64,000 bases of DNA. Source: Alphaproteobacteria bacterium. GTDB lineage: Bacteria > Pseudomonadota > Alphaproteobacteria > Reyranellales > Reyranellaceae. The translations under genes and the position numbers were made by a program. Below, in pieces: positions 1-64,000 of the stretch. Numbering within the stretch: position 1 is the first letter of the stretch; every line of letters begins with the position of its first letter. The notes beneath the pieces were generated by a model. It was not told where the DNA came from. It did no database searches and was given only the letters and a program-made list of their open reading frames with translations. The stretch covers positions 1 through 64,000 of the forward strand of contig JAFKFK010000014.1 of NCBI GenBank assembly GCA_017307275.1. Reading direction: 5' to 3'.

Positions 1-407
1 TCGTCCTGGTTACAATGGATGACGACTTCGTCACCGACCTTCCAGCGCTTCACCTTGGCGCCGACGGCCCAGACGATGCCCGAGGCATCGGAGCCCGCGA
101 TGTGGAACGGCTGCTTGTGCACGTCGAACGGCGAGATCGGCAGGCCGAGGCCGGCCCAGACGCCGTTGTAGTTCACGCCGGCGGCCATCACGAGGACCAG
201 CACCTCGTCTTCGCCGATCGCGTGCGTCGGCACGACTTCGAGCTGCATGGACTGCTCGGGCGGACCGTGACGGTCGCGCCGGATCACCCAGGCGTACATG
301 TTCTTCGGCACGTGACCCAGCGGCGGGATCTCACCGATTTCGTAAAGATCCTTCTTCGGCTGGTTGGCCGTGGGATGCTGGCGAGCCGCAAAAGCGACGA
401 CGGTCAT
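1..407 (-). CDS. ccr: Crotonyl-CoA carboxylase/reductase, N-terminal part (cut by window start)
   Basis: Only the first 135 codons lie in the window; the gene runs off at base 1. The visible part begins MTVVAFAARQ and continues as the N-terminal GroES-like region of a medium-chain dehydrogenase, with DLYEIGEIPPLGHVPKNMYA and later WAGLGLPISPFDVHKQPFH, a pattern I recognise from Ccr. The family reductively carboxylates crotonyl-CoA to ethylmalonyl-CoA with NADPH, the signature step of the ethylmalonyl-CoA pathway. The ATG at 407 follows an AGGAGG site at 415-420. The active-site region is outside the window. The gene is divergent from the flavin oxidoreductase at 623, and the shared 215-bp gap carries two candidate operators (455-467 and 574-593). 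Confidence 0.88.
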   Translation of the reverse strand, partial: MTVVAFAARQHPTANQPKKDLYEIGEIPPLGHVPKNMYAWVIRRDRHGPPEQSMQLEVVPTHAIGEDEVLVLVMAAGVNYNGVWAGLGLPISPFDVHKQPFHIAGSDASGIVWAVGAKVKRWKVGDEVVIHCNQD

Positions 408-454
408 GGCTAAGCCTCCTGCAATGCGGCAAAGCTATTGTTGCGCTCGCGAGA

Positions 455-467
455 TTGCAACGCACAA
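455..467 (-). promoter_or_regulatory. Candidate PhaR-type operator upstream of ccr
   Basis: Read on the minus strand the site is TTGTGCGTTGCAA, which fits TTGTGC-NN-TGCRA, the pattern also found twice upstream of the phasin gene at 13489-13938. Its core is the dyad TGC-N3-GCA. It lies 48-60 bases upstream of the ccr ATG, just downstream of a TATTTT stretch that could be a -10 box. TGC-rich sites bind the polyhydroxybutyrate-responsive repressor PhaR in Paracoccus; linking this site to PhaR is my inference. Confidence 0.45.
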
Positions 468-573
468 AATACTATTCCGAAAGAATGACGCAGGGGAAAA
501 ACAATAAAATTACGCCTGCCTTGCGAAAATCACAGATTGCGCGCCCTGGCGGAGTCGGGGCAGGCTCCCGGCC

Positions 574-593
574 AGGTAAACGGTCGTTTACCT
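574..593. promoter_or_regulatory. Perfect 20-bp palindrome, TetR-type operator candidate
   Basis: AGGTAAACGGTCGTTTACCT has 9-bp arms around a GT centre and lies 30 bases before the ATG at 623, between two divergent genes. AAACG-NN-CGTTT dyads are typical of TetR-family operators. No TetR gene is in the window. Methylobacterium extorquens controls ccr with a TetR-family activator, CcrR, that binds a palindrome upstream of its target. Whether this site serves ccr, the gene at 623 or both cannot be told from sequence. Confidence 0.5.
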
Positions 594-622
594 CAAAGGC
601 CTGAGTTTAGGGAGAAAGCGCC

Positions 623-1897
623 ATGAAGCTCATGTGGTTCCACCTGATGCCGTACACGGAGCTTCCCGACGACTTCAATCAGAAGCACCCGAGCGTCTGG
701 GTCGACATCCACTCCTCGCTGTTCGACCCCAAGCGCGCGCACCACATGTACAACGACTTCATGGACGAGCTCGAATACGCCGCCGAGCTCGGCTACGACG
801 CGATCTGCGTGAACGAGCATCACTCCAACGGCTACGGCCTGATGCCCTCGCCCAATCTCATCGCCTCCTCGCTGGCCCGCCGCACCACCGACACCGCGCT
901 CTGCGTCATGGGCAATTCGCTGGCGCTCTACAATCCGCCGACCCGCGTGGCCGAAGAGTTCGCGATGATCGACTGCATCTCGGGCGGCCGACTGATCGCC
1001 GGCTTTCCGGTCGGCTCGCCGATGGACACCTGCTACGCCTACGGCCAGAACCCCAGCCTGCTGCGCGAGCGCTACTACGAAGCGCATGACCTGGTGAAGA
1101 AGGCATGGACCGAGAAGGACACGTTTGCCTTCTCCGGCCGCTACAACCAGCAGCGCTACGTCAACATCTGGCCGCGGCCGATCCAGAACGACCCACATCC
1201 GCCGATCTGGATTCCGGGCGGCGGCTCGGTCGAGACCTGGCGGTGGTGTGCGGAGATGGACTACGTCTACTGCTACCTCTCCTACTACGGCTACAAGGCC
1301 GGCCTCGCGACCATGCAGGGCTTCTGGAACGAGATGGAGAAGCTCGGCAAGGATCGGAACCCCTACCGTGCCGGCTTCCTGCAGTTCGTCGGAGTCGCCG
1401 AAAGCCGCCAGCAGGCGCTCGATCTCTACACCGAGCCCGCCGAGTATTTTTACGGCCGCTGCCTGCACGTCGATGCGCGCTTCGCGACCCCGCCCGGCTA
1501 CACGACCGAGGCCACGCAGCGCGCCGGCATCGAGAGCATGGTCGCCAAAGCGGCCAACACGGCGAGCTATTCGAACAAGCTCAGCCTCAAGGCCACCAAC
1601 ATGAAGGACATCGTGGATGGCGGCTACGTGATCATCGGCTCGCCCGACGAGGTGGTGGAGCAGATCCGCCACGTCGCCAAGAGCCTGAACGTCGGCCACC
1701 TCATGCTGCTGCTGCAGTACGGCAACATGAGCAAGGACACGACCAAGTACAATTCACGGCTGTTCGCCGAGAAGGTGATGCCGAAGGTCAAGGACCTGTT
1801 CGGCGAATGGGAAGACAAGTGGTGGCCGAAGCCATTGGCCAAGGACCAGCGCGCCGCCGTCCCCGCCTTCCGTCCGCAACCCGTCGCCGCGGAGTAG
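623..1897 (+). CDS. LLM-class flavin-dependent oxidoreductase
   Basis: This 424-residue protein has the bacterial-luciferase-like TIM-barrel pattern: LGYDAICVNEHH near residue 57 with the flavin-site NEHH, a region GGRLIAGFPVGSP near 120, and PHPPIWIPGGG near 190. The family uses reduced FMN or F420 to oxygenate or reduce small organic substrates; the substrate here is unknown. The ATG follows GGGAGAAAG. A GTG-started alpha/beta hydrolase begins 5 bases after its stop, so the two are probably translated together. The palindrome at 574-593 sits over the likely promoter. A similar LLM plus hydrolase pairing occurs at 48213-50339. Confidence 0.85.
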   Translation: MKLMWFHLMPYTELPDDFNQKHPSVWVDIHSSLFDPKRAHHMYNDFMDELEYAAELGYDAICVNEHHSNGYGLMPSPNLIASSLARRTTDTALCVMGNSLALYNPPTRVAEEFAMIDCISGGRLIAGFPVGSPMDTCYAYGQNPSLLRERYYEAHDLVKKAWTEKDTFAFSGRYNQQRYVNIWPRPIQNDPHPPIWIPGGGSVETWRWCAEMDYVYCYLSYYGYKAGLATMQGFWNEMEKLGKDRNPYRAGFLQFVGVAESRQQALDLYTEPAEYFYGRCLHVDARFATPPGYTTEATQRAGIESMVAKAANTASYSNKLSLKATNMKDIVDGGYVIIGSPDEVVEQIRHVAKSLNVGHLMLLLQYGNMSKDTTKYNSRLFAEKVMPKVKDLFGEWEDKWWPKPLAKDQRAAVPAFRPQPVAAE

Positions 1898-1902
1898 TTC
1901 CT

Positions 1903-2694
1903 GTGTCCCAGCCTGTGACGACGACCGTCGAGGTCAACGGTTTCCCCTGCCGTGTCTGGACGAAGGGCAACGGTCCCAAACTCGGCTTCCTGGCCGGCCT
2001 CGGCGGCCTGCCGCGCTGGCTGCCGTTTCTCGACAAGCTCGCCGAGACGCGCACGGTGATCGCGCCGTCGCTGCCAGGTTATCCCGGCGCGACGGGGCAC
2101 ACCGAACTCGACAGCCACCTCGACTGGGTGCTGGCGGTGCGCCAGTTGATCGACAAGGCGGGTCTCGCCGGCGCCGATCTGGTCGGCGCCTCGGTGGGCG
2201 GCGCTTTCGCAGCCGAAATGGCAGCGATCTTTCCGGCGCATGTCGGCCGGCTGGTGCTGATCGCGCCGTTCGGCCTGTTCGACGACCAGGAGCCGGCGGC
2301 CGACCCCTGGGCCCAGCGCCGGGACGTATTGCCCGGCCTGATGTGTGCCGACGGCAGCAAATGGACCGCTCTCGTGACGCCCCCGGAGGGCGCCAACTCC
2401 GTCGAATGGCCGATCGAGATGAGCCGGGCCTCGGAAGCCGCCGCCCGCGCTTTCTGGCCGCTCGGCAACACGCGGCTGGAAAAGCGGCTCGGCCTGATCG
2501 CGGCCCCCACCCTCGTTCTGTGGGGTGACCGGGATTCGCTCCTGCCGCCAAGCTATGCACAGAAATTCGCGGCGGGGATCGGTGGGGGAATCAACGGCGC
2601 AACACGGGTCGAAACTGTCCCCGAGGCCGGCCATCTCGCCTACCTCGATCAGCCCGATGCCGTTGCCCGGGCGGTCCTGACCCATCTCGGTTGA
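1903..2694 (+). CDS. Alpha/beta hydrolase
   Basis: 263 residues from a GTG start at 1903; a GGAG site at 1891 and the 5-base gap after the preceding stop support this start over the longer open frame that overlaps the upstream gene. The catalytic triad is readable: nucleophile Ser97 in GASVGG, an acid in LWGDRD (Asp209 or Asp211) and His244 in EAGHLAYL. The oxyanion region is FLAGLGG near 30-35. It is probably an esterase or a C-C bond hydrolase acting after the flavin enzyme; the substrate is not predictable. Confidence 0.8.
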   Translation: MSQPVTTTVEVNGFPCRVWTKGNGPKLGFLAGLGGLPRWLPFLDKLAETRTVIAPSLPGYPGATGHTELDSHLDWVLAVRQLIDKAGLAGADLVGASVGGAFAAEMAAIFPAHVGRLVLIAPFGLFDDQEPAADPWAQRRDVLPGLMCADGSKWTALVTPPEGANSVEWPIEMSRASEAAARAFWPLGNTRLEKRLGLIAAPTLVLWGDRDSLLPPSYAQKFAAGIGGGINGATRVETVPEAGHLAYLDQPDAVARAVLTHLG

Positions 2695-2733
2695 CAACTG
2701 CGTGATCGGTTGAAATCCCGGCGTTGCTGGAAA

Positions 2734-2765
2734 AACTGGCGCCCTTCGTGGTTGCGTCGCCAGTT
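2734..2765. other. Inverted repeat between co-directional genes
   Basis: AACTGGCG (2734-2741) and CGCCAGTT (2758-2765) can pair around a 16-base loop in the 117-bp gap. There is no T-run, so it is not a standard intrinsic terminator. It may be an operator or a leader hairpin of the gene at 2812. Confidence 0.3.
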
Positions 2766-2811
2766 CTGATCGCTATTGTCCGGCGCGTTAGGTTTTGCGA
2801 GGTGCACGGCA

Positions 2812-3411
2812 ATGACGATCCGTTCGATGAAGTTGACCGCGGGTTTTTCTTTGTTTGCGGCGGTTCTGGCGGTCGGGATCAGCCTGCCCGAGCGGCAGGC
2901 GTCGGCCCAGGTGAAGGCCGTGCCGCGCGAGGGCGTAGCGTTCAACGACACGGTCACACAGCGGGTCAAGATCGAGTCGGTCGACCCTGAAAGCCGCACG
3001 GTCGCCTTCACCTCGACGACCGGCCAGCTCGTGATCCTTCCGGTGACCGACGGCGTCACCAACCTCTCGGCGATCGAGGACAACTCGATGGCCAACGTCA
3101 CCTACACCGAGGTGATCACCATGCTGAACCTGCGCCAGAAGGGCCCGGGCTCGCAGCTGGCGCGTCGCGACCAGATGGACAACAAGCCTAATGCGACGGA
3201 TGTCGAGGCCGGTCGCTTCACGCTGACGGTCGTCGGCGTCGACCTCGCCAAGAACACCGTCTCGGTGATCGATGGTCGCGGCGGCGCAGTCCGCACCTAC
3301 GCCGCCAACACAATCGCCAAGCAGGACATGCTGAAGAAGATCAAGGTCGGCGATGTCGTGATCGGCATGACGACGCCGCTGTTGGTTACGGCGATCTCGC
3401 CCGCGCGCTGA
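2812..3411 (+). CDS. Exported protein of unknown function
   Basis: 199 residues. The N-terminus (MTIRSMKLTAGFSLFAAVLA) has basic residues followed by a hydrophobic stretch and an ASA-type cleavage site near residue 33, so it is probably secreted to the periplasm. The mature part is rich in short beta-strand patterns (VKIESVDPESRTVAFTSTTG, LTVVGVDLAKNTVSVIDG), which look like two repeated small beta modules. No cysteine, catalytic motif or membrane segment follows. The ATG at 2812 has a GAGG site about 10 bases upstream. An intrinsic terminator follows at 3435. I do not recognise the family. Confidence 0.7.
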   Translation: MTIRSMKLTAGFSLFAAVLAVGISLPERQASAQVKAVPREGVAFNDTVTQRVKIESVDPESRTVAFTSTTGQLVILPVTDGVTNLSAIEDNSMANVTYTEVITMLNLRQKGPGSQLARRDQMDNKPNATDVEAGRFTLTVVGVDLAKNTVSVIDGRGGAVRTYAANTIAKQDMLKKIKVGDVVIGMTTPLLVTAISPAR

Positions 3412-3434
3412 TCCGCAGCTTCAGATCAATGCAG

Positions 3435-3465
3435 AACGGCCGGCCTTCGCCGGCCGTTTTCTTTT
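3435..3465 (+). terminator. Intrinsic terminator
   Basis: A perfect 10-bp stem AACGGCCGGC/GCCGGCCGTT with a CTTC loop is followed by TTTTCTTTT, 24 bases after the stop of the exported protein gene. The T-run is only on the plus-strand side. Confidence 0.85.
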
Positions 3466-3475
3466 GCGGCCTCTC

Positions 3476-3760
3476 CTAGACTGCGACGCTGACATCTTCC
3501 CAGAAGCCGATCCAGTGATCGACCGGCTGCATGCGTTGCTGTGGCGCTTCGTAGGACCACGCCGCGCGCGGGCTGCGCCGATCGCCTTCGATAACATCGT
3601 AGAACTGGACGCCGTGAGGACATTTGAGATCGCTCGCCGTCTTGGGCGTGACCTGCAAGAGCTCCATGCGCACGGACTCGCGTGGGAAATAGCGGTAGCC
3701 ATCGACTTCGAGCGTTCTATCGCTTTCGGCGATCACCTTGCCTTGCCAAACAGCCTTCAT
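3476..3760 (-). CDS. DUF427 domain protein
   Basis: 94 residues. The start MKAVWQGKVIAESDRT, followed by YRYFPRESVRMELL and later CPHGVQFYDV, matches my recollection of the DUF427 family of small beta-rich proteins, whose biochemical role is not established. The ATG at 3760 is preceded by GGAGGAAAA. It is a single-gene unit, convergent with the exported protein gene and divergent from the hydrolase at 3925. Confidence 0.8.
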   Translation of the reverse strand: MKAVWQGKVIAESDRTLEVDGYRYFPRESVRMELLQVTPKTASDLKCPHGVQFYDVIEGDRRSPRAAWSYEAPQQRMQPVDHWIGFWEDVSVAV

Positions 3761-3924
3761 GACGGTTTTCCTCCGGTCATACCCCGCATATGGGAAGTGG
3801 CCTTCTCCCTGTCGAGGTTACCCGTGGCGCAAGGTCATTACCTTCCACATCATCGCTAGGACGCCGAAGCGGGCGCATCTCCGGGGCACGGGCAACTTAC
3901 ACCCGAGTGACCAAGGAGACTGCC

Positions 3925-4737
3925 ATGACCCGCCCCGCTTTCGTCGAAACCCGCGACGGCCACCTCCTCGCCTATCGCGACGAAGGCAGCGGCCCGCCGG
4001 TCGTGTTCATCCATGGCTGGTCGCTGTCCGGCGCGATCTGGCAGCCGCAACTCGAGTATCTCGTCGCCAACGGCCATCGCGTCATCACCTATGATCGGCG
4101 CGGCCATGGCCATTCGGCAAAGCCCGCGACCGGCTACGACTACGACACGCTGTCCGACGACCTCGCGGCGATCCTCGCCCATACCGTCGTCACCGGCGCA
4201 ACGCTCGTCGGCCATTCGATGGCCAGTGGCGAGATCGCACGTTACTTTGCACAGCACGGCGGCAAGCGCATCGCCCGTACAGTCTTCGTGGCGCCGACGA
4301 CGCCCTTTGCGCTCAGGACCGACGACAACCCGGAGGGCACGGACCGCGCGGCCTTCGACCAGCTCGTATTGGCCCTCGAAGCGGATACCAAACAATACCT
4401 GACAGCCGGCGCGCCGAGCCTCGTAGGTCCGTACGCACCGCCGGAAATGCTCAAGTGGGTGCTCGACATGGCCTACCAGGCCGATCCTGTGGCCCTGGTG
4501 AAATGCGTACGTGCCTTCACCGAGACCGACTTCCGTGCCGACCTCAGCACGATCAGGGTGCCGACCCTGGTCGTCTACGGCACCGCCGACCTGCCCATGA
4601 TCGCCTGCAACGCCTATCGCACGAGTGCGGCGATTGCCGGCAGCCGCCTCCACGCCTATGAAGGCGCCCCCCACGGCTTGTTCATCACCGACCGCGAGCG
4701 CTTCAATGCCGATCTGCTCCGGTTCGCACGGAGCTAA
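3925..4737 (+). CDS. Alpha/beta hydrolase, haloperoxidase-like
   Basis: 270 residues. The start has AAGGAG 6 bases upstream; the open frame extends further upstream without support. The oxyanion region is VVFIHGWSLSG, the nucleophile Ser98 lies in GHSMA, and the acid Asp222 (YGTADLP) and His250 (GAPHGLF) complete the triad. The sequence resembles cofactor-free chloroperoxidase/esterase proteins. The last elbow glycine of G-x-S-x-G is alanine here, a known variant. The thioesterase-like gene starts 5 bases after its stop, so 3925-5839 looks like one operon. Confidence 0.8.
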   Translation: MTRPAFVETRDGHLLAYRDEGSGPPVVFIHGWSLSGAIWQPQLEYLVANGHRVITYDRRGHGHSAKPATGYDYDTLSDDLAAILAHTVVTGATLVGHSMASGEIARYFAQHGGKRIARTVFVAPTTPFALRTDDNPEGTDRAAFDQLVLALEADTKQYLTAGAPSLVGPYAPPEMLKWVLDMAYQADPVALVKCVRAFTETDFRADLSTIRVPTLVVYGTADLPMIACNAYRTSAAIAGSRLHAYEGAPHGLFITDRERFNADLLRFARS

Positions 4738-4742
4738 TCAGA

Positions 4743-5516
4743 ATGGAGTCGATCTACCGCGTCGAAGGTGCCGCCGCCGCGACCAGCGCCTTTGCCGGCG
4801 GCCCCTGGAATCCCAAGCTGCAACACGGGGCCGCCCCCTCCTCGCTCATCTGCTGGGCGGTCGAGCAGCTTCCGTCGCCCGTGCCGATGCGGGTCGCGCG
4901 CCTGACCGTCGATCTCATGCGGCCGGTGCCTGTCGCGCCGCTCTCGATCGAGACCGAAATCGTCCGCGAAGGCCGCAAGATCCAGCTCGTGTCGGTGAAA
5001 CTGCTGGCCGACGGCGCCGAGGTCGTACGCGCAAGCGCCCTGCGCATCCGCATCGAGCCCCAGGAAGCACCGGCCGTCGCGCGTGGCCCGGCCGTCGAGC
5101 TGCCGATGCCCGAATTGTGTGGTGCTCCGGATTTCTTCGCGACCGAGACGCCGTTCCTGAAGGGTATCGAGATGCGCGTCGCCAAAGGGGGCTTCCGCAT
5201 TCCCGGCCCGGCGGCGGTCTGGTATCGCGCAACCCGGCCGATCGTGGCAGATGCCGCGATCTCGCCGCTGATGCGCGCCGTCATCGCGGCCGACTTCTGC
5301 AACGGCACCTCGTCGGTCTTCGACATGAAAGACTGGACCTTCATCAACGCCGACCTATCGGTGAGCCTCGGCCGCGAGCCCGTCGGCGAGTGGATCCTGC
5401 TCGACGCCGAGACCTGGGTCGGCCCCGATTGCGTCGGTATCGCGGCGGCACGGCTTGCCGACACAAAGGGCTATTTTGGACGCGCCGTGCAGAGCATCAT
5501 CTTCGAGAAGCGCTAA
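4743..5516 (+). CDS. Acyl-CoA thioesterase-like (double hotdog) protein
   Basis: 257 residues. Features of TesB-like double-hotdog proteins are present: an early GGPWNPKLQHGAAPSSLICW with the helix-starting glycine region, RVARLTVDLMRPVPVAPLS near 50, and a second half ending in DWTFINADLSVSLGREPVGE and ETWVGPDCVGIA. The family hydrolyses acyl-CoA thioesters. No single catalytic residue is certain from reading. It is embedded between a hydrolase and a small ABM-domain monooxygenase in the same direction. Confidence 0.75.
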   Translation: MESIYRVEGAAAATSAFAGGPWNPKLQHGAAPSSLICWAVEQLPSPVPMRVARLTVDLMRPVPVAPLSIETEIVREGRKIQLVSVKLLADGAEVVRASALRIRIEPQEAPAVARGPAVELPMPELCGAPDFFATETPFLKGIEMRVAKGGFRIPGPAAVWYRATRPIVADAAISPLMRAVIAADFCNGTSSVFDMKDWTFINADLSVSLGREPVGEWILLDAETWVGPDCVGIAAARLADTKGYFGRAVQSIIFEKR

Positions 5517-5527
5517 AGGAGGCCAAG

Positions 5528-5835
5528 ATGCTGATCGTTCTCGCCGATGCCCGTTTCGACCCAGCACAGGCCGATCAGGTGCGTGCCCTCGCGCGACCGA
5601 TGATCGAGGCCTCGCGCGCCGAGCCGGGCTGCGCCGGCTACGACTATGCTTTCGACCTGCTCGAACCCGACCTTATGCGGGTGCGCGAGTGGTGGAGGGA
5701 CGAGCAGGCGCTCAAGGATCATTTCGCGACGCCGCACATGGCGGCGTTCCTAAAAGGCCTGCATGCCCTTCGGCCCAAATCCGTCACCATCAAGTGTCAC
5801 GAGTTGGGCCCGGAGCGGAAAATGCCGAACGCGGC

Positions 5836-5839
<4 letters not shown>
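5528..5839 (+). CDS. Putative quinol monooxygenase (ABM domain)
   Basis: 103 residues. The pattern [10 protein letters not shown], then [39 protein letters not shown] and FLKGL is typical of antibiotic-biosynthesis monooxygenase (YgiN-like) ferredoxin-fold dimers, which oxidise quinols or act as stress-related enzymes without cofactors. The start has a strong AAAGGAGG. The stop overlaps the end of cysS on the other strand by 4 bases, with no room for a terminator. Confidence 0.8.
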
Positions 5840-7167
<1,328 letters not shown>

Positions 7168-7338
7168 CGCCCCTTGCTCCCGAATTCACATACGAACGAA
7201 GGCTGACTGGACCCGGACGGGTCTCAGACCTCGATACATCGCGCGGTGGACGCGCCGGGGAGGAAGAACAGCGACATGGCGGCAACCTATACGAAGGGTT
7301 CTTGCCGCGCAATTGACGCCCGGCGGCAACGGCTTTCC

Positions 7339-8691
7339 TCAGGCTGTCCGGCCACCGAGCCGCGCCTCGACCCGGGCGCGTCCGATCAGCGGCAGGAGCT
7401 TTGCCATCTCCGGCCCCTTCTCCTGCGCCGTCAGCGCCAGTCGCAATGGGTGGAAGAGCTGACGCCCCTTGCGGCCCGTCGCTGCCGTGACGGCGCTCGT
7501 CCACGCCTTCCAGCTCGTTTCGTCCCACGGGTCTGCCGGCAGCAAAGCGGTCGCTTCGGTGAGGAAGGGCAGATCTTCGAGAACCGGCGCGACCGGCCCG
7601 TTCACGACCGTCGCCCAATCCTTGGCATCGCCCAAGGCCGCGAGGTTTCCGCGAATGGCAAGCCAGAAGGCCTCGCCAAGATCGGAAGAGGTCTCGGCGA
7701 GCCGCTCCTTCACTGTTGCGTAGGACAGCATGTGCAAGGTGCGCGCGCTGAGCTGCGCAAGTTCATCCTCCGAGAAGCGTGCGGATGCGCGCCCGACCCT
7801 CGCGAAGTCCATCGACGTCACGAGCGTGTCGAGCGAGGCCACGGGCTCGACGGCATCGGCGGTTCCCAACCGCGCCAGCAAGGCGGAAATGGCCAGCGCC
7901 TCGATGCCACGCTCGCGCAGGTCGGCGATGGACAGGGAGCCAGTGCGCTTGCTCAAGCCACCGCCGGCTGCATCGACGAGCAGCGGCAGATGGGCAAAGA
8001 CCGGCACGGCCGCGCCCAGCGCCTGGAACATCTGGATCTGCGCGCCGGTGTTGGTGACGTGATCCTCGCCGCGGATCACATGCGTGATGGCAAAGGCAAT
8101 GTCGTCGACCACCGAGGTGAAGCTGTAGAGATAGCTGCCGTCGGCGCGCACGAGCACGGGATCGCTCTGGCTTGCTTCGTCGACATGCTGCGCCCCGCGC
8201 ACCATGTCGTCCCAGCGCACTTCTTCGGCAATGAGCTTGAACCGCCAATGCGGCCGGCGCCCCTCGCCTTCCAGCCGGCGGCGATCATCGTCGGAGAGCT
8301 TGAGCGCGGCGCGGTCGTAGACCGGCGGACGGCCCTGCGCGAGCAACCGCTTGCGCTTGAATTCGAGTTCCTCCGGCGTCTCGTAGCAGGGATAGAGCCG
8401 ACCGGCTGCGATCAATTGATCGCGCGCGACGTCATAGTGTGCCAGGCGATCCGACTGTTTCTCCTTGCGAGCCCAGTCGAGGCCGAGCCAGGCGAGATCG
8501 CGCTCGATTGCCTGCTCGAACTCGGCGCGGCTGCGGACGCGATCCGTATCGTCGAGGCGCAGGATGAACGTTCCGCCCTGCTGCTTGGCATAGAGCCAGT
8601 TGAACAATGCAGCCCGGATGTTGCCGACATGCAGCAGGCCGGTAGGGCTCGGCGCGAAGCGGACGACGGGTGGAGAGGCGGGAGAGACCAT
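7339..8691 (-). CDS. gltX: Glutamyl-tRNA synthetase
   Basis: 450 residues from ATG 8691. Class I motifs are HVGN at 21-24 (after RFAPSPTG) and LSKRT at 246-250, the KMSKS equivalent. There is no zinc-binding Cys set in the 100-125 region, as in the shorter alphaproteobacterial GltX type. Alphaproteobacteria often have two GltX paralogs with different tRNA ranges; which one this is cannot be read here. An in-frame extension to 8784 exists but the conserved RFAPSPTG block argues for 8691. The 169-bp upstream gap contains two hairpins. Confidence 0.95.
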   Translation of the reverse strand: MVSPASPPVVRFAPSPTGLLHVGNIRAALFNWLYAKQQGGTFILRLDDTDRVRSRAEFEQAIERDLAWLGLDWARKEKQSDRLAHYDVARDQLIAAGRLYPCYETPEELEFKRKRLLAQGRPPVYDRAALKLSDDDRRRLEGEGRRPHWRFKLIAEEVRWDDMVRGAQHVDEASQSDPVLVRADGSYLYSFTSVVDDIAFAITHVIRGEDHVTNTGAQIQMFQALGAAVPVFAHLPLLVDAAGGGLSKRTGSLSIADLRERGIEALAISALLARLGTADAVEPVASLDTLVTSMDFARVGRASARFSEDELAQLSARTLHMLSYATVKERLAETSSDLGEAFWLAIRGNLAALGDAKDWATVVNGPVAPVLEDLPFLTEATALLPADPWDETSWKAWTSAVTAATGRKGRQLFHPLRLALTAQEKGPEMAKLLPLIGRARVEARLGGRTA

Positions 8692-8742
8692 GCGAGGCGA
8701 CTTGTGGCGAGCGCGTGTTGGCGGGTCAAGCCGGCTCCGGCA

Positions 8743-8760
8743 GAGCAGCCTTAGCTGCTC
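8743..8760. other. 7-bp hairpin upstream of gltX
   Basis: GAGCAGC/GCTGCTC with a CTTA tetraloop, 52 bases upstream of the gltX start. It lies next to the larger palindrome at 8778-8825. It could be part of the gltX leader; no T-run or antiterminator partner is seen. Confidence 0.4.
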
Positions 8761-8777
8761 CGGATTCCATAGATTCC

Positions 8778-8825
8778 AGAGCACGATCTCCCACCTGCTG
8801 CTTCCAGCCGGGTGGGACGTGCTCT
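8778..8825. repeat. Large bulged palindromic element (REP-like)
   Basis: AGAGCACG pairs with CGTGCTCT, then TCCCACC with GGTGGGA, then GCTG-CTTC-CAGC closes the loop: 19 base pairs with one 3-base bulge (ATC) on the left. It lies between divergent genes, so it is not a terminator for either. The outer arms and layout recall palindromic extragenic elements of alphaproteobacteria with AGAGCATGATC-type ends, but no second copy was noticed in this window. Confidence 0.5.
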
Positions 8826-8860
8826 AGTGTCCCCGGCAACTGGAGAGGAAACCAACAAAC

Positions 8861-9577
8861 ATGCACACGCAGGACATTGAATACAGTGCCGATGGCGTCC
8901 GCATGATCGGGCAGTATGTCGTCGACGACAGCAAGCCTGGCCGCCGTGCGGGCGTGCTCGTCTGCCACGAAGGGCCGGGCCTCACCGACCACACGAAGAA
9001 GATCGCCGCGCGACTGGCCGGCCTCGGCTACGCCGCCTTCGCCATGGATTATCACGGCGACGGCAAGCCGCTGGCCGACAGAACCCAGACGATGGCGCGA
9101 CTGGCGCCCTGGATGGCCGACCCCACCGGGATCCGCACCCGCGCGCTCGCCGCCCTCGACGTGCTGAAGTCTCAGAAGGACGTCGACCCCGCGAGGCTCG
9201 CCGCCATCGGCTATTGCTTCGGCGGCACAACGGCGCTCGAAATCGGGCGCAGCGGCGCCGACGTCAAGGCAATCGTCGGCTTCCATTCCGGCCTCGCGAC
9301 GGCGCGACCACAGGACGCCAAGAACATCAAAGGCAAGGTGCTGGTCTGCATCGGTGCCGACGATCCGATCATTCCGCCCGCGCAGCGTGCCGGCTTCGAA
9401 AGCGAGATGACGGCCGCCGGCATCGACTGGCGCCTCCAGCTTTATGGCGGCGCCGGCCACAGTTTCACCAATCCGGAGGCCGATTCGCGAGGCATGAAAG
9501 GCTTCTTCTTCCATGAGGCAACCAATCGCCGCTCATGGAACGCCATGATCGAACTGTTCAACGAAACGCTGAAGTAG
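8861..9577 (+). CDS. Dienelactone hydrolase family protein
   Basis: 238 residues with the cysteine nucleophile of this family: Cys119 in GYCFGG, Glu37 in VCHEGPG, Asp167 or Asp168 in GADDPI and His200 in GGAGHSF. Family members hydrolyse dienelactone in chlorocatechol breakdown, but many have other ester substrates. The start has AGAGGAAA 12 bases upstream. A Bug-type binding protein gene follows 31 bases after the stop. Confidence 0.87.
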   Translation: MHTQDIEYSADGVRMIGQYVVDDSKPGRRAGVLVCHEGPGLTDHTKKIAARLAGLGYAAFAMDYHGDGKPLADRTQTMARLAPWMADPTGIRTRALAALDVLKSQKDVDPARLAAIGYCFGGTTALEIGRSGADVKAIVGFHSGLATARPQDAKNIKGKVLVCIGADDPIIPPAQRAGFESEMTAAGIDWRLQLYGGAGHSFTNPEADSRGMKGFFFHEATNRRSWNAMIELFNETLK

Positions 9578-9608
9578 AGCCAAAGAAACTCTTGGGAGGA
9601 TTCCGACA

Positions 9609-10583
9609 ATGAAACGCCGTCAACTCATCGTGGCGGGTGCCGCCGCATTGGCTGCCCCGTCGATTGCACGTGCCCAGGCCAAGTATCCCGACCGCCCGGT
9701 CCGCCTTGTCGTGCCGTTCCCGCCGGCCGGCCCGACCGACATCATCGGCCGCATGGTCGCTGAGAAGATGACGGGGTTGCTCGGCCAGAACGTGGTCGTC
9801 GAAAACAAGGCCGGCGCCGCCGGATCGATCGGCGCGGTCGAGGTCAAGAACGCCAAGGCGGACGGCTACACCTTCCTCTTTGCGCCGTCTTCAACGCACG
9901 CGATCAACCCGACCGCGTTCGTGAAGCCGCTCTACGATCCCATCAAGGACTTCACGCCGATCTCGTCGATCTGCGTCAACCCGCTGGTCATCGTCGCCCA
10001 TCCCTCGATGCCCGATACGCTGATGGGCCTAGTCGAGCTGATGAAGAAGAACCCCGGCAAGTATTCCTACGGTTCGTCGGGCGCCGGCGGCATCACCCAC
10101 CTTGCCGGTGAATATCTCAAGATGTCGGTCGGCGGCATGAACGTGGAGCACATCCCCTATCGCGGCTCGATGCCTGCCCTGCAGGACATGATGGCGGGCA
10201 ACGTGGTCTGGATGTTCGAGACCATCAGCACGACCCTGCAGTTCCACCGTCAGGGTCGCGTGCGCATCCTGGGCTACGCCCATGCCAAGCGCGCCCCTGC
10301 TGCGCCGGACATTCCCACGGTGATCGAGGCCGGCGTGCCGGGTTACGAGGCCTATACCTTCAACCTCGTCCTGGGGCCCGCCAACACCCCCAAGGAAGTC
10401 GTCAACATCGTCGATCAGGCGACGCGCAAGTTGATGACCGACAAGACCTTTACCGACGCACTGGAAAAGATCGCCGCTGTACCCGCGCTCGACACGACGC
10501 CGGAGCGCACGGAGAAGTTCATCAAGGATGAACTCGCCAAGTGGGCGCCCGTGATCAAGGCGGCCGGCGTAAAGATCGAGTAG
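9609..10583 (+). CDS. Bug/TctC-family tripartite tricarboxylate transporter binding protein
   Basis: 324 residues. The signal peptide (MKRRQLIVAGAAALAAPSIA, cleaved after ARAQ) has a Tat-like RRQ start. Family blocks are visible: YPDRPVRLVVPFPPAGPTD, VVENKAGAAGSIGA, YDPIKDFTPIS, and YGSSGAGGITHLAGE. These periplasmic proteins bind carboxylates or similar small molecules. No TctA/TctB membrane partners are nearby, which is common for this large family. The start has GGGAGGA 10 bases upstream. Ligand unknown. Confidence 0.9.
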   Translation: MKRRQLIVAGAAALAAPSIARAQAKYPDRPVRLVVPFPPAGPTDIIGRMVAEKMTGLLGQNVVVENKAGAAGSIGAVEVKNAKADGYTFLFAPSSTHAINPTAFVKPLYDPIKDFTPISSICVNPLVIVAHPSMPDTLMGLVELMKKNPGKYSYGSSGAGGITHLAGEYLKMSVGGMNVEHIPYRGSMPALQDMMAGNVVWMFETISTTLQFHRQGRVRILGYAHAKRAPAAPDIPTVIEAGVPGYEAYTFNLVLGPANTPKEVVNIVDQATRKLMTDKTFTDALEKIAAVPALDTTPERTEKFIKDELAKWAPVIKAAGVKIE

Positions 10584-10586
10584 AGA

Positions 10587-10604
10587 GGGCGCCGATTGGC
10601 GCCC
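10587..10604. terminator. Hairpin between convergent genes
   Basis: GGGCGCC/GGCGCCC with a GATT loop begins 4 bases after the binding-protein stop and ends 14 bases before the end of the lipoprotein gene. It lacks a T-run, so termination strength is uncertain. Confidence 0.55.
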
Positions 10605-10617
10605 GATTAGCCCAAGA

Positions 10618-11061
10618 TCAGCGATAGCCGGCGGGCGGTGGCACGTTGCCGGGCGCCGGTGTAATCGGCGCCTGTTGCGGCATCTGCGACGGTGTCGGCA
10701 GGTTCATGGCTCCGGGGCCTGCCCCGACGCCGGCTCCGGCACCCTCGCTGGGGGCAGCGACACGGCCAGGGGCGTCCTGTCCGGTTGCACTGATGTAATA
10801 GCCCGCGACGGCATTGGAGCCGTCACCCGCCGTCTTGGCCGGCACATCGATTACGCCGATTCGCTGACCGCTCTTGTCGACACGGTAGCCTTCGGCATCG
10901 AGCTGATAGCCTTCATTGTCGATTCGAACGCCTCCGGGATGTGTCCTGAAGGCGGCCGGCGGCGTCACTTCGTTGTAAAGGGGCTGAGGCAACGGATCGC
11001 CGCAAGCAGCGAGCGTCGACGCACCGAGCATCGCGGCAATCAAACGTCTCGCGGTCATCAA
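10618..11061 (-). CDS. Small lipoprotein
   Basis: 147 residues. A lipobox LAAC with Cys20 follows a short hydrophobic stretch, so it should be lipidated and anchored in a membrane. The mature part has GGVRIDNEGYQLDAEGYRVDK, an internal duplication of NEGYQLD/AEGYRVD, and then a Gly/Pro/Ala-rich low-complexity tail. No enzyme motif is seen. It lies downstream of fadD on the same strand with an 85-bp gap. Start could be the second Met, one codon later. Confidence 0.7.
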   Translation of the reverse strand: MMTARRLIAAMLGASTLAACGDPLPQPLYNEVTPPAAFRTHPGGVRIDNEGYQLDAEGYRVDKSGQRIGVIDVPAKTAGDGSNAVAGYYISATGQDAPGRVAAPSEGAGAGVGAGPGAMNLPTPSQMPQQAPITPAPGNVPPPAGYR

Positions 11062-11146
11062 TCCCCCTCGGAAACCGGTTCCGCGGCCATCATAGCGGAA
11101 ACCATGTTCGTCCCGAAAGGCCTCCCGGCCCCAATCGGCAGGCCCG

Positions 11147-12835
11147 TCAGGCGGCTTTTTTGACGACAGCGTCCCGCAACTCCCGCCGCAGGATCTTGCC
11201 CACGTTGGTCTTCGGTAGTTCGCTGCGAAATTCGATGTATTTCGGCCGTTTGTAGCCCGTCAGTTCCTTGGCGCAGTAGGCTGCCAGCATTTCCTTGGTT
11301 AGCGCTGGGTCTTTCTTAACCACGAACAGCATCACGGCCTCGCCGGACTTTTCGTCGGGCACGCCGATCACAGCGCACTCCAGGACCCCGGGATGGGCGG
11401 CCACGACGCCCTCGACCTCGTTGGGGAAAATCTTGAAGCCCGAGACGATGATCATGTCCTTCTTGCGATCCACGATCTTGATGTAGCCCCGTGCGTCCAT
11501 CTCCCCGACGTCGCCGGACTTGAAGAAGCCGTCGGGCGTCATCACCAGCGCCGTCTCGTCGGGGCGCTGCCAGTAGCCCTGCATGACCTGCGGACCGCGA
11601 ATGGCAATCTCCCCGGCCTCCCCTAGCGGGACGTCCTGGCCGTGATCGTCGAGAATGCGCACCTCGACATTGGGCAGGGGCAGACCGATCGTGCCGGTAT
11701 ACTGCTCGGAGTCGGTCGGATTGCAGGTCACGCCCGCCGAGGTCTCGCTAAGCCCATACCCCTCGACGATCGGACAGCCGGTAACGGCGAGCCACTTCTT
11801 GGCGACAGTCTCCTGGATCGCCATCGCGCCGCCGTTGGAAATCACGAGCGCCGAGAAGTCGAGCTTCGCGAAGTCGGGCTGGTTGAGCAGTCCATTGAAC
11901 AGCGTGTTGACGCCGGGGAAGACATTCATCCTGTACTTTGCCAGATCCTTGATCGTGGCCTTCATGTCGCGTGGATTGGGGATCAGGATGTTGAGCGCGC
12001 CGGTGCGCATGCCGAGCAAGCCGCAGGTGATGAACGCAAAGACGTGGTAAAGCGGCAAGGCGCAGACGATGGTCAACTGACCGTCAAGCTTCTTGCGCTT
12101 GAGGCCCGGTTGCATCCATGCTTCCGAAGCCAGCAGGTTCGCCACGATCGTGTGGTGAAGGAGCGTGGCGCCCTTGGCGACGCCCGTCGTGCCACCTGTG
12201 TATTGCAGGACGGCCACATCCTGCGGCCCGAGATCGGGACGAGTGAGCCGCATCGAACGGCCGGCAGAAATCACCTCGTTGAACTTGAAATGGCCCGGCA
12301 GCGACCATGCCGGAATCTGCTTCCGCACATTGCGAAGGACAAAGTTGATGACCATGCCCTTGAGGAAACCCATCAGGTCGCCGACCGACGCCACGACGAC
12401 ATGCTTCACCGGCGTGCCGGCGATTGCCTTCTGGAGCGTCGACGCGAAGTTCTCGAGAACGATCACGGCTTCCGCGCCGGAATCCTCGAGCTGATGATGC
12501 AGTTCGGGCGCCGTATAGAGCGGGTTGACGTTGACGGCGATGAAGCCGGCCCGCAGCACCGCGGCGATGGCCACGGGATACTGCAGCACGTTCGGCATCA
12601 TGATTGCGACCCGTGCGCCCTGCTTCAGTCCGCGACTCTGCAGCCAGGCCGCGAGCGCCTGCGACAGTTCGTCGACCTCTCCGAAGGTCAGCGCCTTGTC
12701 CATGCAGACATAGGCCTTGGCGTCGCGGAATTTGGCGAAGCTCTCCTCGAGCAGCGACACGACGCTGGGATAGACCGACGGATCGATGTCCGAGGGCACG
12801 CCCGGCGGGTAACTCTTGAGCCAGAACCGATCCAT
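11147..12835 (-). CDS. fadD: Long-chain fatty acid-CoA ligase
   Basis: 562 residues of the adenylate-forming family: the P-loop YTGGTTGVAKGAT near 210, the GYGLSET block near 350, DGFFKSGDVGEMDARGYIKI with the conserved Asp, DRKKDMIIVSGFKIFP, and the C-terminal catalytic lysine in NVGKILRREL. The length and the N-terminal WLKSYPPGVP are typical of FadD. It activates fatty acids to acyl-CoA with ATP, supplying beta-oxidation and possibly the wax ester/TAG enzyme at 14168. The ATG follows AGGAG. It is divergent from the ATPase gene at 12877. Confidence 0.92.
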   Translation of the reverse strand: MDRFWLKSYPPGVPSDIDPSVYPSVVSLLEESFAKFRDAKAYVCMDKALTFGEVDELSQALAAWLQSRGLKQGARVAIMMPNVLQYPVAIAAVLRAGFIAVNVNPLYTAPELHHQLEDSGAEAVIVLENFASTLQKAIAGTPVKHVVVASVGDLMGFLKGMVINFVLRNVRKQIPAWSLPGHFKFNEVISAGRSMRLTRPDLGPQDVAVLQYTGGTTGVAKGATLLHHTIVANLLASEAWMQPGLKRKKLDGQLTIVCALPLYHVFAFITCGLLGMRTGALNILIPNPRDMKATIKDLAKYRMNVFPGVNTLFNGLLNQPDFAKLDFSALVISNGGAMAIQETVAKKWLAVTGCPIVEGYGLSETSAGVTCNPTDSEQYTGTIGLPLPNVEVRILDDHGQDVPLGEAGEIAIRGPQVMQGYWQRPDETALVMTPDGFFKSGDVGEMDARGYIKIVDRKKDMIIVSGFKIFPNEVEGVVAAHPGVLECAVIGVPDEKSGEAVMLFVVKKDPALTKEMLAAYCAKELTGYKRPKYIEFRSELPKTNVGKILRRELRDAVVKKAA

Positions 12836-12876
12836 TCCACTCCTCCCGAAATTCCGCCTTTGGAGACAATATAGGC

Positions 12877-13437
12877 ATGCCTAAGGAAGAACGCTCCTCC
12901 ATCGCCTCTTTTCACGTCATCACGGGCGGCCCCGGATCGGGCAAGACGACGCTGATCGACGCGCTGGCCGAGGCAGGCTTCGCCCGCACGATCGAAGCCG
13001 GCCGCGCCATCATCCAGGATCAGACGGCGATTGATGGGCCAGCGCTGCCGACGCGCGATCCCGTGTTGTTCGCGGAGCTGATGCTTTCGTGGGAACTGCA
13101 GTCCTACCGCTCGGCTCAAGCGCAGGATGGGCCGGTATTCTTCGACCGCGGCGTTCCGGATATTGCCGGTTACTATCGGCTGATTGGCAAAGTGGTGCCG
13201 CCGCATGTGACTGCTGCTACCGAACGCTTCCGCTACAACCGGCGCGTCTTCGCTGCGCCGCCCTGGCCGGAGATCTTCGGCCAGGATGTCGAGCGCAAGC
13301 AGACCTACGAAGAAGCGGTCTGCACGTTCGAAGCCGTTACAGGCGCCTATCGAGATTTCGGCTACGAGCTGGTGCTCTTGCCACTCGTGCCTGTGCCACA
13401 GCGCGTGGAGTTCATCCTTGACGTGATTGGCCAATGA
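12877..13437 (+). CDS. Small P-loop ATPase/kinase-like protein (AAA_28 type)
   Basis: 186 residues. A Walker A motif GGPGSGKTT lies at residues 17-25, and PVFFDRGVPDI near 90 can supply the Walker B/DRG element. ERFRYNRRVFAAPPWPEIF and ERKQTYEEAV match small predicted ATPases annotated as AAA family. Function is unknown; nucleotide or metabolite kinase activity is possible. It lies 41 bases from fadD in the opposite direction and ends at a strong terminator. Confidence 0.75.
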   Translation: MPKEERSSIASFHVITGGPGSGKTTLIDALAEAGFARTIEAGRAIIQDQTAIDGPALPTRDPVLFAELMLSWELQSYRSAQAQDGPVFFDRGVPDIAGYYRLIGKVVPPHVTAATERFRYNRRVFAAPPWPEIFGQDVERKQTYEEAVCTFEAVTGAYRDFGYELVLLPLVPVPQRVEFILDVIGQ

Positions 13438-13439
13438 AA

Positions 13440-13470
13440 AAGGCCCGTCCTCGCGGACGGGCCTTCTTCT
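13440..13470. terminator. Bidirectional intrinsic terminator
   Basis: AAGGCCCGTCC/GGACGGGCCTT, an 11-bp perfect stem with a TCGC loop, lies between convergent genes. On the minus strand it is followed by a T5 run (end of the phasin transcript); on the plus strand by a pyrimidine-rich CTTCTTCT. Confidence 0.88.
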
Positions 13471-13488
13471 GAAGACGATCGAAGTCGC

Positions 13489-13938
13489 TTAGGCGGCGGC
13501 CTTCGCGAACTTCTCGATGCGCTCCTGCACCGGACGGACGACATCGTCGGCAGCCTTGCGCACGAACGCGCCGAGGTCCTGCGCCTGGGCGATGCGGGTC
13601 TCGATGCGGCCGCGCCAGTACTTGGCCGAGACGTCGAACGCCTCGAGCGGCGACTTGGCAGCGAGGAAGTCGCGCATGGCGGCGAAGCCGGCGTCGGCAT
13701 CTTCCTTGGCGACGTCGAGCAGCTTCAGGCTGGCCTTGGTGGCGCCGTCGCGGGCCTGGTTGACCTGCGTGTTCAGCTCTTCCGACGCGGTCTGCGCGGC
13801 CTTGCTGATCTGCTCGAAGCCTTCCGTGGCCTTGCGGACGCCGATCTGGGCGAACTCGCGGACGCGCTCGCCGGCGGCCTTGGTGGTTTCATTGGCATGC
13901 TCGATCACGGTGTCGAGCGCGGCATTGTTGGTGGTCAT
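13489..13938 (-). CDS. Phasin family protein
   Basis: 149 residues from ATG 13938 with AGGA about 9 bases upstream. It is an amphipathic, almost all-helical, Ala/Lys/Glu-rich protein without cysteine, with the phasin-like block AKSPLEAFDVSAKYWRGRIE. Phasins coat polyhydroxyalkanoate granules and limit their size. Two copies of a TTGTGC-NN-TGCRA site lie 65-97 bases upstream. It is the first of two phasins flanking a wax ester synthase/DGAT gene. Confidence 0.85.
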   Translation of the reverse strand: MTTNNAALDTVIEHANETTKAAGERVREFAQIGVRKATEGFEQISKAAQTASEELNTQVNQARDGATKASLKLLDVAKEDADAGFAAMRDFLAAKSPLEAFDVSAKYWRGRIETRIAQAQDLGAFVRKAADDVVRPVQERIEKFAKAAA

Positions 13939-14002
13939 GTGATGAGTTCCTGCAATTGATTGGTGTGCGCTACGCGGTGAGGAGGCGTATATGGGATCGC
14001 CA

Positions 14003-14015
14003 TTGTGCAATGCAA
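14003..14015. promoter_or_regulatory. PhaR-type operator candidate, copy 1 upstream of phasin
   Basis: TTGTGCAATGCAA with the dyad TGC-AAT-GCA. A second copy starts exactly 20 bp away, two helical turns, and a third is upstream of ccr. All three fit TTGTGC-NN-TGCRA. The site lies 65-77 bases upstream of the phasin start. Confidence 0.55.
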
Positions 14016-14022
14016 CATAAAT

Positions 14023-14035
14023 TTGTGCGCTGCGA
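14023..14035. promoter_or_regulatory. PhaR-type operator candidate, copy 2 upstream of phasin
   Basis: TTGTGCGCTGCGA, one base off a perfect TGC-N3-GCA dyad, 20 bp from copy 1. Cooperative binding of a dimeric repressor to both copies is plausible. AT-rich DNA next to it (14039-14065) may hold promoters for the phasin and for the DGAT gene at 14168. Confidence 0.5.
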
Positions 14036-14095
14036 GAATGAAAATAGAATATCTATATTTTTCAGATAGTTATACCGGCAGATAGCCAACCCCCT

Positions 14096-14110
14096 CTTGC
14101 CTAAGGCAAG
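14096..14110. other. Short dyad upstream of the wax ester synthase gene
   Basis: CTTGCC-TAA-GGCAAG, 6-bp arms, 58 bases before the start at 14168. It may be an operator or a small leader hairpin. No match to a named regulator is offered. Confidence 0.3.
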
Positions 14111-14167
14111 CCCGCCGGAGGACAAATCGTCCAACGATCAAAAACCGGCGACCGTGGGAGGACGCCA

Positions 14168-15622
14168 ATGGAAACGCAGCAACTCTCGGGCATCGATGCG
14201 TCGTTCCTCTACCTGGAGACGCCAGAGACCCCCATGCACGTGGCGGGGCTCACCTATTTCGAGCTGCCGCCGGGTTTCGAGGGAAGCTTCTACCAGCACT
14301 TCCGCAAGTTCTTCGAAAGCCGCCTGCACACTATCCCGATCTTCTCCAAACGGCTCGCGCCCTCGCTCTACGATCTCGACCATCCCGGTTGGGTCGACGA
14401 GCACACGCTCGACCTCGACTATCACTTGCGCGAGACCGCCCTGCCCGCACCCGGCACCGAGGAGCAGCTCGAGGAAGTGATCTCTCGGCTGCATGCCAAC
14501 ACGCTCGATCGCAGCCGGCCGCTTTGGCAGTTCTATGTCATTACCGGCTTGGCGAACGGCCAGGGCGTTCTCTATTCGAAGGTCCATCATGCCGCGATCG
14601 ACGGCGGCGCCGGCATGGCAATCAACAAAGCGCTCTATGACGTCAGCGCCACGCCGCGCGACGTTGCACCGGCACCGCCCAAGCCTGCGCCCTCGACCAC
14701 GGCACCTGTCTCCCCGACGGCCGTCGATCCGGTGAAGGGCATTGCCGACATCATGACCAACATGATGCGCCAGCAGGTCAAACTCTGGCAGGCCGCGCCC
14801 GAGATCGTGAACTCGATGACCAACGCCTTCCTCGGCAAGCCCGGCGAAACGCCCAAGGCGCTCGGCGCTCTGCAGAACCTGGCCAGCCAGCTTCCCACGC
14901 TCAGCGCACCGAAGACCCCCTTCAATGCGACGATCACGCGCGAGCGCAGCTATGCCGCACGCACCATCTCGCTGTCCGACGCCAAGGCAATCGCCAAGGC
15001 GAGCGGCGCCAAGCTTAACGACGTGGTGATGGCGGTGTGCAGCGGCGCGCTCCGGCGCTACCTGCAGGAGAAGGGCCAGCTTCCCGACAAGTCGCTGATC
15101 GCCGGCGTGCCGATCAGCCTGCGCGAGCCCGGCGACACCCGCCAGAACAACCAGGTCTCCGGCATGCTCTGCCAGATTGCGACCGACATCGCCGATCCGG
15201 TGGAGCGGTTGAAGGCGATCGTGAAGTCGTCGACCGAGTCCAAGCAGATCGCCGGCACGTTCCGCGATACCGTCCCGCAGGACTTCGCCTTCGTCGGCGC
15301 GCCGATCCTTCTGCAGCTCATGATGCTGGTCTATGGCCGCAGCGGGCTCGCCGACAAGCTGCCGATGCCGATGAACGTCACCATCTCCAACGTGCCGGGA
15401 CCGCCGATGCCGCTCTACTGCGCCGGCGCGAAGGTGACGGCGCTGCATCCGGTTTCCATCCCGGCCCATGGCGCGGCGCTTAACATCACGGTGCAGAGCT
15501 ACATGGACGCGCTCAACTTCGGCCTCACAGCCGATCGCCGCGCGGTGCCGGATGTTGCACGGCTCGGCGACTATCTGGTCGAGGCCACGGCGGAGCTCAA
15601 GAAGGCGGTCGTGGGCGGTTGA
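14168..15622 (+). CDS. Wax ester synthase / diacylglycerol acyltransferase (WS/DGAT)
   Basis: 484 residues, typical length. The catalytic HHxxxDG motif is HHAAIDG at residues 140-146 (His141 and Asp145). The N-terminal PLSGIDASFLYLETP-like start (QLSGIDASFLYLETPETPMH) and the C-terminal NVTISNVPGPPMPLYCAGA are family signatures. The enzyme uses acyl-CoA to esterify fatty alcohols or diacylglycerol, giving wax esters or triacylglycerol at the cytoplasmic membrane. A start preceded by GGGAGG, and a hydrolase gene 58 bases downstream in the same direction, suggest an operon. Confidence 0.93.
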   Translation: METQQLSGIDASFLYLETPETPMHVAGLTYFELPPGFEGSFYQHFRKFFESRLHTIPIFSKRLAPSLYDLDHPGWVDEHTLDLDYHLRETALPAPGTEEQLEEVISRLHANTLDRSRPLWQFYVITGLANGQGVLYSKVHHAAIDGGAGMAINKALYDVSATPRDVAPAPPKPAPSTTAPVSPTAVDPVKGIADIMTNMMRQQVKLWQAAPEIVNSMTNAFLGKPGETPKALGALQNLASQLPTLSAPKTPFNATITRERSYAARTISLSDAKAIAKASGAKLNDVVMAVCSGALRRYLQEKGQLPDKSLIAGVPISLREPGDTRQNNQVSGMLCQIATDIADPVERLKAIVKSSTESKQIAGTFRDTVPQDFAFVGAPILLQLMMLVYGRSGLADKLPMPMNVTISNVPGPPMPLYCAGAKVTALHPVSIPAHGAALNITVQSYMDALNFGLTADRRAVPDVARLGDYLVEATAELKKAVVGG

Positions 15623-15680
15623 AACCCTTCCGTGCCCTACCGATATGTGAGAGTCTGCGGGAACGATAAGGAGGCCTAAA

Positions 15681-16457
15681 TTGACGGCTGCCGCTGAGAC
15701 GTTGCGTCCCCCTTCGCGTACGTTGCTGTTCCTCGAAGGTCGTGCTGTCCAGGAACTGGGCGCCTTCATGTTGCTGCGGCCCTGGCTCTCGGCCGCGCCG
15801 CGCGGCGATGGCCATCCCGTCCTCGTTCTCCCTGGCCTGCTGGCGAGCGATCTTTCCACGCAGCCGCTCCGTTCCTTCCTGAAGGCGCAGGGCTATGCCG
15901 CGCATGGCTGGAAGCAGGGCCGCAACCTTGGCCTGCGCCCGGGGATCGAAGCGTCGATGCTGGATCGCATCGACGAACTCTACGAGCGCCATGGCCATCG
16001 CAAGATCAGCCTCGTCGGCTGGAGCCTGGGCGGCATCTATGCGCGCCAGCTCGCCAAGCGCTGCCCGGAAAAGGTGCGCTCGGTGATCAGCCTCGGCAGC
16101 CCCTTCACCGGAAGCCCCAAGGCAACCAATGCGTGGCGTGTCTACGAGTTCGCCTCGGGACAAAGCGTCGAGGATAGCGACCACCACATCGCCGGCCCGC
16201 TGGCCGATCCACCGCCGGTACCGACGACGTCGATCTTCAGCCGCACCGACGGCATCTGCGCCTGGCAGACGTGCTTGAACGTCGAGGGCGAGCAGGTCGA
16301 GAACATCGAAGTTTATGGCAGCCATTGCGGCCTCGGCCATCATCCGGCCGCCGTCTATGCCGTCGCCGACCGGCTGTCGCAGCCGGAAGGTCAGTGGAAG
16401 CGCTTCGATCGCTCCGGCTGGAAGAGCTTCGTCTTCCCGGATTGGCGTCGAGCCTGA
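15681..16457 (+). CDS. Alpha/beta hydrolase (lipase-like)
   Basis: 258 residues from a TTG start at 15681 with an ideal AAGGAGG upstream. It has the oxyanion block VLVLPGLLASD and the nucleophile Ser115 in GWSLGG; SLGSPFTG and a later HCGLGHHPAAV (His) support the fold. This resembles the predicted acetyltransferase/hydrolase type with esterase fold. Its position behind the WS/DGAT gene and between phasin genes suggests that it acts on storage lipid, either in turnover or remodelling; that is inference. Confidence 0.8.
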   Translation: MTAAAETLRPPSRTLLFLEGRAVQELGAFMLLRPWLSAAPRGDGHPVLVLPGLLASDLSTQPLRSFLKAQGYAAHGWKQGRNLGLRPGIEASMLDRIDELYERHGHRKISLVGWSLGGIYARQLAKRCPEKVRSVISLGSPFTGSPKATNAWRVYEFASGQSVEDSDHHIAGPLADPPPVPTTSIFSRTDGICAWQTCLNVEGEQVENIEVYGSHCGLGHHPAAVYAVADRLSQPEGQWKRFDRSGWKSFVFPDWRRA

Positions 16458-16467
16458 CCTAGGCTCC

Positions 16468-16491
16468 TCGCTGGGGGCATGCCCCCAGCGA
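16468..16491. terminator. Perfect 24-bp palindrome between convergent genes
   Basis: The 12-base arm TCGCTGGGGGCA is followed directly by its reverse complement, so a 10-bp stem with a CATG loop forms on either strand. It lies between the hydrolase stop (16457) and the phasin stop (16502). No T-run follows on either side; it probably acts as a bidirectional terminator or 3'-end stabiliser. Confidence 0.6.
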
Positions 16492-16501
16492 CCATCCTGT
16501 T

Positions 16502-16927
16502 CTAGGACTTCTTCTCGAGGCCAGCGCGAATCTCGTCGTAGGACTCCTTCATCCGGTCCTGCACGATCTTGAACGCTTCGGTGCTCGACTTCTGGACCAG
16601 CTCGGTGATGTCGCGCGTGTTGGAGATGGCGGCATCCATCGCCTTCTTGGCGAACTCGCTCTGCTTGGCCATGACTTCCTGCGCCGAACCGCCGGGCTTG
16701 TACTCCTGCACAATCGCAGTGACGTCCTTGATTGCGGCTTCGAAGATCTCGCGCTGCTTCTTCGCGATCTCGTTGGCGCCACCTGCGACTGCTTGCCAGG
16801 AGCGCGTCATCGCATCCAGATTCTTCTGATGGTGCTCCATGATCTTCGCCATGTCGAAGGCGGGAACCTTGAGCTGCTCGCCGAGCGATTTGAACATGTC
16901 GGTGAAGTTCTGCGGGGCATCGGCCAT
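16502..16927 (-). CDS. Phasin family protein
   Basis: 141 residues, helical, with the family pattern: FKSLGEQLKVPAFDMAKIME, HQKNLDAMTRSWQAVAGGAN, and repeated A/Q/K/E heptads to the C-terminus. No cysteine or membrane segment. GGAGG precedes the start. It follows the DUF445 gene on the same strand after 16 bases, so it may be on that transcript. It differs in sequence from the phasin at 13489. Confidence 0.85.
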   Translation of the reverse strand: MADAPQNFTDMFKSLGEQLKVPAFDMAKIMEHHQKNLDAMTRSWQAVAGGANEIAKKQREIFEAAIKDVTAIVQEYKPGGSAQEVMAKQSEFAKKAMDAAISNTRDITELVQKSSTEAFKIVQDRMKESYDEIRAGLEKKS

Positions 16928-16943
16928 TTGAACCTCCTGTCGA

Positions 16944-18211
16944 TTACAGGTGCAGCTTCAACCCCTGCTCAAGCGCGTGCAAGACCAAACCGGCCAGACC
17001 ACCAATCATTGCACCATTGAAACGGATGTATTGCAGATCACGCCCGACGGTCAGTTCGACGCGGCCGATCAGCATATCGATGTCCCATGCCTTCACCTGA
17101 TCGGCAATGAAACGCCCGACGCCGCTCTTCTGACTCTCCACGAAGTCCGACAGGACTTGCACCATGCCACGGTTGATTTCGGCCCGAATCGCGGGCTCAC
17201 GGGCAAGCTGGCTGCCGACGTCGACCAGCATGGCTTCGAGCTGGCGCCGCACCTGACTGTCCGGCGCCTGCGCATCCTGTTCGAGGAAACTGCGCAGGCT
17301 CTCCCACGCGCCTTCGGCAACCGCGGCGATCTCGGGGCGCGCCAGCATGTCGCGCTTCAAGCTTTCCGCACGACGCGCGAAGGACTGGGAATGGCGTAAC
17401 CGCTCGATAAAGCCTGACACAAAACTGTCGAATTCACGCCGCAGCGGATGCCCGGCATCGGCCCTCGCCTCCTGGATGAAGGCTGTCGTCGAAGCCACGA
17501 TCTTGCGCAACAGGTAGGCGTCGGCGCGGTAGAGATTGAACAGCGCCGGCAGCTCCTGCCGGATCTTCTCGCGCAGGGCCGCCAGCGTTTCTTCGTTGGC
17601 CAGTACCTTTTCGAGCGCGCCCAGCAACTCGTCGAGCAGTCTCTGGTGGCGGTTCTTCTCCGTGACGGCGCTCAACAGTCCGGCGGCCAGCGGCGCCAAC
17701 TCGATTCGCTCCAGCTCGGCCATCACACGGTTGCCGAGAAAGCCTTTCAGGCCCGATTGGTCGATCGAGGTGAGCGCCTGCGGCACCAGGCGCATAACGA
17801 AACCGGCCAGGGCGGCGCTGCGTTCGCGGTCGCTCAGCCACTCCGAGACCAGGGCTGCGAAGTCGACTTCGCGCAGCCGCGCTTCGACGGGCTCGCGCGC
17901 CAGAAAGTTGGTCTCGATGAACTCGCCCAGCGTCTCGGCAATACGGTGATGATTGCGCGGTACGATTGCGGTGTGCGGGATCGGCAGCCCGAGCGGCCGG
18001 CGAAACAGCGCCACGATGGCATACCAGTCCGCAAGGCCGCCGACCGTGGCCGCCGCCGCAAAGGCAGCAACGTAGCCCCATGCCCAATGCTGCGGCTCAT
18101 AGTGACGCGCCAGCACGAACAGGCAGGCCGTGAATACCAGCAACCCAGTCGCCGCAGCCTTGACGCGGCGAAGCTCGCGCGCCTTCTGCCGATCGCGCTC
18201 GCTAGGCTCGG

Positions 18212-18227
<16 letters not shown>
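16944..18227 (-). CDS. DUF445 family membrane protein
   Basis: 427 residues. Two N-terminal membrane segments (about 27-42 and 50-72) with FAAAATVGGLADWYAIVALF match the DUF445/YjiN family, and a C-terminal segment near 405-420 (GAMIGGLAGLVLHALE) is likely. The central part is a long helical region. The cellular role of the family is not known; YjiN-like proteins are inner membrane proteins. Its start lies 16 bases inside the end of the P450 gene, so the two are probably translationally coupled. Confidence 0.82.
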
Positions 18228-21409
<3,182 letters not shown>

Positions 21410-21525
21410 GAGTCCGTACTTCCTCCCCAGGCTCGCTCTACTGCGAGCTCTTTCGCCCAGCAACACTAGGCGGCGGCGATTCCGGCGTATAGTCGGCGGG
21501 TAAATTTTCTTTTCGGGAGGAAGCC

Positions 21526-22416
21526 TTGAAGGTCGGATATATCGGCGTCGGCAACATGGGTGGTCCCATGTGCCGCAACATCATCAAGCGCAGCAATCAT
21601 GCCGTGACCGTGTTCGACCTGAACCCGGCAGCGGTGAAAACTTGCACCGACCTCGGCGCCACAGCCGCGAAATCCGTGGCCGAGGCGACCAAGGGCGCCG
21701 ACGTCGTCATGACCTCGCTGCCCATGCCGCGGGACGTCGAGGCCGTGACCCTGGGCGACAACGGCATCTTGGCCAACATCTCGAAGGGGCAGACCTATAT
21801 TGACCTCAGCACCAACGCGCCGTCGATGGTGAAGAGGATCGGCGCCGCCATGGCCGCCAAGGGCATCGCGATGCTCGACGCACCGGTGAGCGGCGGCACG
21901 GTCGGTGCCGAAGCCGCGACCATCGCCATCATGGTGGGCGGCGACAAGAAGGTGTTCGACGACGCCCTGCCCGTCCTGCAGTCGTTCAGCGCCAACGTGA
22001 TCCACATGGGCGAGCTCGGCACCGGCACGGTCGCCAAGCTGGTGAACAACATGATGGCCTTCTGCAATGCCGCGGCCGCGGCTGAGGGCTTGATGCTGGG
22101 CGTCACCGCCGGCCTCGATCCGAACAAGCTGGTGCAGGTCATCGCCAGCTCGAGCGGCAACTCCGCCGTTTTCAAGTCCTTCTCCGAGCGCGCCCTCTCA
22201 GGCAAGTTCTCGCCGCCGTCCTTCGCGCTGAACCTCGCGCACAAGGACCTTCACCTTGCGATGGAGCTCGCCGACGAGCTCGACGTGCCGCTGCCTCAGG
22301 GTTCGGCAACGCACAACCTGCAGCGCATGGCCCGCAAGATGGGCCTCGGCGACAACGACAGCTCGACGATCCTGCAGGTCTACGAGACCGTGCTAAAGAA
22401 AACCGTAAAGCCCTAA
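21526..22416 (+). CDS. NAD(P)-dependent 3-hydroxyisobutyrate dehydrogenase-like oxidoreductase
   Basis: 296 residues from a TTG start with GGGAGGAAG upstream. The Rossmann motif is GVGNMGGPM at 7-15; the substrate block DAPVSGGTVGAE lies near 121 and the catalytic lysine is in GTVAKLVNNMM. The family oxidises short beta-hydroxy acids such as 3-hydroxyisobutyrate, tartronate semialdehyde (reverse) or related compounds. Divergent from the P450 gene, with 116 bp between them. Confidence 0.88.
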   Translation: MKVGYIGVGNMGGPMCRNIIKRSNHAVTVFDLNPAAVKTCTDLGATAAKSVAEATKGADVVMTSLPMPRDVEAVTLGDNGILANISKGQTYIDLSTNAPSMVKRIGAAMAAKGIAMLDAPVSGGTVGAEAATIAIMVGGDKKVFDDALPVLQSFSANVIHMGELGTGTVAKLVNNMMAFCNAAAAAEGLMLGVTAGLDPNKLVQVIASSSGNSAVFKSFSERALSGKFSPPSFALNLAHKDLHLAMELADELDVPLPQGSATHNLQRMARKMGLGDNDSSTILQVYETVLKKTVKP

Positions 22417-22429
22417 CCGGCGCGAAGCC

Positions 22430-23026
22430 CTAGCTCAGATGCGCGGCAATCAATCGGGCGACCTGGTCGGCATGAGTGCGGGCCAGGTCGTGATTGCCGC
22501 CCGCCACGATCTCGAGCGCCGCCTTCGGCAGACGCTGCGCCAGATGCCGGCCGACGGCGACGGGGCTGATCGGATCGACATCGCCCCAGATCAACAAAGT
22601 CGGCGCCGCGATCTTCTCGACCAGCTCCGGCGGTACCGACCGTTCCGCCGTGACCCAGGCAGCGGCATTGGGATAGGACTTGCGATAGTCAGCACGCCAG
22701 TCGCCGGCGCCGAAGCCTTGCATGTCGACACCACCTGATGTCGTGCAGAGCACCAGCCGCCGGACCTTTTCCGGTTGTTCGATCGCCAGGCGCGCGGCAA
22801 TGACGCCGCCCATGGACTGGGCCACCAGATCGACCGGTGCGTGCATCCTCGCCGCCACCAGTCGCTTCAGATCGTCGTAGCCCCGGATCGACGGATCGGG
22901 CGGCTGATCGCCGAGACCCGGCCAACCGAAATATTCCTTCGGCCAGTCGGCAGGCAGCCGCTCGCCCACAGGTTTCCAGAAATCGGGCGATGCTCCTGTG
23001 CCCGGCAGAAACAGGATCGGGGTCAT
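22430..23026 (-). CDS. Alpha/beta hydrolase
   Basis: 198 residues from ATG 23026, only 2 bases after the stop of the upstream GST gene; a longer frame inside the GST is not supported. Blocks: ILFLPGTGASPDFW oxyanion loop, nucleophile Ser71 in AQSMGG (the first elbow glycine is Ala), Asp in IWGDVDP and His in GGNHDLA. This compact size suggests a small esterase or MenH-like enzyme. Function is unknown. Confidence 0.78.
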   Translation of the reverse strand: MTPILFLPGTGASPDFWKPVGERLPADWPKEYFGWPGLGDQPPDPSIRGYDDLKRLVAARMHAPVDLVAQSMGGVIAARLAIEQPEKVRRLVLCTTSGGVDMQGFGAGDWRADYRKSYPNAAAWVTAERSVPPELVEKIAAPTLLIWGDVDPISPVAVGRHLAQRLPKAALEIVAGGNHDLARTHADQVARLIAAHLS

Positions 23027-23028
23027 CG

Positions 23029-23706
23029 TCAGGCGCTCAGCTTGGCCAGAAAGGGCGGCAGCGTGCGCCCCTGCGAGAGCAGGTAGCGGCCCATGGCGCC
23101 GGCGACCTGACCCACGGCAGGGCGTGCACTCATGCGATCGCGCCAGGCGTGCAGCTTCGGATGCGCGTCGGTCATGGGCGCCCCCATGCGGGCGCCGAAG
23201 AGCTGTGCCATGTAGAAAGCGATGTCGGCATAGGAATAGCTGCCGGCCAGCCATTCCTGCTCGCCGAGGGTGTGCTCGATCTCGTCATAGAACTTCGCCG
23301 CTCCATCGCGCGCCACGACGGCGGCCAGATCCTCCGGCGTCCCCTGCAGTCCCATCAGCCGAATGATGTGCGGGAAGTAGACTTCGTCCGATTTGTGTTC
23401 GAGCAGCCGCGCCCGGGCACGGGCCTTGGGTTCGGCGGGCCAGAGCGGCGGCTCCGGATTCACGGTCTCGAAATATTCAAAGATCTGCGTCGAGTCGAAG
23501 ATCTCCAGATCGCCGCCCGGACCCTCATCGATCAGCACCGGCACCTGGCGCTTGGGATTGATGCGCAACACCTCAGGATGCTTGGGCTCGTAAAGCCTCT
23601 TCATCTCGAACGGCACCATGATCAGCTCGACGTCGAGCTTTTTCTCACGGGCTGCAATCTCGGCCTTTGCGCCGAACATGCTGAGTGGTCCGGAATAGAG
23701 CTTCAT
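23029..23706 (-). CDS. Glutathione S-transferase family protein
   Basis: 225 residues from ATG 23706. The N-terminal thioredoxin-like part has MKLYSGPLSMFGAKAEIAAR, the cis-proline in RQVPVLIDEG, and the SNAIL/TRAIL-like DSTQIFEYFE that binds the glutathione gamma-Glu. The C-terminal helical domain has LAGSYSYADIAFYMAQLF with the conserved Asp. A serine or cysteine near residue 9 could be catalytic. The gene precedes a hydrolase by 2 bases. Confidence 0.85.
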   Translation of the reverse strand: MKLYSGPLSMFGAKAEIAAREKKLDVELIMVPFEMKRLYEPKHPEVLRINPKRQVPVLIDEGPGGDLEIFDSTQIFEYFETVNPEPPLWPAEPKARARARLLEHKSDEVYFPHIIRLMGLQGTPEDLAAVVARDGAAKFYDEIEHTLGEQEWLAGSYSYADIAFYMAQLFGARMGAPMTDAHPKLHAWRDRMSARPAVGQVAGAMGRYLLSQGRTLPPFLAKLSA

Positions 23707-23763
23707 GTCCGAAAGGCTAACATGGCCTTGCCCCGCGTCGCGCACGACCTAAGCTAGGCCGCA

Positions 23764-24900
23764 ATGGCAAGGCTTCTCATGCTTGCGCTGGCATTGCTTG
23801 CATTCGCTGCGCCCTTGGAGGCGCAGGAAGCAAAGAACTGCGGCGCGCCTATCAACATCGACGATGGCTGGACGCTGGCAACGCCGGGCGACGTCGGGAT
23901 GGATGCCGAGCGCCTTTGCAGCCTCGACAAGCTCATTGCCCACTGGCCTGATGCGAACATCCATGCCGTCGTTATCGTTCGCCACGGCAAGCTCGTGATG
24001 GAGCGCTATTTCTCCGGCACGGATCAACGCTGGGGCATGCCGCTTGGCAAGGTCGACTACGCCGCCGACGTGAAGCACGACCTGCGGTCGATCTCGAAGA
24101 GCGCCACCTCGCTACTGGTCGGCATCGCGCTGGGCGAGGGCAAGTTCCCCGCCCTCGACTCGCCGGTGTTCGAGGCGTTTCCGGAGTTCGCCGACCTTCG
24201 CACGCCCGAGAAGATGAAGATCACGTTTCTTCATCTGCTCACCATGTCCTCAGGACTGAAGTGGGACGAGACCACGCCCTACAGCAATCCGGCGAACAGT
24301 GAGCGCCAGCTCATCGCTTCCGTCGATCCTGTCCGCTACGTGCTGGAGCAGCCGCTCGTGGCACCTCCAGGCACGGTCTACAACTACAGTGGCGGCGACA
24401 CGACGCTGCTCGCGATGGCGCTCGAGAAGACAACGGGCCGCCGTCTCGACGACTATGCGCGCGAGAAGCTGTTCGGCCCGCTGGGCATCGTGGACTTCGA
24501 ATGGATCGAGATGCCGCTCAACCGCAAACTGGCCGCCGCTTCAGGCTTGCGGCTTCGGGCCCGGGACAGCGCCAAACTTGGCCAACTCCTGCTGACCGAC
24601 GGACAGTGGAACGGCAAGCAGGTCTTGCCCAAAGGATGGGCGGCGGAGTCGGTCAAGCCATCGATCAATGGCGAGGGGCTCTACTTCTACGGTTATCAAT
24701 GGTGGCTGGGACGCACCCTGCTTCGTGGCCGCGACCTCGAATGGTCGGCCGGCTTCGGCTATGGCGGCCAGCGGCTCTACGCACAACCCGACCTCGGCCT
24801 CGTTGTGATGATCAACGGCGGCCACTATGGCGGGCCGCTACAGGGCATCATCCCGTTCGCCATCTTCACGCGACTGATCCTGCCGGCGACGAAGGACTGA
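23764..24900 (+). CDS. Exported serine hydrolase, beta-lactamase class C/esterase family
   Basis: 378 residues. The N-terminal hydrophobic stretch LLMLALALLAFAAPLEAQ is a signal peptide, so it acts in the periplasm. The S-x-x-K catalytic motif is Ser109-Ile-Ser-Lys112; the Y-x-N-like second motif is YNYSGG with Tyr208; HLLTMSSGL and a GFGYGGQ element replace the KTG triad. Members include esterases, penicillin-binding-like peptidases and lactamases; drug resistance should not be assumed. The start lies 57 bases from the GST start on the other strand. Confidence 0.85.
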   Translation: MARLLMLALALLAFAAPLEAQEAKNCGAPINIDDGWTLATPGDVGMDAERLCSLDKLIAHWPDANIHAVVIVRHGKLVMERYFSGTDQRWGMPLGKVDYAADVKHDLRSISKSATSLLVGIALGEGKFPALDSPVFEAFPEFADLRTPEKMKITFLHLLTMSSGLKWDETTPYSNPANSERQLIASVDPVRYVLEQPLVAPPGTVYNYSGGDTTLLAMALEKTTGRRLDDYAREKLFGPLGIVDFEWIEMPLNRKLAAASGLRLRARDSAKLGQLLLTDGQWNGKQVLPKGWAAESVKPSINGEGLYFYGYQWWLGRTLLRGRDLEWSAGFGYGGQRLYAQPDLGLVVMINGGHYGGPLQGIIPFAIFTRLILPATKD

Positions 24901-24999
24901 TCGCGCAGGCCCACGGTCGTCGTCGGCCGCCACGGTAATCACACCGGGCCCCACTCTCCTGATCAGGCTCGAGGAAGAAGCCGGCGAGGTGACCATGCT

Positions 25000-25803
25000 T
25001 CAGGAAAACGGGCGCGGTCCCTCGTAGGTTCCGACGTAGCTCAGATGCGTGATCAGCCCGGTTGCCGGCCGCCACAGATGCAGTGCAATCCCCGGTGGAT
25101 CCATCGTCATCGAGAGCTTGGCGCCCGGACGCAGATCCAGCGTCCCCTGATGGGCGGTGCTTGGCGCAATCGAGGCCATGGTCCCGGCCCAGCGCACCTG
25201 GATGGGGCGGTGGACGTGGCCGCACAGCACCCGCTCGACCGTCCCATGCTGCTGGACGATCTCGGCCAGACGCTCCGCGCCTTCGTTGAGGCGCGCTGCA
25301 TCGAAGGCATCGATGCCGCAGTCGAACGGTGGGTGGTGCATGTAGAGAAGCGCAGGACGGTCGCTCTCGCCAAGCCGTGCGTCCAGCCAGTCCAACCGCT
25401 CCCGGCACAGAGCGCCGAAACCCTTGCCGGGCACCAGCGTATCGAGCGCGATGAGGCGCAGCGGCAAATCTTCGACGACATACTGGAGGAAGCCACTGCT
25501 GGGCAGATAGGCATGATCGGAAAAGACTTCGCGCAATTGATCACGCGCATCGTGATTGCCGGGGATCAGATAGAACGGCATGTGCAGCGCCGACAGCATG
25601 CGCTTTAGATTCGCGTACTCCTCGACTTTGCCGCCATCCACCAGGTCGCCCGTTATCAAGGCGATGTCTGGCCTGGGATCGAGCGCGTTGACGTGCGCCA
25701 CCGCGCGTTCGAGATAGCCTTGCGTGTCGATGCGGCCGTAGAGCTGCTCTCCCGGCTTCTTGATGTGCATGTCGGAGATTTGGGCAATCAGCATCGCATC
25801 CAT
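25000..25803 (-). CDS. Metallophosphoesterase (CpdA-like)
   Basis: 267 residues with the calcineurin-like set: ISDMHI (Asp11, His13), ITGDLVDGG, PGNHDA, YMHHPP and CGHVHR. This order is that of class III cyclic nucleotide phosphodiesterases such as CpdA, which use two metal ions; other phosphodiester substrates are possible. It is the last gene of a minus-strand run ridA-MFS-nadE, 17 bases after nadE. ATG 25794 (third Met) is an alternative start. Confidence 0.85.
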   Translation of the reverse strand: MDAMLIAQISDMHIKKPGEQLYGRIDTQGYLERAVAHVNALDPRPDIALITGDLVDGGKVEEYANLKRMLSALHMPFYLIPGNHDARDQLREVFSDHAYLPSSGFLQYVVEDLPLRLIALDTLVPGKGFGALCRERLDWLDARLGESDRPALLYMHHPPFDCGIDAFDAARLNEGAERLAEIVQQHGTVERVLCGHVHRPIQVRWAGTMASIAPSTAHQGTLDLRPGAKLSMTMDPPGIALHLWRPATGLITHLSYVGTYEGPRPFS

Positions 25804-25820
25804 CCATTCTGTCTTTCTTG

Positions 25821-27476
25821 TCAGCCGCGAAACCCGTTCACGATCGGATAGCGCCGTTCGCGGCTGATGTTACGTGAGGTGATCTTGACTCCGGGAGGCG
25901 CCTGGCGCCGCTTGTATTCCGCCCCTTCGAGCAGCCGCCAGACACGATCCACGACCGCCGGATCGTGGCCCTCCTTCGCGAGATCGGCCGTGCTGAGATC
26001 GCGTTCGATCAGACCTTTGAGCACCGCATCGAGGACGGGATAAGGCGGCAGCGAATCGGAGTCCTGCTGGTCGGGCCGCAACTCGGCCGAGGGCGGCTTG
26101 TCGATGATGCGCGTCGAGATTACCGCGCCAGCCTTGCCCAGAGCGCCTTGAGGCAGGTGCTTGTTACGCCAACGGCAGAGCTCGAAGACCGTCGTCTTGT
26201 AGACGTCCTTCAGCACGTTGAAGCCACCGCACATGTCGCCGTAGAGCGTGGCGTAACCCACGGCCATCTCCGACTTGTTGCCGGTGGTGACGACCATGCC
26301 GCCGAGCTTGTTGGACACGGCCATCAAGGTGACGCCGCGGGCACGGCTCTGGATGTTCTCTTCGGTGACATCCTCGGCGCGGTTGCCGAACAGCGGCGTC
26401 AGCATGCCGCGAAACGCCTCCATGGCTGGGCCGATATCGACGATGTCATAGCGCACGCCAATTGCCCGCGCACAGGCTTCGGCATCCTCCAGGGACTCCC
26501 GGCTGGTGTAGGGCGACGGCATCATGATCGCGTGTACGCGCTCGGGGCCCAAGGCGTCGGCCGCTACTGCCGCGGTGATCGCCGAATCGACACCACCTGA
26601 GAGGCCGATCACCACCGACGGGAAGCCGGCCTTGTTCACATAGTCGCGCAGGCCCAGCACCATCGCGCGATAGATCGATTCGATGTCGCTCATCTCCGGC
26701 TCGATCGGTCCGGGCTGACACTCCCAACCACTGCCGTTACGGCGGAACTCGATCGTGGCCACCTGTTCGGCGAAAGATGCCAGCTTGACCTTCAAGGCAC
26801 GGTCGGCCCCCAAGGCGAACGAGCCGCCATCGAAGATCAGCTCGTCCTGGCCGCCGACCTGATTGAGGTAGACGAAAGGCAGACCGCTCTCGACCACACG
26901 CTTGACGCCGAGCTGCACGCGCACGTCGGTCTTGCCGACCTCGTAGGGCGAACCGTTGGGCACCAAAATGATCTCGCCCCCGGTCTCGGCGATGCATTCC
27001 ACGACATCGGGCGTCCACATGTCTTCGCAGATCGGCACCCCGATGCGCACACCGTTGAAGACCAACGGCCCCGGCATCGGCCCCGGCGCGAACACGCGCT
27101 TGTCGTCAAATACGCCATAGTTCGGCAGATCGACCTTGAAGCGCTTGCCGATGATCTCGCCCTTGTCGAGCGCGATGATGGCATTGTGCAGCTTGTCGCC
27201 TTCGCGCCAGGGCGTGGTGACGAACAACGCCGGACCACCGTCTTTCGTGTCGGCCCGCAGGGCTTCGACCGCCTCGTGGCAGGCTTTCTGGAAGGCAGGC
27301 TTCAGCACCAGGTCTTCGGCGGGATAGCCCGACAACACCGTCTCCGGACAGAGCACCAGTTCTGCGCCCTGCGAGGCGGCTTCTGCCCGCGCCGCCCGCA
27401 CCTTGGCGAGATTGCCCGTGACATCTCCGACCTTGGGATTGAGCTGCGCCAGACCGACCTTGAGGGAGTTCGTCAT
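25821..27476 (-). CDS. nadE: NAD+ synthase, glutamine-hydrolysing
   Basis: 551 residues from ATG 27476. The N-terminal nitrilase-like glutaminase has Glu45 (LVLCPETVLSG), a lysine in GKRFKVDLPNYG and Cys150 (IGVPICEDMW). The C-terminal synthetase domain has the ATP P-loop SGGVDSA at 293-299. It makes NAD+ from deamido-NAD+ with glutamine as nitrogen donor and is normally essential. The start lacks a strong ribosome site; a longer in-frame start is not supported. Confidence 0.95.
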   Translation of the reverse strand: MTNSLKVGLAQLNPKVGDVTGNLAKVRAARAEAASQGAELVLCPETVLSGYPAEDLVLKPAFQKACHEAVEALRADTKDGGPALFVTTPWREGDKLHNAIIALDKGEIIGKRFKVDLPNYGVFDDKRVFAPGPMPGPLVFNGVRIGVPICEDMWTPDVVECIAETGGEIILVPNGSPYEVGKTDVRVQLGVKRVVESGLPFVYLNQVGGQDELIFDGGSFALGADRALKVKLASFAEQVATIEFRRNGSGWECQPGPIEPEMSDIESIYRAMVLGLRDYVNKAGFPSVVIGLSGGVDSAITAAVAADALGPERVHAIMMPSPYTSRESLEDAEACARAIGVRYDIVDIGPAMEAFRGMLTPLFGNRAEDVTEENIQSRARGVTLMAVSNKLGGMVVTTGNKSEMAVGYATLYGDMCGGFNVLKDVYKTTVFELCRWRNKHLPQGALGKAGAVISTRIIDKPPSAELRPDQQDSDSLPPYPVLDAVLKGLIERDLSTADLAKEGHDPAVVDRVWRLLEGAEYKRRQAPPGVKITSRNISRERRYPIVNGFRG

Positions 27477-27510
27477 GGGGCAACCATAGCGCGGGATTTC
27501 ATTGGGGCGC

Positions 27511-28734
27511 TCACCTCTCCGACCTCGCCGGCACAAGCGCGTAAGTCGCTACGGCGGCGAGGACCGAAGCCAAGGCGGCAATGGCAAACGCCAGGGAGGG
27601 GGAATACACGACGACAATGCCACCGATGGCCGAGCCCAGCGGCAAGCCGGACATGTTGAAGCTCATCGAAACGGCAAGCACGCGGCCCAGCCATCCCGGA
27701 TCGGTACGCCGTTGCCGGAGCGAAAGCACGCCGACATCGACAGGACCTTCCACGAAGCCCACCAGAACAAGACCAATCGCCAGACCGACGAGGCCGAAAC
27801 TGGCGCTCACGGGAAAGATGGCGACTGCCGTGGCGAGCGCTCCAAACGCGATGAACTGCCGCTCGCGACCGACCGTACGAAGGTGCCCGGCGAACAGCGC
27901 ACCGAGCCCGCCGGCGAGGCCGGCCGCGGCCCACAGGCCACCCACCACCGCGTCCGCCCGGGCGCCCGTTCCCAGTTCCTTCATCACCACCACGGGTACG
28001 GTGACCACGAGAATGCCCCAGCTCACCTGGAACAGGGCATAGGAAATGGCGAGGCCGCGGAGAGACGTATGCCGCAGGAAGTAGAGCACGCCCGCCACAG
28101 CATCGCCGATCAACGGCCCCGTCGATGCGGCATGGCCGCTCGATGTCCGACGGATGAGAGGCACGAGACTGGCGGCCGCCGCCGCGTAGAGAAGCACGAT
28201 CGCCAGCAAGGTCGTCTGCGACCCGGCAAAGCCAAACAACACCCCCGCAACGGCGGGGCCGGCGACATTGATAAGAGCGTAGCTGCTGGTATCCAGCGCG
28301 TTGGCCAGGTCCAGAGCGTCTTTCGGCACAAGACGCGGGATCAGGACGCGAATGCCGGCGGTGCCGAGCGGGCTCGTAAGAGAGTAGAGCGTCACCAGCG
28401 TCAGCAAGAGTGGCTCGGTGACCGAGCCCGCGACGTCGGCAAGACCAAGCGCCAGGAGCAACAGGGCGCTCGCGGCCATGTCGATGACGATCGCCTTCGC
28501 CGCGCCGAGACGATCGAGCAGCGCCCCGGCCAGCGGGCTGATCAGCAATCCCGGCGCCATCGAGGCGAACGCCACCCATCCCGCAAGAGCAGGAGAGCCG
28601 AAGCGCTCCAGCACGTAGAGGACGATGGCCAGCGAGAAGATGCGACCGGCGAGGCGCGACAGGCACGCCGCCAGAAACAGCTCGGGCATGCCGCCCAGGC
28701 GCAACAGTCGCCGATAGGATAGAGGCTCGGTCAA
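27511..28734 (-). CDS. MFS transporter
   Basis: 407 residues with about 12 hydrophobic segments and the inter-TM2-3 loop LAGALLDRLGAAKAI, which carries the partial G-x-L-x-D-R-x-G motif. LLRLGGMPELFLAACLSRLA at the start resembles the MFS_3-like drug exporter group. Substrate unknown. It lies 34 bases upstream of nadE and 28 bases downstream of ridA, so probably in one operon. Confidence 0.82.
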   Translation of the reverse strand: MTEPLSYRRLLRLGGMPELFLAACLSRLAGRIFSLAIVLYVLERFGSPALAGWVAFASMAPGLLISPLAGALLDRLGAAKAIVIDMAASALLLLALGLADVAGSVTEPLLLTLVTLYSLTSPLGTAGIRVLIPRLVPKDALDLANALDTSSYALINVAGPAVAGVLFGFAGSQTTLLAIVLLYAAAAASLVPLIRRTSSGHAASTGPLIGDAVAGVLYFLRHTSLRGLAISYALFQVSWGILVVTVPVVVMKELGTGARADAVVGGLWAAAGLAGGLGALFAGHLRTVGRERQFIAFGALATAVAIFPVSASFGLVGLAIGLVLVGFVEGPVDVGVLSLRQRRTDPGWLGRVLAVSMSFNMSGLPLGSAIGGIVVVYSPSLAFAIAALASVLAAVATYALVPARSER

Positions 28735-28762
28735 CGCGCTACGCCCGAACGGAAAGGTCGAT

Positions 28763-29146
28763 CTACTTCGCCGCGACGACCTCGATCTCGACCATCATGC
28801 CGGGATCGGCGAGACCGGAGACGATCACCAAGGTCGACGCCGGATAGGGCTCGCCGATGAAGCGGCCGCGAACTTCGCGATAGGCCGTCATGTAGCGGGC
28901 GTCGGTGAGGAAGCCCGTGATCTTGACGATGTCCTTGTAGCCCATGCCGGCGCTCTTCAGGACCTGACCTATGTTCTTCCAGGTCAGCTCGACCTGCTTC
29001 TCGATGCCTGCGCCGAGCTTGCCCTTGGAATCGACGCCGACCTGGCCCGAGACATAGAGCAGGCGCGCGTTCGGGGCGACTTCGGCGCCCAGGCTGTATT
29101 TGCCCGCCAGTGCGACGGACTTGGGATTGTGGAACTTGATGGCCAT
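28763..29146 (-). CDS. RidA family protein
   Basis: 127 residues from ATG 29146, which has GGGGGAGGG 6 bases upstream; an alternate Met five codons earlier lies on that ribosome site. The pattern [37 protein letters not shown] and [23 protein letters not shown] follows the RidA/YjgF fold. Canonical RidA has a catalytic Arg in the IEAVA-preceding PARS motif; here it is PAST, so classic enamine deaminase activity is doubtful. Other subfamily roles are likely. Confidence 0.85.
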
Positions 29147-29204
29147 TGGGCCCTCCCCCATTTATAGGTTCGCGAAGGAGGCGCACGGTTTCAGGTCGGA
29201 TGGG

Positions 29205-30563
29205 ATGACGTCAAGCATCAAGAGCGTTCATATCGTCGGTGGCGGGCTCGCAGGCAGCGAAGCGGCCTGGCAGCTTGCGTCCGCCGGCGTTCCCGTCGTG
29301 TTGCACGAGATGCGGCCGGTGCGCGGCACGGAAGCCCATCTCACCGACAGCCTGGCCGAGCTCGTCTGCTCCAATTCCTTCCGCTCCGACGACGCGCAGA
29401 ACAACGCCGTCGGCCTGCTGCACGAGGAGATGCGGCGCGCCGGCTCGCTGATCATGCGGGCGGCCGACCAGCACAAGCTGCCGGCCGGCGGCGCGCTGGC
29501 CGTCGATCGTCATGGCTTCTCTGCGGCCGTGCAGGAAGCGCTGCTCGCCCATCCGCTGGTGACCCTGGAGCGCAGCGAAGTGGCCGGCCTGCCGCCCGAG
29601 AGCTGGGACAGCGTCATCGTCGCGACCGGTCCCCTCACCTCGCCCGCCCTGGCCGAGGCAATCGCTGCGCTCACCGGTCAGGAGTCGCTGGCCTTCTTCG
29701 ACGCCATCGCGCCGATCGTCCACTACGAGAGCATCGACCTCTCCATCGCCTGGAAGCAGTCGCGCTACGACAAGGGCGGTCCGGCGGGCGATGGCGCGGA
29801 CTACCTCAACTGCCCGATGAACAAGGCCGAGTACGAGGCGTTCGTCGCGGCCCTGCTGGCCGGCGAGAAGACCGAATTCAAGGAGTGGGAAGCCAATACC
29901 CCCTACTTCCAGGGCTGCCAGCCGATTGAGGTCATCGCCTCGACCGGGCCTCAGACCCTGCGCTTCGGCCCGATGAAGCCGGTGGGCCTGCGCGATCCGC
30001 AGACCGGCCATCGCCCGTGGGCGGTGGTACAGCTCCGCCAGGACAATGCGCTGGGCACTTTGTGGAACATCGTGGGCTTCCAGACCAAGCTGAAGCATGG
30101 CGAACAGACGCGCGTCTTCCGCACCATCCCCGGCCTGCAGAATGCCGAATTCGCCCGGCTGGGCGGACTGCATCGCAACACCTTCCTGAACAGCCCGCGC
30201 CTGCTCGATGCCACCCTGCGGCTGAAGGCGATGCCGCGGCTCCGGTTCGCCGGCCAGATCACCGGCTGCGAGGGCTATGTCGAAAGCGCCGCCGTCGGCC
30301 TGATGACCGGCCGCTTTGCCGCCGCCGAGCGCCTAGGCCGGACGCAGGGCCCGCCGCCCACCACGACTGCCATGGGCGCCCTGCTGAACCACATCACGGG
30401 CGGCGCCGACGCCACGACCTTCCAGCCGATGAACGTCAACTTCGGCCTCTTCCCGCCAATCGAGGGCACACTGCGCGGCAAGGAACGCAAGCAGGCGCTC
30501 AGCGCGCGGGCATTGCACGACTTCGACGAGTGGTTGAAGCCGACGCCGCTCGCAGCGGAGTGA
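29205..30563 (+). CDS. trmFO: Methylenetetrahydrofolate-tRNA (uracil-5-)-methyltransferase
   Basis: 452 residues. The FAD motif GGGLAG lies at 12-17, followed by [26 protein letters not shown] with the catalytic-region Cys, and [17 protein letters not shown] near the C-terminus with the second conserved Cys. It methylates U54 in the tRNA T-loop using folate and FADH2. The family is common in Alphaproteobacteria and Gram-positives, and absent in Escherichia coli. It is divergent from ridA, 58 bases away. Confidence 0.95.
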
Positions 30564-30567
30564 ACCC

Positions 30568-30594
30568 GTCGCAATATTTCGTAATGTGTCGCAA
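30568..30594. repeat. Direct repeat upstream of the acyl carrier protein gene
   Basis: GTCGCAA occurs at 30568-30574 and 30588-30594, exactly 20 bp apart, each followed 6 bases later by GTAA. The two 18-base copies agree at most positions. They lie between trmFO and the ACP gene, 81-107 bases upstream of the ACP start, a fitting place for an activator or repressor site. Confidence 0.45.
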
Positions 30595-30674
30595 CACTGG
30601 GTAACCAATTGTTATTTCACATTGGTCCGGTGCTTCTATCAGATGCCGCCACCATCAATACGGCGGAGGTTGCC

Positions 30675-30959
30675 ATGCAGGCCACACACGATCTGGTCGC
30701 CGACACCGGCGCAGCGCTGCAGCGTAACGTGATCGGCGAAATCTTCCGCCTTCTGGCGCCCTATCAGGTTGCCGGGAAGGCCATTACTCCCCAGACCGTC
30801 ATCTCGACCGGAACCACAGTGGACTCGCTCACGATCATGGACGTGATCATGGAGCTCGAGGATCGCTTCGACGTCACGATCCCCATGAACGTATCCGCAG
30901 GCATCGACACCATCGACCAGCTTGCCGAAGCCATCGTGGTGCAGCGCGCCGGCCGCTGA
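30675..30959 (+). CDS. Orphan acyl carrier protein
   Basis: 94 residues from ATG 30675, with GGAGG 6 bases upstream. The phosphopantetheine Ser51 lies in VDSLTIMDVIMELEDRFDV, the typical start of helix 2, followed by IPMNVSAGIDTIDQLAEAIV. The DSL and acidic helix are intact. It is not the housekeeping AcpP (which begins differently and sits in a fatty-acid operon). It stands alone, without synthase partners nearby; it may serve a specialised lipid or polyketide-like acyltransfer. Alphaproteobacteria use dedicated ACPs for sphingolipids and lipid A. Confidence 0.85.
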   Translation: MQATHDLVADTGAALQRNVIGEIFRLLAPYQVAGKAITPQTVISTGTTVDSLTIMDVIMELEDRFDVTIPMNVSAGIDTIDQLAEAIVVQRAGR

Positions 30960-30999
30960 GCGAAAGCAGAAACTGTAAGCATACAATGAGATAAGCTCG

Positions 31000-31033
31000 C
31001 GCGGTCCGGGCACGTGGCGTGCTAGAGACCGCG
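31000..31033 (+). other. Leader hairpin before the MATE gene
   Basis: CGCGGTC (31000-31006) pairs with GACCGCG (31027-31033), and an inner GCAC/GTGC (31010-31022) extends the structure. The right arm lies 3 bases before the ATG at 31037, where a ribosome site should be, so the mRNA start is structured. Confidence 0.35.
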
Positions 31034-31036
31034 GCA

Positions 31037-32386
31037 ATGACTCCCGCAGAACGCCGGCAAATGATGCTGGCCGGGCCGATCGTGCCCACCATCCTCGTCC
31101 TCGCCATCCCCAACGTGCTGAACGTGGCGATGCAGAGCCTCGTCAGCATCGCCGACGGCTTCTTCATCGGCCAGCTCGGCACTGTCGATCTTGCAGCCCT
31201 GGCCCTCGTGTTCCCGACGCAGATGACGCTCGGCATGATGTCGGCGGGCGCCATGGGCGGCGGTATCTCCTCGTCCGTGGCGCGGGCGCTGGGCTCGGGC
31301 AACCGGGCAGCAGCCGAAGCGGCCGCCGCTCATGCACTGGCCATCGCACTCGGCATGGCCGTGCTCTTCGCCATCGTCTTCGTGGGCTTCGGCCGGCAGA
31401 TCTATGGCGCGCTGGGCGGCAGCGGCGCGGCCCTCGATCGCGCCGAGGCTTTTGCCACCATCCTCTTCCTGGGTTGCGGCGCCCATTGGGTCGCCAACTC
31501 CATGGCCTCGGTGTTGCGCGGCACGGGTGACATGAAGACGCCCGGCCTTGCCCTGGTCGTGACCGGCGCGATCCAGATCCCGCTCACCGGAGCGCTGACG
31601 TTGGGATGGTTTGGGCTGCCGGCGCTCGGCATCCGCGGACCGGCGGTCGCTGCCGTCATCGCCTTCGCCATCGCCGCGGTCTGGATGCTGTCGAAATTGA
31701 CCGGCGACAAGGCAGCGGTCCGCCTGCGCTGGCCCACGGATGGGTTCAAATGGCGGGCTTTCCGCGACATCCTGAAGGTCGGTCTCATCGCCTGCCTGGT
31801 GGTGATCCTGACCAACGGCACGGTGCTGGTCGTCACCGGCCTGATCGGTCGCGAAGGCGACGCCGCCATCGCCGGCTACGGCATCGGCAGCCGGCTGGAA
31901 TACATGCTGATCCCCATCAGCTTCGGCATTGGCGCCACGCTCACCGCGCTGGTCGGCACCAACATCGGCGCACGGCAGCATGCCCGCGCGCAGCGGCTGG
32001 CCTGGACAGGTGCCTTCATGGCGGGCGGCATGGCCGCCACCATCGGCATCATCGTGGCGATCTGGCCCGACCTGTGGCTCGGCCTCTTCACCACCGATAC
32101 GGGCGCACTGGCGTCAGGCCGTCACTATCTCACCATCGTCGGCCCGGCCTACGGCTTCTTCGGTGTCGCGATGGCGCTCTACTTTGCCTCGCAGGGCACC
32201 GGCGAGATGTACTGGCCTGTCGGCGCCAATATCACCCGCATCACCATCGCCGGCGGCGGCAGCCTGCTGGCGCTGGACTCCTTCGGCTGGGGCGTCTCGG
32301 GCCTCTATGCCTGCGTTGCCCTGGGCATCGTCGCCTTCTCGGCGGTCCTTGCCTTTTCGACGACGCGCCGGGCGTGGACGGGCTGA
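31037..32386 (+). CDS. MATE family efflux transporter
   Basis: 449 residues with about 12 hydrophobic segments and the MATE patterns VLAIPNVLNVAMQSLVSIAD and ATLTALVGTNIGARQHARAQ, including the second-half repeat. It likely exports cationic compounds with Na+ or H+ exchange; substrate unknown. The ATG at 31037 is assumed because the GTG at 31019 lies in a hairpin. There is no clear ribosome site, and no regulator next door. Confidence 0.85.
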   Translation: MTPAERRQMMLAGPIVPTILVLAIPNVLNVAMQSLVSIADGFFIGQLGTVDLAALALVFPTQMTLGMMSAGAMGGGISSSVARALGSGNRAAAEAAAAHALAIALGMAVLFAIVFVGFGRQIYGALGGSGAALDRAEAFATILFLGCGAHWVANSMASVLRGTGDMKTPGLALVVTGAIQIPLTGALTLGWFGLPALGIRGPAVAAVIAFAIAAVWMLSKLTGDKAAVRLRWPTDGFKWRAFRDILKVGLIACLVVILTNGTVLVVTGLIGREGDAAIAGYGIGSRLEYMLIPISFGIGATLTALVGTNIGARQHARAQRLAWTGAFMAGGMAATIGIIVAIWPDLWLGLFTTDTGALASGRHYLTIVGPAYGFFGVAMALYFASQGTGEMYWPVGANITRITIAGGGSLLALDSFGWGVSGLYACVALGIVAFSAVLAFSTTRRAWTG

Positions 32387-32395
32387 CCGACCTGC

Positions 32396-32845
32396 CTATT
32401 TCCACGGCGTCGGCGGCGGAACCGGACAGGGCCCCTCGACATCGACGGTCGTGAAGTCGGCCGGGCTCACGATTTCGAGATATTCCATATCGGGCGAGTA
32501 ATCGAACAGGTAGTGCCGGATGCCGGGCCGCTGGTGGACGCAGTCGCCCGTCTTCACCAGGGTCTCCTTGTCCTCGTACATGAAGCGCGCCCAGCCCTTC
32601 AGCATGATGACGATGTGGAACTTGGCCTCGTGGCAATGCCAGCCCGTGCCCTCCTCCGGCGGCATGTTGGCTTTGACGAGCTGGGCCACGACCTGGCCGT
32701 TCGTGGCAGCCGCGATGCCAAGATCGCGGTAGAGGAAGAAGTCGCGCAGGCCGCCCGATTTGTAGTCGGTATCGCCCTCGCCGATGTGCGAGAAGGCGGT
32801 GGCGAACAGGGCGGCGGCGGGCTTGCTGAGAGTGTCGACGCTCAT
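32396..32845 (-). CDS. Cupin domain protein
   Basis: 149 residues from ATG 32845 with GGAGG 6 bases upstream. The cupin core is visible: WHCHEAKFHIVIMLKGWARF (His-x-His plus His, metal ligands) and DCVHQRPGIRHYLFDYS for the second motif. Single-domain cupins can be dioxygenases, isomerases or binding proteins. It is divergent from cobF with 63 bp between; a shared function is not implied. Confidence 0.8.
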   Translation of the reverse strand: MSVDTLSKPAAALFATAFSHIGEGDTDYKSGGLRDFFLYRDLGIAAATNGQVVAQLVKANMPPEEGTGWHCHEAKFHIVIMLKGWARFMYEDKETLVKTGDCVHQRPGIRHYLFDYSPDMEYLEIVSPADFTTVDVEGPCPVPPPTPWK

Positions 32846-32908
32846 GGCAACCTCCTGCAAATGTTCCTATAGCCGTGCAAATTTTGTGCCGCGGAAGCGA
32901 GGCGGACC

Positions 32909-33691
32909 GTGAAAAAGATCCTCATCATCGGCATCGGCGCTGGCGATCCCGACTACCTCACCCTCCAGGCGGTGAAGGCGCTGAACCGCGTCGACGTCTT
33001 CTTCCTTCTCGACAAGGGCCGCACCAAGGGGAAGTTGCGGGATGTGCGCGAGGAGATCTGCCGGCGCCACATCGAGCCTGGTCGCGTGCATCGCTTCGTC
33101 GAGGCGCCGAGCCCGCCGCGCGACACCCAGCCCGCTGACTATCGCGCCGCGGTCGACGAATTGAACGCCGCCAAACAGGCCGTCTTCGAGCGCATGATCG
33201 CGGACGAGATGAAGGACGGCGAGACAGCCGGCATCCTCGTCTGGGGCGATCCGATGCTCTACGACAGCACCATCCGCAACGTCGAAGCGCTGGTGGCGAC
33301 GGGTCGTCACGAGATCGACTACGAGGTCATTCCCGGCATCACGGCGGTGCAGGCGCTGGCAGCGCGGCACAGGATCCCGCTCAATCGGATCGCCGAACCG
33401 GTCGCCCTCACCACCGGCCGCAAGATCGCCGAGGGGTTCCCGGCCGATATCGACAGCGTCGTCGTGCTGCTCGACGGCGAAGACACTTACAGACGCTTCG
33501 CCGACGCCGAAGCGCATGGTGACATGGAGATCTATTGGGGTGCCTATCTCGGCACGCCCGACGAGATCCTGATTTCCGGCAAAGTCGCCGATGTTGCCGC
33601 CGACATCCATCGTCGCCGCCACGAGGCACGGCAGCGGAACGGCTGGATCATGGACACCTATCTCATGCGCAAGCGTCCGGACTCCGCCTGA
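32909..33691 (+). CDS. cobF: Precorrin-6A synthase (deacetylating)
   Basis: 260 residues from a GTG start at 32909. It belongs to the SAM-dependent tetrapyrrole methylase family: N-terminal IIGIGAGDPDYLTLQAVKAL, the GILVWGDPMLYDS block near 110 and EVIPGITAVQALAARHRIPL. Its length and DVFFLLDKGRTK match CobF, the C1-methyltransferase that removes the acetyl group in the aerobic cobalamin pathway. No other cob gene is in the window, so it is isolated from its pathway here. Confidence 0.88.
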   Translation: MKKILIIGIGAGDPDYLTLQAVKALNRVDVFFLLDKGRTKGKLRDVREEICRRHIEPGRVHRFVEAPSPPRDTQPADYRAAVDELNAAKQAVFERMIADEMKDGETAGILVWGDPMLYDSTIRNVEALVATGRHEIDYEVIPGITAVQALAARHRIPLNRIAEPVALTTGRKIAEGFPADIDSVVVLLDGEDTYRRFADAEAHGDMEIYWGAYLGTPDEILISGKVADVAADIHRRRHEARQRNGWIMDTYLMRKRPDSA

Positions 33692-33703
33692 GAGCGAGAA
33701 GCG

Positions 33704-34498
33704 CTACTTCTTTCTTGCCGCCTGATGGTCGAGGAAGCGCTTCAGCAGTTCGCGGGGTTCGGCAACCTCGTGGGTCTCGGCAAAGATGTCGATGCCGCGC
33801 TGGACGGCCTGCTCCATCGGTAAGGTTTCCCAGGCTCGAATGAGCTTCTTCTGCAACCGCATCCCGCGCACGCTGTTTGCCGCCATGGATGCGAGCCACT
33901 CGTCGACGGCGGCATCCAGTCCTTCGGCCTCGACCACGCGCTCGACAAGCCCCCATTGCAGCGCCTGCTCGGCCGGGATCATGTCACCGAGCAGCAGCAT
34001 CTGCCGGGTGCGGCCCCAGCCAATGAGGCCGGGGAACAGCGCGGCCTCGACCACCGACGGCATGCCGAAGCGCACCTCGGGCATGCCAAGCTTTGCACCG
34101 GCGACGGCGACGCGCATGTCGCAGGCCGCCATGAGCTCCAGCCCGGCGCCGAGCGTGAAGCCGTTCACGCGGCCGATCACCGGCACGGGGCAATCGCGCA
34201 GGCAGCGGCAGGCTTCGTGCACGCCGGTAATGAAGGCCCGGGCCGCGCCCGGTTCGTGCAGTTGCGACAGCTCCTGAATATCCGCCCCGCCGACAAAGGA
34301 CTTCTCGCCCCAGCCGGTGATCACCATGCCGCGCAGTTCCGGGTCCTTGCCCAGACGTTCCACCGCCTCCACGAACTCGCGGATGACGACGGAGTTCAGC
34401 GCATTGAGCTTCGCACGGTTGTCGATGGTGACATGCACGATCCCGGGAAATTCGGGCCGCGCGTCATGGCGTACGTGGACATGAGTGCCGGTGGACAT
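33704..34498 (-). CDS. Enoyl-CoA hydratase/isomerase family protein
   Basis: 264 residues from ATG 34498 with AGGAG upstream; the open frame extends far upstream without support. The crotonase fold is clear: oxyanion-hole GEKSFVGGADIQEL near 65, then GFTLGAGLELMAACDMRVA, and the later GMPEVRFGMPSVVEAALFP with a catalytic-site Glu region. It acts on enoyl-CoA or related thioesters in fatty or branched acid breakdown. A CCATA-N9-TATGG dyad lies 82-100 bases upstream of the start, at the lysR 3' end. Confidence 0.9.
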   Translation of the reverse strand: MSTGTHVHVRHDARPEFPGIVHVTIDNRAKLNALNSVVIREFVEAVERLGKDPELRGMVITGWGEKSFVGGADIQELSQLHEPGAARAFITGVHEACRCLRDCPVPVIGRVNGFTLGAGLELMAACDMRVAVAGAKLGMPEVRFGMPSVVEAALFPGLIGWGRTRQMLLLGDMIPAEQALQWGLVERVVEAEGLDAAVDEWLASMAANSVRGMRLQKKLIRAWETLPMEQAVQRGIDIFAETHEVAEPRELLKRFLDHQAARKK

Positions 34499-34579
34499 TG
34501 CTGATGTTCGCTCCTGGAAATTCGCCGGCGAACCAATCAGCTTCGGCAGAGACGATCCAAGACTAATAAATGCTGGCCG

Positions 34580-34598
34580 CCATAGCTCCGACCTATGG
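34580..34598. promoter_or_regulatory. LysR-type operator candidate upstream of the enoyl-CoA hydratase gene
   Basis: CCATA-N9-TATGG with a T-N11-A core (T34583, A34595). It can also pair as an 8-bp hairpin (CGCCATAG/CTATGGCG, 34578-34600) overlapping the lysR stop. The same 10 defined bases with the same spacing occur at 35542-35560 before the lysR start. Confidence 0.55.
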
Positions 34599-35537
34599 CG
34601 ACGCCAGACGAGCTTTCCAGACGCCCGTGTCCACCAGCCGCGCCGTGACCTCCAGAATGATCTTCTCGACGGCACGCACGGCACGAGTTTGGGGGAGCTC
34701 GGCATGGCCGCACAGGAAGACCGAGCGCTGCAAGGAAGGCGATGCGATACGCGCGCCGGAGAGCCGTCCCGCGGCCAGGTCCTCGCGCACGGCGTTGTAG
34801 GAGAGCACGGCGTGGCCCGCTCCGGCCGCGACCAGCTCCTTGATCTGCGGGATGGCATCCACCTCCACCACGACACGCAGTTCAGTGCGTGCCCGGCGGG
34901 CATAGTCGTTCAGCAACTCACGCAGGCTGTGGGGCCGTCCAGGAATGACGAGCGGAAGGGGGCTGAGTTTGGCGAAACGCAGCGGCTTCGGCGCCAACCC
35001 CGCAGGGCCTCTCTCGAAGGCCCCAGGTGGGCCAATGACGACGAGATCCTCCTCGACGAGGCGGCGCGCCTTCAGCCCGACCGTATCGGCCTCGCGAAAG
35101 ACGAAACCCAGGTCGATCCGGCCGGCGCGCAGCAGCTCGGACATGTAGCCGGTATTGCTCTCGCGCACGCTGAGGGCAACGCGCGGCAGCACGCGCAGCA
35201 CCTCCTCCACCACGGGCCGCGTCAGCACCATCGCAACCGATTGCGGGAAGCCCACCGTGACATCGCCGATGATGACCGCTGCATCGCCGAGCAGATCCTC
35301 CCGTGCCAGCGCTGCCGATCGAAGAATGTGCCGCGCGTGGCCGAGCAGCTTCGCGCCCGATTCCGTCACCGCGACGCCGCGCGGCATGCGATGCAGCAGA
35401 GGAGACCCGAGCTCGCTCTCGAGATTGCGGATCTGCGCGCTCAGCGCCGGCTGCGCGATGCGCAGCCGTTCCGCGGCACGGGATATCGAGCCCTCTTCGG
35501 CGATGGCGACGAAGTAGCGAAGGATACGGAAGTCCAT
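34593..35537 (-). CDS. LysR family transcriptional regulator
   Basis: 314 residues from ATG 35537. The N-terminal winged helix-turn-helix is clear: MDFRILRYFVAIAEEGSISR, AAERLRIAQPALSAQIRNLE and the wing HRMPRGVAVTESG. The C-terminal co-inducer domain follows from about residue 90 (VTVGFPQSVA). It is divergent from a Bug-type binding protein gene at 35633 and upstream of enoyl-CoA hydratase on its own strand. The dyads at 35542-35560 and 34580-34598 are probably its binding sites; likely targets are these two neighbours. Confidence 0.92.
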   Translation of the reverse strand: MDFRILRYFVAIAEEGSISRAAERLRIAQPALSAQIRNLESELGSPLLHRMPRGVAVTESGAKLLGHARHILRSAALAREDLLGDAAVIIGDVTVGFPQSVAMVLTRPVVEEVLRVLPRVALSVRESNTGYMSELLRAGRIDLGFVFREADTVGLKARRLVEEDLVVIGPPGAFERGPAGLAPKPLRFAKLSPLPLVIPGRPHSLRELLNDYARRARTELRVVVEVDAIPQIKELVAAGAGHAVLSYNAVREDLAAGRLSGARIASPSLQRSVFLCGHAELPQTRAVRAVEKIILEVTARLVDTGVWKARLASP

Positions 35538-35541
35538 CGAC

Positions 35542-35560
35542 CCATAGTACAGACATATGG
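35542..35560. promoter_or_regulatory. LysR-type operator candidate in the lysR-bug intergenic region
   Basis: CCATA-N9-TATGG, perfect 5-bp arms, T-N11-A (T35545, A35557), 5 bases upstream of the lysR start and 73 bases upstream of the Bug gene. The position suits autoregulation plus divergent control. Confidence 0.6.
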
Positions 35561-35632
35561 CAGCGATCACTAATTGAGCTTTGTCTTATAGGTGGGCACG
35601 GCGCAGCTTGAGTGCGTTGAGAGAGGAACAAG

Positions 35633-36610
35633 ATGCGCATCACACGGCGCGGCCTGTTGGCCGCCGGATTGGCCACGCCTGCCATTTGCTCTGCAGCGGC
35701 CCAGGACTGGCCTGCCGGCCGAACCTTGCGCGTGATCGTCGGCTATCCGGCCGGCGGCCCGACCGACCTCGTGGCGCGGCTCGTTGCGGAAGGACTGCGC
35801 GAGGCGATCGGCACGTCCGTCATCGTCGAGAATCGGGGCGGCGCACGCGGCAGCATCGGCGCGGCCGTCGCCGCGAGAGCCGAACCGGATGGCACGACCC
35901 TCTGGCTTGGCCCCGTCCAGACGCAGGTCCTCAATCCGCTGCTGATGCGCAACATCACCTACGATCCGTTGAAGGATTTCGTCGGTATCGGCACGGTCGC
36001 GGCACTCCCCAATGTGCTGGTCGTCAATCCGAGCACCCTGGACGTCCGTTCGGTGCCGGAGCTGATCGCGCGCGGCAAGCGAAAGCCCAACGAGCTGACT
36101 TACGGCACCTATGGCCCCGGCAGTTCGCCCCACATGTTCGCCGTGGTCTTGCAGAAGGTCGGCGGGTTCGAGGCGCTGCAGGTGCCCTATCAAGGCAGCG
36201 CGCCCGCTTCCAATGCGTTGCTGTCCGGCGAGATCAGCTTCCTCTTCGACAACATCACCACCGCGGCAGCCCAGGCGCAGGGCGGCAAAGTGCGCGCACT
36301 GGCGGTCACGTCGCAGAAGCGCTCGCCCGCCTTGCCTGACGTCCCGACGATGGCGGAAGCGGGCCTGCCGGGCTTCGACCTGAACTTCTGGTTCGCTCTC
36401 TACGCGCCGGCCCAGCTACCCCAGCCGATCCTGGCACAGCTGCGCGCCGCGCTGGATCGAGTGGTGGCATCACCGGAATTCGTGCGTCAGCTCGCAGCAC
36501 GCGGCGCCGTGCCGTTCGTCGTCCCTGCTGCCGATCTGCAGAGCTTCTTCGAAGCCGAAGCACGCAACTGGGGAGCGCTGGTTCGCGACGCCGGACTGCA
36601 GCCCGAATAG
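35633..36610 (+). CDS. Bug/TctC-family transporter binding protein
   Basis: 325 residues. Signal peptide MRITRRGLLAAGLATPAICS has a twin-arginine R-R-G start and cleaves near AAAQ. Family blocks are LRVIVGYPAGGPTDLVARL, VIVENRGGARGSIG, YDPLKDFVGIGTVA and YGTYGPGSSPHMF. It should bind a small carboxylate or similar compound in the periplasm. Likely under control of the divergent LysR gene. It has no membrane partner nearby, as with the other Bug gene at 9609. A GAGAGGAACA ribosome site precedes it. Confidence 0.9.
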   Translation: MRITRRGLLAAGLATPAICSAAAQDWPAGRTLRVIVGYPAGGPTDLVARLVAEGLREAIGTSVIVENRGGARGSIGAAVAARAEPDGTTLWLGPVQTQVLNPLLMRNITYDPLKDFVGIGTVAALPNVLVVNPSTLDVRSVPELIARGKRKPNELTYGTYGPGSSPHMFAVVLQKVGGFEALQVPYQGSAPASNALLSGEISFLFDNITTAAAQAQGGKVRALAVTSQKRSPALPDVPTMAEAGLPGFDLNFWFALYAPAQLPQPILAQLRAALDRVVASPEFVRQLAARGAVPFVVPAADLQSFFEAEARNWGALVRDAGLQPE

Positions 36611-36620
36611 CGTCGCCGCC

Positions 36621-38378
36621 TCAGCCGAACGCCTTCTTGCCGGCAACCCAGGTTTCGCTGACCTTGATATTGGTGATCGCTTCCGGCTCGACCTTGTAGG
36701 GATCGCTTTCGAGGATCGTCAGGTCGGCCTCCTTGCCCCGTTCCAGCGAACCGAGGCGATCCTGCATGCCGATCTGGCCGGCGGCATGTACCGTGACCGC
36801 CTTGAGGGCATCGGTCAGCGACACGGCCTGGTTCTTCCCGATCACCGAATTGTCCAGGACGCACCGGCGCGTCACGGCGGTCTGTACGAGCTGCAGGACG
36901 CCGATCTTGGTCACGGGTGAATCCGTGTGCAGGGTGAACGGCACGCCCGCCCTTACGCAATCGCCCGCGGCGTCCATGCGGTCCGCGCGCTCTGCTCCGA
37001 ACAGTATGTCGCGATAGGCCGCGCCATAAAGATGGACATGGTTCATGAGGAAGCTCGGCTGCACGCCCAGCGCGCCCATGCGAGCGACCTGATCCATGCG
37101 CGCCATGGTGCAATGCTCGATCCGGTTGATCCCGGTCGCAGGATTTCTGCCGTAAGCGGCCTCGATGGCATCGAGGGCAGCATCTATCGCGGCATCGCCG
37201 TTGGCATGAATGGACACCGGCCAGCCAGCGTCCTTCACCTCGGCAACCATCTTCTTCAGTTGCGCCGGTTCGTAGTTCAGCTCGCCCTTCGCACTGCCCC
37301 CGAGATACGGAACCGTCTGGGCAGCGGTCTTGGTCTGGTTGGAGCCGTCACCAACGATCTTGACGGCATAGAAAGACAACAGCGAGTGCGGGACCTGCGT
37401 CGCCCGCGCGCCGCGCCCAAACCCCTTGTAGGGATCACCGGCGCCCATCGAGGCGAACATGAGGCTGATGCTGATCCGGCAGGGCGATTGCGCGGCGATG
37501 CGCTCGTAGCCCTGAAGCAGATCCCCCGTCACGGTCACACCCGCTTCGTGAACCGCCGTTATGCCCGCCGCCGAATTGCGCTTCAGCCAGTCGGCTGTGG
37601 CCTTGCCGACGAACTGCGGCGTAAGCTTGGGAAGACCGACAAGCATTCTCCGGAGAGCGGCCTCCTCGTCGACCAGACCGTTCAGCTTGCCATTGGCGTC
37701 ACGGCGAAAGCGCCCGCCGCCCGGCAGCTCATGTATATCGTCCGGGATCTTCGCCGCCTTGAGCGCGGCGCCGTTCACCGCGGCGGTATGCATGTTGTTG
37801 TAGTAGATCATGATCGGATGGGTGGCCGACAAGGCGTCAAGCTCCCCAATCGACAGTTCGCCGCCTTGCAGCAGATTGTCGAAGCCGAAGAAATAGAGCC
37901 AATCGTTGGCGGGCGTCTTGGCGGCCTTGGCGCGCACCGCATCGAACACCGCCTGACGCGTCTTGTACGTCGGGTAGCCGACATCCTCGAACAGCGCGGT
38001 GATGACCGCACCGACGCCCGTATGCTGGTGAGGGTCGATCAGCCCCGGCAACAGCGTGCGGCCGGCAAGGTCGACGACGCGGGTCGACGTCGTCCTGAGG
38101 TTCATCACCTCGGCTTCCGCGCCCACCGCCACGATCCTGCCGTCGTCGATGGCCACCGCCTCGGTATAGCGATCCGCTCCCGACATGGGGATGATCGTGC
38201 CGCCCCGAAAGATCAGATCGACACCACCCGATTGCGCTCGGGCCGGCCGAGCGGGACCCAGCGCCGCCACACCCGCACCTGCCGCCAGCGCCGACCCGAC
38301 CATGAATCCGCGGCGTGTGCTGCCGGGCTCAAAGCTGGAAAGGTTTGCGAACAACTCGCCGACGCAGCTACGGCACAT
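36621..38378 (-). CDS. Tat-exported metal-dependent amidohydrolase (YtcJ-like)
   Basis: 585 residues from ATG 38378 with GAGG 5 bases upstream. A twin-arginine signal (STRRGFMVGSALAAGAG) near residue 20 ends at ARAQ, so the protein is folded before export. The amidohydrolase site is DPHQHTG (His-x-His), followed by HEAG, IHANGDAAID and LHTDSPV, with the last Asp as the metal ligand. YtcJ-like enzymes hydrolyse cyclic amides or formamide-like bonds; the substrate is unknown. The end is 10 bases from the Bug gene stop, convergent. Confidence 0.87.
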   Translation of the reverse strand: MCRSCVGELFANLSSFEPGSTRRGFMVGSALAAGAGVAALGPARPARAQSGGVDLIFRGGTIIPMSGADRYTEAVAIDDGRIVAVGAEAEVMNLRTTSTRVVDLAGRTLLPGLIDPHQHTGVGAVITALFEDVGYPTYKTRQAVFDAVRAKAAKTPANDWLYFFGFDNLLQGGELSIGELDALSATHPIMIYYNNMHTAAVNGAALKAAKIPDDIHELPGGGRFRRDANGKLNGLVDEEAALRRMLVGLPKLTPQFVGKATADWLKRNSAAGITAVHEAGVTVTGDLLQGYERIAAQSPCRISISLMFASMGAGDPYKGFGRGARATQVPHSLLSFYAVKIVGDGSNQTKTAAQTVPYLGGSAKGELNYEPAQLKKMVAEVKDAGWPVSIHANGDAAIDAALDAIEAAYGRNPATGINRIEHCTMARMDQVARMGALGVQPSFLMNHVHLYGAAYRDILFGAERADRMDAAGDCVRAGVPFTLHTDSPVTKIGVLQLVQTAVTRRCVLDNSVIGKNQAVSLTDALKAVTVHAAGQIGMQDRLGSLERGKEADLTILESDPYKVEPEAITNIKVSETWVAGKKAFG

Positions 38379-38518
38379 CGTGACCTCGAAGAACTTCCAT
38401 TGGTGGCGGCACGATAGAGCCTCAAGGGCTCCGATCACAGTTCAGATCGATACCCAAATTGGAGGGATATGCTAACAGAGCGGGCCAATATCCAATGCGA
38501 ACCAGAGGAGACGCCAGA

Positions 38519-39661
38519 ATGGCCGATACCAGCAAGACTACGGGACTGCAGCTACGGTCCCTCATCACCAAAGGCGGCGAACTGCAATTGTCTCTGGCCA
38601 AAGTCGACCTGCCCGAGCCTGGCCCTGATCAGGTGCTGGTCAAGGTCGAAGCGACGCCGATCAACCCGTCGGACCTCGGCCTGCTCCTGGGACCGGCTGA
38701 CCTGAAGACCGCCACAGCGAGCGGCAGCGGCGAGGGCATCACGGTCACGGCCAAGGTACCGGCGGCTACCCTGCCCTTCCTGGCGACGCGGCTCGACGAA
38801 TCGATGCCCGTCGGCAACGAAGGCGCGGGCACGGTGGTCAAGGCCGGCTCCTCGGACGCGGCACAGGCGCTGAAGGGCAAGACCGTGTCGATGATCGGCG
38901 GCGCCATGTACGCGCAGTACCGGCTGCTGAAGGCCGCGGACTGCCAGCCGCTCCCGGCCGGCACGACGGCAGCCGAAGGCGCTTCCTGGTTCGTCAATCC
39001 ACTGACGGCACTCGGCATGACCGAAACCATGAAGCGCGAGGGCCACAAGGCGCTGGTTCATACCGCGGCCGCCTCCAACCTCGGCCAGATGCTGAACAAG
39101 ATCTGCAACGAGGACGGGATCGGCCTGGTGAACATCGTGCGCAGCCCGGCGCAGGCCAAGCTGCTGAAGGATATCGGCGCCAAACACGTCGTCGATTCGA
39201 GCGCGGCAAGCTTCACCGACGACCTCACGCAGGCACTGGTCGAGACCGGCGCCACGATCGCCTTCGATGCCATCGGTGGCGGTAAGCTCGTCAGCCAGAT
39301 CCTCACCTGCATGGAGATCGCGATCAACAAGACCGCGACGACCTACAATCGCTACGGCTCGAGCGTCCACAAACAGGTCTATGTCTACGGTAGCCTGGAC
39401 ACGAGCCCAGTCGAGCTGACGCGCAACTACGGCATGGCGTGGGGTGTGGGCGGCTGGCTGCTGACGCCGTTCCTGCAGAAGATCGGCCGGCCCGACCAGA
39501 TCCGGCTGCGCGAGCGCGTGGTGGGGAGCCTGAAGACGACCTTCGCCAGCCACTACACGCAGACGGTCTCGCTGCAGGAAGCCCTCGATCTCAAGAACAT
39601 CGGCGCCTACGCCAAGCGCGCGACCGGCGAGAAGTTCCTGATCAATCCGAACAAGGGCTGA
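38519..39661 (+). CDS. Zinc-type alcohol dehydrogenase/quinone oxidoreductase family protein
   Basis: 380 residues from ATG 38519 with GAGGAG upstream. GroES-like part: PEPGPDQVLVKVEATPINPS, VGNEGAGTVVKAGS. The Rossmann region starts KALVHTAAASNLGQMLNKIC, an A-x-x-x-x-G-x-x-x variant, and there are no obvious zinc-binding Cys clusters, so it is closer to the MDR/quinone reductase group than to classic alcohol dehydrogenase. A strong terminator follows at 39681. Substrate unknown. Confidence 0.8.
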   Translation: MADTSKTTGLQLRSLITKGGELQLSLAKVDLPEPGPDQVLVKVEATPINPSDLGLLLGPADLKTATASGSGEGITVTAKVPAATLPFLATRLDESMPVGNEGAGTVVKAGSSDAAQALKGKTVSMIGGAMYAQYRLLKAADCQPLPAGTTAAEGASWFVNPLTALGMTETMKREGHKALVHTAAASNLGQMLNKICNEDGIGLVNIVRSPAQAKLLKDIGAKHVVDSSAASFTDDLTQALVETGATIAFDAIGGGKLVSQILTCMEIAINKTATTYNRYGSSVHKQVYVYGSLDTSPVELTRNYGMAWGVGGWLLTPFLQKIGRPDQIRLRERVVGSLKTTFASHYTQTVSLQEALDLKNIGAYAKRATGEKFLINPNKG

Positions 39662-39680
39662 AATTCACCCCATAAGTAGG

Positions 39681-39716
39681 AAGGGCCGGCGCCCAAAGCG
39701 CCGGCCCTTTTCGTTT
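39681..39716 (+). terminator. Intrinsic terminator
   Basis: A perfect 12-bp stem AAGGGCCGGCGC/GCGCCGGCCCTT with a CCAAA loop is followed by TTCGTTT, 19 bases after the dehydrogenase stop and 11 bases before the end of the binding-protein gene on the other strand. Confidence 0.85.
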
Positions 39717-39727
39717 GCAGATGCTGG

Positions 39728-41428
39728 CTACTTGTCGAGCCAGAAGGTATCGAAGCGCACCACGTCATAGATGCCGAAGTAGTCCTGCGGACGGTGGCCC
39801 TTCACGTAGTTGTACCAGCCGTCGTTGATCTTCTCCCAGGAGACCGGCAGCAGCGGCGGATCCTGTTCCATGATGGTCTCGGCCTGACGGATCAGGTCGA
39901 GGCGCTTCTTGGCATCGACCTCGCGGTCGATCTGCGGCAGCAATTCGGCGAACTTCGCGTTGTCCCAAGACGAGTAGTTCTGCGGCCCGGTCTTGCTGTA
40001 CCAGGCGTTGAAGTAGTCCGACGGGTCGAGCAACGTCGAGACGATGGCGCCGATGGCGAGATCGAACTTGCCGGTGCGAACGTCGTCGAACCACACCGAC
40101 TCCACGGCAGTGCGGATGTTGCACTGGACGTTGAGCGTCTGTTGCAGCATCGCCTGGATGGCCTGCGACCACAGCTTGAAGCTCGCGACTTCGCGCACCA
40201 GGTAGTCGAGCCCGGTGATGCCCTTGGCGTGTCCGGCCGCGGCCATCAGCGCTTTGGCTTCCTTCACCGCCGCCGTCGAGTCGGCCTGATAGCCGATCCG
40301 CTTGCTGAGTTCGGGCAGCGGCGTGGCGAACTCCGAGAACGGATAGATGAAGCCGCCGACCATCATCGGCGCGATATCCTTCACGACGTCGACCAGCACG
40401 GGCTTGTCGAGCACGAGATGGAAGGCCCGGCGCACCCGGGGATCGTCGAGCGGCTTCTTCTTGTTGTTCATCCAGGTCGCCTGGATGACGCTCTGGTAGA
40501 AGTCGGTGCCGGACATGCCCTGGGTCGCCTTGACCCGGCGCTGCGACACGGGATCGAGCAGGCGGGCATAGTCGACGCGGCCGGAGAGCAGGCTGGAGCC
40601 GAGTTCGGGCGAGAACGGCAGCGCGTGATAGAACTCGATACCGTCGAGATACGGCAGGCCCTTGTTCCAGTAGTTCTTGTTCTTCTCCATCACCCAGATC
40701 TCGGCCTCGACTCGGCGCTGGCTCTTGAATGGGCCGGTGCCGGGAATGTCGACGACGCGACGCAGGTTGTAGCCGTTATCCTCCAACGTCTTCTTGCGCA
40801 CGATGCCGTTCCAGCCGCTGGCGATCGCCGACATGATGAAGTTGGCTGGCCGCGGCTCGGCGAGCTTGAATTGCACCGTGTACTTGTCGGGCGCGGTGAT
40901 CTCTTCGACCGCGGCGAAGAGCGTGCTGCGCGGGATGGAGATGCCCTGCGGCGGCTTGGCGATACGGTCGAAGGTCGCCTTCACGTCCTCCGACGTAAAG
41001 TCTGCGCCATCGTGGAACTGCACGTCCTTGCGCAACATGAACGTGTAGGTCTTGTTGTCCTTGGAGATTTCCCAGCTATGGGCAAGGTCGGGGATGATGG
41101 TCTTGCCGCTGTCGCGCGGATCGCGCCGCACGAGATTGTCGAACATGCAGCCCTGGCTGCCCAGGCTGTTGATCGTACCGGACTGGTGGAAGTCGAAATG
41201 CGGTGGTCGCGAGGTGATGCCGTAGCGCAGCACGCCGCCCGCTTTGGCATTGGGCTCGGGTGCCTTGAGCTGGAATTTCGAGCCGTCGAACTCGTTGGGC
41301 ACGCCCTGCGCCCAGGCATGGAAAGGCAGCCCGAAAGCTCCTGCTCCACTCATGACGCCCAAGGCGGCAGCGCCCTTGACGAACTGACGACGGTTTACGC
41401 GGGAACGCTTAGACACTTGGTCTGACAT
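39728..41428 (-). CDS. ABC transporter substrate-binding protein, family 5 (peptide/nickel type)
   Basis: 566 residues from ATG 41428 with GAGGGAGGA upstream. A Tat-type leader NRRQFVKGAAALGVMSGAGA ends near HAWAQG. SBP_bac_5 blocks are KAGGVLRYGITSRPPHFDFH, IIPDLAHSWEISKDNKTYTF, and LRKDVQFHDGADFTSEDVKA. It delivers an oligopeptide-like or other ligand to the transporter encoded next door. It is transcribed away from the ATPase genes at 41537 and 42559, with a 108-bp promoter gap. Confidence 0.9.
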   Translation of the reverse strand: MSDQVSKRSRVNRRQFVKGAAALGVMSGAGAFGLPFHAWAQGVPNEFDGSKFQLKAPEPNAKAGGVLRYGITSRPPHFDFHQSGTINSLGSQGCMFDNLVRRDPRDSGKTIIPDLAHSWEISKDNKTYTFMLRKDVQFHDGADFTSEDVKATFDRIAKPPQGISIPRSTLFAAVEEITAPDKYTVQFKLAEPRPANFIMSAIASGWNGIVRKKTLEDNGYNLRRVVDIPGTGPFKSQRRVEAEIWVMEKNKNYWNKGLPYLDGIEFYHALPFSPELGSSLLSGRVDYARLLDPVSQRRVKATQGMSGTDFYQSVIQATWMNNKKKPLDDPRVRRAFHLVLDKPVLVDVVKDIAPMMVGGFIYPFSEFATPLPELSKRIGYQADSTAAVKEAKALMAAAGHAKGITGLDYLVREVASFKLWSQAIQAMLQQTLNVQCNIRTAVESVWFDDVRTGKFDLAIGAIVSTLLDPSDYFNAWYSKTGPQNYSSWDNAKFAELLPQIDREVDAKKRLDLIRQAETIMEQDPPLLPVSWEKINDGWYNYVKGHRPQDYFGIYDVVRFDTFWLDK

Positions 41429-41536
41429 GCGTCGTTCCTCCCTTTTTGGTCTTTTGCAGACCGAGCACTCTATGCTCTGATGGTTTGCCCATCTTCTTGG
41501 TGAGCCAAAACTAACACCATAAGTTGAAGGGAGTCG

Positions 41537-42562
41537 ATGGCGGCGCAAACGATCCTGCAGATCGAGGACCTCCAGACCCATTTCTTCACGGCTGTCGGCA
41601 CCGTCCGCGCCGTCGATGGTGTGTCCTATGCCCTGAAGGCCGGCGAGACGCTGGGCGTCGTCGGCGAGTCGGGCTGCGGCAAGAGCGTGACGGCTCTTTC
41701 CATACTACGCCTCGTGGCAAATCCGCCGGGACGTATCGTTGGCGGCGCCGTGCGCTTCGAGGGCAGGAACCTGCTCGAAGTGAGCGAACCCGAGATGGAA
41801 CGCATCCGTGGCAATGAAATCTCGATGATCTTTCAGGAGCCGATGACCTCGCTGAACCCGCTCTACACGGTGGGCAAGCAGATCGCCGAGGCCGTCGCCC
41901 TCCATCAGGGGTTGAACAAGCGCGATGCCTGGGACCGCGCCGTCGAGATGCTGAAGCGCGTTTCCATTCCCGAGCCGGAGCGGCGCGCCCATGCTTATCC
42001 GCACCAACTCTCGGGCGGCATGCGCCAGCGGGTCATGATCGCCATGGCGCTCTCCTGCAACCCCAAGGTGCTGATCGCCGACGAGCCGACCACGGCGCTC
42101 GACGTCACCATCCAGGCACAGATCCTCGACCTGATGCGCGAACTGCAGGAGACCTTCGGGACGGCCATCATCCTGATCACCCACGACATGGGCGTGGTCG
42201 CCGAGAATGCCGACCGGGTGGTGGTCATGTACGCCGGCCGCAAGGTCGAGGAGACCGACGCTGCCCGGCTGTTCGACAATCCGGGCCATCCCTATACGCG
42301 CGGCCTGCTGGCCTCGATCCCCCACCTCGACGCCGCCGCTCAGAGCGACGCCCGTCGCGCCCGGCTGAACGAGATCAAGGGCATGGTGCCGTCGCTGTTC
42401 AACCTGCCCCAGGGATGCAGCTTTGCCCCCCGATGTGGCCTGGCCAGCGACCGGTGCCGGGAAGTCCGGCCGCCGCTCGAGGAGCAGCGGCCCGGGCACT
42501 GGATTGCCTGCTGGCATGCCGACAAGGCGCTGGCCGGTATGCTCGTTGGGGCCGGCGCATGA
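41537..42562 (+). CDS. ABC transporter ATP-binding protein (OppD/DppD type)
   Basis: 341 residues. Walker A GESGCGKS near residue 42, Q-loop [15 protein letters not shown], signature LSGGMRQR, Walker [13 protein letters not shown] and the H-loop ILITHDMG are all complete. The C-terminal oligopeptide-type extension with a Cys-rich [15 protein letters not shown] suggests the 4Fe-4S-binding tail of OppD/DppD. Overlaps the next gene by 4 bases (ATGA). Confidence 0.93.
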
Positions 42563-43560
42563 CCCCGCTGCTCGAAGTCGAAGGCCTGAAGAAGCACTTT
42601 CCCATCCGCAAAGGATTCTTCAGCCGCGCCTCGGGAAGCGTCTACGCCGTCGATGGCGTCTCGTTCTCGATCGGCCGCGGCGAAACGCTGGGGCTGGTCG
42701 GCGAATCGGGATGCGGCAAATCCACGGTTGGACGCACCGTGCTCCGGCTGCTGGAACCGACCCAGGGCACCATCAAGGTCGCGGGCCAGGACATCACCCA
42801 GCTCGATACCCAGGACCTGCTGCCCTATCGTCGGCGCCTGCAGATGATCTACCAGGACCCCTACGCATCGCTCAATCCGCGCATGACGGCCGGCGAGATC
42901 GTGGGGGAACCGCTGATCGTCCACGATCTCGGCTCACCGGAAGAACGCAAGGACCGTGTCGCGGCCCTGTTCGAGCGGGTCGGCCTGCGGCCGGAAGCCG
43001 TGAATTCCTATCCGCACGAATTCTCCGGTGGCCAGCGCCAGCGCATCGGCATCGCCCGTGCGCTTTCGCTCAATCCCGAACTGATCGTGGGTGACGAGCC
43101 GGTGTCGGCCTTAGACGTCTCGATCCAGGCGCAGATCATCAATCTGCTGATGGAACTGCAGGACGAGTTCAAGCTCTCCTACCTGTTCGTGGCCCATGAT
43201 CTCGCGGTCGTGGAACACATCAGCCACCGGGTGGCCGTGATGTATCTCGGCCGCATCGTCGAGATGACCGACAAGCGAAGCCTGTTCGAGATGCCCCTGC
43301 ATCCCTACAGCGAGGCGCTGCTGTCGGCCGTGCCGATCCCCAAGTCGAGCGCCCGCGGCCGCAAGCGCGTGATCCTGACCGGCGACGTGCCGAGCCCGAT
43401 CAATCCGCCGTCCGGCTGCCATTTCCATACGCGCTGCCCCTATGCCATGCCGCGCTGCAAGACCGAGGTGCCGGCCTTGCGCGAAGTCACCCCCGGCCAC
43501 CTCGCCTCGTGCCATCTGCACGACGCCGGCGTGACGTTTCCCCTGGCCGCGGCCTCCTAG
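42559..43560 (+). CDS. ABC transporter ATP-binding protein (OppF/DppF type)
   Basis: 333 residues. Walker [11 protein letters not shown]-loop [14 protein letters not shown], signature FSGGQRQR, Walker [14 protein letters not shown]-loop LFVAHDLAV. The C-terminal [14 protein letters not shown] tail is like OppF. Its stop codon TAG (43558-43560) shares the CTAG palindrome with the stop of the convergent permease gene, so the two coding regions abut with no gap. No terminator is possible between them. Confidence 0.93.
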
Positions 43561-44453
43561 ACCGAGCCGCGCAGGCGCGGGTCGAGCAGGTCGCGAATGC
43601 CGTCGCCCAGGAGATTGAAGGCGAGCACGGTGATGGTGATGGCGAGGCCGGGGAACAGGACCAGCCACCAGGGCGGCACGAGGCCGGCATTCAGCGAATC
43701 GGCCAGCATGTTGCCCCAGGTCGGCATCGGTGGCGGGATGCCGACACCCAGGAACCCCAGCGACGCCTCGATCACGATGGCGACGCCGAGATGCGTGGTG
43801 GCGAGGATCAGGTAAGGCGCCACGCACTGCGGCAGGATATGGCGGAACATCAGGCGCTTGTGCGAAGCGCCAATGCCCCGCGCCGCCTCGACATACTGCA
43901 TCTCCTTGAGCGACAGCACGACCGAGCGGATGACGCGCCCGCCAAATGGGATGCGCGTAATGGCAATCGCGACGATGACAGTGGCCAGGCCGCCACCCAG
44001 CGCCATGGCGATGGCCATAGCCAGGATCAGGTCGGGGAACGACTGCAGGAACTCGATAATCCTCTGGCTCACCATGTCGAAGCGGCCGCCGAAGTAACCG
44101 CAGGCCAGGCCCCACAAAGCTCCCACGGTGGTGCCGAACAGCACCGCGCCGAGCGCCACGGTGAGCGACGTCTGGCTGCCGTAGATCACGCGGCTCAGCG
44201 TGTCACGGCCGATCTGGTCTGTACCGAACCAGTGCTTCTCGTCGGGTGGCTTCTGCATCGCGCGAAAGTCGGACTTGAGCGGCGGATAGGGTGCGATTGC
44301 AGGCGCCGCGACCGCCATGACGACGATCAAGGCCGCCACCACGCCCCAGAAAGCCGAGAACGGCGCGCGGCGAAAGAACGAGCCGAAGGTGCGCAGGGCC
44401 ACGCGCAGGCGCGATGGCGGGGCGGTGACTGGTGCGGCGACGGTCGCTGTCAT
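43557..44453 (-). CDS. ABC transporter permease (OppC/DppC type)
   Basis: 298 residues from ATG 44453, overlapping the upstream permease by 4 bases (ATGA). About six membrane segments, and the permease EAA loop MQYVEAARGIGASHKRLMFRHILP. The N-terminal PPDEKHWFGTDQIGRD is the typical DppC block. Forms the membrane channel with the next gene. Confidence 0.92.
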   Translation of the reverse strand: MTATVAAPVTAPPSRLRVALRTFGSFFRRAPFSAFWGVVAALIVVMAVAAPAIAPYPPLKSDFRAMQKPPDEKHWFGTDQIGRDTLSRVIYGSQTSLTVALGAVLFGTTVGALWGLACGYFGGRFDMVSQRIIEFLQSFPDLILAMAIAMALGGGLATVIVAIAITRIPFGGRVIRSVVLSLKEMQYVEAARGIGASHKRLMFRHILPQCVAPYLILATTHLGVAIVIEASLGFLGVGIPPPMPTWGNMLADSLNAGLVPPWWLVLFPGLAITITVLAFNLLGDGIRDLLDPRLRGSV

Positions 44454-45406
44454 TGATAGCGGATCCTCGGGTCCAGGAGCGCAATGGTGACGTCGACCAG
44501 GATGTTCAGCCCCACGAACACCACGGCGTAGAGGAACACCAGGTTCTGCATGACGAAGACGTCGCGCTCGTTCACCGCGGTGAACATGGCGTAGCCCAGC
44601 CCCGGCGTGGCGAAGGCCCGCTCGACCGGGATCGATCCCGCCAGCACGAGGCCCAGCAGCACGCCCGACAAGGTGATGACCGGCAGGAGCGCGTTGGGCA
44701 GCGCATGCAGCGCAATCACCAGCTTGCCGTTCAGGCCCTTGGCGCGGGCGGTTCGCACGTAATCCTCGCGGATCACTTCGAGCAGGCTGGAGCGCGCCAT
44801 GCGGGCGATATAGGCCGCCTGCCCCAGGCCCAGCACGATGGCGGGCCCGATGACGATCTGCAGGTTGCTCCACGGGTCCGCCAGAAGCGAGACGCCCGCC
44901 ATCGGCGCGCGGTAGCCGAACCAGAAGAGCAGGCCGAGCACGATCAGCATGCCGACCCAGAAGCCCGGCACGGCAATGAAAAGGATGCTGGTGAAGCGCG
45001 CCACGCTGTCGGCAATGCTGTTGGGGCGGAGCGCACTTATGATCGCGACCGGGATGCCCACGAGCCACGACAGCACCACGGAAATGAAGGCGATCTCTGC
45101 CGTCAGGGGACCGCGCCGCAGGATCATGTCGGCGACACTCTCGGAGCGGAAGAACGAGCGGCCGAAATCGCCGCGCAGGATGTCCTTTACCCAGGTGAGG
45201 TACTGCACCCATAGCGGGTTGCTCAGCCCCAGCTCGTCCATGTAGTGGGCACGCTGCTCTTCGGTGAGCTTGGTCATGCCTTCGGCGCCGAAGATCGCGA
45301 CCAGCGGATCGCCCGGCAGGATGCGCATGACCACGAAGACCATGATCGATACGCCGACAATCGTCAGCGCGCCGAAAACCAGCCGCCGCGCGACATAGCT
45401 GTACAT
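44450..45406 (-). CDS. ABC transporter permease (OppB/DppB type)
   Basis: 318 residues with GGGAGGCGAC ribosome site. Start MYSYVARRLVFGALTIVGVS and the block RAKGLNGKLVIALHALPNALLPV fit OppB/DppB. Six membrane segments. With the permease at 43557 it forms the inner-membrane pair of the importer; the ATPase genes (41537, 42559) face it from the other strand, and the binding protein (39728) is a third unit. Confidence 0.93.
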   Translation of the reverse strand: MYSYVARRLVFGALTIVGVSIMVFVVMRILPGDPLVAIFGAEGMTKLTEEQRAHYMDELGLSNPLWVQYLTWVKDILRGDFGRSFFRSESVADMILRRGPLTAEIAFISVVLSWLVGIPVAIISALRPNSIADSVARFTSILFIAVPGFWVGMLIVLGLLFWFGYRAPMAGVSLLADPWSNLQIVIGPAIVLGLGQAAYIARMARSSLLEVIREDYVRTARAKGLNGKLVIALHALPNALLPVITLSGVLLGLVLAGSIPVERAFATPGLGYAMFTAVNERDVFVMQNLVFLYAVVFVGLNILVDVTIALLDPRIRYQ

Positions 45407-45491
45407 GGCGTCGCCTCCCTAGGCGGCATTACCCGATCCGCCTTCGAGGGCGGTATTTGTCGAGGATTAGGCCATATCCCGTGCCGGTGCG

Positions 45492-46670
45492 CTACGCCGT
45501 CGTCGGCATATCAGCGGCATCGTGCCCGTAGAGCCAGGTCATCGCGTCGAGCGAGCGGTCGCCCGAACCTGCCATAGCGGCGTCGCGCTCCTGCTGCTTC
45601 GGACCGTCGGGCAGATGGAAGCGCACGCGGTTGGCCGCACTCGCCTGCTGCAGGCGCGTCGCACGTGGCTTGCGCAGGGCCTCGTAGCGGCGCAAGGCCG
45701 CCGGCAGGTCGGCCGGCAATGCCGACAGGATCGACGTCAGCGCCCCTCCGTCTTCGATCGCCTGCGCGGCCCCCTGCGCCATCATGGGCAGCATCGGATG
45801 GCAGGCATCGCCCAGGAGGGCGACCCGGCCGCGGGTCCATTCCGGCAGCGGCGCGCGGTCGTGCAGCGCCCAGACGAACGTCTCGGGGAAGGCCTCGATC
45901 AGGCCGCGTACCGTGGGATGCCAGCCCTCGTACCGCGCCAGCACGTTGGCGACCTCGCCCTTGTCGGTCCAGGATTCGTTGGTCCAGGTGCCGTGCTCGA
46001 CGATGCAGACCACGTTCATCAGCCGCTTCGCCGAGACCCAGTAGTGCACGCAGTGCGCCTCCGGCCCCATCCAGTTATGCGAGGCGACCTCGATGTCGAG
46101 ATGGGCGATGCGCTCGGCCGGCACCAGGCCACGCCACGCGACGCAGCCGGTGAACCGCGGCTTTTCCGGTCCGAAGGTCAGCGCACGCACCTTGGAGTGG
46201 ATTCCGTCGGCGCCGATCACCAAATCGGCTTCGACGGAGGCGCCATTGTCGAAGCGGGCGACGACCCGCTCGCCCTTCTCTTCGATGCCGACGAGACGGT
46301 GGCCGGCATGGGCGCGCTCGCCGGGCATCGCCGCGGCCAGCAAGGCCGCCAGATCGCCGCGATGGAAATGATAGTAGGGCGCGCCGAAGCGGGACTCGAC
46401 CTCGGGGCCCAGCGGAGCGCGCTGAAGTGTGCGGCCATCGTCCCAGCGCTTCTGATGCACGGCGCCGGGCCGCACGCCATATTTTTCGAGGGCTGTGCCG
46501 AGGCCGAGACGGCGCAGCAGACGCGATGCGTTGGGGCTTATCTGGATGCCGGCGCCGATCTCGCCGAACAACGGCGCCTGCTCGTAGACGTGGACGTCGA
46601 AGCCCGCCTTGAGAAGGCCCAGCGCCGCAGAGAGGCCGCCGATCCCGCCGCCGATCACCGCGATCTTCAT
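45492..46670 (-). CDS. FAD-dependent monooxygenase (salicylate hydroxylase-like)
   Basis: 392 residues from ATG 46670. N-terminal GGGIGGLSAALGLLKAGFDV FAD motif, DLVIGADGIHSKVR block and GDACHPMLPMMAQGAAQAIE are class A flavoprotein aromatic hydroxylase signatures, close to salicylate or 3-hydroxybenzoate hydroxylases. Uses NAD(P)H and O2. It overlaps the previous gene by 4 bases and is the last gene of a four-enzyme operon (50339 down to 45492). Confidence 0.88.
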   Translation of the reverse strand: MKIAVIGGGIGGLSAALGLLKAGFDVHVYEQAPLFGEIGAGIQISPNASRLLRRLGLGTALEKYGVRPGAVHQKRWDDGRTLQRAPLGPEVESRFGAPYYHFHRGDLAALLAAAMPGERAHAGHRLVGIEEKGERVVARFDNGASVEADLVIGADGIHSKVRALTFGPEKPRFTGCVAWRGLVPAERIAHLDIEVASHNWMGPEAHCVHYWVSAKRLMNVVCIVEHGTWTNESWTDKGEVANVLARYEGWHPTVRGLIEAFPETFVWALHDRAPLPEWTRGRVALLGDACHPMLPMMAQGAAQAIEDGGALTSILSALPADLPAALRRYEALRKPRATRLQQASAANRVRFHLPDGPKQQERDAAMAGSGDRSLDAMTWLYGHDAADMPTTA

Positions 46671-48211
46671 CCGAGCACCCTGCTCCAAATCGCATCGCCG
46701 TCGTCGCAGGCGTTGCCACGCCAGGCGACATGGGTGTCGGGCCTCACCAGAACCAGCTTCGCCCCGTAGATGGGCGCGAGTTGCGCATCGTCGACGATCA
46801 CCGTTTCGAGCGGCACGGGCGCGGAATCGATCAGAGGTGAAGGATCGGCATCGCCGAAGCGCAGCAGGGTGAACCACGATCCGAGATGGTCGTAGAGCGC
46901 CGAGCCGTCGCGCAGGAAGGTGCTGGGCAGGCGCGCGCCCGGCGCCGTCGTCGGCTGGTAGCTCACGGGATCGCTTTCGACCCCGTCATAGCGATAACCG
47001 AACTCGATGCCCCAGCTCTCGTTCTCGGCATTGCCGAGGGCTGCGATGGCACGGCCGAGGGCATCGGGATCGCGTTCGTTTTCGTAGAGTTCGGCGATCT
47101 TGATGCGGACGCCGGTATGCCGCTCCGACGCCAGCCGGTTGCGCAGGCCGACGGGACGGCGCTCCTTTTCGTAGGACGCCAGCAGTTCCGGGCCGGCATA
47201 GCCCTTCACCGTCGCCGCGAGCTTCCATCCGAGATCGACGGCATCGCCGATGCCGGTGTTCATGCCGTAGCCGCCGGTCGGGATGTACTGATGCGCCGAG
47301 TCACCGGCGAGAAACACGCGGCCCGCGCCGTACCGTTCGGCCAGCAGGAGGTGCGTCACCCACGGATTGGCGACCAGGATTTCGCGCTCGAAGGAGCGGC
47401 CGGCCCAGACATCGAGCAGGGCATTCGGATCGACCGAGGCCAGATCGACGCCGGGCGGCGGCCGCGTCTGTAGGGTCCAGGCATCCTTGTCGTCCTGGGC
47501 GATCAGCGTGCCTTTGCCGGTCTGGTAGTGCCAGGCGACGCCGAACGCCTGCAGCAGGTCGCGCGCATCGGAGCGGAAGTGGATCATGTAGCGTTGCGCA
47601 ACCGCAGCCCGCCCTTCGAGCGCAATGTCGAGCTTCGCCCGCACCCGGCTGGAGCCGCCATCGCAGCCCGCCAGGAAGTCGCAACGCACCTGCTCGGTGG
47701 CACCGCTCTCCGTCACGCGCAGCGTAACGGTGACGCCGTCCGCATCCTGCTCGAAATCCTCCAGCCCCACGCCCCAACGTGCATCGATCAGCGGATGCCC
47801 GACGATGGCGTCGCGCAGCACTGGTTCGATCATCACCTGGCTCACGCGCATGGCAGGCTCACGTGACTGCGTGCCGTCGTTGCGCGCCAGGATCTCGGCA
47901 CGCTTTTCCACGACGCTGGGATAACGGAAGCGATGCAGCTCGCGGCCGCCTGCGTCGCGCGCCAGCGACGTGATCCACGAGACATCGAAATTGTTGGCTT
48001 CCGGCACAGCCACGGCGCGCAGCTTGTCGGCGAGGCCCAGCCGCCGGAACAGCTCCATCGACCGGCCGTTGGTGATGTCCATCTTGGGATGCCGCGTGGT
48101 CGTGGGATTGCGCTCGACCAGCATGCACCGCACGCCATGAAGCGCCAGCGCGCGGGCCAGGGTCATGCCGACCGGCCCGCCGCCTGCGATTAGGACGGGG
48201 ACATGGCGCAC
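46667..48211 (-). CDS. FAD-dependent aromatic hydroxylase (PHBH/MhpA-like)
   Basis: 514 residues from a GTG start one base after the LLM gene stop, and overlapping the next gene by 4 bases. Blocks: GGGPVGMTLARALALHGVRC, the DG motif FLAGCDGGSSRVRAKL, and GDSAHQYIPTGGYGMNTGIG. The C-terminal thioredoxin-like part (about 430-510) marks the large aromatic hydroxylase group such as MhpA and phenol hydroxylase. Two consecutive class A hydroxylases suggest sequential hydroxylation of one ring. Confidence 0.88.
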   Translation of the reverse strand: MRHVPVLIAGGGPVGMTLARALALHGVRCMLVERNPTTTRHPKMDITNGRSMELFRRLGLADKLRAVAVPEANNFDVSWITSLARDAGGRELHRFRYPSVVEKRAEILARNDGTQSREPAMRVSQVMIEPVLRDAIVGHPLIDARWGVGLEDFEQDADGVTVTLRVTESGATEQVRCDFLAGCDGGSSRVRAKLDIALEGRAAVAQRYMIHFRSDARDLLQAFGVAWHYQTGKGTLIAQDDKDAWTLQTRPPPGVDLASVDPNALLDVWAGRSFEREILVANPWVTHLLLAERYGAGRVFLAGDSAHQYIPTGGYGMNTGIGDAVDLGWKLAATVKGYAGPELLASYEKERRPVGLRNRLASERHTGVRIKIAELYENERDPDALGRAIAALGNAENESWGIEFGYRYDGVESDPVSYQPTTAPGARLPSTFLRDGSALYDHLGSWFTLLRFGDADPSPLIDSAPVPLETVIVDDAQLAPIYGAKLVLVRPDTHVAWRGNACDDGDAIWSRVLG

Positions 48212-48212
48212 G

Positions 48213-49445
48213 TTACGCCCGCTTCGCTGTCGCTTCCTTCTCGGCCATCTTCTGCTTGAGTTGCTCCGGCGTCAGCCGAACGATGTGCTCGTTCTGATGG
48301 CTGTAGATGTCGTACTTCTGCACATCGAGGTCTTCGAGCGCGATCTCGCGATTCATCACCTTCTGCTTCCATTGCAGATGCTCGGCCTCGGCCGCGTGGA
48401 ACTCGGGCATCACTTCCTTGGCGAACAGCTCCAGCGACGAGCAGATGTCCTCGTGGCTGGTCTTGCCGGCCTGGTTCAACAGGATCACCTGATCGACCCG
48501 GCTTGCCTGGAACTGGCGCAGCTTGTTGCGGATCGTCTCGGGTGAACCGATCAGCCCCGACTCCAGTGCCTTCTTTTCTTCCGGGCCGCCACGCCAGGCC
48601 TGGTATTCCTTCCAGAGGTCGGATGTGCCCGGCGCATCGACGCCTTTGCGGCCGTAGTAACTCAGCGCGAAGATGAAGAAAGTCCAGCCGGCCGCCTTGG
48701 CCTCGGCTTCCTCGTCGGTGGCCGCGCACATGAAGCCCGAAACCATCGCGACATTGGGATTGCTGGGATAGTCCGCGAGCTTCTGCGAGTTGTTCAGCAG
48801 GTTGTTGTAGTACTTGTGCACCCAGGCGCGCGCCGCTTCCGGCGTCACGAAGGTGAAGCCGAGCGCGCCCATGCCCCACTCTCCTGCCTTGCCGATCGTC
48901 TGGATGTTCGAGCAGGCGACCCAGAGCGGCGGATGCGGCTTCTGGAACGGCTTGGGAATGACGTTGCGCGCCGGGAAATCGTAGTACTCCCCGTGGAACT
49001 CCCAGCTTTCCTTGGTGAACATCGGGACGATGGCCTTCACGGCCTCCTCCCAACGCTCGCGCTTGTCGCGCACGCGAATGTTGAAGGGATGCAGTTCGGC
49101 CGGTCCTGCTGCCTCGCCCATGCCGAGTTCGACCCGGCCGCCCGACAGCAGGTCGAGCGTCGCCACCTTCTCGGCGACGCGATGCGGCTGGTTGGTCGTG
49201 AGCTGGATGACACCGTGGCCCAACCGGATGCGCTTGGTGCGCTGGCTGGCGGCGCCCAGGAACACTTCCGGTGCGGAGGAGTGGGAATACTCCTCGAGGA
49301 AGTGATGCTCGACCTCCCAAGCGTAGTCGTAGCCCAGCCGGTCGGCGAGCTCGATCTGGGTCAGCGAGTCCTGCAGGAGCTGATACTCGCTCTTCTCGCC
49401 CCACGGCCGCGGGAGTTGATGCTCGTAGAAAATGCCGAACTTCAT
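48213..49445 (-). CDS. LLM-class flavin-dependent oxidoreductase
   Basis: 410 residues with the luciferase-like pattern MKFGIFYEHQLPRPWGEK, AWEVEHHFLEEYSHSSAPEV and RVELGMGEAAGP. It is related to, but distinct from, the LLM protein at 623. Needs reduced flavin, for which no reductase gene is present in the operon. It lies 9 bases after the hydrolase gene stop. A ribosome site AAGGG precedes it. Confidence 0.87.
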   Translation of the reverse strand: MKFGIFYEHQLPRPWGEKSEYQLLQDSLTQIELADRLGYDYAWEVEHHFLEEYSHSSAPEVFLGAASQRTKRIRLGHGVIQLTTNQPHRVAEKVATLDLLSGGRVELGMGEAAGPAELHPFNIRVRDKRERWEEAVKAIVPMFTKESWEFHGEYYDFPARNVIPKPFQKPHPPLWVACSNIQTIGKAGEWGMGALGFTFVTPEAARAWVHKYYNNLLNNSQKLADYPSNPNVAMVSGFMCAATDEEAEAKAAGWTFFIFALSYYGRKGVDAPGTSDLWKEYQAWRGGPEEKKALESGLIGSPETIRNKLRQFQASRVDQVILLNQAGKTSHEDICSSLELFAKEVMPEFHAAEAEHLQWKQKVMNREIALEDLDVQKYDIYSHQNEHIVRLTPEQLKQKMAEKEATAKRA

Positions 49446-49454
49446 GGTGAACCC

Positions 49455-50339
49455 TTACGCTGCCTTGCAGAACGCCGTGATGCTCTGGACCAGCTTCGGC
49501 ACCATCTCCTTCGGCACGTCGTGGCCCCAGCCGGGAAAGACTTCGATCTTGGCGCCCGGCACCAGGCTCGCGACATCGCGGCCGCATTCGACCGGCAACA
49601 GCGGGTCGTCGGCACCGTGCAGCACAAGAGTCGGCACCTTCACGGTCTTGAGAAGATCGGTGCGCGGGCCGGAGGCCAGCACCGCGAGATAGTGGCGCGC
49701 GGCACCTTCGGGGTAATAACGGCGGTCGATGTTGCGCTCGACCAGCGCGCGCAGCTCCGTGGGATCTGCGGGATAGGCCGAGCTGCCGATCACGGTGCGC
49801 AGCTTCATGCCATGGGCGACGAGCTGCTCGCGCGCCGGGCCTTCCGGCGCTGCCGACAGCATCGCCACCGCCTCGGGCTTGCCCGCCGGCAGTCCGAGAC
49901 GGCCGCTGGTCGACATGATCGAGACCAGGGACAGCGTGCGCTGCGGATACTTGGCGGCGAGGATCTGGGCGATCATGCCGCCCATCGAGGCGCCGACCAT
50001 GTGCGCGCGATCGATGCCCAGCACGTCGAGCAGGCCGACCGCATCGGCAGCCATGTCATCCAGCAGATAGGGCGTGTCGACCTTCTCGCCTTTCATCAAC
50101 TTGGCAAAGGCGCCCATCAGGTCGGGTAGGCCCCACTTGCCGAAATCGGTCGAGAGGCCGACGTCGCGATTGTCGTAGCGCACGACGAAGAAGCCCTTGG
50201 CTGCCAGCCCTTCGCAGAGCGACTCCGGCCAGAGCGTGAGTTGCGCGCCCAACCCCATGATCAGAAGCAGCGCGGGGTCGCTTTTCTTACCGAAGGTCTC
50301 GTATTCGATCTCGATGCCGTTGGCCTTGGTCTTCGTCAC
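49455..50339 (-). CDS. Alpha/beta hydrolase
   Basis: 294 residues from a GTG start with GGAGGAAG upstream. The oxyanion block ALLLIMGLGAQ, nucleophile Ser118 in VGASMGG, acid in HGADDPLLP and His in FPGWGHDVP complete the triad. The pattern resembles enol-lactone hydrolases or meta-cleavage C-C hydrolases. It heads the oxygenase operon and sits 22 bases after the phytoene-synthase-like gene, so co-transcription is possible. Confidence 0.83.
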   Translation of the reverse strand: MTKTKANGIEIEYETFGKKSDPALLLIMGLGAQLTLWPESLCEGLAAKGFFVVRYDNRDVGLSTDFGKWGLPDLMGAFAKLMKGEKVDTPYLLDDMAADAVGLLDVLGIDRAHMVGASMGGMIAQILAAKYPQRTLSLVSIMSTSGRLGLPAGKPEAVAMLSAAPEGPAREQLVAHGMKLRTVIGSSAYPADPTELRALVERNIDRRYYPEGAARHYLAVLASGPRTDLLKTVKVPTLVLHGADDPLLPVECGRDVASLVPGAKIEVFPGWGHDVPKEMVPKLVQSITAFCKAA

Positions 50340-50361
50340 GCTTCCTCCGTCTTTCCGAGCG

Positions 50362-51021
50362 TCAGTATGTGCCGCGCTTGGCGGCCCACCAATAGGCCAG
50401 CGGCCGGCGCAGCGGTCCCATCGGCCTGCTCAGCGAAAGAGCAGGCAACAGGATCGGCAACGCCGCAGGATCGATCTTGCGACGAAGGGCACGCGCGTCA
50501 CCCAGCAGCGAGTCGCGCTCCGGCCCCTCGCCCATCAGCCAGGCCGCCGCGACGGCATGCGCTGCCTGCTGCGACGCGGGATCGGTTGCGCCCAGGACCT
50601 GAAGCTCGAGATCGGCGAGTGCATGGCCTGCACGCATCACGTCGAGCGGACCGTCGATCTCTTCTTCCCGTGCATCGATCAACGCCCTGAGCTCTTCGAC
50701 GGTGATCCCGTGCCGCCTGACGATTTCGCTCAGCGATTCGACGATGGGTTGAGCGCGCGGCGCTCCCGAACCGGCCGCCTCCGCAACGGCCTCCCGCCAC
50801 CACTCCAAACGAATGCGAGCCAGCATCGGCTCGCGAGTCACGGTGCGCGTGCGGCCCAGTTCATGGTCGAACGCCAGCAGCGCCAAAAGTCCTGTCCGGG
50901 CGGGCTCGGGAGCAAAAAGCGCCGCCAGGAAGCGGTCGCGGTCGGCGCCGCGCACGAGGTCGAGCACGTAGCGGTGCGAGGCGTCGGGCGCGCGGTAAGG
51001 GCCAATATCTGCAGGAGACAT
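50362..51021 (-). CDS. Squalene/phytoene synthase-like protein (NDUFAF6-like)
   Basis: 219 residues, shorter than a full synthase. Blocks: SHRYVLDLVRGADRDRFLAA, LLALLAFDHELGRTRTVTRE, RLEWWREAVAEA. The aspartate-rich DxxxD motifs that bind prenyl diphosphate in phytoene synthase are absent (DHELGRTR is the closest), so enzymatic prenyl condensation is unlikely. This resembles the mitochondrial complex I assembly factor NDUFAF6 group. Its start lies 8 bases from a large hairpin (51029-51073). Confidence 0.7.
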   Translation of the reverse strand: MSPADIGPYRAPDASHRYVLDLVRGADRDRFLAALFAPEPARTGLLALLAFDHELGRTRTVTREPMLARIRLEWWREAVAEAAGSGAPRAQPIVESLSEIVRRHGITVEELRALIDAREEEIDGPLDVMRAGHALADLELQVLGATDPASQQAAHAVAAAWLMGEGPERDSLLGDARALRRKIDPAALPILLPALSLSRPMGPLRRPLAYWWAAKRGTY

Positions 51022-51028
51022 GCGTGGA

Positions 51029-51073
51029 TAAGCTCAGGCCTGCGACCGTTGAACGCAGGCCGCTATGAGCTTA
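51029..51073. other. Large bulged hairpin between divergent genes
   Basis: TAAGCTCA (51029-51036) pairs with TGAGCTTA (51066-51073) and GGCCTGCG (51037-51044) with CGCAGGCC (51054-51061): 16 bp in two segments with a 4-base bulge and a 9-base loop. It sits 8 bases upstream of the minus-strand start at 51021, where a Shine-Dalgarno site would be, and covers a plus-strand ATG at 51065. This argues for the plus-strand start at 51131. Confidence 0.5.
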
Positions 51074-51130
51074 CAATACAGCGATCGAGGATTCATCAAT
51101 CCCATCAACAAGATAAAGGGGATGTTTAAC

Positions 51131-51727
51131 ATGGGCGCCATATTTACTTCGCTGGGCCGCACGGTTTCAGCAGGGGTCGTGCTGCTCATCTTGATCGTGA
51201 TCATTGCAGGCGCCGCGACAGGTCAGATGACCCGTATCGACCACGCATGGGGCACGTTTGTCATGCGCTGGCTGCACGTGCTGAGCGGCGTGATGTGGAT
51301 CGGCCTCCTTTGGTACCTGAACTTCGTGCAGGTTCCGACCATGCCCAAGATCCAGCCCGTCGAAAGCCGGACCGCGATCACCAAGTTCATCGCTCCCACC
51401 GTTCTCTGGTGGTTCCGTTACGCCGCCCTCGCCACCGTCATCACCGGCCTGCTGTTGGCCTGGATGAACGGCTACATCGTCCAGGCGCTGACGCTGCGTC
51501 CCGGCTTCATCATGATCGGCGTCGGCATGTGGATGGCGCTGATCATGGCCTTCAATGTCTGGTTCATCATCTGGCCGAACCAGCAGAAGATCCTGGGCCT
51601 CGTCGATGCAACGGCGGAGGAGAAAGCCGCCGCCGCCCCGAAGGCGCTCTACGCCAGCCGCTTCAACACCATGTTCTCGATCGGCATGCTCTACTGCATG
51701 GTGGCGCAACAGAACGCGCCGATCTGA
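51131..51727 (+). CDS. Membrane protein with urate oxidase N-terminal (PuuD-like) domain
   Basis: 198 residues from ATG 51131, with AGGGG 10 bases upstream; a longer start at 51065 falls in the hairpin. Four to five membrane segments, with WLHVLSGVMWIGLLWYLNFV containing the heme-site-like His and the conserved WF/NFVQ pattern of PuuD and related membrane urate hydroxylase N-domains. The cytochrome c domain of PuuD is missing, so it may be an electron-transfer or unrelated membrane protein. Stands alone on its strand. Confidence 0.68.
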   Translation: MGAIFTSLGRTVSAGVVLLILIVIIAGAATGQMTRIDHAWGTFVMRWLHVLSGVMWIGLLWYLNFVQVPTMPKIQPVESRTAITKFIAPTVLWWFRYAALATVITGLLLAWMNGYIVQALTLRPGFIMIGVGMWMALIMAFNVWFIIWPNQQKILGLVDATAEEKAAAAPKALYASRFNTMFSIGMLYCMVAQQNAPI

Positions 51728-51748
51728 TCGGTCGACAACAGCTTGCGG

Positions 51749-51779
51749 AAACGGCGCCCCTCGGGCGCCGTTTTCATTT
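51749..51779. terminator. Intrinsic terminator between convergent genes
   Basis: AAACGGCGCCC/GGGCGCCGTTT, 11-bp stem with a CTC loop, followed by TTTTCATTT on the plus strand. It lies 21 bases after the plus-strand stop and directly at the end of lysE, so it can close both transcripts. Confidence 0.85.
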
Positions 51780-52388
51780 GCGCGCAAAGGCCAGCCCCAC
51801 GCCGGCGCCGATCAGCAGGCTACCGGTGATGCGGTTGCGCAGTCGCGCGCGAGCCTGCAGCAAGGATCGCAGCCGGCCCGCCGACAGCGCCCAGGCACCA
51901 TCGAGCAGGACCGCCACCACGAGGAATGTGCCGGCCAGCAGCAGGAGCTGATACGTGGCCTCTCCATCCCCCATGCCGACGAACTGCGGCAGGAAGGCCG
52001 CATAGAACAGCAGCGTCTTGGGATTGGTCAGCGAGACCGCGAAGCCGCGCGAGAAGATCGAGGCCATGGACCGCGGCTCGGCCTGCGTGCCGGCCAGATC
52101 CGTTGCCACGGCTCGCCAGGTACGCACGCCCAGCCAGACGAGATAGGCGACGCCCAGCCAACGCAGCCAGTCGAAGAGATTGGCCAGCATACCCAGCAAG
52201 GCCGACGCCCCCAGCACGACCAGCGCGAGTTGCAGCACCATGGCGCTCGCCGTGCCGGCCACGGTCATGAGGCCGTAGCGGGCACCGTGTGCCACGCTGT
52301 TGGCGACGATCAACGCGACATTGGGGCCCGGGATCGCGATCAGCACGACACAGGCGGCGATGAAGGCGAGGTAGAGATCGAGCGGCAT
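51774..52388 (-). CDS. LysE/RhtB family translocator
   Basis: 204 residues with six hydrophobic segments and the family blocks ACVVLIAIPGPNVALIVANS and RGFAVSLTNPKTLLFYAAFL. These export amino acids or homoserine lactones; substrate unknown. It follows the Mth938-like gene by 8 bases and ends at the terminator, so it is the last gene of the yajC-secD-secF-Mth938 run. Confidence 0.88.
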   Translation of the reverse strand: MPLDLYLAFIAACVVLIAIPGPNVALIVANSVAHGARYGLMTVAGTASAMVLQLALVVLGASALLGMLANLFDWLRWLGVAYLVWLGVRTWRAVATDLAGTQAEPRSMASIFSRGFAVSLTNPKTLLFYAAFLPQFVGMGDGEATYQLLLLAGTFLVVAVLLDGAWALSAGRLRSLLQARARLRNRITGSLLIGAGVGLAFARK

Positions 52389-52396
52389 GCCGCTCC

Positions 52397-52801
52397 CTAC
52401 AGCGGAATGAGCGCCGCCGCCACTCTGCGGCCCTCGGCCAGCAGGACGTTGTAGATGCGACAGGCCGACCCGGTATCGACCACCTCGAGCGCCATGCCGG
52501 CAGCCTTCAAAGCTGCACGCAGATCGGGCGCGACGAAGACGGCTCGCGGGCCGCAGCCCAGCACCAGCAATTCAGTCGGCGTCGCCAAGGACTGAAGCGG
52601 CGCCAGGGAAGCGAGCGACAGATCGCCAGCAGCGGTCACGCCCCAGGGAACCGTCGCTGCCGGCGTCACCAGCACCGGCTCGCGCCATTCGCGTTCACTG
52701 ATCAGGAAACGGCCAGGGCCGTAGCTGCGGATGTACTGGACCTGCGACGGATCGGGCGTCGGCAGGGTCTTGTCGGCCGGCCCTGGAACCGGCGGCTTCA
52801 C
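52397..52801 (-). CDS. Mth938-like domain protein (NDUFAF3 family)
   Basis: 134 residues with YIRSYGPGRFLISEREWREP, TELLVLGCGPRAVFVAPDLR and AACRIYNVL-like ending DTGSACRIYNVLLAEGRRVA, the pattern of the Mth938/DUF498 family. The human member NDUFAF3 is a complex I assembly factor. It overlaps the secF start region by 4 bases (ATGA), a link to secDF that I recall as conserved in Alphaproteobacteria; so a membrane-protein or complex I assembly role is plausible. Confidence 0.82.
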   Translation of the reverse strand: MKPPVPGPADKTLPTPDPSQVQYIRSYGPGRFLISEREWREPVLVTPAATVPWGVTAAGDLSLASLAPLQSLATPTELLVLGCGPRAVFVAPDLRAALKAAGMALEVVDTGSACRIYNVLLAEGRRVAAALIPL

Positions 52802-53976
52802 GCCTTGGCCTTCTCCGCCTTCTCGTCCTCATTCCGGAACTGCTCCGGCCTCAGGTTCATGTAGACGAGACCGGCGCAGGCGATCCAGATCGACGAGTAG
52901 GTGCCGACCACGATGCCCCACAGCATGGCGACCGAGAAGCTGTAGAGCACCGGTCCGGCAAACAGGACCAGCGACAGCACCGCGACGAACACCGTGACCG
53001 ACGTCATCAGCGTGCGGGCCAAGGCCTCGTTGATGCTAAAATTCAGGAGTTCGATCAGGCCCATCTTCTTGTAGCGCCGCATGTTCTCGCGAACGCGGTC
53101 GAAGATGACGACCTTATCGTTGATCGAGTAGCCGGCGATGGTCAGCACGGCGGCAAGGGCCGTCAGGCTGAAATCGAGCTGGAACAGAACGAAGATGCCG
53201 AGCGTCGAGATCAGGTCGTGCAGCATGGCGATCAGCGCACCGACGCCGAACTGCCATTCGTAGCGCACCCAGACGTAAATCACGATGGCGGCCATAGTGG
53301 CGAGCGCCGCCAGGATACCGCCATGCATCAACTCGTCGCCGATCTTGGGACCGACCGACTCGGTACCGCGCAGGTCGTATTTTGCCTCGATCGCGTCCTC
53401 GACCAGCTTGATGGCCACCTGCTGGCACCATTCGGCGCGCTGCTCGGGCGGCATCTCGACCTTGGCGGTCTGGGTATTTCCACGCGGGAGCTGGCGATCG
53501 AGGATGGTGAGGCCGACACGGCTCACGGCATCGCGCCAGTTGGCGCCATCGAGCGGCCGCGGCGCGGTGAATTCCACGTCGCCGGTCTCTGCCGCACCCG
53601 GCTTGACCTGCCAGCCCTCGCCCGCGCGCGCCTGCATGATGCGCTGGGCGCCGGCCACGCATTGCGGGCCTCCGTCCTGACGCTGAATGCGGATCAAAGC
53701 CGTCGTCGGATCGCCGAATTCCTGCAGCGAGACTTCACCGACGCCCAGCCCGCCCACGACGGAGCGCAGGTTGTCGAGATTCGCCGGGCCTTCCTTGGCG
53801 CGCACCTGGATGGCGATGCCGCCCTTGAAGTCGATGCCGAAGTTCAGCCCGATGAAGAACACCGCCAACAGCGAGATGATGTTGACCGCCGTCGAGGCAA
53901 TGAGCGCAAAACGGCGCTTACCCAGAAAGTCGAACTTCGTGCCGGCGGGAACGAGATGAAGAGGCTTCCACAACAT
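52798..53976 (-). CDS. secF: Protein translocase subunit SecF
   Basis: 392 residues; usual SecF is about 300-330. TM1 near 23-42 then the FGIDFKGG block; VGPKIGDEL at about 208-216; and the later TIAGYSINDKVVIFDRVREN, where the conserved N-D pair occurs. Between residues 100 and 200 there is extra sequence with Cys106 and Cys184, which enlarges the periplasmic domain. It forms a complex with SecD that uses the proton gradient to help protein export. 10 bases after secD. Confidence 0.95.
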   Translation of the reverse strand: MLWKPLHLVPAGTKFDFLGKRRFALIASTAVNIISLLAVFFIGLNFGIDFKGGIAIQVRAKEGPANLDNLRSVVGGLGVGEVSLQEFGDPTTALIRIQRQDGGPQCVAGAQRIMQARAGEGWQVKPGAAETGDVEFTAPRPLDGANWRDAVSRVGLTILDRQLPRGNTQTAKVEMPPEQRAEWCQQVAIKLVEDAIEAKYDLRGTESVGPKIGDELMHGGILAALATMAAIVIYVWVRYEWQFGVGALIAMLHDLISTLGIFVLFQLDFSLTALAAVLTIAGYSINDKVVIFDRVRENMRRYKKMGLIELLNFSINEALARTLMTSVTVFVAVLSLVLFAGPVLYSFSVAMLWGIVVGTYSSIWIACAGLVYMNLRPEQFRNEDEKAEKAKA

Positions 53977-53986
53977 TGCCAGGGCC

Positions 53987-55657
53987 TCAGATCACGATTT
54001 CAGTCGGCCGCCGCCAGCGCACCCAGGTGGACAGCAGCATGCGCGTGAAGACGGTTGCGGTGAAAAGATGGGTCAGCAGGCCGAGCGTCAGCGCCGTGGC
54101 GAAGCCACGGATCGGGCCCGAACCGAAGCCGAACAGCAGCACACCGGCGATCAGCGCCGTCAGATTGGCGTCGATAATGGCCGACATGGCGCGTTCGTAG
54201 CCGGTGGCGATGGAACTGAACGCCGATCGACCCAGCGCTTTTTCTTCTCGGACGCGCTCGTAAATCAGCACGTTCGAATCGACCGACATGCCCACCGTCA
54301 GCACCAGCCCCGCGATTCCGGGGAGCGTCAGCGACGCGCCGAGGATCGACATGCCGGCGATCACCAGCAGCAGGTTGACCAGCATGGCGAGGTTGGCGAA
54401 GCCGCCGAACAGCGGCCCGTAGGCGATGAACATGAACAGCGCGACCATGGCCGTGCCGACCAGCGCCGCCGTCGTGCCCGAGCGGATCGCGTCGGCGCCG
54501 AGGTCGGCGCCCACCGTGCTCTCCTGGATGATGCTGAGCGTGGCCGGCAGGGCGCCGGAGCGCAGCAGTAGCGCCTGTTCCTGGGTCTGCTGCGTGGTGA
54601 AGCTGCCGGTGATGATGCCGCTGCCGCCGCAGATCGCGCTCTGCACGACCGGGGCGCTGATGATTTCGCCGTCGAGCTGGATCGCCAGCCGCTTGCCGAT
54701 GTTGGTACGGGTGGCGTTACAGAAGGAACGGCCGCCGGCGCTGTTGAAGGTGAAGCTGATGATCGGGCGGCCGCCTTGCTGCTGCTCGAACGTCGCCTTT
54801 GAGTCGTCGAGATCCTCGCCGCCGACTACCACGCGCTTGAGCACAGGCAGGCACTGCGGCTGGAAGCGCCGGCAGATCTGCTCAGGCGTCATCCGCGGAT
54901 TGGCGCTTTGGATATCTTCCCAGGCCTTGGGATTGGTGCGGCGCAGCTCCTGCATGCCCTCGCGCGTCGGCACCAGGGACGTCGTGGCCGGCAGGCTCGC
55001 CGGGATGTTCTGGCCGGTGGCAGCCACATCCTCGTTCACCAGATGGAAGGTGAGCTTGGCGGTCTGGTTGATCTTGCGCTTGAGGTCGGTCGTGTCCTTG
55101 ATGCCCGGCACCTGCAGCAAGATGCGCTCGTCGCCCTGGCGGACAATCGTCGGCTCGATGGTGCCGGTCTCGTCGACGCGGCGACGCAGGATCTCGATCG
55201 ACTGGTCGATGACTTCCTTCTTCTTCTTGGTGACTTCCTGGTCCGAGTAGGCCAGCCGGATCAGGTCGCCGCTGCCTGAAATGGCAATCGTGGGATCGAC
55301 CGCCCGGATCGCCTCCAACGCCTTCGAGCGCTGGGCTTCGTCGCGCAGGGTGATCACGACGTTGCGGCCCCCTTCGACATTGACGTCCTTGAAGGCGACC
55401 TGCTGCTTGCGCAGCTCCGAACGCACCGAGTCGGAGAGGTTGGTCAGCCGCTCGGTCATCAGGCTGCGCAGGTCCGCTTCCAGCAGGAAGTGGGCGCCGC
55501 CGCGCAGGTCGAGACCGAGATTCATTCGGCTCTGGGCGTACCAGCCCGGCATATGGTCGAGCACGCTCGACGGCAGCAGGTTGGGCAATGCAAACAACAC
55601 CGCCAATACCGTGACGGTGATGATGCCTATCGTCTGCCAACGCGGAAGATTGAGCAT
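53987..55657 (-). CDS. secD: Protein translocase subunit SecD
   Basis: 556 residues. N-terminal TM then LGLDLRGGAHFLLEAD; the TLPGIAGLVLTVGMSVDSNV block for the export-linked D1 region; C-terminal membrane segments ending in TVFTRMLLSTWVRWRRP. The P1 periplasmic domain is present. It works with SecF and YajC in the inner membrane. 26 bases after yajC. Confidence 0.96.
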   Translation of the reverse strand: MLNLPRWQTIGIITVTVLAVLFALPNLLPSSVLDHMPGWYAQSRMNLGLDLRGGAHFLLEADLRSLMTERLTNLSDSVRSELRKQQVAFKDVNVEGGRNVVITLRDEAQRSKALEAIRAVDPTIAISGSGDLIRLAYSDQEVTKKKKEVIDQSIEILRRRVDETGTIEPTIVRQGDERILLQVPGIKDTTDLKRKINQTAKLTFHLVNEDVAATGQNIPASLPATTSLVPTREGMQELRRTNPKAWEDIQSANPRMTPEQICRRFQPQCLPVLKRVVVGGEDLDDSKATFEQQQGGRPIISFTFNSAGGRSFCNATRTNIGKRLAIQLDGEIISAPVVQSAICGGSGIITGSFTTQQTQEQALLLRSGALPATLSIIQESTVGADLGADAIRSGTTAALVGTAMVALFMFIAYGPLFGGFANLAMLVNLLLVIAGMSILGASLTLPGIAGLVLTVGMSVDSNVLIYERVREEKALGRSAFSSIATGYERAMSAIIDANLTALIAGVLLFGFGSGPIRGFATALTLGLLTHLFTATVFTRMLLSTWVRWRRPTEIVI

Positions 55658-55683
55658 GTCGACCTACTGCCCGTCTTTTGCGG

Positions 55684-56109
55684 CTATTTCTTGCCGCCGA
55701 ACAAGCTGCCCAGCAGGCTCTTGCGCTCGGCCGCCGGAGCCGGCGGAGGCAACATGGGCTTGTCGTCCTCCTCGCTCTCCTTCGGACCGCGCACCGACTC
55801 GCCGCGTGCAACGATATCCGTGATGGTCTGCTTGATAATGCGAACCCGCACGCCCTCGGCAAGTTCCACCTGGACCTCGTTGTCGGAGATCACCTTGGTG
55901 ACTAGGCCGATGATGCCGCCGCCGGTGACGACGCGATCGCCGCGCTTGACGCCCGCCAGCATCTCGCGCTGTGCGCGCACTTTGGCTTGCTGCGGCCTGA
56001 TCAGCAGGAAGTAGAAGACAACGAAGATAAGGATGAGCGGGAAAAGCTGGACGAGGAAATCGCCGCTGCCGCCACCCGAACCCTGTGCCCATGCCTGGGA
56101 AATGAACAT
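55684..56109 (-). CDS. yajC: Preprotein translocase accessory subunit YajC
   Basis: 141 residues: one membrane segment (about 19-37, FLVQLFPLILIFVVFYFLLI) followed by RPQQAKVRAQREMLAGVKRGDRVV-like sequence and TGGGIIGLVTKV. The C-terminal tail is longer than in E. coli and Pro/Lys/Glu-rich. It starts the secDF operon. The 123-bp gap to the DUF815 gene carries both promoters. Confidence 0.94.
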   Translation of the reverse strand: MFISQAWAQGSGGGSGDFLVQLFPLILIFVVFYFLLIRPQQAKVRAQREMLAGVKRGDRVVTGGGIIGLVTKVISDNEVQVELAEGVRVRIIKQTITDIVARGESVRGPKESEEDDKPMLPPPAPAAERKSLLGSLFGGKK

Positions 56110-56232
56110 TGCTTCCGCCCCCTCAAGTCTTTCCGGCCGTCGAAAAAAGCGCGCGGACTATAGCGGTCTCGCCCCGCTTTGCAACGCAAGCGCAGGGGGA
56201 TATGGTCGCCCCCTTTCACGCGGCCGGCAACG

Positions 56233-57096
56233 ATGGATCAAGATCTTAAAGCCCTCATTTCACGCATTGCGGAAGCACTCGATCGCCTGGCGCCCCCGGC
56301 GCCCCCCAGCGCAGACATCAACGAAGCCGAAGCTTACGTCTGGCACGCTGCCGGCCACCGCCTCGAGGCCGTGCCGAAGGTCAACCGCGTCAGCATCGAT
56401 CTGCTGGTCGGCATCGACCGCCAGAAGGAGATCCTGCTGGAGAACACGCGCCGCTTCGCCAAGGCGCTGCCGGCCAACAATGCCCTGCTCTGGGGCTCGC
56501 GCGGCGCCGGCAAGAGCTCGATCGTGAAGGCCGTCCACGCCCACGTGAACCGCGAGATGGGCGGCCCGCCGGGTCCCCTGGCGCTGGTCGAGATCCACCG
56601 CGAGGACATCCCCTCCCTGCCCGCGCTGCTCTCGATGATCCGCAGCTCCAAGCGCCGCTTCGTCGTGTTCTGCGACGACCTCTCCTTCGATGGCCAGGAT
56701 GCGGCCTACAAGTCGCTGAAGGCGGTGCTCGAAGGCGGTATCGAAGGCCGGCCGGACAATGTCGTCTTCTACGCGACCTCCAATCGCCGCCACCTGATGC
56801 CACGCGACATGATCGAGAACGAGCGCTCGACGGCGATCAATCCGTCGGAAGCCGTCGAAGAGAAGGTGTCCCTGTCGGATCGTTTCGGCCTCTGGCTCGG
56901 CTTCCACAATGCCGACCAGGATACGTTCTTCGCCATGATCGAAGGCTACGCCGAGTTCTACAAGCTCGGTGTCCCGGCCGAGACGCTGCGCAAGCAGGCC
57001 GTTGAATGGTCGGTGACGCGTGGCTCCCGCTCCGGGCGCGTCGCCTTCCAGTTCGTTCAGGAAGTCGCAGGCCAGCTCGGCAAGAAACTGGAGTAG
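56233..57096 (+). CDS. DUF815 family ATPase
   Basis: 287 residues from ATG 56233. Walker A GSRGAGKSS at 88-96, then VVFCDDLSFDG as Walker B, and NVVFYATSNRRHLMPRDM as sensor. The N-terminal VGIDRQKEILLENTRRFA fits the DUF815 AAA+ group. Function unknown. The gene is often found beside yajC/secDF in Alphaproteobacteria, as here. The PPOX-family gene follows 14 bases later. Confidence 0.88.
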   Translation: MDQDLKALISRIAEALDRLAPPAPPSADINEAEAYVWHAAGHRLEAVPKVNRVSIDLLVGIDRQKEILLENTRRFAKALPANNALLWGSRGAGKSSIVKAVHAHVNREMGGPPGPLALVEIHREDIPSLPALLSMIRSSKRRFVVFCDDLSFDGQDAAYKSLKAVLEGGIEGRPDNVVFYATSNRRHLMPRDMIENERSTAINPSEAVEEKVSLSDRFGLWLGFHNADQDTFFAMIEGYAEFYKLGVPAETLRKQAVEWSVTRGSRSGRVAFQFVQEVAGQLGKKLE

Positions 57097-57110
57097 CCCC
57101 AGGAGCAGCC

Positions 57111-57716
57111 ATGGAAGATCCCGACGACGTCCTGTTCTCGCCAGCGGTCAAGGCAGAGCAGACGCGTCTGGGATCACGTGCCCAATTCGAGGGCCGGACC
57201 TGGAACACGGAGATCACCGACGATCTCCGTCAGTTCCTCGGTGTCATCGACACCTTCTTCTTTGCAACGGCCAGTGCCGACGGCCGACCTTATATACAGC
57301 ACCGCGGCGGGCCACCGGGCTTCCTGAAGCCGATTGGCAGCCACACGCTGGCCTTCGCCGACTTTGCCGGCAATCGCCAGTACATCTCGCTGGGCCACCT
57401 GCGCGAAAACGACCGCGCCCACATCTTCATTCTGCACTTCGCGACCCAGCAGCGGGTGAAGTTGTGGGGCCGTGCGCGCATCGTCGAGGGCGACCTCGAA
57501 CTGATGGAGCGGCTCGTCGATCCGCGCTACCGGGCGCGTCCGGAACGGGCCATCGCCTTCACCATCGAAGCCTGGGACATCAATTGCCGCCAGCACATCA
57601 CGCCGCGCTACAGCGAGGCGGAGATCGCCCCGGCGGTCAACCAGCTCACCCAGCGGATCAAGGAGCTGGAAGAAGAAGTGGCGCGCCTCAAGGGGGAGAC
57701 GCCTTCGGGCTCCTAG
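57111..57716 (+). CDS. Pyridoxamine 5'-phosphate oxidase family protein
   Basis: 201 residues with AGGAG before the start. FFFATASADGRPYIQHRGG, LAFADFAGNRQYISLGHLRE and RVKLWGRARIVEGD show the split-barrel flavin/heme-binding fold. It lacks the PLP-site signature of true PdxH, so it is a general flavin-reductase-like or F420/heme protein. Its stop overlaps the thioesterase gene end by 4 bases, convergent. Confidence 0.82.
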   Translation: MEDPDDVLFSPAVKAEQTRLGSRAQFEGRTWNTEITDDLRQFLGVIDTFFFATASADGRPYIQHRGGPPGFLKPIGSHTLAFADFAGNRQYISLGHLRENDRAHIFILHFATQQRVKLWGRARIVEGDLELMERLVDPRYRARPERAIAFTIEAWDINCRQHITPRYSEAEIAPAVNQLTQRIKELEEEVARLKGETPSGS

Positions 57717-58213
57717 GCCTTCGCCTTGGGCCGCACGATCTTGATGGTAGAGGTCGAATGGACGATGAGCCGGCCCTTCTCGTCCTTCAGATCGCCGTCG
57801 AGGAAGCCCACCGAGCCGCCCCAGCGCATGACGCGGCCCTCGGCATAGACGATCCCTGGCCCCATTGCCTCGAAGAAGCTGATCTTGAGTTCGAGCGTGG
57901 GCACGGCGATGCCGAGCTTGCCCTTCACGATCGCCGCGTTGGCCATTGCGGTATCGACCATGCCGGTCAGGAAGCCGCCCTGGCAGATGCGGCCCTGCGA
58001 ATGGCAGAAGGCCGGCACGACCTCGAAGCGAAAGCGCGCATATCCGCGCGCCGAATCGATATCGAGCAGTTCGCCGTTCAGCGTCTTCAGCACTTCAGGT
58101 GGATTGGCGCGCAGGGCGGCGAGCATTTCCGAATCGTGCATGAGGTCCTTGGAGACATGCTGGAAGTCCGGATGGGCGGATGCGGCATGTGCCGAAGTGG
58201 GCGAAGCGGTCAT
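57713..58213 (-). CDS. PaaI family thioesterase
   Basis: 166 residues from ATG 58213, with a 4-base overlap to the MFS gene stop. Hotdog pattern: CHSQGRICQGGFLTGMVDTA is the HGG-like loop (the usual HxG is CQGG), with the helix acid Asp following, and TLELKISFFEAM. It should hydrolyse acyl- or aryl-CoA. It ends the marR-MFS-thioesterase operon, divergent from the oxygenase genes. Confidence 0.82.
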   Translation of the reverse strand: MTASPTSAHAASAHPDFQHVSKDLMHDSEMLAALRANPPEVLKTLNGELLDIDSARGYARFRFEVVPAFCHSQGRICQGGFLTGMVDTAMANAAIVKGKLGIAVPTLELKISFFEAMGPGIVYAEGRVMRWGGSVGFLDGDLKDEKGRLIVHSTSTIKIVRPKAKA

Positions 58214-59490
58214 GAACGTCGATACCTTGCAAAGAGGGCGTAAGCGGAAACGCCGGCCAGGACCAGCACGGCGAGATAGGTGAACAGGGCGCGATAGGCT
58301 TCTTCCGGCAGGGCGCCGGTCGTCGCGCCTGCCGGCATGAACGACTCCATGATGAAGCCGCTGACCGGCTGGGTGACGCCGACGCCGACGAACACCCAGA
58401 CATTGATGGAGGTGAGCGAGCGGCCGCGCAGGCGGTCGTCGAACAGCGAGCGGCCATGCTCGATGATCGCCGGGAAGAAATTGGAGAAGAGCCCGAAGAC
58501 CAGCAGCACGACGATCAGGGCCGTGGTCGGAATGTCCGACCAGAGCGCGAGGGTCGTCATGCAGGAGAAGCTGATCCCGGCAAAGATCAACACCACGGGT
58601 CGCGGCGTTCCCAAGCGTGAGGAGAGCCAACCCGCCACGAAGATTCCGATGGTCCCGAGCGCGGCCATGGCGAACAGGAGACGGCCGGTGACGGACGTCC
58701 CGAGCCCATGGATGTCGACCATGTAAAGGCCAAGCCACAGGCCCCGGATCGCGAAATTGGTCGAGTAACCGATCAGTGCGGCGCCGATCAGGCCGGGCAT
58801 CGCGGGATGGCGGAAGATTTCGCCCAGGCCGCGGATCACCGACAGGAGCGGCTCGGGCTCGCGCTTCGTCCAGTCCGATCCCGGCGGCGCGTCGCGCACG
58901 ACGAGCAGCATCAGTACCGCCGACACGAGGATGCCGAAAATGGCGACGGAGAACCCCCAGCGCCAGCCGATCCAGCCCATGATCCACACGAAGGGCTCGG
59001 TGGCGCTGAGATTACCGATATAGCCCAGCGACATCATGGTGGCGGAGAGTGTCGCGAAACGTTTCGGCGGCCACCACCGCGCGATCAGCACGATGGCTCC
59101 CATGAACACCGCCGACGTGCCGAGGCCCAGCACGAACATGCCGGCCGTCAGCTCCTCGAAGCTCTTGCCGAAGGCGAAGAGCATTCCGCCGACAACACCC
59201 AGAAACAAGGTGAGCGCCACCGTGAGCCGCGGCCCATATCGGTCGAACAGCACGCCCGACGGGATCTGCATCAGCGCGATGCCCCAGAAGAACGCACCGG
59301 TCACCGTACCGAGCTGTTCGGCGCTGAGGCCGATCTCGGTCCGCAACGTCGGTCCCAGCACGCCGGTCACCGACCGGGTGAACTGGCAGAGGATGAAACA
59401 GGCGGCGGCGATGGCGAACAACCAGACGCGGCCCCGCCGGACGGCGGGCGAATCGTAGTCGACGGAAGGAACGGTGGCTGAGGTACTCAC
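58210..59490 (-). CDS. MFS transporter
   Basis: 426 residues with about 12 membrane segments; G-x-L-x-D-R motif visible as GVLFDRYGPRLTVAL between TM2 and TM3. Starts with an Ser/Thr-rich N-terminus. Resembles sugar-acid/aromatic-acid uptake MFS such as the ACS group, but this is weak. It sits 10 bases downstream of marR, so co-regulated. Confidence 0.83.
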   Translation of the reverse strand: MSTSATVPSVDYDSPAVRRGRVWLFAIAAACFILCQFTRSVTGVLGPTLRTEIGLSAEQLGTVTGAFFWGIALMQIPSGVLFDRYGPRLTVALTLFLGVVGGMLFAFGKSFEELTAGMFVLGLGTSAVFMGAIVLIARWWPPKRFATLSATMMSLGYIGNLSATEPFVWIMGWIGWRWGFSVAIFGILVSAVLMLLVVRDAPPGSDWTKREPEPLLSVIRGLGEIFRHPAMPGLIGAALIGYSTNFAIRGLWLGLYMVDIHGLGTSVTGRLLFAMAALGTIGIFVAGWLSSRLGTPRPVVLIFAGISFSCMTTLALWSDIPTTALIVVLLVFGLFSNFFPAIIEHGRSLFDDRLRGRSLTSINVWVFVGVGVTQPVSGFIMESFMPAGATTGALPEEAYRALFTYLAVLVLAGVSAYALFARYRRS

Positions 59491-59500
59491 GGGGCGGCGA

Positions 59501-60004
59501 CTATAACGACGCTCTCACCTTCTCCAGCAACTCGATGAGTGTTCGCGTTTCGGCGGTCGAAAGAGCCGATGCGATGCGCGCCTCGTGCATGCGCACCAGC
59601 TTTGCGAAACGCGCCAGTGCTTTAACGCCGACGGGTGTCAGCGCCAGCGCATGCGTGCGGCCGTCGGTCGGCGAGCGACGCCGCACCAGGAGACCCCGCC
59701 CCTGCAGGCGATCGAGGATGGGCACCAGGGTCGAGCGGTCGATGCCGAGGGCGCGGGCCAGCGCCATCTGGCTGAGGCCGGCATTGCGATCGACCAGCAC
59801 GAGCAGCCCGAACTCCCCCGGGGTCAGCGCCTCGCCGGCCGCCGAGAAGGTGGCGGCGAAATCGGCAAAGACGGCAGACTGAGTACGGCGCAGCGCATAG
59901 CCCATCAGGGACGGCAGCAGGCCGCGATCTAGGTCCCGAGCTGCGGACTTGCCGTCAGCCTTCGTTCCGGGGTCTTCTGCGGGCTTGGTGGGTGGACGGC
60001 CCAT
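59501..60004 (-). CDS. MarR family transcriptional regulator
   Basis: 167 residues from ATG 60004. The winged helix-turn-helix is in SQMALARALGIDRSTLVPIL and the wing is GLLVRRRSPTDGRTHALALT. The N-terminal 25 residues are Lys/Asp/Pro-rich. It precedes the MFS and thioesterase genes on its strand and is divergent from the oxygenase operon, 57 bases away, a typical layout for a repressor of both sides. Confidence 0.9.
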   Translation of the reverse strand: MGRPPTKPAEDPGTKADGKSAARDLDRGLLPSLMGYALRRTQSAVFADFAATFSAAGEALTPGEFGLLVLVDRNAGLSQMALARALGIDRSTLVPILDRLQGRGLLVRRRSPTDGRTHALALTPVGVKALARFAKLVRMHEARIASALSTAETRTLIELLEKVRASL

Positions 60005-60025
60005 GTACGGAGTGGTAGACGGAGA

Positions 60026-60044
60026 TTGTTGGTAGATCAAACAA
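60026..60044. promoter_or_regulatory. Candidate MarR operator in the divergent gap
   Basis: TTGTT-N9-AACAA pseudo-dyad, with a second inverted pair GATCAA (60035-60040) and TTGATC (60054-60059) reaching the reductase start. Only 57 bp separate the two ATG codons, so any regulator bound here would block both promoters. Confidence 0.35.
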
Positions 60045-60061
60045 ATTATCGTGTTGATCCA

Positions 60062-61095
60062 ATGAGCTTCAAAGTACGCATCGCCCAGGCTGATCGAACG
60101 ATCGACGTCCCGACCGGCGCCACCATTCTGGAGGCGGCGCTCGACGCGGGCATCTCGTATCCATTCGGCTGCCAGTCCGGCAATTGCGGCGCCTGCAAGT
60201 CCCAACTCGTGAAGGGCGAAGTCACGATGGAGGGCTATTCGGAGTTCGCTCTTTCCGACGATGAGAAAGAGCGCGGGTTGATCCTCGCCTGTCGTGCCGT
60301 ACCCTGGGACGAGAGCGAGGTTGCCTGGCTCGAGGAGGACGACCTGATCGTCCATCCGCGCCGCCTGCTGTCCTGCAAGGTGGTCGGCCTCGACGACGCC
60401 ACGCACGACATCAAGCGCATTCGCCTCGAGATCGTCTCGGGCGGGCCGTTCGACTTCTCTGCGGGCCAGTTCGCCTCGGTCACCTTCGAGGGCTGCCCGC
60501 CGCGCGACTACTCGATGGCCAACGTGCCGGGCGATCCGATCCTGGAGTTCCACGTCCGCCGCACGGCCGGCGGCGCCACCAGCATGCATGTCGCGGAGAA
60601 ACTCGCGATTGGCGACAGCGTGCGAGTCGAAGGACCGTTCGGCCCCTCCTATCTGCGCGAAGCCCATCGGGGCCCGATCATCGCCGTGGCCGGCGGCTCG
60701 GGCATGGCGCCGATCAAGTCGGTGATCGAGCGGGCGCTGCAGAAGGAGCTGCCACAGCACATCTACTTCTATTTCGGCGTCCGCACCGAACGCGATCTCT
60801 ACCTGCACGACCATTTCGCGGCCTTGGCCGAGAAGCACAAGAACCTGCACTTCGTGCCGGTGCTGAGCGAAGCCGGCCCCTCGTCGGTGCGCAGCGGCCT
60901 GGTGCACGAAGCAGTCGCCGCCGACTTCGACGAGCTCGATGGCTGCAAGGCCTATCTCGCCGGCCCGCCGGTGATGGTCGAGGCGGCAATGCGATTGTTC
61001 GAAGAGCGCGGCATGCGCCGGATCGACATCCACGCCGACGCTTTCTACACCGCCGCGGAAATGGCAAGCGCCAACAAGAAGACGGGAGCGGAACT

Positions 61096-61099
<4 letters not shown>
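60062..61099 (+). CDS. 2Fe-2S ferredoxin/FAD/NAD(P)H oxygenase reductase
   Basis: 345 residues from ATG 60062 (an in-frame TTG at 60026 is an alternative; no strong ribosome site for either). N-terminal plant-type 2Fe-2S cluster with Cys37, Cys42, Cys45 and Cys77; then a FAD site PPRDYSMANVP; then NAD(P) motif AVAGGSGMAPIKSVIE; C-terminal DAFYTAAE. The ferredoxin-FAD-NAD order matches BenC, XylZ and DmpP-type reductases, not PaaE (ferredoxin at the C-terminus). It should feed electrons to the diiron oxygenase at 62040. Confidence 0.92.
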
Positions 61100-62028
<929 letters not shown>

Positions 62029-62039
62029 GGAGAGCGACC

Positions 62040-62747
62040 ATGACCCAGCCGATCATCGTCAAGACCGTCGAAGAGCTGAAGGACGCGCCCGAGGAGTATC
62101 GCGAAGCCGTGGCCAAGCTCGTGATCAGCCATGCCGTCAACGAGCTCTATGGCGCACAAGTGTTCGATGAACCCGCGATTGCCTACGCGCCGACGCCTTA
62201 CGCCAAGTGGCTGACCTGCCGCGTCGCCATGGAAGAATACGGCCACCACGTGCGCTTCAAGCAGCTCGGCGTGCAGATGGGCATTCCCGAGGAACGCATG
62301 ATCCCCGGCACCGGCAAGCGCCCGCTGTCGATCTTCGAGTTTCCGCTCAAGACCTGGGAGGAGTTCGTCGCCATCAAGCTGCTGGCCGACCTCGCCGAGA
62401 TCCTGCAGGTCGAGGACCTCCTGCACTGCACCTTCCATCCGCTGCGCAACCTGGCGCGCGCCACCATGCCGGAGGAGCGCTTCCATGCGCAGTTCGGCGA
62501 AGACTTCACCGCCGAGCTGATCAAGACGGCTGAAGGCAAAGCCACCTTGCAGGCCGCCATCGACGAGTACTTCCCCTACCTGCCGTCCTTCTTCGGCGGT
62601 TCCAAGTCGAGGAACAACGAAGTCTTCCGCAAGTGGAACATCAAGCAGCGCACCAATGACGAGATGCGCGCCGACTTCATGACACGCGCGACCGAGGTCG
62701 CAAGCAAATATGGCCTGACCCTGCCGGAGGTTCGGCAGGCCGCGTGA
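62040..62747 (+). CDS. PaaA-like diiron oxygenase (phenylacetic acid catabolic family)
   Basis: 235 residues. Carboxylate-bridged diiron ligands are visible: Glu35 in VNELYG, Glu66-x-x-His69 (EEYGHH), an acid in LAEILQVED around 120-126 and Glu146-x-x-His149 (PEERFH). The family contains PaaA, which epoxidises phenylacetyl-CoA, and BoxB. No PaaB, PaaC or PaaD genes are next to it. It lies 11 bases downstream of the SDR gene with GAGGAGAG before the start. Substrate unknown; CoA thioester likely from the family. Confidence 0.85.
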   Translation: MTQPIIVKTVEELKDAPEEYREAVAKLVISHAVNELYGAQVFDEPAIAYAPTPYAKWLTCRVAMEEYGHHVRFKQLGVQMGIPEERMIPGTGKRPLSIFEFPLKTWEEFVAIKLLADLAEILQVEDLLHCTFHPLRNLARATMPEERFHAQFGEDFTAELIKTAEGKATLQAAIDEYFPYLPSFFGGSKSRNNEVFRKWNIKQRTNDEMRADFMTRATEVASKYGLTLPEVRQAA

Positions 62748-63301
62748 AGCCCGCTGTCTCTCTGCCGCTTGCCCCGCTCGACCGGCTGAGAGCGGAGGCA
62801 CGCGTCGCGTCGTGGTTCGCAGCGCTCGGCGAGCCCTTGATCGAAGGCGATCTCGCCGACGCCGAAGCCTATGGAAATGCGCTCGACCTCGGCAGCCTCA
62901 CGACCCGGCTGGCGCACGATTGGCCCGAAGCAGAACACCTCCTGAAATCACGCGACTGGTTGCCCGCTTTGTGGGACCGAGAGGAAGCGTTGCGCCGTGC
63001 ACTGCTGGGGCGTGCCGAAACACTCCATGGCGAACGCGAGTTGTGGACCGCCCTCACCGAACTCACGACGGACATCGGCGAACTGGTGCATGGGAAGGCG
63101 GCCACGGCGGCCGCGCGGATGGGCGACGCCGCCAAGGCCTCCGTTCACGTCGCGGCGGGCGCTGCTTCGCAGGCTGTCTACCAACTCGCTGTCGCGCGGA
63201 TGGCCGGCGACACGGCGTCGCCATTCGAAAGCAAGTTCCGTCTCTTCGCCGCTGGCCGCTGGCCGTTGGGTATCATGGGCTCTACGCTGATCCTCTTCTG
63301 A
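62744..63301 (+). CDS. Protein of unknown function in the oxygenase operon
   Basis: 185 residues from GTG 62744, overlapping the oxygenase stop by 4 bases (GTGA). It is rich in Ala, Leu and Arg, with alpha-helical heptad-like parts (YQLAVARMAGD, HGKAATAAARMGDAAKASVH) and a short, apolar C-terminus ending RWPLGIMGSTLILF. No cysteine, no metal motif, no signal peptide. Its tight coupling suggests a partner or assembly protein for the diiron enzyme. I do not recognise the family. Confidence 0.65.
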   Translation: MKPAVSLPLAPLDRLRAEARVASWFAALGEPLIEGDLADAEAYGNALDLGSLTTRLAHDWPEAEHLLKSRDWLPALWDREEALRRALLGRAETLHGERELWTALTELTTDIGELVHGKAATAAARMGDAAKASVHVAAGAASQAVYQLAVARMAGDTASPFESKFRLFAAGRWPLGIMGSTLILF

Positions 63302-63313
63302 GAGGATCCAACC

Positions 63314-64000
63314 ATGTCTGTCTATGCTGCGCCGCCACGCACGACCGGCCGGCTGAAGCGCCCCTTCGGCTCTCTCTACTTTGAAGTCACCGGCAGCGGC
63401 CCTGCTCTGCTGTTCGCCCATGGGCTCGGCGGCAATCACCTGAGCTGGTGGCAGCAGGTCGCGCATTTCGCGCCGCGCTATACGTGTGTGACCTTCGCTC
63501 ATCGCGGCTTTGCCCCCTCCGATGCAATCGCGGACGGCCCCGACCCGGCGGACTATGCCGGCGACCTCGCTGCTCTCATCGAGCATCTGGAGTTTCCCGA
63601 TGTCCACCTGGTGGGACAGTCGATGGGCGGCTGGACGATGCTCGAATACGCACTAGCCCATCCCGACAAGGTGAAGGCGCTGATACTGAGTTCGACGTCC
63701 GGCACGCTCGACCGTCGCGGCAGCGATCCGTCGGGCGGCGGACAATACGATGCGTGGTTGAAGGACGCCGACGCAAAGATCGCCGACGGCATGGCCAAGG
63801 GCATTCATCCCGCCGTCGGCGCATCGGCCGCCGAACGCTGGCCGGCGCTTCACCTTCTCTATCGCAGCATCGACGAGATGGCCGGCACTCTCGACAAGGT
63901 AAAGCTGCGCGAAGGACTGCGCCGGACCGCCACACGCAAGCTCGCCGACCTGAAGACGTTTCGCGTACCGACCTTGCTGATCGCCGGCGGCGAAGACACG
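63314..64000 (+). CDS. Alpha/beta hydrolase, N-terminal part (cut by window end)
   Basis: 229 codons are visible; the gene continues past 64000. Blocks: ALLFAHGLGGNHLSWW oxyanion loop, VTFAHRGFAPSD, nucleophile Ser in VGQSMGGW and the start of the acid-loop LLIAGGEDT. The final His lies outside. It follows the unknown protein by 12 bases with GAGAGGATC. Probably opens an ester, lactone or C-C bond produced by the oxygenase pathway. Confidence 0.85.
   Translation, partial: MSVYAAPPRTTGRLKRPFGSLYFEVTGSGPALLFAHGLGGNHLSWWQQVAHFAPRYTCVTFAHRGFAPSDAIADGPDPADYAGDLAALIEHLEFPDVHLVGQSMGGWTMLEYALAHPDKVKALILSSTSGTLDRRGSDPSGGGQYDAWLKDADAKIADGMAKGIHPAVGASAAERWPALHLLYRSIDEMAGTLDKVKLREGLRRTATRKLADLKTFRVPTLLIAGGEDT

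What the first reader, a model, noticed from the sequence alone, without database searches (positions are those of the whole stretch)
57713..64000. Compact divergent gene cluster for an unassigned CoA-linked oxygenation pathway
Seen: marR-MFS-PaaI thioesterase on one strand, and reductase-SDR-PaaA-like diiron oxygenase-unknown-alpha/beta hydrolase on the other, with overlaps of 4 bases or gaps of 10-12 bases and one 57-bp divergent promoter. Known: PaaA- and BoxB-type diiron proteins oxidise aryl-CoA; MarR repressors often sense ring or CoA compounds; thioesterases release stalled CoA. Inference: a regulated uptake and oxygenation route with a substrate not covered by the standard paa or box operons.
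Basis: partly seen in the sequence, partly recalled or inferred. Interest (0 to 1): 0.7.

Follow-up and report, generated by a model that had tools for sequence, protein, structure and literature searches.

The report
CoA-linked oxygenase feeding gentisate pathway
A compact, repressor-controlled gene cluster in a Reyranella-like bacterium most likely attaches coenzyme A to an aromatic acid, hydroxylates the ring with a small stand-alone iron oxygenase and hands the product to the ordinary gentisate ring-cleavage pathway, a route I could not find described.

Summary
In detail: eight tightly packed genes on two divergent strands, with a 57-bp gap that holds a conserved palindrome. The oxygenase has the PaaA fold and all six diiron ligands, but it is not PaaA (87 bits against a cut-off of 280; no PaaC relative in the genome). 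The cluster recurs in 80 fetched loci. In 32 of 40 loci outside the Reyranella group a true gentisate 1,2-dioxygenase lies in the locus, nearly always directly after the oxygenase. Fumarylpyruvate-hydrolase-like, acyl-CoA synthetase, hotdog thioesterase, TRAP transporter and benzoate-CoA-ligase-family genes also recur. One non-alphaproteobacterial genome carries the whole set in one block. The window's genome has gentisate dioxygenase elsewhere and an acyl-CoA synthetase gene 3.5 kb past the last gene. Best reading: aromatic acid, aryl-CoA, diiron ring oxygenation, gentisyl-CoA, gentisate. The substrate (a hydroxybenzoate most likely) and the SDR step are unproven. The unknown gene belongs to an undescribed family found in about 20% of sampled Alphaproteobacteria, usually beside exonuclease III, so it is not clearly an oxygenase subunit. 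New variant of a known kind.

The parts
57713..58183 (-). hotdog-fold (PaaI-like) thioesterase, inferred to release gentisate from gentisyl-CoA
   Evidence: PF03061 E 9e-10, TIGR00369 above cut-off, PaaI TIGR02286 far below cut-off (29 of 119 bits); present in 38 of 40 Reyranella-type loci
58210..59490 (-). MFS transporter, probably aromatic-acid uptake; variable part of the cluster
   Evidence: PF07690 E 2.7e-42; found in 3 of 40 Reyranella-type and 1 of 40 other loci
59501..60004 (-). MarR-family regulator (start codon at 60004)
   Evidence: PF12802/PF01047; 38 of 40 Reyranella-type and 26 of 40 other loci; start read
60026..60044 (.). inverted repeat TTGTTGG-TAGAT-CAAACAA, candidate MarR operator
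   Evidence: consensus TTGTTTG-N5-CAAACAA; expected 0.02 in the window at up to 2 mismatches; only site in the genome at up to 1 mismatch; exact copy at the same place in most Reyranella-type loci
60062..61099 (+). NADH-dependent [2Fe-2S]/FAD reductase, ferredoxin domain N-terminal
   Evidence: PF00111-PF00970-PF00175 in that order; BenC, MmoC and cytochrome-P450-reductase (5ogx) type relatives; Cys37, 42, 45, 77 conserved
61096..62028 (+). SDR dehydrogenase, nearest to (3R)-hydroxyacyl-CoA dehydrogenases
   Evidence: PF00106; best PDB relative 2et6, 202 bits against 144 for the next; N121, S160, Y173, K177 conserved
62040..62747 (+). stand-alone PaaA-fold diiron oxygenase
   Evidence: PF05138 E 9e-29; AlphaFold pLDDT 95, PDB matches PaaA (TMq 0.89) and SSO1313; ligand positions E35, E66, H69, D117, E146, H149 invariant in 41 sequences
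62744..63301 (+). small, mostly helical protein of an undescribed family; role unknown
   Evidence: no Pfam or NCBIfam match; pLDDT 94 model; 79 of 385 class genomes
63314..64000 (+). alpha/beta hydrolase (continues to contig position 64150); accessory, role unknown
   Evidence: PF00561 E 5e-24; nearest NCBIfam model PcaD, 99 of 256 bits; mainly in Reyranella-type loci

Best explanation
The cluster is the entry part of a CoA-thioester route into gentisate. Inferred steps: (1) an aromatic acid, most likely a hydroxybenzoate, enters through the MFS carrier (TRAP in many relatives); (2) it is joined to CoA by the NDP-forming acyl-CoA synthetase encoded at contig position 67628-69115 (with an ATP-grasp partner encoded elsewhere) or by a benzoate-CoA-ligase-type enzyme; (3) the stand-alone PaaA-type diiron protein, reduced by the [2Fe-2S]/FAD reductase, oxygenates the ring of the aryl-CoA; (4) the SDR, of the (3R)-hydroxyacyl-CoA-dehydrogenase type, oxidises a ring hydroxyl beta to the thioester in a non-aromatic intermediate so that the ring becomes aromatic again; (5) the hotdog thioesterase releases gentisate; (6) gentisate 1,2-dioxygenase, isomerase and fumarylpyruvate hydrolase, encoded elsewhere in this genome but next to the oxygenase in relatives, open the ring. 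A MarR protein represses the cluster through the palindrome in the 57-bp gap. Shown by sequence: gene content, intact catalytic residues, predicted fold, conserved synteny with gentisate genes, conserved palindrome. Inferred: every chemical step, the substrate, the repressor's action and ligand.
For: Gentisate dioxygenase (TIGR02272, 554 bits against cut-off 442) lies in 32 of 40 non-Reyranella loci, in nearly all directly after the oxygenase. A non-alphaproteobacterial genome (G042, locus L110) holds red-SDR-PaaA-GDO-unknown-FAH-4HBT thioesterase-maleylacetoacetate/maleylpyruvate isomerase-fused acyl-CoA synthetase in one block with a divergent MarR. The window's genome has one gentisate dioxygenase (553 bits; C10), a FAH (58%) and an isomerase (54%), with no aromatic hydroxylase evident beside the dioxygenase. 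The acyl-CoA synthetase gene lies in 25 of 40 non-Reyranella loci, and in 8 Reyranella-type loci it carries its own copy of the palindrome. Benzoate-CoA-ligase-family genes sit beside the cluster in L078 (499 bits, above cut-off), L045, L050 and L074. The oxygenase has PaaA's fold and all six ligand positions; the SDR is nearest to acyl-CoA dehydrogenases of the (3R)-hydroxy type; hotdog thioesterases recur in both arrangements.
Against: No substrate is shown. In Reyranella the gentisate genes are not beside the cluster. The window's acyl-CoA synthetase gene encodes only the CoA-binding and ligase part, without ATP-grasp, and is not preceded by the palindrome in this genome. Hydroxylation of a hydroxybenzoyl-CoA would not obviously need an SDR. 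Eight non-Reyranella loci show no gentisate dioxygenase nearby, some because the contig ends.
Confidence: 0.68

Rival explanations
1. A box- or paa-like route: the oxygenase makes an aryl-CoA epoxide that is opened by hydrolysis (alpha/beta hydrolase) and finished by beta-oxidation, with gentisate genes only chance neighbours.
For: PaaA and BoxB fold and ligands; an alpha/beta hydrolase follows in Reyranella-type loci.
Against: No PaaB, PaaC, PaaG, PaaZ or BoxC partner is seen in the cluster; a separate BoxB/BoxC pair exists in the same genome; gentisate dioxygenase, not beta-oxidation genes, is conserved; the hydrolase is missing in most non-Reyranella loci.
Confidence: 0.1
2. The substrate is an alicyclic or partly reduced ring acid (as CoA ester); the oxygenase and the hydroxyacyl-CoA-type SDR together turn it into the aromatic gentisyl-CoA.
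For: The SDR is nearest to (3R)-hydroxyacyl-CoA dehydrogenases and is present in 38 of 40 non-Reyranella loci; an SDR is not needed for simple hydroxylation.
Against: CoA ligases beside the cluster in L078, L045 and L074 are of the benzoate or 3-hydroxybenzoate ligase family; no acyl-CoA dehydrogenase recurs in the operon.
Confidence: 0.15
3. The cluster removes or salvages a metabolite (detoxification or secondary metabolism) rather than supporting growth.
For: In Reyranella the ring-opening genes are scattered over the genome.
Against: Transporters, CoA synthetase and complete ring-opening sets in relatives.
Confidence: 0.05

Closest known systems
PaaA of 1,2-phenylacetyl-CoA epoxidase (PaaABCE; 3pw8, 4iit)
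   Same: fold (TMq 0.89), six diiron ligand positions, CoA-linked aromatic context
   Different: about 25% identity, 87 bits against NCBIfam cut-off 280, no PaaC relative in the genome, reductase of another domain order
SSO1313 of Sulfolobus (4mud)
   Same: small PaaA-like protein of nearly the same length (TMt 0.88)
   Different: 23% identity; no function found in the held papers
BoxB, benzoyl-CoA 2,3-epoxidase
   Same: diiron protein acting on aryl-CoA; weak profile match (24.5 bits)
   Different: twice the size; a true BoxB is elsewhere in this genome (876 bits)
Salicylyl-CoA 5-hydroxylase route (sdgC)
   Same: aryl-CoA to gentisyl-CoA to gentisate logic (sdgC as described in PMC13215587)
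   Different: sdgC is a flavin monooxygenase (own knowledge); here the candidate is a diiron oxygenase with its own reductase and an SDR
Gentisate ring-cleavage pathway (gentisate dioxygenase, isomerase, fumarylpyruvate hydrolase)
   Same: members in the operons of relatives and in this genome
   Different: the usual entry enzymes are flavin or Rieske hydroxylases acting on free acids (own knowledge)

Membership tests
PaaA (TIGR02156 equivalog) | score above curated cut-off of 280 bits | tested here: not met
   87.5 bits
PF05138 superfamily (PaaA_PaaC) | PaaA_PaaC domain and fold | tested here: met
   100.9 bits against cut-off 28.5; Foldseek E 8e-11 to PaaA
PaaA / BoxB-type diiron oxygenases | diiron ligands E, ExxH, D, ExxH | tested here: met
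   E35, E66, H69, D117, E146, H149 align with the E. coli PaaA positions and are invariant in 41 sequences; metal binding itself not tested
PaaABCE epoxidase | PaaC-type second subunit in the genome | tested here: not met
   the only other PF05138 match in the genome is a sub-cut-off hit inside BoxB
PaaE-type reductase | FAD/NAD domains first, ferredoxin domain last | tested here: not met
   ferredoxin domain at residues 7-81, before FAD and NAD domains; PaaE order from own knowledge
BoxB (TIGR03225) | length near 470 aa and score above 499 bits | tested here: not met
   235 aa; the genome's only BoxB hit is at C30
Gentisate pathway, entry route | conserved gene neighbourhood with a true gentisate 1,2-dioxygenase | tested here: met
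   32 of 40 non-Reyranella loci; above equivalog cut-off; not adjacent in the window's own genome
Gentisate pathway, entry route | enzyme product is gentisyl-CoA or gentisate | not testable with these tools
   needs biochemistry
Salicylyl-CoA 5-hydroxylase (sdgC) | flavin-dependent hydroxylase in the cluster | tested here: not met
   Pfam scan of every cluster protein shows no flavin hydroxylase domain
RhsI2-type immunity protein (for the unknown gene) | shared fold | tested here: inconclusive
   Z 11.4 over 150 residues, TMq 0.44, 12% identity, mostly helical

The most novel reading that the evidence does not exclude
A previously undescribed aerobic hybrid route in which a single-type PaaA-fold diiron oxygenase, working with an acyl-CoA-type SDR, converts a (hydroxy)benzoyl-CoA into gentisyl-CoA: a third class of diiron aryl-CoA oxygenase beside PaaABCE and BoxAB, and one that ends in dioxygenase ring cleavage instead of hydrolytic cleavage.
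Probability: 0.5. Interest if true: 0.68.

Novelty: new variant of a known kind. Interest (0 to 1): 0.52.

Why it matters
Aerobic CoA-linked aromatic breakdown is known mainly from paa and box, which avoid ring-cleaving dioxygenases. A conserved operon that couples a small diiron aryl-CoA oxygenase to gentisate cleavage would join the two strategies. It would offer a simpler model for PaaA chemistry and assign function to genes now likely labelled 'phenylacetic acid catabolic protein' in many Alphaproteobacteria.

Tried and rejected
Rejected: that the oxygenase is PaaA or BoxB. Rejected: that it lacks diiron ligands. Rejected as a working assumption: that the unknown gene is a subunit special to this enzyme; no PaaB or PaaC match was listed for its model and its family occurs without the oxygenase, beside exonuclease III. 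The lack of other fold matches is not taken as evidence of a new fold. Led nowhere: plasmid relatives in rhizobia, haloarchaea and Alteromonas (ordinary paa operons or unrelated contexts); the palindrome in front of the window's own acyl-CoA synthetase or gentisate dioxygenase; a 4-hydroxybenzoate 3-hydroxylase above cut-off in the three test genomes (none), which is only weak support for a hydroxybenzoate substrate. Papers: no description of a PaaA-like plus gentisate cluster found in the held library; most subscription papers are not held, and the Haloarcula 4-hydroxybenzoate paper could not be read.
Full report
Observation. The MarR gene starts at 60004 and the reductase at 60062, so the divergent gap is 57 bp. 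The window is part of contig C7 of a 5.3-Mb genome whose nearest relatives are Reyranella (98 and 96% identity of the oxygenase). Past 64000 the alpha/beta hydrolase ends at 64150. It is followed by a D-cysteate sulfo-lyase-type gene, an M81 peptidase-type gene, a gene that looks like pirin on the other strand (named by eye) and, at 67628-69115, an NDP-forming acyl-CoA synthetase alpha-type gene.

The oxygenase. It matches Pfam PF05138 (100.9 bits) but not the PaaA equivalog model (87.5 against 280 bits). Its AlphaFold model (pLDDT 95) is closest to PaaA (TMq 0.89) and to the Sulfolobus protein SSO1313 (TMt 0.88), with BoxB further off. The six positions E35, E66, H69, D117, E146 and H149 align with E42, E72, H75, D126, E155 and H158 of E. 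coli PaaA (ligand identities from own knowledge; alignment) and are invariant in 41 sequences. The genome has no other PF05138 match except a sub-cut-off hit inside BoxB, so no PaaC.

The other enzymes. The reductase has its ferredoxin domain first, as in BenC and MmoC, unlike PaaE. The SDR keeps N121, S160, Y173 and K177, and its best solved relative is a (3R)-hydroxyacyl-CoA dehydrogenase, 202 against 144 bits for the next. This fits a CoA-thioester substrate.

Synteny. Eighty loci were fetched. Forty are Reyranella-type; among them MarR, reductase, unknown and thioesterase are each in 38, and the acyl-CoA synthetase in 26. Forty are other, mostly Rhodospirillales-like, genomes. Among these a gentisate 1,2-dioxygenase lies in 32, in nearly all directly after the oxygenase; the acyl-CoA synthetase in 25, FAH in 17, TRAP transporter in about 11, 4HBT thioesterase in 10. 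The dioxygenase exceeds the curated cut-off for gentisate 1,2-dioxygenase (554 against 442 bits) and the isomerase exceeds that of maiA. Benzoate-CoA-ligase-family genes stand beside the cluster in L078 (above cut-off), L045, L050 and L074. A non-alphaproteobacterial genome (G042, same phylum; oxygenase E 5.9e-121) carries MarR / red-SDR-PaaA-GDO-unknown-FAH-4HBT-isomerase-fused acyl-CoA synthetase with ATP-grasp in one block. This single locus contains a candidate for every step from free acid to fumarate and pyruvate.

Distribution. The oxygenase was found in 3 of 398 genomes drawn over the phylum. Of the 75 loci fetched around the unknown gene in a draw of 385 genomes of the class, 17 hold the oxygenase.

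The window's own genome. It has one gentisate dioxygenase (C10, 62% to the operon-borne one, 553 bits), a FAH (C24, 58%) and an isomerase (C17, 54%). It also has BoxC, BoxB and a benzoate-CoA-ligase-type gene (C30), so plain benzoyl-CoA already has its own route. No 4-hydroxybenzoate 3-hydroxylase above cut-off was found. This favours a hydroxybenzoate substrate, but weakly.

Regulation. The gap holds TTGTTGG-TAGAT-CAAACAA at 60026-60044 (expected 0.02 in the window at up to two mismatches; unique in the genome at up to one mismatch). The exact palindrome is at the same place in most Reyranella-type loci. Eight Reyranella-type loci have a second copy (up to one mismatch, with another spacer) just before the acyl-CoA synthetase gene, which ties that gene to the same regulator. 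The window's genome lacks that second copy. Binding by MarR is inferred.

The unknown gene. No library knows it. Its model is confident (pLDDT 94). The only fold match that stands out is the Rhs immunity protein RhsI2 (Z 11.4, TMq 0.44, 12% identity), which by the tool's own note may be only a common helical arrangement. The family is present in 79 of 385 sampled genomes of the class. In 75 fetched loci it is near exonuclease III in 57, near gentisate dioxygenase in 24 and near the oxygenase in 17. It is therefore a widespread undescribed protein that also rides with this operon, even outside the class (L110). Its role is open.

Mechanism and limits. The commitment is aromatic acid to aryl-CoA to gentisyl-CoA to gentisate. 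Shown by sequence: components, intact residues, synteny, palindrome. Inferred: chemistry, substrate, order of SDR and thioesterase, repressor action and ligand. The route is not filed as paa or box because defining features were tested and not met. The held literature contains a gentisyl-CoA route through a hydroxylase, sdgC (PMC13215587), and mentions 4-hydroxybenzoate to gentisate in Bacillus and Haloarcula (PMC10815724), but no such diiron cluster was found.

Noticed in passing
window 62744-63301; loci L142-L216: The 185-aa unknown protein belongs to an undescribed family present in about 20% of sampled Alphaproteobacteria, usually close to exonuclease III; in two read loci it follows ftsK-like and lolA-like genes.
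   Followed up: partly
L165, L167, L171: Clusters MarR-reductase-gentisate dioxygenase-unknown-FAH-exonuclease III without SDR or PaaA-like gene in the fetched stretch: another variant whose oxygenase is not seen.
   Followed up: no
model of window 62744-63301: Best fold match is the Rhs toxin immunity protein RhsI2 (8cm0_BBB, Z 11.4), well above the next unrelated rows.
   Followed up: no
upstream of the acyl-CoA synthetase gene in L011, L019, L021, L022, L024, L025, L037, L038: A second palindrome TTGTTTG-TGCTG-CAAACAA (up to one mismatch), absent at that place in the window's genome.
   Followed up: partly
contig C7:67628-69115 (L082 7628-9115): NDP-forming acyl-CoA synthetase without the ATP-grasp part; ATP-grasp domains exist elsewhere in the genome (C18, C62, C13), so its activity would need a partner.
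   Followed up: partly
genome contig C30, about 74269-80076 (L111): BoxC, BoxB and a benzoate-CoA-ligase-type gene for benzoate breakdown in the same genome.
   Followed up: yes
contig C7:64167-65168: D-cysteate sulfo-lyase CuyA-type gene above its NCBIfam cut-off (499 against 450 bits) right after the cluster.
   Followed up: no
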